Of a stretch of DNA of 42,120 nucleotides, positions 1 through 42,120 are shown one piece after another. How positions within the stretch are numbered: the stretch's first letter is position 1; each line of letters begins with the position of its first letter. A program made the translations under genes and the position numbers. A model generated the notes under the pieces. That model ran no database searches. It worked only from the letters and a program-made list of their open reading frames with translations, and was not told the DNA's origin. The stretch is taken from assembly GCA_024640695.1 (NCBI GenBank), contig JAHEEM010000007.1, positions 1-42,120 on the forward strand, in the 5' to 3' direction. The stretch is from Rhodospirillaceae bacterium (GTDB taxonomy: Bacteria; Pseudomonadota; Gammaproteobacteria; Steroidobacterales; Rariloculaceae).

Positions 1-1
1 T

Positions 2-94
2 CCGATGGACGAGCTAGCGGCGATCGAATTCCTGCTGAGCAAGTTGCAGGATACCAAGACAAATTCCGACTTCTTTGAATCGATGAAGCGCTAG
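2..94 (+). CDS. rho: Transcription termination factor Rho, C-terminal fragment (5' end outside window)
   Basis: In-frame translation [30 protein letters not shown] matches the conserved Rho C-terminus (E. coli ...MDEIEAMEFLINKLAMTKTNDDFFEMMKRS). Confidence 0.85.
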
Positions 95-220
95 CCGAAG
101 AAGAAAACACGCGGCACAGTTCGGCGCTCACGATCGGCTCACACAGCGCATCGACCCCCCCCTGTAAGCTGTCCTTGGTCGCCGATTCTTGGCTTGTATT
201 GCGCCGGACTGTGCGGGCGT

Positions 221-1510
221 CTAGCCTTGCTGTTCGCGCGCGATCGCGCGGTAGCCGATATCCGTACGGAAGAAGACCCCGTCCCAGTGAATTGCTCGAG
301 CGGCCGCATAGCCGCGCTGCTGCGCGAGGGTAACGGTTTCGCCTAGCGCAACCGCGCACAAGACGCGACCACCGTCGGTGAGAACGCGGCCATCTTCCAT
401 GCGAGTTCCCGCATGGAAGACTTTGACGTCGCTGCCGAAGTCTTGATCCAGACCGCGGATCTCTCTGCCCTTGGCGTACTTCTCCGGGTAACCGGCGCTG
501 GCCATGACAATGCCGAGCGCTGCGCGTGGGTCCCATTGGGCCGGCTCACTCGTGAGCGTACCGTCGAAGCTGCGCAGACAGAGCTCGACGAGGTCGGACT
601 GCAGTCGCATCAGAATCGGCTGTGTTTCCGGGTCTCCGAAGCGACAGTTGAACTCCAGAACCCGCGGCACACCGTCCGCGCCGATCATGACGCCGGCATA
701 CAGAAAACCGCGGTAGGCGATACCATCCGCCTGGAGACCCTCCACCGTCGGCCGCATGATGTCCTGCATGATTCGCTCGTGCATCTGCTCGGTTACAACC
801 GGCGCCGGCGAGTAGGCGCCCATACCGCCGGTGTTCGGGCCCTGGTCGCCGTCGTCGCGGGTCTTATGGTCCTGCGAGCTTGCGAGCGGCAGAACGGCCG
901 TGCCATCGACCATCGCGATGAAGCTTGTTTCTTCGCCGCGGAGAAATTCCTCGAGCACGACTGTTGCACCGGCGCTGCCAAACACACGTTGCTCGAGCAT
1001 CGTCGCTACGGCGGCCTCAGCTTCGGCGACCGTCTCCGCGATAATGACGCCCTTGCCGGCCGCCAGTCCGTCCGCCTTAACGACGATTGGCGCGCCCTTG
1101 TCGTGGATATAGGCCAGTGCTGGCGCGAGCTCCTGAAATGACGCAGATGCGGCCGTCGGTATCGCGTGGCGGGCGAGGAATTCCTTGGTGTATGCCTTCG
1201 ATCCTTCAAGTTGCGCAGCGGCCGCGGTGGGTCCGAAACACTTAAGGCCGGCAGCCTCGAAACGGTCGGTGATGCCGGCTACGAGTGGCTGCTCAGGGCC
1301 TACGATTGTCAGATCGACGCGCTCGCTCTGCGCAAGAAGGAGGAGTGCCGCCAAGTCATCGGCCCTGACAGCGACGTTGCGGACCTTGGCTTCGCGATGC
1401 GTGCCCGCATTGCCGGGCGCGACCAGGACCTCGTTCACGCGCTGCGACTGGGCGACTTTCCATGCCAGCGCATGCTCGCGACCGCCGCCGCCCACGATCA
1501 GAATCTTCAT
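221..1510 (-). CDS. purD: Phosphoribosylamine--glycine ligase
   Basis: MKILIVGGGGREHALAWK N-terminus, ATP-grasp motifs, full length 429 aa; next to purH. Confidence 0.98.
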   Translation of the reverse strand: MKILIVGGGGREHALAWKVAQSQRVNEVLVAPGNAGTHREAKVRNVAVRADDLAALLLLAQSERVDLTIVGPEQPLVAGITDRFEAAGLKCFGPTAAAAQLEGSKAYTKEFLARHAIPTAASASFQELAPALAYIHDKGAPIVVKADGLAAGKGVIIAETVAEAEAAVATMLEQRVFGSAGATVVLEEFLRGEETSFIAMVDGTAVLPLASSQDHKTRDDGDQGPNTGGMGAYSPAPVVTEQMHERIMQDIMRPTVEGLQADGIAYRGFLYAGVMIGADGVPRVLEFNCRFGDPETQPILMRLQSDLVELCLRSFDGTLTSEPAQWDPRAALGIVMASAGYPEKYAKGREIRGLDQDFGSDVKVFHAGTRMEDGRVLTDGGRVLCAVALGETVTLAQQRGYAAARAIHWDGVFFRTDIGYRAIAREQQG

Positions 1511-1515
1511 TGGGT

Positions 1516-3087
1516 TTAGTGCCGAAAATGGCGCATATGCGTGAGGATCATCGCCAAGTCATGCTCGTTTGCCGCATCAATCACTTCCTGATCGCGCATG
1601 GAGCCGCCCGGATGGATCACCGCAGTGATGCCGTTGCCGGCCGCCGTGTCGATGCTGTCCCGGAATGGGAAGAACGCATCCGAGGCCATGACCGCGCCGC
1701 GAAGTTCTAGACCCTCATCGGCAGCCTTCATCGCGGCGATCCGTGCGCTGACGACGCGGCTCATCTGGCCGGCGCCAACTCCCAGTGTCTGGCAATTTCT
1801 CGCGTAGACAATTGCGTTTGACTTTACATACTTGGCGACAGTCCAGGCGAAGCGTAGATCCTTCAACTCAACTGGACTCGGCTCGCGCTTGGTTGCGACG
1901 AGCGCCTCGACGTCGGCGAGCGTGCCCGTATCCCGGTCCTGCACGAGCAATCCGCCTTCGACCGTTCGTAGGTCCCAGGCAAGGGTCCGCTGACCTGCCA
2001 TGGCATCGGTGCTGCCGGTCTCCAGAACACGCGTGTTCTTTTTCTTGTTAAGCAGGGCACGGGCGCCGGCCTCGACTTCGGGTGCAACGATGACATCGAC
2101 GAGTTGCTGCGCGACGATAGCAGCTGCTGTTGCTTCGTCTAGCGCACGGTTGAACGCGATGATTCCGCCGAACGCGGAGGTCGGATCGGTGCGGTACGCA
2201 GCCTCATAGGCCTCTAATGGCGATGCAGCGAGAGCGACGCCGCAAGGATTGGCATGCTTGACGATCACGCAAGCCGTTGCCTCGAAGGACTTTACGCACT
2301 GCAGTGCCGCATCGGCGTCGGCAATGTTGTTGAACGAAAGCGGTTTGCCTTGCAGCTGCCGTGCTCCGGTAATCGTGCCGGGCGCTGCGTCACCGTGACG
2401 ATAAACGGCAGCCTGTTGATGAGGATTCTCGCCGTAGCGCAGCTCTTGCGTCCGGCGCCAGCCGAGGACGAGCGTCTCGGGAAACAGCTCCTTAGGGGAG
2501 TACTGCTTGTGCAGGTAGCCGCTGATTGCTGCGTCGTACTGCGCGGTATGCGCGAAGACCTTGACCGCGAGTTGCTGGCGCAGGCCGGTATCATCGTTTG
2601 ACGCCAGCGCGGCGATCACTCGGCCGTAGTCGTCGGGATCCACGACGACGAAGAGCCGCTCGTGGTTCTTTGCCGCGGCTCGGAGCATGGCCGGGCCGCC
2701 GATGTCGATGTTTTCGATTGCTCTATCCAATGTGCAGTCCGCTGCGGCGGTGGTCGCCTCGAACGGATAGAGATTGACCGCGAGCAGGTCGATCTGGCCG
2801 ATGCCGTGCTCCGCTAGGACCTGGTCGTCGATGCCGGCCCGCGCGAGCAGGCCGCCGTGAACCGCAGGGTGTAGGGTCTTGACTCTGCCGTCCATGATCT
2901 CGGGAAAGCCCGTCACCGCAGAGACGTCGAGGACATCTATTCCCGCTTCCCGCAGAGTCTTTGCGGTGCCGCCCGTCGAGAGGATTTCAAACGAAAGCTT
3001 TACGAGCTCGCGTGCGAACTCGACGAGACCATGTTTATTGGAAACGCTTAGTAAAGCTCTGCGGCGTTGCTCTGGTGCTGGGCTCAT
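1516..3087 (-). CDS. purH: Bifunctional AICAR formyltransferase/IMP cyclohydrolase
   Basis: [33 protein letters not shown] and C-terminal [31 protein letters not shown] are diagnostic of PurH; 523 aa. Confidence 0.98.
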
Positions 3088-3404
3088 GCGTCGAGAAGCT
3101 TGTAAGCTATGAGCTTCTTGCGCAACGTTCCCCGGTTGATGCCCAGTATCTCTGCGGCTTCGCTCTGATTGCCGCCCGCGTAATCCAGGATGGTCCTGAA
3201 CAACGGTCTCTCGACTTCGCCCATTACGAGCTTGTAGAGATCTGCTGGCCGGTGGCCGTTGAGAGTCTCAAGATAACCGCGCAGGGCATCGTCGGTGAGC
3301 GCACTCAGCGACTGATTCTTGCCAGCCATCGGTGCCGTGGGTGCCGCGGATTTCTTTTTCTTTCTTTGCTTGGGCGTTTTCTTGGTGCTTGTCGTTTTCG
3401 CCAC
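3084..3404 (-). CDS. fis: DNA-binding protein Fis with a lysine-rich N-terminal extension
   Basis: C-terminal [27 protein letters not shown] is the Fis HTH. GTG start at 3404 preceded by GGGGAG with 6-nt spacing. ATGA overlap with purH. Confidence 0.9.
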
Positions 3405-4413
3405 TGCGTTCTCCCCATGAACGCTCAGGTTCGGCCAAGGCCTCGCCGTATGTTTGTTCGAAAAACCTGCGAGTCAACGTGAGCTGGTCGCGCGCCGTCT
3501 CGGCAGCCATGACGCGTTCACGAAACAGACGCCCATCACGCTGGTGCTGTGTATACCAGACCAAATGCTTGCGGCTAACGCGAACGCCTGTGGACTCGCC
3601 GTAAAAACTATACAGGCTGTCGAGGTGTTCCAGAATGATATCACGGACACTAAACAAAGATAGATCCGTTTTTTCCGCTGGAAAATTTTTCAGATGCGCA
3701 AGCACATCGCGAAATATCCAAGGTTGTCCGCGTGCCGCTCGACCGATCATGATGCCGTCTGCGCCGGTGTGCTCCAGGACGGCGCGGGCCTTCGCCGCGC
3801 TGTCGATGTCTCCGTTTGCGATGACGGGAATTGCAACCGATTGTTTGATGTCGCGAATCGTGTCGTACTCTGCATGACCGGCAAATCGGCACGCGCGCGT
3901 TCGACCGTGCACGGTCAGTGCGGCGATGCCCTCGTCTTCGGCAATCCGCGCAATCGTTAAGCCATTTCGCAGTTCGGGCGACCAGCCGGTCCTGATCTTA
4001 GCGGTCACGGGTACTCCCGCCTGGCTGACGACGCGCGCGAATATTCTTGCAACAAGTGCCGGGTCCTTGAGCAGCGCTGATCCCGCGAGGCGCCGGCAAA
4101 CCTTTTTCGCCGGGCAACCTAGGTTGATGTCGATAGCATCCGCGCCGAGATCCGCTGCTTGCCGCGCCGCTTGCGCGAGCATCTCCGGGTCGTAGCCTGC
4201 GATCTGTATGATCTGAGTCGTCCGCGTGCCCCAGCGCCGCAGACGGCTTCGAGATTTCTTGCTGTTCCATAGGCCGATGTCGGCGCTCACCATCTCTCCG
4301 GGCGTCAGTCCGGCGCCCAGGCGGGCGCACAGATCTCGGAACGGCGGGTCAGATATGCCCGCCATCGGTGCAAGCGCAAGGTTATTCGGAAACTCCAGAC
4401 CGGCAATGCGCAT
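3268..4413 (-). CDS. dusB: tRNA-dihydrouridine synthase B
   Basis: LAPMAGISDPPFRDLCARLGAGL, DINLGCPAKKVCRRLAGSALL, LTVHGRTRACRF, ANGDI motifs; standard dusB-fis gene order. Confidence 0.93.
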   Translation of the reverse strand: MRIAGLEFPNNLALAPMAGISDPPFRDLCARLGAGLTPGEMVSADIGLWNSKKSRSRLRRWGTRTTQIIQIAGYDPEMLAQAARQAADLGADAIDINLGCPAKKVCRRLAGSALLKDPALVARIFARVVSQAGVPVTAKIRTGWSPELRNGLTIARIAEDEGIAALTVHGRTRACRFAGHAEYDTIRDIKQSVAIPVIANGDIDSAAKARAVLEHTGADGIMIGRAARGQPWIFRDVLAHLKNFPAEKTDLSLFSVRDIILEHLDSLYSFYGESTGVRVSRKHLVWYTQHQRDGRLFRERVMAAETARDQLTLTRRFFEQTYGEALAEPERSWGERSGENDKHQENAQAKKEKEIRGTHGTDGWQESVAECAHRRCPARLS

Positions 4414-4428
4414 TGGGTCGTGCTGCCT

Positions 4429-5928
4429 TTACTCGAACACGCGATCGGCCGCGCAGCGCACGCGGCCACCCTCGGTCTCCAGGCACACGTCAAGCTCGAA
4501 ACCGGACGCATCGACGCCAGGGTCGACGACCGCGAGGTTTGCCGGCACGGCCGCGCCGGCGGTCATGAGCTCCGCGGCGTCCGAATCCGACGCCAGGTAC
4601 TCGCTCGGCAAAAACACGCGGCTGCCGATCACGGCCTCCCAGCGATCCTTGAGCTCGAGCTGAAGACTCGGATAGGGCTGAGCCTTGGGACCCCGGTTGC
4701 GAATCTGCGCGGTGATGTGCAGATTGTCGGCACCCGTATCGTCGGGTCCGGCGGTAGCGGCCCAGTTCGTAATCTCGTATTGCTGGAGATCCCATGCCGG
4801 CAGGATCTCGAGCCCTAGAAGACCGTAAGTCGTTTGCATGACTCCGCCGATCAGGGGCCGGCTCGCCAGGGCGGTGCGATTGTGGTGCACGACCTGCAGC
4901 GCCAGCAACAGTGCCAGAGCGGCTGCGCCGATGATCCAAGGCCGCGATGCTCGGTCGGCGGGCCGCAGCTGCCCGAACTCTGCCTCGAGTTCGGCAACGA
5001 GATCAGGCTCGGCCGATAGCGTCGCGTCGATTTCCTCGGCGCTGATGATGGTCTCGGTATCGAGCTCATCGTCGAGCTCATCGGCAGGCTCGATGCTCGG
5101 CTCCTGGGCCTGGCGCGCGTGTGCCGTGCTGGCTTCGGGTAGACCGAGCTCGGCGCTACCGGGAATCTGGTCGTGCTCCGCTACCGAAAGCAGGGTTTCA
5201 CGCTCGCCCGAATCCTGGGAAGTTAGCGAGATTTGCTCGCCGAGAACCCAAAACTTGGGATCTTCAGGCTCGCTGGTGGCATCCAAGTCCTCCGGCACTG
5301 CTTCTGCCTGCTCGGTCGGCGTCGCCTCGTCCCGCTCAGCCACGACCTCTTCGGTTGCCGGGGCATTGCCCGGCACTGAGCGTTCGATCTCGCTCAGCAG
5401 CTGAGCCCACTCGTCGACTGGCGCTTCGAAATGCAGCGATTCGGGCTCTTCCTGGACCGCGTCTGCGGTCTGTGGGGTAAGCGCAGGCTCCGCCGTCGCT
5501 TCCGGCTCCAAGGCTTGAGCGGAGCCCGGTTCGGCGGGCGACTCCGCCGGGGACGCCGCAGCTGGGTCGAGCCTAAGTTTCTCGGGCGGCTCAGGTGGCA
5601 GGGTATCGGCCGGCTCTGCGGCAGCATCTGTATCGGCGTCCGACGCTAAGTCCTCGGCCGGCGATTCGAGCCCGATAACCTCGTCGGCGTCGCTGAGATC
5701 TGGGCTCGAGATCTCCTCGATGCTGGCGAGTTCTTTGGTCTGCAGCGTGGGCGATAGGACTTCGTCATCGTTCCGCATCCCCTCGTCCAGGGCGTCCTGG
5801 CGCAGGCCCGAATAGGCGCTGAATACGGTGGCGCAGCTGCCACAGCGCACGGCGCCGTTGGCGACCCGTAAGGTGTCGGCGGAGATGCGGAAGGTCGTTT
5901 GGCAGCTAGGGCAGCGCGTAAACAGCAT
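4429..5928 (-). CDS. Zinc-ribbon and DUF3426 domain-containing membrane protein
   Basis: N-terminal CPSCQTTFRIS...VRCGSCATVFSA zinc ribbon, long acidic linker, one TM segment (WIIGAAALALLLALQVV), C-terminal DUF3426-like region; located between prmA and dusB. Confidence 0.85.
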   Translation of the reverse strand: MLFTRCPSCQTTFRISADTLRVANGAVRCGSCATVFSAYSGLRQDALDEGMRNDDEVLSPTLQTKELASIEEISSPDLSDADEVIGLESPAEDLASDADTDAAAEPADTLPPEPPEKLRLDPAAASPAESPAEPGSAQALEPEATAEPALTPQTADAVQEEPESLHFEAPVDEWAQLLSEIERSVPGNAPATEEVVAERDEATPTEQAEAVPEDLDATSEPEDPKFWVLGEQISLTSQDSGERETLLSVAEHDQIPGSAELGLPEASTAHARQAQEPSIEPADELDDELDTETIISAEEIDATLSAEPDLVAELEAEFGQLRPADRASRPWIIGAAALALLLALQVVHHNRTALASRPLIGGVMQTTYGLLGLEILPAWDLQQYEITNWAATAGPDDTGADNLHITAQIRNRGPKAQPYPSLQLELKDRWEAVIGSRVFLPSEYLASDSDAAELMTAGAAVPANLAVVDPGVDASGFELDVCLETEGGRVRCAADRVFE

Positions 5929-6018
5929 GGGCCCTCATCGGGTCTGTCGCGGCTCAGGCCGCATACTATATCGCCTCGAGATCGCCCGTGCGTCAGCTCG
6001 AGTATCGTCCGCTGGCGC

Positions 6019-6924
6019 TCAACGCAGCGGGTCGCTTGCTATCAGGCAGGCCCAGCCCTCACGCTCGCGCGTCTCGAGGCGAGCGAAATGCGCCGCATAC
6101 ACCGCGCGAACCTGAGCGTGCTGCTCGAGCAGGATACCTGTCAGGACGAGCGTGCCCGAGCTGTCTGCGAGCCCTGCCAGCCGCGGCGCGAGCTCGATCA
6201 ACGGTCCGGACAGAATGTTCGCGAGCACGATGTCGGCGCTCGTGGCAGGCAGCTCATCGGGGCGCCCGACCCAGATCTGCGCGTCTACGGCATTTAGTGC
6301 CGCATTCGCTGTCGTTGCCTCGAGGGCCTGAGGCTCGATGTCGACCGCCCATGCGCGGGCGGCCCCCAAGCACATTGCTGAAACCGCGAGTATCCCCGAG
6401 CCGCAACCATAATCGATCACCGTGGCCCCTGGGACGAGCTCTGCATCGAGCCATTCCAGACACAGCCGCGTCGTCGGGTGTTCCCCTGTTCCGAATCCGA
6501 GGCCACGGTTGAGACGCACGACGGTGCGATCCTCCGGTAGATGCGTGGCTTGCGCCGCCGTGATCATGAGCCGTCGGCCGAGCCGGATCTCTGGCGGGGC
6601 GGCGGTCAAAGCGGTGGCCCAATCGGCGTCCTTGAGTGTCACTATCGCAATATTGATATCGGCACCCAGGCTCTGCGACAGCACACGCTTCGCCCGCGTA
6701 AGATCGACATCGTCTGCAAATAATGCGCGAATGCGCGTGAGTCTCCAGACCGGCGTCGTGCCGGGCTCGGGCTCGAGGACCTCGTCGCTGCCGGCACCCA
6801 GGAGCGTCAGGCTCAGGGCGCCCAGCAAGCCGAGCATCGCCTCGGCTTGCGGCAGCTGCAGCGCGGGCAGCTCCAGCTCGAAACCAAAGATCTCGCCAGT
6901 CTGGGCGGGCTGGTGCGAGCTCAC
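6019..6924 (-). CDS. prmA: Ribosomal protein L11 methyltransferase
   Basis: GLGFGTGEHPTTRLCLEWL, VIDYGCGSGILAVSA, DIVLANILSGPLIELAP motifs. Confidence 0.96.
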   Translation of the reverse strand: MSSHQPAQTGEIFGFELELPALQLPQAEAMLGLLGALSLTLLGAGSDEVLEPEPGTTPVWRLTRIRALFADDVDLTRAKRVLSQSLGADINIAIVTLKDADWATALTAAPPEIRLGRRLMITAAQATHLPEDRTVVRLNRGLGFGTGEHPTTRLCLEWLDAELVPGATVIDYGCGSGILAVSAMCLGAARAWAVDIEPQALEATTANAALNAVDAQIWVGRPDELPATSADIVLANILSGPLIELAPRLAGLADSSGTLVLTGILLEQHAQVRAVYAAHFARLETREREGWACLIASDPLR

Positions 6925-6927
6925 CGC

Positions 6928-8271
6928 TTACTTGAGCCCGAGCCGTTTTTCCAGATAGTGGATATCGGTGCCGCCGGTCTTGAACGCGGCATGTTGGAAG
7001 ATCTCCTGATGCAAGGCCACGTTGGTTCGAATACCTTCGATAACGATCTCGCTGAGCGCGGTCGTCATGCGGGCGATCGCGGAGCGCCGGTTCTCGCCGT
7101 GCGCGATGAGCTTGCCGATCAGTGAATCATAGTACGGCGGCACGGCATAGCCGCTGTAGATGTGGCTGTCCGTCCGGATACCGGGTCCGCCCGGTGCGTG
7201 CCATAGTTGCACGGTGCCCGGCGAGGGCATGAAGGTTTTCGGGTCCTCGGCATTGATGCGGCATTCGATTGCATGTCCCCACCAGTGGATATCCCCTTGT
7301 GACCATGGCAGCCGCTCGCCGCTCGCGACGAGTAGCTGAGTCTTGACAATGTCGCAGCCTGTGACCATCTCCGTGACCGGATGTTCGACCTGCACGCGGG
7401 TGTTCATTTCAATAAAGAAGAACTCGCCGTGCTGGTAGAGAAACTCGAACGTCCCGGCGCCACGGTAGCCGATGTCGGAGCAGGCCTGCGCACAGCGCTC
7501 GCCGATCGCGTTGCGTACATCTTCGGTGATGCCAGGCGCCGGCGCTTCCTCGACGACTTTCTGATGGCGGCGCTGCATCGAGCAGTCGCGCTCACCGAGA
7601 TGGATTGCGTTGCCATGGTGATCGGCGAGAACCTGAAACTCGATGTGGCGGGGCGTCTCGAGAAATTTCTCCATATAGACCTGATCGTTAGCGAACGCGG
7701 AGAGCGCCTCGCTCTTGGTAATCGCAATCGCGTTAAGCAGCGATGCCTCGCTGTGCACGACTCGCATGCCTCGGCCGCCCCCGCCGCCGGCGGCTTTGAT
7801 GATTACGGGGTAACCGATCTCGCGCGCGAGCCGGAGGTTGTCGTCGCCATCATCCGTGAGCGGTCCGTCGGAGCCCGGCACGCAGGCGACCCCGGCCTGC
7901 TTCATGGCCCGGATGGCGGAGACCTTGTCGCCCATGAGCCGAATCGTCTCGGGTTTGGGGCCGATGAAGGTAAACCCGCTCTCCACAACCCGTTCGGCGA
8001 AATCGGCATTCTCCGACAGGAAGCCGTAACCGGGATGGATGGCGGTTGCGTCGGTGACCTCCGCAGCCGCGATGATCGCCGGCATGTTCAGATAGCTCAG
8101 AGTCGATGCGGGCGGTCCAATACAGACCGTCTCGTCGGCCAATAGGACATGTTTGAGATTCGCGTCGGCGGTGGAGTGCACGGCTACGGTCTTGATACCG
8201 AGCTCTTTGCACGCCCTGAATATCCGCAGAGCTATTTCCCCGCGGTTGGCGATGAGAACTTTTTCGAGCAT
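6928..8271 (-). CDS. accC: Acetyl-CoA carboxylase, biotin carboxylase subunit
   Basis: [36 protein letters not shown]-grasp biotin carboxylase motifs; 447 aa. Confidence 0.98.
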
Positions 8272-8726
8272 CAGTCTTCTACGATGAAAAGTACTTGGTC
8301 GAACTCGACCGGCTCACCGTTATCGGCCAGGATGCTGACCACCCTCCCGGAAACCGATGCCTCGATCTGATTCATCATCTTCATCGCCTCGATGATGCAC
8401 AGGGTGTCCCCGGCTTTGACCTCAGAGCCGATCTGGACGAATGGCTTGGCGCCCGGCGCTGGCGCGCCGTAGTACGTCCCCACCATGGGTGCCTTGATCT
8501 CGTGGCCTCGATTCGGCGGTTCCGAGATGGTTTCCTGGGCGGCTACCGCCGACGCTACAGGCGCAGCCAGCACGGCGGCCTGCGGCATCGTGGGTAGACT
8601 GTAGACTGGTGCCTCGCGCGAATAGCGGCTGATGCGAACCGACTCTTCTCCTTCGGAGATCTCGATCTCCGCGATGCCGGATTCCTCGAGCAGCTCTATG
8701 AGTTTTTTTACTTTTCGGATATCCAC
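8271..8726 (-). CDS. accB: Acetyl-CoA carboxylase biotin carboxyl carrier protein
   Basis: [34 protein letters not shown] and biotinylation motif [17 protein letters not shown] junction with accC. Confidence 0.98.
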
Positions 8727-8735
8727 TACGAGTCC

Positions 8736-9176
8736 TCACTTAGCCAAGTGACGTTCGGCTGCGATCAACGCGAGCTCGTAGCTCGTGATGCCGAAGCCGG
8801 TGACGGTGCCGACCGCGATGTCGGCGAAGTAGGAGCGCTGCCTGAAATCCTCGCGCGCGGCGACGTTTGACAGGTGAATCTCTACGAATGGTATGCCGAC
8901 CGCCAGGAGCGCGTCGCGCAGCACCACGCTGGTATGCGTGAAGGCCGCCGGGTTGAATAAGATGAAGTCGATGGCCTCCTCGCGAGCGGCATGGATGCGC
9001 TTGACGAGCTCGTGCTCGGCGTCGCTCTGAAAGCAGGTCAGCTCCTGACCGTGGGCCGTCGCGAGCCCTGCGAGGCGCTGCTCGATCTCCGCCAGCGTGG
9101 TACGGCCATACACCGACGGTTCGCGCTGACCGAGCAGACTCAGGTTGGGGCCATTTAGAAGCAGTATTCGGGACAT
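8736..9176 (-). CDS. aroQ: 3-dehydroquinate dehydratase type II
   Basis: [24 protein letters not shown]...[10 protein letters not shown]...[16 protein letters not shown]; the longer ORF start at 9191 is less likely. Confidence 0.96.
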
Positions 9177-9274
9177 AGCGCAAGATAGCACCCTGATTGG
9201 CGCTATTCTACATATTATCGCCGCAGATAACGGGGGATAATGTTGATTTGTGGGCTAGGTCCGGTCGAGGTCGG

Positions 9275-9910
9275 CTAGATCCGGCCGGCCACGCGTGCGC
9301 GCGCTTCGTCGAGCTCGATCGCTCCAGCGCGAAGGTCGGCAAGCACGGCGGCGAGATTTTCGAGGTCTTCTGGGTGAATCTCACCCGTGTGCACGCCGAG
9401 CACGTTCCGGTCTGGATCCGTGAAGACTGTGAACGGTAGCGCGAAGAAGTCGATGCCGAATGATGCTGCCGCCTCCATCGCATCCGCCTCGCCGATCAAT
9501 TGCGGATAGTTGAAGCCCATGTCGGCAGCGAAGGCCTTGACCGGTTCCAGTCGATCGACGGCAATCCCCACGACTTGAACTCCGTCATCCTCATGCGTGG
9601 TTTGAAATTCCTTCAGAAGCGGAATCTCTCTGAGGCATGGCGCGCACCAGGTGGCCCAGAAGTTAATGATGAGCGCTCGATCGGGCCAATCGAGGATGGA
9701 GCGCTGCTCACCGCTCAGCGTGGCGAGCGAAAACTCTGGGAGCACACCTAAGGCACTGGTGGTAGGCTCCAGTTCATCCGTTGCGGTGTCTGCAGCAACC
9801 GGTGCGGCGACCTGCTCGGGCGGGATGGCCCGATAGGCGACGTAGCCAAGAATCGCGGCCCCGCTCAGCGCGAGCGCAATGAGCGCGGAGTTTTTCATCG
9901 AGCTTGCCAT
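9275..9910 (-). CDS. TlpA/ResA-like periplasmic thioredoxin-fold protein
   Basis: N-terminal signal anchor and INFWATWCAPCLREIPLLKEF (WCAPC active site). Confidence 0.9.
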   Translation of the reverse strand: MASSMKNSALIALALSGAAILGYVAYRAIPPEQVAAPVAADTATDELEPTTSALGVLPEFSLATLSGEQRSILDWPDRALIINFWATWCAPCLREIPLLKEFQTTHEDDGVQVVGIAVDRLEPVKAFAADMGFNYPQLIGEADAMEAAASFGIDFFALPFTVFTDPDRNVLGVHTGEIHPEDLENLAAVLADLRAGAIELDEARARVAGRI

Positions 9911-9919
9911 GGCTGGCAG

Positions 9920-12151
9920 CTAAAGAGCAGAGAAACTACGGACGTGGTCGCTGAAGTCATCGGCGGGCACGAAACCGACCAGGTCGTAGGCTTCGTGCCG
10001 CTGACCGGAACGGTCGAAAAACGCAATCGTCGGTGGCCCATAAGCTCCAAAATAGCGCAATAGTGCCTTGTCGTCATCGTTATTTTCGGTCACGTCGGCT
10101 CTGAGCAGCGCGTAGGGCTCGAGCGCTGCGATGACTGTGGCGTCAGTGAAGGTGTAGTGCTCCATCTCCTTGCACGAGACGCACCACTCGGCGGTGACGT
10201 CGACCATGACGGGGGCGCTTGAGGCGGCAGCAGCCGCCAAGGCAGCCTCGAGTTCGTTCACAGACCTGATCACTGTAAACTCTAACGCCGCTGCGGGTGC
10301 TGCTTGCCCGGTCGTGTATGCAAAGAGGCTGCGCGGTATCGGTCGCAGCGGATCCTCGCCGCCGAGAGAGGCGCCAATCAGCATGAGCGCGCCATACAGG
10401 CAGGCGAGCACGCCAAGACCTTTACGCAGCCGCTGCGCAGGCGTGGGGCCCGTCGGTAGCGGCTCAAAGGCGCCGAGGAACACCCCCGTGAGAAACACGA
10501 GCAAGGCCCAGAGCACGAGCGTCATCGAGCCCGGCAGCACGCGCTGCATCATCCAGATCGCAACGGCAAGCATCATGACGCCGAAGGCGGCCTTGATCGT
10601 ATTCATCCAGGGACCGGCCTTCGGCAGCAGCTTGCCGGCCGACGCTCCGACAACGAGTAACGGCGAGCCCATGCCGAGACTCAACGCAAACAGCGCGCCG
10701 GCGCCGCGTGGCACGTCGCCTGTCTGACCGATGACCGCGAGCGTGGCGATCAAGGGGGGTGCCACGCAGGTCGTCACGATCAGCGCGGAGAGTGCGCCCA
10801 TCACGGCGACGCTGAGATAGGAGCCCGCGGACTGCCGGTTCGCGACGGCCGCGAGCCGAGTTTGGATTGCCGCGGGCATCTGCATCTGGAATGCGCCGAA
10901 CATCGCGAGCGCGAGCAGCACGAACAGGCCCGCAAACAGGGTCAGTATCCAGGGCTGCTGGAACGTCGCCTGGATCTGCGCCCCGGCCACCGCCGCGAGC
11001 GCGCCGCCGGCGGTATAGGTCACGGCCATGCCCATGACGTAGGCCAGCGACAGCGTGAAGCCACGCATCGCGGTGGTCTCTCGGCCATGGCCGGCGATCA
11101 TCCCCGACAGTATCGGGACCATCGGCAGGACGCAGGGGGTGAACGCGAGCAGCAGACCGAAACCATAGAAAGTGCCGAATACCAGCCACCAGGGCTCGTT
11201 GACTACCATGGCCGCAAGCTTGTCCTGCTCCGACATCTGGAGCGCGCTCGGTGATGTTGCAGCGAACTCGGAGGTTGCCGGAACCGTCAGGGCCATCGTC
11301 CGTTCCATGGGCGGGTAACAGATGCTGCCGACCTTGCAGCCCTGCGCCAGCGCGGTCAGCGTCAGGTCGATTGCGTCTGGGCTCGCCCGCGAGAATGGCA
11401 CCGACGCTTCGACGTAGCCGTAGAAGACCATGACGTTGCCGAACTCGAGATCGTCGTGCGGCTCTCCGGTCGGCAGCCGAGCGGCGCCGAGCTGGATCGG
11501 CCCGTCGCTGCGGAAGTCGAACTTGTCCGCATACATGTAGTAGCCGGGTTCGATGGTCCAGCCGACGACGATTTCGTTCGGACCCTCGACGCGGGCGTTC
11601 ATGACGAACGCTTCCTCGTCGGGCAGCGGAGCATCTGCGCGGGTTTGATTGCTGCTTGTCAGCAGATTCGTGAGCACAGAAGCTCGTGCAGTGTCGGCCG
11701 GCGGTAGCGCAACGCTGCGGCTCCAGTCCTGGGGCGGATAGCAAAGACCGATGTCCGCGCAACCCTGCACTCTGAGATCGAGGTCGAGCTCGGCGACGTC
11801 GGCCGTGCGCTGATAAGGAATGGGAATGTCGAGCCGATGCCGATAGGTCTCGACGACGCCAAAGAACTCGTCCTCGTGAATTTCGCCATCGGGATAGGCG
11901 GGCGCGCTTAGCTGGACGCCCGGCGTCTCGGTACCAAACTCGAAGCGCTGGCGGTAGAGGTAGTAGCCGTCGGGAATATCGAACCGTACCAGGACCTCCT
12001 CGCCAGTTGCGTCGAGCGTATAGGGGAAGGCCTGCTCCGGCCGCAGAATCTCGTCTTGCGACGTCGGGCTCTGCTGGCTGCATGCGGTGGTGCTGATCAC
12101 TGCGAGCGCGGCTATTGTGAGCACAGCACTCCAGCTGGAAAACGTTCGCAT
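9920..12151 (-). CDS. dsbD: Thiol:disulfide interchange protein DsbD (long form, two N-terminal domains)
   Basis: Membrane domain LAFTPCVLPMVPILSG, C-terminal thioredoxin domain VTAEWCVSCKEME, two DsbD-alpha-like repeats each ending in QGC...CYPP. Start taken at MRTFSSW. Confidence 0.92.
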   Translation of the reverse strand: MRTFSSWSAVLTIAALAVISTTACSQQSPTSQDEILRPEQAFPYTLDATGEEVLVRFDIPDGYYLYRQRFEFGTETPGVQLSAPAYPDGEIHEDEFFGVVETYRHRLDIPIPYQRTADVAELDLDLRVQGCADIGLCYPPQDWSRSVALPPADTARASVLTNLLTSSNQTRADAPLPDEEAFVMNARVEGPNEIVVGWTIEPGYYMYADKFDFRSDGPIQLGAARLPTGEPHDDLEFGNVMVFYGYVEASVPFSRASPDAIDLTLTALAQGCKVGSICYPPMERTMALTVPATSEFAATSPSALQMSEQDKLAAMVVNEPWWLVFGTFYGFGLLLAFTPCVLPMVPILSGMIAGHGRETTAMRGFTLSLAYVMGMAVTYTAGGALAAVAGAQIQATFQQPWILTLFAGLFVLLALAMFGAFQMQMPAAIQTRLAAVANRQSAGSYLSVAVMGALSALIVTTCVAPPLIATLAVIGQTGDVPRGAGALFALSLGMGSPLLVVGASAGKLLPKAGPWMNTIKAAFGVMMLAVAIWMMQRVLPGSMTLVLWALLVFLTGVFLGAFEPLPTGPTPAQRLRKGLGVLACLYGALMLIGASLGGEDPLRPIPRSLFAYTTGQAAPAAALEFTVIRSVNELEAALAAAAASSAPVMVDVTAEWCVSCKEMEHYTFTDATVIAALEPYALLRADVTENNDDDKALLRYFGAYGPPTIAFFDRSGQRHEAYDLVGFVPADDFSDHVRSFSAL

Positions 12152-12152
12152 C

Positions 12153-12470
12153 CTAAACTCCCTGCTCGGCAACGGCGTCAGCAAGCCACTTGAGATAAGC
12201 CGGCGTCCCCCCTTCAACACGGACCGTAATGCACTCCGGGAGTTCATATCCGGACTGCGCGCGAATCGCGGCTTCTACGGCCGCAAGCCGCTCCTCGGTC
12301 GTTTTGATGAGCAACAGTACCTCCTGGTCGGTATGCACTGCCCCCTGCCACCGGTAGGTGGACAGGACGCTGCTGAAGCTGTTCACGCAAGCAGCCAGCC
12401 GGTCGCCGACGAGTGTCGCCGCAAGCCTGCCGGCTTCCTCTGTGCTGGCACAGGTCGTTAGAACTAGCAT
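12153..12470 (-). CDS. cutA: Divalent-cation tolerance protein CutA
   Basis: [30 protein letters not shown]...[20 protein letters not shown]...YELPECITV; start chosen at the internal ATG. Confidence 0.92.
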
Positions 12471-12566
12471 CGCCCCGCCGGCCACGACTCGGTCCTCTGC
12501 CACCTTAGTCTGGGCCCAAAGAATAGCTCCGTGCCCTGGTGCTGTCATGGAATTCGCGCACAGCCT

Positions 12567-12592
12567 CTTGAAATACCGCGATCCGCCCCTAT
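12567..12592 (+). promoter_or_regulatory. Sigma32-type heat-shock promoter upstream of groESL
   Basis: CTTGAAA (12567-12573), 12-nt spacer, CCCCTAT (12586-12592); compare consensus CTTGAAA-N11-16-CCCCATNT. Confidence 0.8.
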
Positions 12593-12594
12593 CA

Positions 12595-12621
12595 TTAGCA
12601 CTCAGTTTGGTCGAGTGCTAA
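12595..12621 (+). promoter_or_regulatory. CIRCE operator (HrcA binding site)
   Basis: TTAGCACTC-N9-GAGTGCTAA, exact match to the CIRCE inverted repeat. Confidence 0.97.
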
Positions 12622-12686
12622 CAAGAAGTTTCGGCTATCAGGCTGTTTTCTTTTTCAAATCAATAAGTTTCAAGGGAGATCCCTGT

Positions 12687-14671
<1,985 letters not shown>

Positions 14672-14700
14672 GTCGCTTTCAGCGTCAACGACTAAGAACT

Positions 14701-14728
14701 GGCCCCGCCCTGTGCGGGGCCTTTTTTT
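14701..14728 (+). terminator. Rho-independent terminator after groEL
   Basis: Perfect 8-bp stem GGCCCCGC/GCGGGGCC, loop CCTGT, followed by TTTTTTT. Confidence 0.92.
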
Positions 14729-14754
14729 GGCGTGGGCTATCCGCAGCGCCGCGA

Positions 14755-17649
14755 TTGAAGTTAGAGTCGTGGGAACAATCACCAGCCTCAGCGCCACTCT
14801 TGAATACGTCGTCTCCGCCAGACTTACCGCCCGAGCTCAGCGCGCAATGGGCCCGTATCAGTGACCGCCTGGGTCAGCTCCAGGGTCGAGTCGCCGAGCT
14901 TGGGCCGGGGCTTGCTGCGAGCTTGCCTCAGGTCGCAGCGTGCAGCGATTTCGTCGTTGCTGTGCTCGAGCGCCAGCCTGAGCAGCTGCTCGAGCGTTTG
15001 TCCGATCCCGCGCCGCTCACCACCGGCTTTCTCTCGCAGCAACTCGATCTTAGCGCCTGCCCGGACGAGGCCGAGGCGATGGCGATCTTGCGCACGATAC
15101 GCAATCGGGAGATGGCGCGGATAGCGTGGCAGGACCTAAGCGGAACGGCGACCTTGGAGCAGAGTCTCGCAGCGTTGTCCTTGCTCGCCGACAGCGCCGT
15201 GCGCGCAGCGGCTGCTTACGCCGTGGCGGCGCTCGAGCCGCGTTACGGGCGCGCGGTGGCAGCTGACGGCTCGGCCCTGCCACTTTTGATACTGGGTATG
15301 GGTAAGCTCGGTGGCGGCGAGTTGAATTTCTCTTCTGACATCGACCTGGTGCTGCTGTATCCCGACGGCGGAAGCATCGTCGGTCGCGCCGGCATCGACG
15401 TGGAGGAGTATTTCCGCAGAGTTGCTCAGGGCATCATTCGCCTGCTGGACCAGCGCACGCAGGACGGCTTTGTGTTCCGCGTGGATACCCGCTTGAGGCC
15501 GTTCGGTGCGAGCGGGCCGCTGGCAGTCAGCCTTGCGGCGTTCGAGGCGTATCTAAGCAGGCACGGCCGCGATTGGGAGCGCTATGCGTATATCAAAGCA
15601 CGCTTGATCACCGGACTGGAGTTCGCTCGGGAGCTGTTCGAGGAGACTTTGATACCGTTCGTTTATCGCCGCTACCTCGATTACGGCGTTTTCGAGGCGC
15701 TGCGTGAGATGAAGGCGTTGATCAGCAAAGAGGTCGCGCGCCGCGATATGGCTGACAACATCAAGCTCGGTCCGGGTGGGATCCGCGAGATAGAGTTCAT
15801 CGTGCAGGCCCTGCAGCTCGTGCGCGGCGGGCGCGACCCACGGCTGCGCGAGCGATCGCTGCTCACCGTCCTGCCTCTGCTCGTGGATGCCGGCCAGCTA
15901 CCCGCGTCGGCCGCGGCTGAGCTCGAGGGCGCTTACCGATTTCTGCGCCGGCTCGAGAACCGCATCCAGGCCATCGACGATCGCCAGACGCATGAGTTGC
16001 CCACCGACGCGCTGGACCGCGCACGGGTTGCCCGCGCGATGGGCGCAGAAGGCTGGGATGGCCTCGCCGGGCAGATCGCCATGCAACGAAGCGTTGTGGA
16101 GCGATGGTTTCGGGAGATGGCGCTCGACAGCGCGCGCGGTGCGCCAAGCGTCTCGGCCGAGCCCTCGTGGGCGACCGCCTGGGAAAGCGGTGATTTCAGC
16201 GACGTGCTTGACGAGTATCGCCTCGGTGAGGCCTCCGAGCTCGTTGCAACGCTCACTGCCTTGAGCCAGAGCTCGCTGTATCGACGCATGGACGAGCTCT
16301 CGCGCCGGCGCCTGGCTGCCGTGATCTCGCGCATCGCGACCCTGCTTGCCGAGGCCGACGAGCCTGCCGCATTGCTAAATCGTGTGCTGCCTGTGCTGCA
16401 GGCCATAGGCCGCCGGAGTGCTTATCTGGCATTGCTAATGGAGAATCCGGCCGCGCTCGAGCGCCTCATGACTCTGGCACGACACAGCGAGTTCCTGGTC
16501 AAGCAGGTGGCCGCCCATCCGATGCTGCTCGACGAGCTCCTCGATCCGCGAGTCCTCGAGACCCCGCCGAGCCGCGCCGAGCTCGAGCAGATGCTCGAGG
16601 ACGCGATGCGCGGTGCGCCCGCCGACGACGTCGAGTTACGGCTGGATCATCTGCGCCAGTTTCAACGAACGGCGGTCTTTCGAATCGCGATCGCCGACCA
16701 GTTCGGTCACCTGCCGCTCATGAAGGTCAGCGATCGTTTGACCGACACCGCCGAAATCGTGCTCGGTTTTTCGCTCGCGATGGCGCGGGAGGAGCTCGCG
16801 CAGAAATACGGTAAACCAATGTGCGGACCGCCGCAGGCGCGCCGCGAAGCCGGCTTCATCATCGTCGCCTACGGTAAGCTTGGCGGCCTTGAGCTCGGTT
16901 ACGGTTCGGATCTGGATATTGTGTTCCTGCACGATTCGAGCGGTCCGGATCAAGAGACCGATGGGACCGCTTCGGTAGACAACACGCGCTTCTTCGTCCG
17001 TCTCGCGCAGCGCCTGATTCACTATCTGAGCATTCAGACGAGCTCGGGCAAGCTTTACGAGGTGGATACGCGCTTGCGTCCGAGCGGCCAGTCGGGACTG
17101 CTTGTCGCGAGCCTCGAGACTTTCCGCCGCTACCAGAGAGAACAAGCGTGGGTCTGGGAGCATCAGGCCTTATTGCGCAGCCGCTCGGTCGCGGGTCCGG
17201 AGGCCACACGGGCAGTTTTCGAGGCCGAGCGGCGCGAGATACTGGCGCATCACGTTGATTGCGGCAAGCTCAGGGATGAGGTTAAGAGAATGCGCGAGCG
17301 TATGCGTTCGGAGCTGGCGGAGAGCAAGACAGGAGAGGCCGATCTCAAACAGGACCCCGGCGGCCTGGCTGATATCGAGTTCCTCGTTGATTACTGGATC
17401 CTCGATTCCGCGGCCAAGTATCCGGAGCTTACTGAGTTCCCCGACAACATCAGGCAGCTCGAGGCTCTGGATCGGGCCGGACTGGTGCCCGCGGATCGAT
17501 GCAGGCGTCTGATCGACATCTATATCAAGATTCGGGGCAGGCTTCATGAGCTCGCGCTCGATGACCGCGGCCGGGTCGTCCCCGCGAGCGAGCTCGAGGC
17601 CGAGCGGGCGTGGGTCACGGGTGTCTGGAACGAGGTGTTCGCGGACTGA
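14755..17649 (+). CDS. glnE: Bifunctional glutamine synthetase adenylyltransferase/adenylyl-removing enzyme
   Basis: Two GxGKLGGxELxxxSDxD nucleotidyltransferase motifs (GMGKLGGGELNFSSDIDLV and AYGKLGGLELGYGSDLDIV); 964 aa. Exact start uncertain (TTG). Confidence 0.96.
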   Translation: MKLESWEQSPASAPLLNTSSPPDLPPELSAQWARISDRLGQLQGRVAELGPGLAASLPQVAACSDFVVAVLERQPEQLLERLSDPAPLTTGFLSQQLDLSACPDEAEAMAILRTIRNREMARIAWQDLSGTATLEQSLAALSLLADSAVRAAAAYAVAALEPRYGRAVAADGSALPLLILGMGKLGGGELNFSSDIDLVLLYPDGGSIVGRAGIDVEEYFRRVAQGIIRLLDQRTQDGFVFRVDTRLRPFGASGPLAVSLAAFEAYLSRHGRDWERYAYIKARLITGLEFARELFEETLIPFVYRRYLDYGVFEALREMKALISKEVARRDMADNIKLGPGGIREIEFIVQALQLVRGGRDPRLRERSLLTVLPLLVDAGQLPASAAAELEGAYRFLRRLENRIQAIDDRQTHELPTDALDRARVARAMGAEGWDGLAGQIAMQRSVVERWFREMALDSARGAPSVSAEPSWATAWESGDFSDVLDEYRLGEASELVATLTALSQSSLYRRMDELSRRRLAAVISRIATLLAEADEPAALLNRVLPVLQAIGRRSAYLALLMENPAALERLMTLARHSEFLVKQVAAHPMLLDELLDPRVLETPPSRAELEQMLEDAMRGAPADDVELRLDHLRQFQRTAVFRIAIADQFGHLPLMKVSDRLTDTAEIVLGFSLAMAREELAQKYGKPMCGPPQARREAGFIIVAYGKLGGLELGYGSDLDIVFLHDSSGPDQETDGTASVDNTRFFVRLAQRLIHYLSIQTSSGKLYEVDTRLRPSGQSGLLVASLETFRRYQREQAWVWEHQALLRSRSVAGPEATRAVFEAERREILAHHVDCGKLRDEVKRMRERMRSELAESKTGEADLKQDPGGLADIEFLVDYWILDSAAKYPELTEFPDNIRQLEALDRAGLVPADRCRRLIDIYIKIRGRLHELALDDRGRVVPASELEAERAWVTGVWNEVFAD

Positions 17650-17733
17650 GTGGCAACCGATCGTGTCGTGATGTCCGGTCATGGCCGGCGCTGTCAGTGG
17701 TCGAAAGACGCATGAGTGCCGCGGCCGAGTGGT

Positions 17734-17739
17734 TATAAT
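17734..17739 (+). promoter_or_regulatory. Candidate -10 element upstream of the CHCC zinc-finger gene
   Basis: TATAAT hexamer about 27 nt before the likely GTG start; no convincing -35. Confidence 0.35.
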
Positions 17740-17765
17740 CGTGGCTTGTGTTTCTGGGAGGCGAT

Positions 17766-17990
17766 GTGGTGCGCGAGCGGACAGGCGAAGTGGATCAGGA
17801 GCTTGCGACGGCGAACGCCGAGCGAGTGTATAAGGTCGGGCGTGAGATGCTGCCGCTGCATTGTCCGATGCCGGGGACTTATCTATGGAACTCTCACCCG
17901 AAGGTCTACTTACCCATCGAGCAGACCGGGGAGGCCAAATGCCCTTATTGCGGCGCGAGCTACGAGCTAATCTCCGAGCCGGGACAGTGA
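17766..17990 (+). CDS. Small CHCC-type zinc-finger domain protein
   Basis: LHCPMPGTYLWNSHPKVYLPIEQTGEAKCPYCGASYEL; GGGAGG Shine-Dalgarno before GTGGTG. Confidence 0.75.
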   Translation: MVRERTGEVDQELATANAERVYKVGREMLPLHCPMPGTYLWNSHPKVYLPIEQTGEAKCPYCGASYELISEPGQ

Positions 17991-18047
17991 TCGCGGCGCG
18001 CCCTCGCGCCGAGACGCCACAAATCTTCTGAGGAGCCCAGTTTCGAC

Positions 18048-18995
18048 ATGATTATTGTCACTGGCGGAGCCGGCTTTATCGGCAGCAATCTTGTCCGCGG
18101 ACTGAATCTTCTCGGCGAGAAGGACATCCTCGTGGTCGATGACCTCAGTGACGGTCACAAGTTCGCTAATCTCGTCGACTGCCACGTCCAAGATTACGAG
18201 GACCTAGAGGTGTTTCGTTCACGGCTGCGTGACGGCCTGACGACGCCGCCACGCTGCGTTTTTCACCAAGGTGCCTGCGCCGTGACCACGGAGTGGAACG
18301 GTCGGTACATGATGGATATCAATTACGCCTACTCGCGGGAGTTGCTCGATTATTGCCTGGCCGAGCGAGTGCCGCTCATATATGCATCATCGGCGGCTGT
18401 CTATGGTGGGGGGCAGCGGTTCGTAGAGGACCCTGCTGCGGAGCGACCGCTCAATGTCTACGGATATTCCAAGCTATTGTTCGATCAGACTGTGAGGCGT
18501 CGTCTCGATGAGGCGCAGTCGCAGGTCGTGGGGCTGCGCTACTTCAACGTCTACGGCCCCGGCGAGGCGCACAAGGGCTCGATGGCGAGCGTCGCTTTTC
18601 ACCTGAACGGCCAGATCAACGATAACGGCGAGGCGTGCCTATTCGAGGGCAGTCACGGCTATGCGGCTGGTGAGCAGCGCCGCGATTTCATCTATGTCGA
18701 TGATGTGGTCGCCGTCAATCTTTGGTTCTACGCGCACCGAGACCGTTCCGGAATCTTTAACGTCGGGACCGGCAGTGCGGCTACGTTCAATGCGCTGGCC
18801 GACGCCGTAATCGGCTGGCATGGTGCGGGAGAGAAACGTTATATCCCGTTTCCGCCGGGTCTCAAGGATGCCTATCAGAGCTTTACGGAGGCCGACATCG
18901 GAGCGTTGCGCACGACCGGCTATGCGGCAGAGTTCATGGACGTCTCGGCTGGCATCAAGGCCTATCTCGACCGCTTGGCCGCGGAGCCGCAATAA
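18048..18995 (+). CDS. hldD: ADP-L-glycero-D-manno-heptose-6-epimerase
   Basis: [42 protein letters not shown]...[11 protein letters not shown]...[10 protein letters not shown]...FFNVYGP-like; 315 aa. Confidence 0.95.
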
Positions 18996-18998
18996 AAT

Positions 18999-20075
18999 AT
19001 GCGGGCTAGCCCGCCGAAGAAATTTCTCGTCATCGGCCCGTCCTGGGTCGGAGACATGGTTATGGCGCAGTCGTTATATCGTTTGCTGCGCGAGCGCGAG
19101 GCACTCGCTGAGATTGACGTCGTCGCACCGGCCTGGTCACTGCCGATATTAAACCGCATGGAAGAGGTTCGTCGCGCGGTAGAGCTGCCGATCGCCCATG
19201 GCCGAGCTGGTCTGGCCAAGCGCTACGCCGTCGGCCGCGCGCTGCGCGCGGAACGTTACTCGCATGCAATCGTGCTGCCGCGGTCGTGGAAGTCGGCGCT
19301 CGTGCCGTATTTCGCGCAGGTTCCTATTCGGACCGGATTTCGCGGCGAGTGGCGCCATGGCCTAATTAACGACATGCGCGCATATGATGCGAAGCGGCTG
19401 GATCAGACCGTCAAACGGTTTATTGCGTTGGGACTGGATGCCGGCGAGAGCGCGCTGCCGCCGACGCCCGTGCCCCGGCTGCGAATCGACGCCCAAGCGC
19501 AAGCGAGCACTTTGGAGCGTCTGGGGCTCCCGCGGGCATCGGACGTCGTGGCGCTGTTGCCGGGAGCCGAGTACGGTTCTGCCAAACAGTGGCCGGCCAA
19601 CTATTTCGCCGAACTGGCCGCGCGACTAGCGCGTGTCGGCGTCGATGTCTGGATACTCGGCTCGGCGAAGGAGCGGCCTCTCGGAGAGTCGATCCGCGCC
19701 GCCGCCGCACACTCCGGTGTCCGTAATCTCTGCGGCGAGACGACTCTGGCGGAGGTCGTGGATTTGCTCGGCGCAACGCGCGTGGCGGTAAGCAATGATT
19801 CCGGCCTCATGCACGTCGCCGCGGCAGTTGGGACGTACGTCGTTGCCCTCTATGGGTCTTCCTCTCCGCTTATGACACCACCGCTGACGGACAGAAAGCA
19901 TGTGTTTCATCTCGACCTGGACTGCAGCCCTTGCTTTCAGCGTGAATGCCCATTGGGGCACCTGCGCTGCCTGCGCGACATATCCGTCGATGAGGTTTGT
20001 AGCGTCGCGGGCACCGTGCTCGGCGAGCCGCTGTTTGCGCCCAACCGTGAGGCCGGTCATGAACCTCACGCGTGA
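18999..20075 (+). CDS. waaF: Lipopolysaccharide heptosyltransferase II
   Basis: KKFLVIGPSWVGDMVMAQSLYRLLRE...LPGAEYGSAKQWPANYFAELA...SNDSGLMHVAAAV...CLRDISVDEV. Confidence 0.92.
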   Translation: MRASPPKKFLVIGPSWVGDMVMAQSLYRLLREREALAEIDVVAPAWSLPILNRMEEVRRAVELPIAHGRAGLAKRYAVGRALRAERYSHAIVLPRSWKSALVPYFAQVPIRTGFRGEWRHGLINDMRAYDAKRLDQTVKRFIALGLDAGESALPPTPVPRLRIDAQAQASTLERLGLPRASDVVALLPGAEYGSAKQWPANYFAELAARLARVGVDVWILGSAKERPLGESIRAAAAHSGVRNLCGETTLAEVVDLLGATRVAVSNDSGLMHVAAAVGTYVVALYGSSSPLMTPPLTDRKHVFHLDLDCSPCFQRECPLGHLRCLRDISVDEVCSVAGTVLGEPLFAPNREAGHEPHA

Positions 20076-20140
20076 AGCTGCGCGGCGCCGTGCGGATGAT
20101 GCCGAGCTTGTCGGGCGGGCGGTGCTAGACTAGCGCGCTC

Positions 20141-20896
20141 ATGTCTAAGTCCAACCGAGCCTCGTGCACAGCCGAACCCGCAATCAAACGCGTCGGCCAC
20201 CGCACCGTTTTGTTCGACCGCGCTCTGCTCGACGACGTCTTCAGCGAGTGGTTCGAGCCCAGATATTGGCGCGAACGCGAACGTATCCAAGGCGTGGCGG
20301 CTGGCAGAGGCTCTGCAACGTTCGTGGCTGCCGAGCATGAGACATGGGTGCTTCGGCACTATCATCGTGGCGGCTTCATGGCACGGTTTGTCGACGACTA
20401 TTACATCTGGCACGGACTCAATGGGACCCGGGCGTTTCGCGAGTGGCGCCTGTTGGCCGAGCTTCACGCGCGCGGCCTGCCTGTGCCGAGGCCGATCGCG
20501 GCGCGCGTGTGCCGGTATGGCCTGAGCTATACAGCCGATATTCTCACGGCTTATCTCGAAGGCACGCGGTCGGTTGATTCCATGCTGCACGCCGGAGAGT
20601 CACTTGGTGATCAATGGCAGGTCATCGGTGGGACCTTGCGCGAGTTTCACGACGACGGTGTGGACCATAGCGATCTCAACGTGCGGAACATACTCATCGA
20701 TAATGAGGGTCGCGTGTTCCTTATCGACTTCGACAAGGGGCGGTTGCGCGGCCCCGGTGCCTGGAAACAAGGCAACCTGAAGCGCTTGCAGCGCTCGTTG
20801 CGAAAGACGGCTCTCGAGACCGGGATACCGTATGACGAGGAAGTCTGGCGCCGGATCGAGGCTGGCTACGAGCGCCGCGCGTACTCGTCCGCGTAG
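20141..20896 (+). CDS. kdkA: 3-deoxy-D-manno-octulosonic acid kinase
   Basis: WVLRHYHRGGFMARFVDDYYIW, kinase catalytic VDHSDLNVRNILID, LIDFDKGRLR. Confidence 0.9.
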   Translation: MSKSNRASCTAEPAIKRVGHRTVLFDRALLDDVFSEWFEPRYWRERERIQGVAAGRGSATFVAAEHETWVLRHYHRGGFMARFVDDYYIWHGLNGTRAFREWRLLAELHARGLPVPRPIAARVCRYGLSYTADILTAYLEGTRSVDSMLHAGESLGDQWQVIGGTLREFHDDGVDHSDLNVRNILIDNEGRVFLIDFDKGRLRGPGAWKQGNLKRLQRSLRKTALETGIPYDEEVWRRIEAGYERRAYSSA

Positions 20897-21804
20897 CCGG
20901 AAGGCCGTCCTTTGAACTTGCGATAGGTCCAGAGATACTGCTCAGGGGCTCGCCGGATCTGTTTCTCGAGAAGAGCGACGAGACGTCGGGTATCCGCGGC
21001 CGAATCGTCCGAGGGGAAGCCAGGCAATGGTGGTAGGATCTCGACGACGTAGCCTGTGTCATCGGCGCGTCGCCGGACGAAGTAAGGTAATACCTCCGCG
21101 CCGCTGAGCTTGGCGATCTTGCTCGTGGCCGTATTCGTCAGTGCCGGCTCACCGAAGAATGGCAAGAGCTCGCTTTGACTGCCCGTGTACGTGTGATCCG
21201 TCAGATAAGCCACGGCCATATTATTGCGCAAGGCCTTAAGCAGCCCCCGGATGTTGTTCTTGTCAATCTGCTGCTTCGCGAACCGGCTGCGCCCCTGCAG
21301 AATCATCGTATCGAACATCGCGTCACGCTGCGGGCGGTACATGCAGCCGCAGTGGTTGCAGATGTCCTCCAGAATCGCACCGCCGACCTCCAAGCAGGTG
21401 AAATGTGCCATGTAGAGAATCGTGCCTTTGGCGCGTGCAGCGGCGGCGTCGAGATGCTCTTTTCCCTCGACGGTCACGAGTGCCCTGAGCTTGGAGATTG
21501 GCGCGTACCAGCCCAGCGCCATCTCGCTCAGCGAGGCGCCATAAGCTTCGAAATGCTTGACGAGCAGAGCGCGGCGCTCGGCATCGTCGAGCTCCGGAAA
21601 GCAGATCGCGAGATTGCGCTCCGCTGCTTGGCGTTGCCTGCGGAGCAGCGGCATGAGGAACCGACCAACGCGCTTGCCGATGCGTATCTGCCAGGAGAAG
21701 GGCAGGCGCGCCAATAGCTGCAGCCAGCACCAGACCAGCCAGACAGGCCAGTAACGCGGTTTCCAGAACCGTCGCAGCGAATACTCAGACGGCTGAGAAC
21801 GCAT
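20866..21804 (-). CDS. LpxL/LpxM-family lipid A acyltransferase (copy A)
   Basis: MAHFTCLEVGG (HX4E), MYRPQRDAMFD, LPFFGEPALTNTATSKIAKLSGAEVLP. Confidence 0.88.
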   Translation of the reverse strand: MRSQPSEYSLRRFWKPRYWPVWLVWCWLQLLARLPFSWQIRIGKRVGRFLMPLLRRQRQAAERNLAICFPELDDAERRALLVKHFEAYGASLSEMALGWYAPISKLRALVTVEGKEHLDAAAARAKGTILYMAHFTCLEVGGAILEDICNHCGCMYRPQRDAMFDTMILQGRSRFAKQQIDKNNIRGLLKALRNNMAVAYLTDHTYTGSQSELLPFFGEPALTNTATSKIAKLSGAEVLPYFVRRRADDTGYVVEILPPLPGFPSDDSAADTRRLVALLEKQIRRAPEQYLWTYRKFKGRPSGYADEYARRS

Positions 21805-21831
21805 TGCGTGCGTGTCCTACCGTCCTGCCGA

Positions 21832-22767
21832 TCATGATGCCGGAGCGCCATAAATATCCGGATAGGGTTCAGGCCGCCCCTTGAAGCGTTGGTGCATCCA
21901 GAAATACTGGTCAGGGCAGCCGCGGATATAGTCCGCGAGCAGGTGCATCAGGCGTGTCGTATCGGCAACGAGATCATCGGTAGGAAAATTTTCCAATGGT
22001 TCGCCGATATCGATGATATAGCCTGAGTTGTCTTCGCGCCTGCGACAGAAGAAGGGCAGCACTGTAGCACCGGTAATAGCAGCTATCCGACTAGTTGCCG
22101 TATTAGTCATGGCAGGTTCGCCGAAGAATGGCACGAGCGCGCTATTTTTTCTCCGGTAACTTTGATCGGGGGCATACCAGACGACGGCATTTTCCCTGAG
22201 CGCCCTGACCATCGCTCTAACGCTGTCCTTTGGAAAAAGCTCATCGACGTTGCGGCTACGTCCTCTGTACATTAGAACATTCCACATCTTATTACGCTGT
22301 TCGCGATACATGCCGCACAATCTTGGGCATAACGGCCGCAGAGCCGCAAAGGGAAACTCGAGCGTCGTAAAGTGTGCGGAGAAAAGTATGACTCCCTTAC
22401 CTCTGCTCAGTGCAGATTGCAGATGTTCGGCGCCGTTGATTGTTGTAACCTGGCGCATGATCGCCTCGGAGCCGAACCAGGCCATGGACATCTCCGTCAC
22501 GGCCATACCCATAGATTCAAAGTGCTTAAGGCGCAGCTGCTTGCGGGCCTGAGCGGAGAGCTCTGGAAAACAGACCGCGAGATTGCGGTCTGCAATGCGG
22601 CGCTTTGGAAATAGCATGACATTCGTGCAACGGCCGAGAACCCGACCGAGCGCGAGCTGCCACGAGAGCGGCAGCAGCACGATAGAGCGCATATACCCGT
22701 AGACTAGCCACGTCAGCCAGTACCTCGGGGTCAAGAAATGAAGCAGGGAAGGTCTTTCGGCAGGCAT
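21832..22767 (-). CDS. LpxL/LpxM-family lipid A acyltransferase (copy B)
   Basis: SAHFTTLEFPF (HX4E), MYREQRNKMWN, VPFFGEPAMTNTATSRIAAITGATVLPFF. Confidence 0.88.
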   Translation of the reverse strand: MPAERPSLLHFLTPRYWLTWLVYGYMRSIVLLPLSWQLALGRVLGRCTNVMLFPKRRIADRNLAVCFPELSAQARKQLRLKHFESMGMAVTEMSMAWFGSEAIMRQVTTINGAEHLQSALSRGKGVILFSAHFTTLEFPFAALRPLCPRLCGMYREQRNKMWNVLMYRGRSRNVDELFPKDSVRAMVRALRENAVVWYAPDQSYRRKNSALVPFFGEPAMTNTATSRIAAITGATVLPFFCRRREDNSGYIIDIGEPLENFPTDDLVADTTRLMHLLADYIRGCPDQYFWMHQRFKGRPEPYPDIYGAPAS

Positions 22768-22909
22768 CGTAGATCGCGGCGGAACGGCGTGTGGCTTGGA
22801 TCGACGCTGGAAATTTTAGCAGCTGGCTGGTGTCAAAGGATACACGCAGCCGCGGCGTGGCAATTGTGTGGTAACGGGCCGCGAGAATGATGGTGTTGGC
22901 AATCGGGGT

Positions 22910-22938
22910 CTTGAAGTAAGCGCATGGAGCCCCGATCT
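22910..22938 (+). promoter_or_regulatory. Sigma32-type promoter upstream of htpX
   Basis: CTTGAAG (22910-22916), 13-nt spacer, CCCCGATCT (22930-22938). Confidence 0.7.
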
Positions 22939-22974
22939 CAGTCAGGCAGTTGAGATTGAGCTAGCGGAGTAGAC

Positions 22975-23856
22975 ATGAAAAGAATTCTGTTGTTTCTGGG
23001 CACGAATATCGCGGTACTGGTGGTATTGTCGGTCGTCCTGAGGCTGCTGGGAATCGATTCCTTGCTTGCAGAACAGGGCACGCAGCTCAATCTGCAGGCG
23101 CTTTTGATTTTCTCCGCGGTCGTGGGTTTTTCCGGCTCATTTATCTCTCTGGCAATCTCCAAATGGTCGGCAAAGCGACTCACGGGCGCCCGAGTCATCG
23201 ACACGCCGCGTAGCGCGGTCGAGAGCTGGCTGCTGAACACCGTGCAGCGACAGGCAAAGCTTGCTGGAATCGACACGCCCGAAGTCGCCGTCTACGAGTC
23301 GCCCGACATCAATGCGTTCGCGACGGGTGCACGCCGCAACAGCGCGCTCGTCGCGGTGAGCACAGGACTTTTACAGCGGCTTGACAAGGATGAGGTCGAG
23401 GCAGTCCTGGGCCATGAGATCAGCCATGTCGCGAACGGCGATATGGTGACGCTCGCCTTGATTCAAGGTGTTGTGAATACCTTCGTCGTGTTTCTGTCCA
23501 GGGTCGTCGGTTTTGTCGTCGACCGGTTGATCTTTCGGACCGAGCGCGGATATGGGCCAGGCTTCTTCATCGCGAGCATCGTGGCACAGATCGTGCTCGG
23601 TATTCTGGCTTCGATGATCGTAATGTGGTTCTCCAGACAGCGCGAGTTCCGCGCGGATTTCGGCGGTGCGAAGTTGGCCGGCAAGGACAAGATGATCCAG
23701 GCCCTGGAGAAGCTACGCCGCACACACGAGCCGTCACAGCTACCCGAGTCGATGCAGGCGTTCGGGATATCTTCCGGTCGCCCGACCGGACTGCGGCAGC
23801 TGTTTATGTCCCATCCACCGCTGGAGCAGCGCATCGCCGCGCTGCAGAGGGTCTAG
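22975..23856 (+). CDS. htpX: Membrane protease HtpX
   Basis: [26 protein letters not shown], zinc motif [16 protein letters not shown]; 293 aa. Confidence 0.97.
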
Positions 23857-24031
23857 CGCTCAGAGCAGAGTCCTCCCCTGCGCCGGGTTGGGGGCTGCTG
23901 CGGCAGCCGCAGTCGGCCTGAAACGCGCAGCCGACCTTTGCGGGTCCGCCGCCGCATTGGCTCTGCGTAGCGTGAATTTGCGGGCTGGCGCATTGATCTT
24001 TCTCGAGGAGCTGATTTAGAGTTATCACCCT

Positions 24032-24547
24032 ATGAGGTGGAATCAGCTGGTCGGCTCGGCGTTGCTGCTCTCGATCGTCACGGTTGGGACTGCGGCCGGA
24101 GACACATTAAGTCCGCATTATGAGCGGGCCGATACCCTGCTGATCGTGAAATCAGAGCGCAAGCTCTATTTGCTCAAGGAAGGCGAGGTTCTGCGTGATT
24201 TCGACGTGGCACTCGGGCTCATGCCTGAGGGTCCCAAGCAGCGCGAGGGCGATTTCCGCACGCCGGAAGGCCGCTATTTCCTCGAGGCAAAGAATCCAAA
24301 CAGTGACTACTTCCTGTCGGTGAAAATCTCCTACCCGAATGGAAAGGATCTCGAACGGGCGCGGACCCAAGGTTTGAATCCTGGCGGGCAGATCATGATT
24401 CACGGTCAGCCGAACGAGCCCAAATACAGCGAGACCCGCTACCAGGGGCTCGATTGGACCGATGGCTGCGTCGCCGTCTCCAACTCGGATATGGTCGACA
24501 TATGGCTCATGACGACAGAAGGGACGCCGATCGAGATTAGACCCTGA
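24032..24547 (+). CDS. L,D-transpeptidase (YkuD family), secreted
   Basis: N-terminal signal sequence; IMIHGQPN...LDWTDGCVAVSNSDM catalytic H...C motif. Confidence 0.88.
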   Translation: MRWNQLVGSALLLSIVTVGTAAGDTLSPHYERADTLLIVKSERKLYLLKEGEVLRDFDVALGLMPEGPKQREGDFRTPEGRYFLEAKNPNSDYFLSVKISYPNGKDLERARTQGLNPGGQIMIHGQPNEPKYSETRYQGLDWTDGCVAVSNSDMVDIWLMTTEGTPIEIRP

Positions 24548-24724
24548 GCGTCGAGTGCCGCTGTTGCGGCGCACGGGCCTGAGCCTTCCCCATTACGTAA
24601 AACAGACTCTAAGATTTTGTTTTATATGTGTTTTTATGTAACTTGATTGTGACTTAGTTCCTGGAGAAGAGGCTGCTCGCCGTTGATACTTATGTTCCGA
24701 GCCTTAGTGCATTTCGGAAACAAC

Positions 24725-24988
24725 ATGAGCAACGGAAAAGACCATCGTTTTCGCCCGCCGCTTTACAACGGCGGTCTGAATAGCGACGAGGCACCGGCTA
24801 AGGGCGCGAAGCCCCAAAGCTCGGCACCGAGTGAGCAGCAGGGCTGGGAGGCGTACCGCAAGTGGCTTTCCCGCGTGAGCATGCAGCCTGCGCGGCGCGG
24901 TACAAGAGATGTCTCAGTTTACAGCTGGCGCGGCTACAACAACTGGGCCGACAAGATCAGACAGAACTGGGAGCCCGACGAATCCTGA
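24725..24988 (+). CDS. Small uncharacterised protein (about 88 aa)
   Basis: MSNGKDHRFRPPLYNGGLNSDEAP...WEAYRKWLSRVSMQPARRGTRDVSVYSWRGYNNWADKIRQNWEPDES; in-frame upstream starts (24683, 24692) are possible. Confidence 0.5.
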   Translation: MSNGKDHRFRPPLYNGGLNSDEAPAKGAKPQSSAPSEQQGWEAYRKWLSRVSMQPARRGTRDVSVYSWRGYNNWADKIRQNWEPDES

Positions 24989-24993
24989 ACACC

Positions 24994-25692
24994 CTATAGC
25001 GCGTCGTGCATCACCACGCCGGCGCGCTCGTCATGCAGCGTCGGCTGGTTCGCGCCGAGCCAGCGCATCAAATTATCCCAAGCATCGATATCCTGACGGA
25101 CCTGCCACTTCGGTAGCTCGTATAAGCCCAGCCCGGATTCCGAGCAGCGCACATAATTCTGCGAGTCCCTGAGTGTCGCGATTAGCGGAATGTCGAGACT
25201 GCCCAGAAAACGCATCAATGTGTGCGAAACGAGCGTGTTGCTGCGTACCCGGTTTGCCACGATCCCAAGGCGCTCATCGGCTCGCCGAATTTTCGCGACC
25301 AGCAGCAAATCCGCGATGCACTTGGCTGCCGCATGAATATCGATGTCCGAGGGCATGACCGGAACAAGAATCGCGTCGGCGCCGCGTGTTATCTCCGGAA
25401 GGTCATGGGACTCCAGTGCGGCAGGCGTATCGATGATCAGCGGTTCGCAGTTGTCGGGCACGCGAAGCCGCCAGCTCCGAGTCACGGTAGCGGATCGCTC
25501 GAAGCCTGCGATACCGTGAACAGCGGGATGATCATTCGGCCGCTTCTTGAGCCAGCGCATGCTCGATCCCTGCGGATCTAGATCCATGAGCGCAGGCTGG
25601 TATCCCGCGACAGCGAAGTTTGCCGCAAGGTTGGTTGCCAGCGTGGTCTTTCCAGAACCACCCTTCGGGTTCAATACGATGATTCGCTTCAT
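24994..25692 (-). CDS. Orphan ParA/MinD-family ATPase
   Basis: MKRIIVLNPKGGSGKTTLATNLAANFAVAGYQPALMDLDPQGSSMRWLKKRP: deviant Walker A with signature lysine; no ParB or parS seen nearby. Confidence 0.88.
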   Translation of the reverse strand: MKRIIVLNPKGGSGKTTLATNLAANFAVAGYQPALMDLDPQGSSMRWLKKRPNDHPAVHGIAGFERSATVTRSWRLRVPDNCEPLIIDTPAALESHDLPEITRGADAILVPVMPSDIDIHAAAKCIADLLLVAKIRRADERLGIVANRVRSNTLVSHTLMRFLGSLDIPLIATLRDSQNYVRCSESGLGLYELPKWQVRQDIDAWDNLMRWLGANQPTLHDERAGVVMHDAL

Positions 25693-25862
25693 TAGGCAGG
25701 TGCCGCCCAACACGTTAAGTCAGGAAGCTACTATACCGAATCATGGTTGTCCTCAACGAGATCTGCCTTCTGAGTGTTCGGTCACGGCGCCCGTCGCATG
25801 GCTTCGATAGAGTTCCCGATAGGGCTTCTCGTGGAACCACGGAAGCTACACGCAAGGCCGAT

Positions 25863-26141
25863 ATGGAAATCATTCTGCAGTGGCTAGACGACTTGGATGA
25901 CAGCGTATTCGCGGTGGTCCCGGCAGTCGAGCGCCTGCGCCGGCCGTGCCTGCAGATTGGCCTCGCCGCCGCGTGCGGTCTCGTCGTCGTGAGCTTCGCC
26001 GAGGTGCTGCCCGGGCTGGCCCCGGCGCTCGTCTGGGTAGCGCTCGGCAGTGTGCTGCTGTGGGTCATCGGAGTCACGATCTGCGAGCTGCCTCGGCTTG
26101 CCGGCGCTGCTGTGCACCGAGCGGCCAGCCCTAACGCTTGA
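25863..26141 (+). CDS. Small membrane protein of unknown function
   Basis: MEIILQWLDDLDDSVFAVVPAVERLRRPCLQIGLAAACGLVVVSFAEVLPGLAPALVWVALGSVLLWVIGVTICELPRL...; two hydrophobic segments. Confidence 0.55.
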   Translation: MEIILQWLDDLDDSVFAVVPAVERLRRPCLQIGLAAACGLVVVSFAEVLPGLAPALVWVALGSVLLWVIGVTICELPRLAGAAVHRAASPNA

Positions 26142-26165
26142 AATTCTGGCATCTCTCCCCAATCT
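26137..26165 (+). promoter_or_regulatory. Sigma32-type promoter upstream of htpG
   Basis: CTTGAAA (26137-26143), 13-nt spacer, CCCCAATCT (26157-26165). Confidence 0.85.
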
Positions 26166-26197
26166 AAGCTGGGATCCATCGCGACCCGGGTAAAGAG

Positions 26198-28093
26198 ATG
26201 ACCGTTCAGAATCAGGCGACGACCTTCAGTTTTCAGGCGGAGATCAAACAGCTGCTGCGCCTCATGGTGCACTCTCTCTACAGCAATAGAGAGATTTTCC
26301 TGCGCGAACTTATCTCCAATGCCTCGGACGCCAACGACAAGCTGCGTTTTGAAGCCTTGGCGACTCCTGATCTGCTGGAGGATCGGCCCGAGCTGGAGAT
26401 TCGAGTCATGCTCGATTCCGAGGCCGGCACCCTGAGCGTGACCGACAGCGGCATCGGGATGAGCGCCGACGATATCGTCGCCCAGCTTGGCACGATTGCG
26501 CATTCCGGCACGGCTCAGTTTCTCGACAAGCTCACCGGAGAGGCGCGCCACGATGCTCAGCTAATCGGTCAATTTGGGGTCGGCTTCTATTCGGCCTTTG
26601 TCGTCGCTGATGAGGTCGAAGTCGAGAGTCGCCGTGCCGGGTTCGCCGCTGGCGACGGCGTCCGATGGGTGTCTGACGGTCAGGGCGAGTACACCGTCGA
26701 GCAGATCGATAAGCCAGACCGCGGCACTCGGGTGACGCTAAAGCTCAAGGACGATGCCAGGGAGTTCCTCGATACGCTGATGATCAGGCAGCTAATCCAC
26801 AAGTATTCCGATCACATCGCTTTCCCTGTGCGGTTGAGCGAGTCTGGCGATTTTACGGCGCCCGCCGAGGCGGTCAACGACGGTAAGGCGTTGTGGACGC
26901 GGCCGCGCACCGAGATCAGCGACGAGGAATACATCGAGTTCTACAAGCATACGGCGCATGACTTCACCGCGCCGCTGATCTGGAGTCACAACCGCGTCGA
27001 GGGCAAGCGTGAATACACGAGCCTGCTGTACGTGCCGTCCGCCGCGCCTTTCGATCTCTGGAACCGCGAAGCACCGAGAGGCGTAAAGCTTTACGTGCAG
27101 CGAGTATTCATCAGTGACGAGGCGACCCAGTTCCTGCCGCTGTTTCTTCGCTTCATACGCGGCATAGTCGATGCTGACGACCTCTCCTTGAACGTGTCCC
27201 GAGAGTTGCTGCAGCAGGATCCTAACGTTGCCGCAATCAAGAGCGCGCTTACGAAGCGAGTCCTTGAGATGCTCGACAAGCTCGCTCAGGAAGAGCCCGA
27301 AAAGTACGTGACGTTCTGGAAGGAGTTCGGCACAGTGCTCAAGGAAGGCTTGGCCGAGGATACGGCGAATCGCGAGAAGATTGCAGGCTTGATGCGCTTC
27401 AATAGCACTCGCTCGGACGGTTTTGCGCAGGACCGGAGTCTCAGAGAGTACCTCGATTCGGCGCCTTCCGAGCAGAGTGAGATCTACTTCCTGATCGGCG
27501 AGTCGCCTGCTGCCGCTCGCGGCAGCCCGCATCTCGAAGCGCTGCGAGACCGAGGTGCCGAGGTGCTGCTCCTCTCCGACCGCATCGACGAGTGGGTCAT
27601 GCAGTACCTGCGCGAGTTTTCAGGCAAGCAGTTCAAGGACGTCGCGCGCGGCAGCCCGGGGCCATCATCCGGAGTGGAAGCCGACGCCGCTGGGAGTGAG
27701 ACGAAAGAGCAGCGGCAGCTACTCAAGCGCGTCAAGCGCGTGCTGCGCGACGCTGTCGATGAGGTGCGCATCAGCAACCGGCTCAAAGAATCACCGGCGT
27801 GTCTCGTGTTCAACGAGGACGAATTAGGCTTTCAGATGCGCGAGCTGCTCAAAGCGTCCGGTCATGAAGCGCCGACGACAGCGCCGTCACTGGAACTCAA
27901 CGAAGCGCACGCGCTGGTTGCGCGGCTTGCCGCCGAGAAGCAGGAGCCGCAGTTTGAGGCACTCTCGCGCCTGATATTCGAGCAGGCGCTGCTGCTAGAG
28001 GGTCAGCAGCTCGAGGACCCGGCCGCGTTCGTCCGGCGCGTTAACGAGCTGTTGACCGATCCGGATACCGGCGCGGCTCAGGACACCGCGTGA
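26198..28093 (+). CDS. htpG: Chaperone protein HtpG (Hsp90)
   Basis: FQAEIKQLLRLMVHSLYSNREIFLRELISNASDANDKLRFEAL...GTIAHSGTAQFLDKL...GQFGVGFYSAFVV; 631 aa. Confidence 0.98.
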   Translation: MTVQNQATTFSFQAEIKQLLRLMVHSLYSNREIFLRELISNASDANDKLRFEALATPDLLEDRPELEIRVMLDSEAGTLSVTDSGIGMSADDIVAQLGTIAHSGTAQFLDKLTGEARHDAQLIGQFGVGFYSAFVVADEVEVESRRAGFAAGDGVRWVSDGQGEYTVEQIDKPDRGTRVTLKLKDDAREFLDTLMIRQLIHKYSDHIAFPVRLSESGDFTAPAEAVNDGKALWTRPRTEISDEEYIEFYKHTAHDFTAPLIWSHNRVEGKREYTSLLYVPSAAPFDLWNREAPRGVKLYVQRVFISDEATQFLPLFLRFIRGIVDADDLSLNVSRELLQQDPNVAAIKSALTKRVLEMLDKLAQEEPEKYVTFWKEFGTVLKEGLAEDTANREKIAGLMRFNSTRSDGFAQDRSLREYLDSAPSEQSEIYFLIGESPAAARGSPHLEALRDRGAEVLLLSDRIDEWVMQYLREFSGKQFKDVARGSPGPSSGVEADAAGSETKEQRQLLKRVKRVLRDAVDEVRISNRLKESPACLVFNEDELGFQMRELLKASGHEAPTTAPSLELNEAHALVARLAAEKQEPQFEALSRLIFEQALLLEGQQLEDPAAFVRRVNELLTDPDTGAAQDTA

Positions 28094-29568
28094 CGCGTCA
28101 GCAAGTGCGCAGGAACGAGCCATCGCTCTAGCGCCTCGAAGCCGAGCTCGACGGCAATCGCGAGCAAAGCAGCGGGGACCGCGCCCTGCAGTATCAGGTT
28201 CGTGTCATTGAGCGCGAGGCCCGTAACGATAGGCTCCCCGAGGCCGCCCGCGCCGATAAACGCCGCGAGCGTGGCCGTGCCGATGCTGACCACGGCGGCG
28301 ATGCGAATTCCAGCCAGCACGTGGGGCAGCGCAAGCGGCAGGTATATCGTACGCAGGCGCTGCATCTGTGTAAGCCCGAGCGCAACGGCGACGCGCCGCA
28401 ATAGCGGGTCAATCGTGATGAGCGCTGTGATCGTGTTACGGGCGATCGGTAGCAGAGAATACAGAAACAGCGCGATGATGGCGGGCACCTGGCCCACGCC
28501 CGCGATCGGAATCAGCAGGGCCAGCAACGCAATGGACGGCACGGTCTGCAGCAGTCCGGTCGAGTACAGCACTACCTTGGAAACCGCGTGGGAGCGATAA
28601 ACTGTCAGCGCAAGCCCCAAGCCGATCACGGTAGCCGCCAGGACCGCAATGCTCGCGAGCTTGAGATGTATCAAGGTATTTCTCAGCAGGCTCGACGATA
28701 AAGCGTTTCCCGGTCGAGGTCTGGGGTCGGCGAGTCCCTGCTCGGCAAGGAACTCGGCCGCGACATCGGCGAAAGTCCGGCCGGACATGACGACCTCGGC
28801 GTTCAGAGCACGCATCGAGGCGTCGTCGAGCCTTCCGGCGAGTCCGCTCAGCATCGTCTTGATGGCCGGATCCAGGCTCGCGCGCACGAGTGGGACGGCC
28901 AGGTACTCGGGGAAAAACGCTCTGTCGTCCTCGAGTATCCGCAGGCCATACCGGAGCAAGTCGCCGTCGGTGGAGTATGCGTCGGTGATGTCGATTTCGC
29001 GCTCGAGCAGAGCCTGGTAGGCCAGGCCATGCTCGATGCCGGAGCTGTCCTGCGGCAGCGCATAGACGCGTTTGAGTCCGGGCCAGCCGTCGGCTCGGCC
29101 GCGAAACTCGTGGCTGAACCCCAGCCGCAAATCCGGGTGCTGCTGCAAGTCCGAGATCCGGACCAGGCCGAGGTCGCGCGCAAGCTCGGGGGTCACTGCG
29201 ATGGCGTACGTGTTGTTGAAGCCGAATGGTTGCAGCGGCTCTAGTCCGAGCGGTGCGAGCGCCTCGGCGAGCGCTGCGGGCTCGAGTTGCGTGTCGAGCT
29301 CGAGGATCGCCTGCGCGATCGTTCCGCTGTACTCCGCGTACAGATCGATTTCGCTGGCTCGCAGCGCTTCGAAGGCCACGAGCGTCCCTGCGAACCCGAA
29401 TTTCCGCACGACCGGCACGCCTTGTGATTCGATGACCTGGGCCATGATCTCGGCGAGCACGTAACCTTCGGTGAAGTTCTTGCTGCCGACGACAACTGGC
29501 GCCTGTTGTGCAGCGAGACGGCCGGCGAAGCCCAGCATCACGGCAGCGGCGAGAAGCAAGCTAGGCCG
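28078..29568 (-). CDS. OpuB/ProW-type ABC transporter: substrate-binding domain fused to permease domain
   Basis: Signal peptide, then [23 protein letters not shown]...DLYAEYSGT...[14 protein letters not shown] (SBP), then a multi-TM permease with [26 protein letters not shown]. Start taken at [11 protein letters not shown]. Confidence 0.9.
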
Positions 29569-30295
29569 CATGGTCTTGGCGAAGCAGCTCGCGGACATGG
29601 CCGCTGGCGGGGGCGGCGAGCACCTCAGCAACGCTGCCCCGCTGCTCCATAGACCCGTCCCGAAGCACGACAATGTCTGCCGCCACACTCAGTGCCTCGT
29701 GGACATCGTGCGTGACCAGCAGCACGGTCGTCGGCTCGGCTTCCATAAGCAATGCAAACCGCAGGTGAATCTCCCGCTTCGTCAGCCCGTCGACACCGGA
29801 GAATGGCTCATCCAGCAGCAGGATCTCCGGACGGAGAAACATTGCGCGGCAAATCCCGGCGCGCTGTTGCTGGCCCCCGGACAGCTGGTGCGGATAACGA
29901 CTGCCGAGGTCGGGATCGAGCTGCATGAGCGCCATGAGCTGAGTTGTCCGGCGCCCGATGCGGGCCTGGTCCCAGTCCTCGATCTCGCCCATGAGACTGA
30001 TATTGCGCGCCACGCTCAGATGCGGGAACAGCGCAGTGCCCTGCACGGCATAGCCGACCCGCCGGCGTAAGCGATGCAGGTCTGTTGCTGGCAGCGGGTT
30101 GCCGAAGACTTTGACCCGGCCCTGCTCGGGCCGGATCAGGCCGTTGATGAGCTGCAGCAGGGTGGATTTGCCGCTACCGCTTGCTCCCACGATCGCCGTG
30201 ATGAGTCCGGTTCCGAAGCTCACGTTGAGGCCCTGTAGTACCGCGACCTCGCCGAAACGCTTCGTGATCCCATCAAGCTCTATAATCGGGCTCAT
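29561..30295 (-). CDS. OpuBA/ProV-like ABC transporter ATP-binding protein
   Basis: Walker [16 protein letters not shown], signature [15 protein letters not shown], Walker [13 protein letters not shown]. Confidence 0.93.
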
Positions 30296-30370
30296 TGCGA
30301 CCTTAAGATAACATCGACGGGAGCGGCGAGTGCGCCTGTCGCCGCCGCGAACCGATCAGGAGTCAGACCA

Positions 30371-30769
30371 ATGACGGATGAGCAAGACACCAAAACGCCG
30401 GACCTGCGCGAGCGACTGACGCCGGAGCAGTATCGCGTAACGCAGGAGGCCGCGACGGAGAGACCGTTCACTGGCCGCTACTATCAGCACGACGGTAAGG
30501 GTACCTATCGTTGCGTATGCTGTGGCAACGCGCTGTTCGCGTCGGGCACCAAGTTCGAGTCGGGCTCCGGTTGGCCGAGCTTCTGGGCCCCGGCCACGCT
30601 GCAAGCTCTGGCGAGCCGAAAGGACTCGAGTCTCGGTCACGTGCGTGAAGAGGTGCTGTGCGCGGAGTGCAATGCGCACCTCGGTCATGTATTCCCGGAT
30701 GGCCCGGAGCCGACCGGACAACGTTTTTGCATCAACTCCGCAGCGCTGGACTTCGAAGGTGAAGACTAG
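30371..30769 (+). CDS. msrB: Peptide-methionine (R)-S-oxide reductase
   Basis: [27 protein letters not shown]...[32 protein letters not shown]. Confidence 0.97.
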
Positions 30770-30776
30770 CGAAGCA

Positions 30777-31298
30777 ATGCAAAGCGACGAATCGAATCTG
30801 CCGCATACGGATAGCGTGGCGCTGCGTTTTCTCGGCGCTCTGGGTGTTGCGCTCTGCGTCGTGCTGGCGATGCTCTGGTTTGGCCTCGAGCTAAGCGGAT
30901 TCGCCGATCGCGAGCCTGGTCGAGGGCTCGAGGCTCACGAGGTAAGTCTGCTCAGCGACGCCGAGCGGTGGAATCTTCGCGATCTGCTCGGTGAGGTTCG
31001 CTCCGGTCTCCCGGCGATGCCGGTTTCGCCTGATGGCGTCGAGCGACTGGATCAGACCGGAGAGCAACGCGGTATCGTTCAGCTCGACGTGCGTGTCGAT
31101 GCCGCCGGTCATGTCGCTGACGTGCGGGTGATAGCGGCGTCTCCGGCCGGCATCTACGAGACACAGGCTATCGCCGAGATCGAGGGCCGCCGTTACGCGC
31201 CCGAGATGGTTGATGGCCGGGCGATCCCGAGCCGGCACCTCGAGCTCGTCGACTTCACGATCCGGCCGGTGCCCGGCCGTGCCGCCGAGGGCGAATAG
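30777..31298 (+). CDS. TonB-C-terminal-like membrane-anchored protein
   Basis: One N-terminal TM (LRFLGALGVALCVVLAMLWFGL) and a periplasmic VQLDVRVDAAGHVADVRVIAASPAGIYETQAIAEIEGRRYAPEMVDGRAI region resembling a TonB C-terminal fold. Confidence 0.6.
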   Translation: MQSDESNLPHTDSVALRFLGALGVALCVVLAMLWFGLELSGFADREPGRGLEAHEVSLLSDAERWNLRDLLGEVRSGLPAMPVSPDGVERLDQTGEQRGIVQLDVRVDAAGHVADVRVIAASPAGIYETQAIAEIEGRRYAPEMVDGRAIPSRHLELVDFTIRPVPGRAAEGE

Positions 31299-31400
31299 CT
31301 CGTGCGCTTGATACTGGTTCTGATGTGTTTCGATGTCCTCGATGGCGGCACCGACGCGATCCGCGCCGCTGTAGCAGTCGTCCGCGAGAGGTGCTAGACA

Positions 31401-32060
31401 GTGTCCGCAGCACCCGCCCCAGTCAAAGAAGAGCTGGCGATCGCCGGTCCCGTGGGTGCCCTCGAAGCGCTGCTCGAGACACCGGCGTCCCTCGCGCCGA
31501 AGGCCTTGGCGCTCATTTGCCATCCGCATCCGCTCCACGGCGGCACCATGACGAATAAGGTCGTCTACACGCTTGCGCGTGCTTTCGTGGCGCTCGGCGT
31601 AGCCGCGCTGCGATTCAATTTTCGCGGAGTAGGCGCTTCGCAGGGATCCCACGACGCCGGCGTCGGCGAGCTCGAGGATGCGATCGCCGCGGCTACTTGG
31701 TTACGTGGCCGATGGCCGGGCTCCGCGCTCTATCTGGGCGGATTCTCGTTCGGCGCCGCGGTCGCCGTGCGCGCGGCCGAGACGATTCAACCGGACGGGC
31801 TCGTGACTGTCGCTCTGCCATTCGAGCGACTCCGAGCCGACGAGGATCCGCCGGATGTGCCGTGGCTGTTGCTGCACGGCTCCGAGGACGAGCTTATTAA
31901 TCTCGATGCGCTCATCGATTGGCTCAATGGGCAGCCGCCCGGCCCAGAGCTCGAGCTTATCGCCGAAGCCGATCACTTCTTTCACGGCAAGCTCCCTGAG
32001 CTCAGGGAGGGGGTTGAGGTTTTTTTCCGCCCGCTGATCGCGGCGGCCGCGGCGCGTTGA
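31401..32060 (+). CDS. Alpha/beta hydrolase
   Basis: LALICHPHPLHGGTMTNKVVYTLARAF...RFNFRGVGASQG...LGGFSFGAAVAVRAA (GFSFG nucleophile elbow); GTG start. Confidence 0.87.
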   Translation: MSAAPAPVKEELAIAGPVGALEALLETPASLAPKALALICHPHPLHGGTMTNKVVYTLARAFVALGVAALRFNFRGVGASQGSHDAGVGELEDAIAAATWLRGRWPGSALYLGGFSFGAAVAVRAAETIQPDGLVTVALPFERLRADEDPPDVPWLLLHGSEDELINLDALIDWLNGQPPGPELELIAEADHFFHGKLPELREGVEVFFRPLIAAAAAR

Positions 32061-32085
32061 GCGGGGTTAGGTTCGAGGAAATGCT

Positions 32086-32541
32086 GTGCTAAAGAGTCTA
32101 CGCGATCTGTTGAGCCGGTCGCTCAGCGCTACCGATGCGAAGCATCCCGAAGATCGTGAGCACACATTGAGGCTCGCTACCGCGACGCTCCTCGTGGAGA
32201 TCGTGCGCGCCGATTACGAAGAGAACCTTACCGAGAACGAAATGGTTTTCGCCGAGCTCATGCGACGCTTCGGACTGACCGAGGATGAGGCCTTGCTGCT
32301 CGTAAAAAAAGCCGAACAGGAAGCCGATCAATCGGTGACGCTGCAGAGCTTTACCCGTCTGCTGCATGAGCACTTGAGCCTAGGGGAGAAGCACGCGGTG
32401 ATAGAGATGCTCTGGCGTGTCGCATTGGCTGACGATCACCTCGATAAGCACGAGGACTATCTCGTGCGGAAACTCGCCGACCTGCTCTATGTCTCGCATG
32501 GCGACCTCATCCGCATTCGCAATGTAGTCATGGGCAGCTAA
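32086..32541 (+). CDS. TerB-family protein
   Basis: LRLATATLLVEIVRADYEENLTENEMVFAELMRRFGLTEDEALLLV...LWRVALADDHLDKHEDYLVRKLADLLYVS; GTG start. Confidence 0.85.
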   Translation: MLKSLRDLLSRSLSATDAKHPEDREHTLRLATATLLVEIVRADYEENLTENEMVFAELMRRFGLTEDEALLLVKKAEQEADQSVTLQSFTRLLHEHLSLGEKHAVIEMLWRVALADDHLDKHEDYLVRKLADLLYVSHGDLIRIRNVVMGS

Positions 32542-32566
32542 GGCCGCGCCTTTAGCGCGCGCAGAC

Positions 32567-33055
32567 TCAGTTCGTGAAATACTGTTTCATGTAGCGAACT
32601 GAGAATCGACTTGGCTCGTTCATCGGCGTCACGTCGATTGTGAAGATCAGCGTCTCTTCATTGGCCACGCCGAACTCTGCGATGTAATACACCGCCGCCT
32701 CTTCGCGAATCTCCCGCAGCTCGAGTTCCCTGAGCTGGCCGGTCAGATTAACGGCCGAGGCGAAGATGCTCCCAGGCACCGATGTGCCCGTAGAGTTCTG
32801 CGCTTTCTTGATGATGCTGACATTGAGCATGCCGCGATTGCTGCTTCTGATGATTCCGTATTGCCTTGCGACTTCCGGAGTTAGCTGCTCGGTAGAGATT
32901 GCGTTGAAATGCACGACGTAGTCTCCGAAGTCGCGGAAACTCTCAGTAGCACGCAGCGGGGGCTCGCGATTGCTTACGCGCGGCTCGACGGGTTGGCCGC
33001 AGGCCGCGACAAACACCACAGCGACAGCCGATAGCGCGCGCAGATACACCTTCAT
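32567..33055 (-). CDS. DUF4426-type lipoprotein/secreted protein
   Basis: Signal MKVYLRALSAVAVVFVAACGQ; FGDYVVHFNAISTEQLTPEVARQYGIIRSSNRGMLNVSI...; location downstream of yggT fits DUF4426. Confidence 0.78.
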   Translation of the reverse strand: MKVYLRALSAVAVVFVAACGQPVEPRVSNREPPLRATESFRDFGDYVVHFNAISTEQLTPEVARQYGIIRSSNRGMLNVSIIKKAQNSTGTSVPGSIFASAVNLTGQLRELELREIREEAAVYYIAEFGVANEETLIFTIDVTPMNEPSRFSVRYMKQYFTN

Positions 33056-33102
33056 GGCCGTCTTCCGTTGTTGCCAGCAGGGCTCCACGATTGAAGTCTC
33101 GA

Positions 33103-33195
33103 TCAGCATACGGTAACGCCGTCGCCCTCGCGTGCGTTGGGCTTCAGGATAACGCGTATGCTCAGTTTTGCGGCGCTCGGCACACGCTTCGCCAT
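33103..33195 (-). pseudogene. Possible truncated yggU (DUF167) remnant, 30 codons
   Basis: MAKRVPSAAKLSIRVILKPNAREGDGVTVC* starts at a TGATG junction with yggT; resembles only the N-terminal strand of DUF167 (RVxVxPNAxxxxV) and then stops. Confidence 0.4.
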
Positions 33196-33740
33196 CAGCG
33201 CAGGAAAGGCGGTAGCGGCAGGCCGACTCGCACGGCCGCGATGAGGATCACGACGATGAGCGGAGCGAGATCGAAGCCCCCGATTGGTGGCAGGAAGCGC
33301 CGCACGGGTCTGAGCAGCGGCTCGTTGAGGTCCATGAGAATTCTGCCGATCGGGCTGTACCCGGCGGGCGAGACCCAGCTCATGATCACATAGATGAATA
33401 TGCTGACGACGTAGAGCCAGAGCAGCGCGTTGATCAGCCGCAGCAACACAAAGAACACGAACGTGGGGGCTGGCAAGCTGACGTTCACGAGTGCGACTAA
33501 GGCCCAGGTGAGCAGGGCTTCGAGCGCGACGAGAATTACCAAGGTCGGCAGGTCGATGCTGCCGGCCGATGGGATGACGCGCCGCGCCGGCACCACGAGC
33601 GGATTCGTCGCCTTGACGACGAACTGAGCGAGGGGATTGTAGAAGTCCGCGCGGACCCACTGCATCACGAATCTCAATAGAAACGTCAGCAGATACAGGT
33701 CACCCAGCGTACGTGTCAGGAATATCAGTGAATTGCGCAT
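33195..33740 (-). CDS. yggT: YggT family membrane protein
   Basis: MRNSLIFLTRTLGDLYLLTFLLRFVMQWVRADFYNPLAQFVVKATNPLVVPARRVIPS and a second YggT repeat. Confidence 0.93.
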   Translation of the reverse strand: MRNSLIFLTRTLGDLYLLTFLLRFVMQWVRADFYNPLAQFVVKATNPLVVPARRVIPSAGSIDLPTLVILVALEALLTWALVALVNVSLPAPTFVFFVLLRLINALLWLYVVSIFIYVIMSWVSPAGYSPIGRILMDLNEPLLRPVRRFLPPIGGFDLAPLIVVILIAAVRVGLPLPPFLR

Positions 33741-33811
33741 TTCGGTTAACGCCCGGTCAATCGCCGATGCGAAAGATAGCACGCCACAGGGTTCACCTCG
33801 CAGCTAATGGG

Positions 33812-34495
33812 TCAGCTGCGTGCGCCGAAAATGGCTGTGCCGATGCGGACCATCGTGCTGCCGCTCTGCACGGCGATCTCCAGATCAGCGGACATTCCCA
33901 TAGATAATGTGTCGAGCTCGAAGCCGCGCTGCATGAGTTGCTCCTTAAGGTGCCGTAGGCCGCCGAACAGCTTGCGCACCGTTACTAGATCGGCGTCCGC
34001 AGGTGGAATCGTCATGAGTCCGCGCAGCCGCAAGCGGGGCAGCAAGCGCAGCTGGGTCGCGAGCGTCGCCAGCTCGCTCGCGGGTATGCCGCTCTTTTGG
34101 GGTTCTTCGGCGAGATTGACTTGTATACAGATATTCAGCGGCGCCGCGTAATGGGGCCGTTGATCGCTGAGCCGTTGTGCGATCTTGAGCCGGTCGACCG
34201 TATGAACCCAATCGAAGTAACGGGCAATATCCTTGGTCTTGTTGCCTTGGACATGACCGATGAAGTGCCAGCGCACACCGGTAAGATCGAGAGTTTCGAT
34301 CTTACCGATGGCTTCCTGCACGAAGTTCTCGCCGAAGTCGCGTTGGCCCGATTCGTAAGCGGCGATGATCGCCGCGGTGGGCTGTTTCTTGCTGACCGCG
34401 ACGATCGTGATGCTGTCGGCGTCGCGGCCTGCAACGGAGGCGGCATTTGCGACGCGCTCGCGAACCTTAGTGAGATGGTCCGTGATTTGAGTCAC
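33812..34495 (-). CDS. yggS: PLP-homeostasis protein YggS/PROSC
   Basis: ITIVAVSKKQPTAAIIAAYESGQRDFGENFVQEA...WHFIGHVQGNKTKDIARYFDWVHTVDRLKIA; GTG start preceded by GAGG. Confidence 0.95.
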   Translation of the reverse strand: MTQITDHLTKVRERVANAASVAGRDADSITIVAVSKKQPTAAIIAAYESGQRDFGENFVQEAIGKIETLDLTGVRWHFIGHVQGNKTKDIARYFDWVHTVDRLKIAQRLSDQRPHYAAPLNICIQVNLAEEPQKSGIPASELATLATQLRLLPRLRLRGLMTIPPADADLVTVRKLFGGLRHLKEQLMQRGFELDTLSMGMSADLEIAVQSGSTMVRIGTAIFGARS

Positions 34496-34581
34496 GCTTT
34501 GGCCTCGGGTGATGGCTATACTATCCACATTATGCCAAGCTCCGATGTTGGAGCGCGGTGTAGAGATCTAGAGGGAGCCTT

Positions 34582-35625
34582 ATGGCCGCCGTAGACATCG
34601 CTCAGTTACTCGCTTTTGCCGTCAAGAACAATGCATCTGATTTGCATCTGTCTGCCGGTGTCCCGCCGATAATTCGCGTCGACGGTGATGTCAAACGAAT
34701 CAATATGCCAGCGCTGAAGCACAAGGAAGTGCACAGTATGGTGTATGACATCATGAACGACAAACAGCGCAAGGACTTCGAAGAGTTTCTCGAGACCGAT
34801 TTCTCATTCGAGATTCCAAAGCTCGCTCGCTTTCGAGTTAATGCGTTCAATCAGAATCGGGGCTGCGCCGCGGTATTCAGAACGATTCCCTCGGAGATAC
34901 TGACGCTCGATGACCTCGGCGCGCCGCGCATCTTCAAGGACGTCGCCATGCATCCTAGAGGTCTGGTGCTCGTTACGGGTCCGACCGGCTCCGGTAAGTC
35001 GACGACGCTTGCCGCGATGGTCGACTACGTGAATGACAACAAGCCCGATCACATCATCACGATCGAAGATCCGATCGAGTTCGTGCATGAAAGCAAAAAG
35101 TCGCTGATTAATCAGCGCGAGGTTCATCGCGACACGCTGAGCTTCAGCGCGGCACTGCGATCGGCCTTGCGCGAGGATCCGGATGTTGTTCTCGTCGGCG
35201 AAATGCGCGATCTGGAGACTATACGGCTTGCGCTGACCGCGGCCGAGACGGGTCATTTGGTTTTCGGTACATTGCATACCAGCTCAGCGGCCAAAACGAT
35301 CGACCGCATCGTCGACGTGTTTCCCGCGGCCGAGAAGGACATGGTCCGCAGCATGCTCTCGGAGTCGCTGCGCGCCGTCATTTCGCAGACGCTACTCAAG
35401 CGCACCGGCGGCGGGCGTGTTGCCGCTCACGAGATCATGATCGGTTCGCCGGCAATACGGAACCTGATTAGAGAAGGCAAGATCGCGCAGATGTACTCGG
35501 CAATCCAAACCGGTCAGTCGCTGGGTATGCAGACTCTCGACCAGAACCTGCAGGAGCTCATGAGTAAGGGCCTGATCACTAAGGAAGAGGCCCGGTTCAA
35601 GGCTGTGAACAAGGAAAACTTCTAG
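34582..35625 (+). CDS. pilT: Type IV pilus retraction ATPase PilT
   Basis: VTGPTGSGKSTTLAAMVDY, VVLVGEMRDLETIRLALTAAETGHLVFGTLHT, AIRNLIREGKIAQMYSAIQTGQSLGMQTLDQNL. Confidence 0.98.
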   Translation: MAAVDIAQLLAFAVKNNASDLHLSAGVPPIIRVDGDVKRINMPALKHKEVHSMVYDIMNDKQRKDFEEFLETDFSFEIPKLARFRVNAFNQNRGCAAVFRTIPSEILTLDDLGAPRIFKDVAMHPRGLVLVTGPTGSGKSTTLAAMVDYVNDNKPDHIITIEDPIEFVHESKKSLINQREVHRDTLSFSAALRSALREDPDVVLVGEMRDLETIRLALTAAETGHLVFGTLHTSSAAKTIDRIVDVFPAAEKDMVRSMLSESLRAVISQTLLKRTGGGRVAAHEIMIGSPAIRNLIREGKIAQMYSAIQTGQSLGMQTLDQNLQELMSKGLITKEEARFKAVNKENF

Positions 35626-35657
35626 CAGAGCGAATCCGCGCAGAGGAGCGCGTCGAT

Positions 35658-36821
35658 ATGGAACGGGACCAAGCAGTAAGGCTGACCCAAAATTTGTTGA
35701 AGAAGATGGTCGAGCAAAAAGGCTCGGATCTCTTCATTACGGCTGGATTCCCGCCCGCCATTAAGGTCGATGGCGCGATCAAGCCGTATGCAGACCGACC
35801 GCTGACGCCTGAGCAGAGCTCACTGATCGTGCGGTCGATCATGAACGATCGCCAGGCCAAGGAGTTCGACGCCACGAAGGAGGCGAACTTCGCGATCGCA
35901 CCGCAGGGCATTGGCCGATTCCGCGTCAGCGCCTTCGTTGCCCAGGGAAACGTCGGCGCCGTGCTGCGAACGATCGTAACCAAGATCCCAACGTTCGAGG
36001 ACTTGGAGCTGCCAGAGCAGCTCAAGGACGTCGCGATGACCAAGCGCGGGCTCTGCCTCGTGGTTGGCGGCACGGGATCCGGTAAATCAACGACATTGGC
36101 GGCGATGATCGGCTACCGCAACGAGAACACCCAAGGGCACATCATTACGATCGAAGATCCGGTCGAGTATATGCATCCCCATGCGGGCTGCGTGGTAACG
36201 CATCGGGAAGTGGGTGTGGATACGCAGAACTGGCACAACGCTCTCAAAAACACTCTGCGGCAGGCTCCGGATGTGATCATGATCGGCGAGATACGCGATC
36301 AGGAAACCATGCAGTATGGCATCCAGTTCGCGGAAACGGGCCATCTGTGCGTAGCGACCTTGCATGCCAACAGCGCTAACCAGGCGCTCGACCGCATCAT
36401 TAATTTTTTCCCCGAGGAGCGGCGGCACCAGCTGCTCATGGATCTCTCGCTAAATGTTACGGCCATGATCTCGCAGCGGCTAATTCCGCGTGAGAACGGC
36501 ATGGGCCGCGTTGCTGCGATGGAGATCATGCTAGCCTCGCCGCTGATCAGCGATTTGATCTTCCGTGGCGAGGTTGCGCAGATCAAAGACATCATGGCCA
36601 AGTCGAACCGTCTTGGCATGCAGACCTTCGACCAGGCGCTGTTCAAGCTCTACGAAGACGGCGTGATCTCCTACGAGGAAGCTCTGCGCAATGCCGATTC
36701 CAAGAACGAGATCCGACTCAAGATCAAGCTCGAGAGCAAGCGTGAGGCGAGCTCGAGCAAAGAGCAAGATCAGAGTCTCGTGCTGATGGAAGAGGACGGT
36801 CGCGGGGCCGTTAGGTTCTAA
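35658..36821 (+). CDS. pilU: Type IV pilus retraction ATPase PilU
   Basis: VVGGTGSGKSTTLAAMIGYRNEN, VIMIGEIRDQETMQYGIQFAETGHLCVATLHANSANQALDRIINFFPEE, PilU-like C-terminal tail. Confidence 0.95.
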   Translation: MERDQAVRLTQNLLKKMVEQKGSDLFITAGFPPAIKVDGAIKPYADRPLTPEQSSLIVRSIMNDRQAKEFDATKEANFAIAPQGIGRFRVSAFVAQGNVGAVLRTIVTKIPTFEDLELPEQLKDVAMTKRGLCLVVGGTGSGKSTTLAAMIGYRNENTQGHIITIEDPVEYMHPHAGCVVTHREVGVDTQNWHNALKNTLRQAPDVIMIGEIRDQETMQYGIQFAETGHLCVATLHANSANQALDRIINFFPEERRHQLLMDLSLNVTAMISQRLIPRENGMGRVAAMEIMLASPLISDLIFRGEVAQIKDIMAKSNRLGMQTFDQALFKLYEDGVISYEEALRNADSKNEIRLKIKLESKREASSSKEQDQSLVLMEEDGRGAVRF

Positions 36822-36851
36822 CTGCGACACTCCACCCGCTGATTCGGCTCT

Positions 36852-37907
36852 ATGAACGTTAAGCCGCTATTCAAACTTATGGTCGACAAGAGTGCGTCGG
36901 ACCTATTCTTCACGACCTATGCTCCGGTAATGATCAAGATTGATGGGAAGATCCTGCCCGTCAACAAAATGGAGCTCACGCCAAAGATGGTCCGTCAGGC
37001 GGCGCTCGAGCTCATGAACGAGGGCCAGCTGGAGGAGTTCACGCGCAATCTTGAGATCGACTTCGCTGTCTCGGAGCCCGGACTCGGCCGTTTCCGCGTT
37101 AACATTTTCCATCAGCGCGGCAACGTCGCGATGGTGTTGCGCTATGTGACTCCGAATCTCCCGACGCTCGAGGATCTGGGCATGCCGGATGGCCTCAAAG
37201 ACCTCGTGATGCTGCGCCGCGGCCTTGTGCTTATGGTTGGGGCGGCAGGCTCGGGAAAATCGACGACGATAGCTGCAATGATCAACTACCGAAACGAGAA
37301 CTCGGCGTCGCATATCGTGACCATAGAAGATCCAATCGAGTTTCTGCATAGCAACAAGAAATCCATAATCAATCAGCGTGAGATAGGGCTCGACACGCTG
37401 TCATACTCGCGGGCCTTGCGCAGCGCGCTGCGGGAGGCGCCCGACGTTATTCTGATCGGCGAGATCCGCGACCGGGAAACGATGCAGGCCGCGATAGACC
37501 TTGCAGGCACCGGGCACCTGGCGATCGCCACGCTGCATGCCAACAATGCGCCCGAGACGCTCGATCGAATTATTAACATGTTCCCGAACGAGCAGCATGC
37601 GCAGATCTTCATGGACCTGGGCCAGTATATCCGCGCAATCATTTCTCAGCGTCTCGTCAGAAGCAAGGAAGGTAAGCGCGTTGCAGCGGTCGAGCTCATG
37701 CTGAACACTGCGCATATCAGCGAGCTCATTCACAAGGGCGATATCAGCAGCGTCAAAGAAGCTTTCAAGCAGACCAATGAGCCCGGCATGCAGGACTTCG
37801 ATGCTGCACTGTTGCACCTCTATAGCAGCGGTCAGGTCAGCATGGAGGAGGCTCTTGCACACGCCGATTCGCGAGCGGATCTGGAAGCCAAGATCAACTT
37901 CGGCTAG
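36852..37907 (+). CDS. Third PilT/PilU-family ATPase
   Basis: MNVKPLFKLMVDKSASDLFFTTYAPVMIKIDGKILPV, VGAAGSGKSTTIAAMINYRNEN, VILIGEIRDRETMQAAIDLAGTGHLAIATLHANNAPETLDRIINMFP. Confidence 0.92.
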   Translation: MNVKPLFKLMVDKSASDLFFTTYAPVMIKIDGKILPVNKMELTPKMVRQAALELMNEGQLEEFTRNLEIDFAVSEPGLGRFRVNIFHQRGNVAMVLRYVTPNLPTLEDLGMPDGLKDLVMLRRGLVLMVGAAGSGKSTTIAAMINYRNENSASHIVTIEDPIEFLHSNKKSIINQREIGLDTLSYSRALRSALREAPDVILIGEIRDRETMQAAIDLAGTGHLAIATLHANNAPETLDRIINMFPNEQHAQIFMDLGQYIRAIISQRLVRSKEGKRVAAVELMLNTAHISELIHKGDISSVKEAFKQTNEPGMQDFDAALLHLYSSGQVSMEEALAHADSRADLEAKINFG

Positions 37908-38039
37908 CCCGCGTTACTGCAGCTCCGGGCAAACTCGCTCGACCAGCGCAACTGCGCACTGAGAACCGACTCCGTACACAGCGTTTGCTTGCCGACTCTC
38001 GGCTTGCCGTGCATTCGCCCGATCGCTTTTGGGTGGCTT

Positions 38040-38921
38040 CTAGGCTGGATAGAGCTCGCGGGAGTCGAAGACCGGGCCGTCAACACAAACGCGCTTCATG
38101 ACGACGCCCTCGGGCTTGTGCAGCGGCACGATGCAGCCCGCGCAGCCGCCCACGCCACACGCCATAAACTCCTCGACGGCGAGTTGGCAGGGGAGGTCGA
38201 AGTCGCGCGCGACCTCCGCGGCAGCCCGCAACATCGCGTGCGGCCCGCAGCCGACAATCTGCACATTGACGAGCCGTTCCGCCGGCAGAGTATCCAGCCA
38301 GCGGCGGGCGAGTTGCGTGACATGACCCGGATAGCAACCCTCGAGGCCGGCGTTGCTCGCCAAGGCCGAGACTATGCCCCACTCCTCGAGCTGCGCTACC
38401 GTCAGTGAGGCGGTATCCGGTAGTTCAGTTACAGGCGCTGCTCTAGCGCCTAGCGCAAACGGGAATGGCACCTCCGATCCCATGAGAACGATCGGCTCGA
38501 AGTGTCGCTGCGCGCGAAGCGCCTCCGCGAGGAAGTACACTGGTGGTATGCCGACGCCACCGGCGATCGCAAGAATGACTGGCCGTGTCGCGTCCGGAGA
38601 GAAGCCGTTGCCGATAGGGCCAAGCAAGCTCACAACTTCTTGCGGTGCCCGTTTCGCCAGTTGAGCAAGCCCCGTGCCTATCGGTTTGTAGAGGAACTCG
38701 ATCCAGCCGTCGTCGGCATCGACGCGCATGATGGAAAGCGGCCGCCGCATTGGAATAAGCGGGTCGCAGGTCAGGTGAGCGAAGCTGCCCGGCCTGGCGC
38801 GCGCGGCGCATCGGGGTGCGTGAACGCGGAGGACATACTGATTGCCCGGGAATACCTGCTGCGACAGAATCGTCGCGTCCTCCAGACAGATTGTTCCGCG
38901 GTGGCTGTGCTGAGTGTTAAT
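38040..38921 (-). CDS. Dihydroorotate dehydrogenase electron-transfer subunit (PyrK-like); proposed ATT start
   Basis: GTICLEDATILSQQVFPGNQYVLRVHAPRCAARARPGSFAHLTCDPLIPMRRPLSIM (FAD domain) continues in frame into the listed ORF 38040-38750, which ends ACGVGGCAGCIVP...RVCVDGPVFDSREL (2Fe-2S). No ATG/GTG/TTG covers the FAD domain; ATT at 38921-38919 has GGAG 8 nt upstream. Confidence 0.8.
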   Translation of the reverse strand: MNTQHSHRGTICLEDATILSQQVFPGNQYVLRVHAPRCAARARPGSFAHLTCDPLIPMRRPLSIMRVDADDGWIEFLYKPIGTGLAQLAKRAPQEVVSLLGPIGNGFSPDATRPVILAIAGGVGIPPVYFLAEALRAQRHFEPIVLMGSEVPFPFALGARAAPVTELPDTASLTVAQLEEWGIVSALASNAGLEGCYPGHVTQLARRWLDTLPAERLVNVQIVGCGPHAMLRAAAEVARDFDLPCQLAVEEFMACGVGGCAGCIVPLHKPEGVVMKRVCVDGPVFDSRELYPA

Positions 38922-39008
38922 GTCGAAATCTCCGGGCGAAAATCGCGGTTCGGTCGGGTCGGGTGCGGTTTGAGGGTTGCTGCCCAGCTGCCGAGATGGG
39001 CCGGGCGC

Positions 39009-39983
39009 TCACCTAGCCGTCCCAAGTCCTGCCACGACATGCTCGTGGACGAGCGCGAGCACGGCCATGCGGATCGCAACGCCGTTGGTTACCTGTTGCT
39101 GAATTACCGACCGCGGCCCGTCGGCGAGCGCCCCGTCTATTTCCACGCCGCGATTCATCGGGCCCGGGTGCATCACGATCGCCTCGGGTTTGGCTAACTG
39201 CATGCGTTCCTCGGTCAGCCCGTAGCGGCGAAAATACTCCTGCGGATCCGGAATCTCGCCGAGCTCGGCGAAGCGTTCCTTCTGAATTCTCAGCGCCATC
39301 ACGACATCGACATCGCGGATTCCCTCGCTGAGTCGCGAGTAGCTGCGAGCCTCGGGAAAGCCCTCCTCCGGCAGCAGCTCCTCGGGGGCCACGAGGCGAA
39401 GCTCGCCGACGCCGAGCTTAGTCAGTGCCTCGTAGGCCGATCGCGCTACGCGGGAATGTTTTATATCGCCAACGATTGCAATACAAAGTGCGCCGACCTC
39501 GCCCTTGTTGCGTTGAATCGTCATGACGTCGAGCAGGCCTTGAGTCGGGTGCGATACATCCGACTCGCCGGCGTTCAGCACGGACACGTGCGGTGCTACA
39601 TGCTTGGTGATGCGCAGTGGCACCCCGGTACTCGCATCGCGGACAACGAAGATGTCGATCTGCATCGCCTGCAAGGTATAGATCGTGTCGAGCAGACTCT
39701 CGCCTTTAGTGCGAGACGACATATTCACGTCGAGGTTCAACACGTCCGCCCCCAGCCTTTTTGCCGCGAGCTCGAAAGACGCGCGCGTCCTCGTGCTGGC
39801 CTCAAAGAAGAGATTCGCGACCGTATTCCCTCTGAGGATCGTATCCCGCGGTGGCGGCTGGCCTATCGGCCTCGAGTAGTGTGCGGCGCGCTCGATAATT
39901 TTCTCGATCTGCGAGCGGGGGAGGTCTGCAAGCGAGATCAGATGGCGAAGCTGCCCTTGGTTATTGAGTTGCTCGGCGCTCAT
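39009..39983 (-). CDS. pyrB: Aspartate carbamoyltransferase catalytic subunit
   Basis: LFFEASTRTRASFELAAKRLGADVLNL, SVLNAGESDVSHPTQGLLDVMTI, HPGPMNRGVEID; ATGA overlap with ruvX. Confidence 0.98.
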   Translation of the reverse strand: MSAEQLNNQGQLRHLISLADLPRSQIEKIIERAAHYSRPIGQPPPRDTILRGNTVANLFFEASTRTRASFELAAKRLGADVLNLDVNMSSRTKGESLLDTIYTLQAMQIDIFVVRDASTGVPLRITKHVAPHVSVLNAGESDVSHPTQGLLDVMTIQRNKGEVGALCIAIVGDIKHSRVARSAYEALTKLGVGELRLVAPEELLPEEGFPEARSYSRLSEGIRDVDVVMALRIQKERFAELGEIPDPQEYFRRYGLTEERMQLAKPEAIVMHPGPMNRGVEIDGALADGPRSVIQQQVTNGVAIRMAVLALVHEHVVAGLGTAR

Positions 39984-40408
39984 AGCTCTCTGAGCCACTG
40001 CTCGGCGATCAAGCATGCAGCGTGGCTATCTAGGCTTGTTTTTCGAATTCTTTTCTTCATGAGGCCGGCTCTACGCGCCATGATAAGTTCAGACTGTGCT
40101 GCTCGTGAAGTCAGCGTCTCGTCGACCCTTGCAACTGGGAGGCCGTAGCGCTCTTCGAGCGCGGCCGCGAACGCCTGCGCTGCGGCGGCTATCCGAGCCG
40201 CGGTTACCGGGTCCGGTACGCCGACCAGCAGCTGGCCCGGCCGCCACTCCTCGATAAGCGCGTCGAGCTCCCGCCACGGCAGCTCCGTGCCGTTGGCGAT
40301 CGGTTTGAGTGGTGATGCCGTTGCGGTATGGCGGTTCGCAGTGGCGACGCCGATGCGGCGCAATCCGAAGTCGAACGCGAGCAGTATCTCCGGCCCGGGC
40401 TTCCCCAT
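39980..40408 (-). CDS. ruvX: Holliday junction resolvase-like protein RuvX/YqgF
   Basis: LLAFDFGLRRIGVATANR...VGVPDP...VARVDETLTSRAAQ. Confidence 0.95.
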   Translation of the reverse strand: MGKPGPEILLAFDFGLRRIGVATANRHTATASPLKPIANGTELPWRELDALIEEWRPGQLLVGVPDPVTAARIAAAAQAFAAALEERYGLPVARVDETLTSRAAQSELIMARRAGLMKKRIRKTSLDSHAACLIAEQWLREL

Positions 40409-40459
40409 CAGGCGCCGCTAGCCCGCATATCTCAGCGCGCGGATACCGCTGGGTAACCG

Positions 40460-41014
40460 TCAAGCATGTCCGGCATAGCTCGTCAGTTGGCTGATGCTGA
40501 CGCCGAGCAGGCCGGCAGCCGCGGACCAGCGCTGATCGAACGGTGTCTCGAAGATGATCTCCGGAGTCGCAGGGACACTCAGCCATGCGTTGGCGGCGAG
40601 CTCTGCTTCCAGCTGACCGGCTTCCCAGCCGGCGTAGCCGAGCGCGACCATGCTCGGCCAAGGACCGAGGCCGCCGGCCATGGCGCGAAGGATGTCTTGC
40701 GACACCGTCACTTTGATCGCCGATTCGGTATCAAGCGTAGATCCGAAGGTCTGCTCGGACTGATGCAGGACGAAGCCCATGCCCGGCTGAACGGGGCCAC
40801 CGCCTAGCACGGGCCGGTCGGCCTGGCGTTGGTCCAGCACCTCGAGATCGAGTTGCTCGAATACCTCGGTGACCTTCAAATCGAGCGGCCGATTGATAAC
40901 GAGCCCGAGGGCGCCTTCATCGCCATGCTTGCACAGATACGTCACGGTCCCGTCGAAGTTCGGGTCGCCAAGCGCAGGCATGGCGATCAGAAAGTGGTTT
41001 TGGAGCGTTCTCAT
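40460..41014 (-). CDS. yqgE: YqgE/AlgH family protein
   Basis: LQNHFLIAMPALGDPNFDGTVTYLCKHGDEGALGLVINRPL...VLGGGPVQPGMGFVLH. Confidence 0.96.
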   Translation of the reverse strand: MRTLQNHFLIAMPALGDPNFDGTVTYLCKHGDEGALGLVINRPLDLKVTEVFEQLDLEVLDQRQADRPVLGGGPVQPGMGFVLHQSEQTFGSTLDTESAIKVTVSQDILRAMAGGLGPWPSMVALGYAGWEAGQLEAELAANAWLSVPATPEIIFETPFDQRWSAAAGLLGVSISQLTSYAGHA

Positions 41015-41161
41015 CGGAGTCGGTCCGGCGCAGCGGACCCTGTGGTGGGCAAAACGCGGCTCATAATGGAGTCCGGAACATGCCCTAGTGTAGCGCAGTT
41101 GACTCCCAGGGCGCCTGGTTGGTTCCGGCCAGCGGGCCGCGAATCGGCTACGGGCCGCCGG

Positions 41162-42049
41162 TTAACGGTTATCGCCGAAGTCCCACTCGTAGGCGAAGCG
41201 CAGCACGTCGTACTCCGCGCGAATGCTTGCCGGCAGGGGTTCGAAAGGCGCCGCCGAGCGCAGGATCGTCAAGGCCGCTTGGTCCAGCGCCGAGTTACCC
41301 GACGATCGGCGCACGACGATCGCCGCCAGACGACCCTCGGGATCGATCGTGACCTCGAGCGTCGGGTTATTGCTGAACCCGCGCCTACGGGCCTCCATCG
41401 GGAAATTCAGGGTGCCGATACGCTCGACGCGTTGGCGCCAACTGTCCAGATACGTCGCTAGCGCTGATTCGCGCGTATTTGGCCCACGGAGGTCGGCGTT
41501 GTTGGCCGTCTGCGGGTTCTGCGCGAGCAGGTCAATCTCTGCCGCCAGGCTCTGCTGGGCCTCGCGAGACAGCAGATTGGCGGCCGTTTGCGATTCCTCG
41601 GCAGGCTCGTCGGTCGGCTCGGGTAGGGCATCGATCTGCAACGCCGAGGGGTTGCGCGTGACGAGCCGGTCGGCGCTTTGGAACGGATCGCGTGGTGTGC
41701 CGTCGGTGCGATCGAGGCCTGCCGGAGTGCCCTCTTGCGTGATGAGGTGGTCCGCGGCAAGCGTGGTCGTCGGCCTGTCCCCCGCCGCCGTGTCGCCGCC
41801 TCCAGCCTGGCTGCGCTGCGCCAGATATACGTCGTCGTCCGGCATGACCCGCGAGATCGAATTCTCCTGCACGAGCGTGACGCGCAGCGTGGGAATTGAA
41901 CTGTCGTCGCGTAGTGGGCTGACGGTGAACGTGACGCCGAGGATCACGATGCCGTGAAACAGCACCGCGAGGAACAACGTGGAGCTGAGCCGATCAGCCG
42001 TGGTCGCTGGAATGCCAGGATCAGCTGAAATCAGGGGTTGTTTTAGCAC
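41162..42049 (-). CDS. TonB-family energy transducer
   Basis: N-terminal TM (LFLAVLFHGIVILGVTF), Pro/Glu-containing linker, C-terminal YLDSWRQRVERIGTLNFPMEARRRGFSNNPTLEVTIDPEGRLAAIVVRRSSGNSALDQAALTILRSAAPFEPLP. Confidence 0.9.
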   Translation of the reverse strand: MLKQPLISADPGIPATTADRLSSTLFLAVLFHGIVILGVTFTVSPLRDDSSIPTLRVTLVQENSISRVMPDDDVYLAQRSQAGGGDTAAGDRPTTTLAADHLITQEGTPAGLDRTDGTPRDPFQSADRLVTRNPSALQIDALPEPTDEPAEESQTAANLLSREAQQSLAAEIDLLAQNPQTANNADLRGPNTRESALATYLDSWRQRVERIGTLNFPMEARRRGFSNNPTLEVTIDPEGRLAAIVVRRSSGNSALDQAALTILRSAAPFEPLPASIRAEYDVLRFAYEWDFGDNR

Positions 42050-42120
42050 CAGCCCATCTCCGCGCCGCCGAGGCGTCTGGGTCGAAACTGGAGTCTACTC
42101 TCCGATCGGCTCAATGCGGT

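Follow-up and report, generated by a model that had tools for sequence, protein, structure and literature searches.

How translation of a pyrK gene begins when its reading frame offers no canonical start codon is the question raised by the locus studied here. In the window (the whole 42,120-nucleotide stretch of DNA that was analysed), pyrB ends at TGA 39011-39009, and the same frame then runs for 86 codons without a stop, ATG, GTG or TTG up to ATG 38750. The first-pass annotation, made from the letters alone, had described this arrangement together with an ATT at 38921-38919 that follows a GGAG by 8 nt, and each of these elements was confirmed in the sequence. Among the in-frame near-cognate codons, only ATT 38921 follows a properly spaced Shine-Dalgarno (SD) match of 4 nt or more. 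The features discussed below are the following:

39009-39983, minus strand: pyrB (aspartate carbamoyltransferase), from NCBIfam NF002032 (365 bits, cut-off 263) and sequence
39009-39012, minus strand: GTGA, putative remnant of an ancestral NTGA overlap, its GTG now outside the pyrK frame
38917-39012, minus strand: 31-codon mini-ORF, GTG 39012 through TAA 38919-38917, with the stop overlapping the ATT (ATTAA)
38922-39008, minus strand: 87-nt spacer between the pyrB stop and the ATT, checked for structure, promoter and terminator
38930-38933, minus strand: GGAG, SD-like motif 8 nt before the ATT
38919-38921, minus strand: ATT, proposed pyrK start codon, aligned to the ATG of a congener (L003); a canonical in-frame start is absent
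38040-38921, minus strand: pyrK, 293 aa from the ATT, stop TAG 38042-38040, identified by matches to 5ksw_B, 1ep3_B and PF10418

The protein read from the ATT matched solved PyrK chains (5ksw_B, E 9e-21; 1ep3_B, E 5e-20) and the dihydroorotate dehydrogenase B iron-sulphur domain (PF10418, 53.9 bits, cut-off 23.9), and it has the PyrK layout of an FAD/NAD reductase with C-terminal [2Fe-2S] cysteines, in which CGVGGCAGC...C is conserved. With this near full-length match and the iron-sulphur domain it resembles PyrK, the electron-transfer subunit of class 1B dihydroorotate dehydrogenase (5ksw, 1ep3). Unlike a typical PyrK, it matches the NCBIfam PyrK models below their cut-offs (the equivalog NF000799 gave 116 bits against 314), and it is therefore a divergent PyrK. 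The body of the gene is conserved and intact, frame and cysteines included, and the gene is single-copy in the window's assembly. Class 1 PyrD (TIGR01037) scored over its cut-off in all eight genomes checked, the window's genome among them, and class 2 PyrD (TIGR01036) did so in none of the eight; thus an expressed PyrK is expected, and the PyrD classes imply that it should be needed for UMP synthesis. The window's pyrK is encoded with pyrB, and the gene for class 1 PyrD is found on a different contig.

Whole-genome searches recovered pyrK from 21 of the 22 family genomes and from 201 of the 216 genomes of the order, and 75 pyrK loci of the order were read base by base. All but four of the 75 carry an ATG, GTG or TTG 3-19 codons before a [G/N]TI motif that is conserved among them. 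One of the four is the window, with its ATT at -8 codons from the motif and hence inside the relatives' range; the other three are loci of a sister genus, g9 (L010, L016 and L019). The N-terminus counted from the ATT has the length found in relatives. One congener, L002, has an ATG at -8, the same codon as the ATT, and a TTG at -7 on the pyrB stop; the other, L003, has an ATG at -9, and an unguided DNA alignment (MAFFT) paired the window's ATT AAC ACT with ATG AAC ACC of L003. Among the 72 loci to which a start could be assigned, by a heuristic assignment, 43 use ATG, 13 TTG, 12 GTG, three CTG and one ATT. In the three g9 loci a shared CTG lies at -4, some 12 nt ahead of the motif, and follows a GGAG by 7 nt; in two of the three g9 species the pyrB stop overlaps this CTG as CTGA, and L019 additionally has a farther GTG at -23. 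Since the window has ATT and its sister genus CTG, non-canonical pyrK starts would have at least two origins in this family. Judged by conservation, the CTG of g9 is the stronger non-canonical pyrK start of the two.

For an estimate of chance, spacers were shuffled such that they likewise lacked in-frame stops and ATG, GTG and TTG, and were then scored for an ATT, ATC or ATA that lay 3-19 codons ahead of the motif and was preceded, at a spacing of 5-10 nt, by an SD match of 4 nt or more. Such a candidate appeared in 2.7% of the shuffled spacers (4.1% with CTG allowed), and the placement of the ATT and its SD is by itself moderately above chance; the comparison with relatives is stronger evidence for the ATT than these statistics. 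Of the hallmarks of AUU-initiated genes of the infC and pcnB type, the locus has AUU as the sole plausible in-frame start and an SD motif at the proper distance; the supporting hallmark, conservation of the non-canonical codon in relatives, is missing, as the congeners have ATG and CTG is kept only in g9. The AUU initiation that the first-pass annotation had put forward emerged as the best-supported reading: pyrK of this uncultured gammaproteobacterium is probably translated from AUU 38921 behind the GGAG, on the strength of its alignment with a relative's ATG, the only well-placed SD-like motif, and the N-terminal length of relatives. Against it, the congener L002 has an ATG at the very same codon, besides the TTG on its pyrB stop. 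Also counting against this start is the weakness of AUU, which in a reporter assay in E. coli reached about 0.3% of the efficiency of AUG (Hecht 2017, cited in PMC10666635), a low value for a needed enzyme.

The main rival to an AUU start is a sequence or assembly error, by which the true codon at 38921 would be ATG, or an indel of 1-2 nt would hide GTG 39012 as an in-frame start. We consider this unlikely, though it has to be taken seriously, because the window comes from a single draft MAG of 356 contigs (completeness 86.8%, contamination 5.8%, infC present twice) and because the GTG lies exactly at the ancestral overlap. The comparison with relatives, which had been proposed as a check for such an error, cut both ways: the ATG of L003 aligns with the ATT, as expected of a genuine start position, and the congeners' ATGs at or near that position are also what the error would predict. 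The indel version would add a 38-residue extension and would not explain why an ATT with a well-placed SD aligns with the ATG of a relative, and assembled contigs seldom carry a base or indel error at any one particular site. A contig search of genomes for an independent sequence of the same species gave relatives only; the searched set may omit the window's own genome. The two similar infC copies (L046 and L054, on contigs C273 and C338 of G000) indicate that the MAG may be mixed.

The other rivals leave the sequence as it stands and place the start elsewhere. The earliest canonical start of the frame is ATG 38750, but it corresponds to an internal Met (MRRPLSI) that is conserved in most relatives, and alignment with L. 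lactis PyrK indicates that a start there would cost the FAD domain roughly its first 50 residues, in agreement with the earlier statement that part of the flavin domain would be deleted. A decaying gene that no longer yields a full PyrK is at odds with the intact frame and cysteines and with the expected need for PyrK, and we regard both versions as improbable. Initiation at CTG 38885, the L of CLED, or at another internal near-cognate codon, is slightly more improbable still. CTG is a known weak start codon and apparently starts pyrK in g9, and the L. lactis protein extends only a short way beyond this point on its N-terminal side; however, a start there was assigned to none of the other 74 loci, an SD-like motif is absent before it, and the conserved TI residues would be lost. 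The first-pass annotation had offered this CTG as an alternative together with readthrough of the TGA into a PyrB-PyrK fusion, and both are disfavored here. The fusion, for which the shared frame of pyrB and pyrK across a single TGA speaks, is the most improbable of all, as the joining stretch is Pro-rich and has no counterpart, PyrB ends at its usual place, and in relatives with an adjacent pyrB the two frames normally differ (an overlap of -4 or another phase). A conserved PyrB-PyrK readthrough was rejected on these differing frames.

Three features went unnoticed in the first-pass annotation: the ancestral 4-nt overlap, the CTG-started pyrK of the sister genus, and the mini-ORF whose stop overlaps the ATT. 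In 39 of the 72 assigned loci the pyrK start overlaps the upstream stop, of pyrB or ruvX, by 4 nt (NTGA), from which we infer that this was the ancestral junction and that a spacer of about 87 nt replaced it in the window. The window's GTG 39012 is now 115 nt upstream of the motif and no longer in frame with pyrK. The RNA structure of the spacer was not more stable than that of shuffles (z 0.91), and no promoter or terminator match was found in the spacer on the minus strand. In the scenario that we propose, pyrK would first have begun inside the pyrB stop and been translationally coupled to pyrB; the spacer would then have parted the two genes and shifted the old GTG away from the pyrK frame. 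Eight codons before the [G/N]TI motif a new start would have emerged, as ATG in one congener and as ATT in the window.

Like termination-reinitiation pairs (PMC6728339, PMC10666635), the locus combines an ancestral 4-nt pyrB-pyrK overlap with a 5-nt overlap between the mini-ORF stop and the ATT. In coupled overlapping pairs the upstream stop overlaps the start or is separated from it by a few nt at most; in the window pyrB ends 87 nt upstream, and coupling would need the 31-codon mini-ORF as a relay. Because reinitiation drops steeply with distance (PMC10666635), direct coupling to pyrB across 87 nt is unlikely. Ribosomes that finish the GTG mini-ORF at ATTAA may instead re-initiate on the overlapping AUU, which would partly restore the coupling of pyrK to pyrB. 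The 5-nt overlap is a form closed to ATG, GTG and TTG and possible with ATT (PMC10666635), and a single G-to-T change at 38919 would create both the AUU and the TAA. We hold this handover from the old start to the AUU to be a doubtful, speculative addition. Bridging mini-ORFs that end on NTGA were found at seven other displaced loci (L003, L015, L018, L019, L026, L076 and L104). In all, 8 of 13 displaced loci bridge, against 3.6 expected with the phase randomised and 6.7 with the phase kept; two are congeners, and 60% of spacers shuffled around a fixed start context bridge too. On these figures the relay is suggestive only; the statistical support for selection of bridging mini-ORFs is weak, and the relay could be a coincidence. 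At six of these loci (L015, L018, L104, L076, L003 and L026), the distance between the overlap at the upstream stop and the overlap at the pyrK start is spanned exactly by a short ORF of 4-19 codons.

Initiation at AUU, if used, would be weak and subject to discrimination by IF3, as it is at infC, which in E. coli starts with ATT. In the window's genome (two copies) and in the readable relatives, infC has a strong SD, an AAGGAG-like motif, about 6 nt, and then ATC or ATA, which makes IF3 discrimination against AUH starts likely in the lineage. The infC of the window's genome starts with ATC, so such control probably exists in that genome, and a pyrK started at AUU would be expected to respond to it. 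It is thus plausible, as the first-pass annotation had supposed, that pyrK is held at a low or IF3-sensitive level, and the use of ATC and ATA by infC in the family fits this. The infC loci that were read (L043-L054) show ATC or ATA starts in the family, not ATT. Streptomyces infC starts with ATC (PMC5472188). In the same genus sigR, which has a GTC start and is repressed by IF3 (PMC5472188), offers a parallel in which a rare start gives low, IF3-dependent expression, with the differences that the window's codon is ATT and that the effect was measured in sigR and is proposed for pyrK.

As in E. coli infC and pcnB, pyrK in the window has an AUU behind an SD motif and no canonical in-frame start; unlike them, it is a metabolic enzyme gene, the AUU is found in one species so far, and relatives use ATG, TTG, GTG or CTG. 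To our knowledge, very few bacterial genes with starts other than ATG, GTG and TTG have been characterised, and gene finders do not search for them. The window's pyrK is a plausible new AUU-start example of this known oddity, resting on one metagenome assembly. With a start inside the upstream stop codon as the norm of the order, and shifts to ATT in one genus and CTG in another, the series of pyrK starts provides a natural test of how coupling tolerates or favors weak start codons. Should the AUU reading be wrong, the locus would be a lesson in the single-base uncertainty of MAGs.

The upstream end of pyrB also bears on the layout of the operon. The ORF list begins pyrB at ATG 40016, and ATG 39983-39981 is more likely the start, as it forms an ATGA overlap with the ruvX stop. 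The ATGA at 39980-39983 would thus comprise the ruvX stop and the likely pyrB start, and the -4 overlap recurs in the operon.
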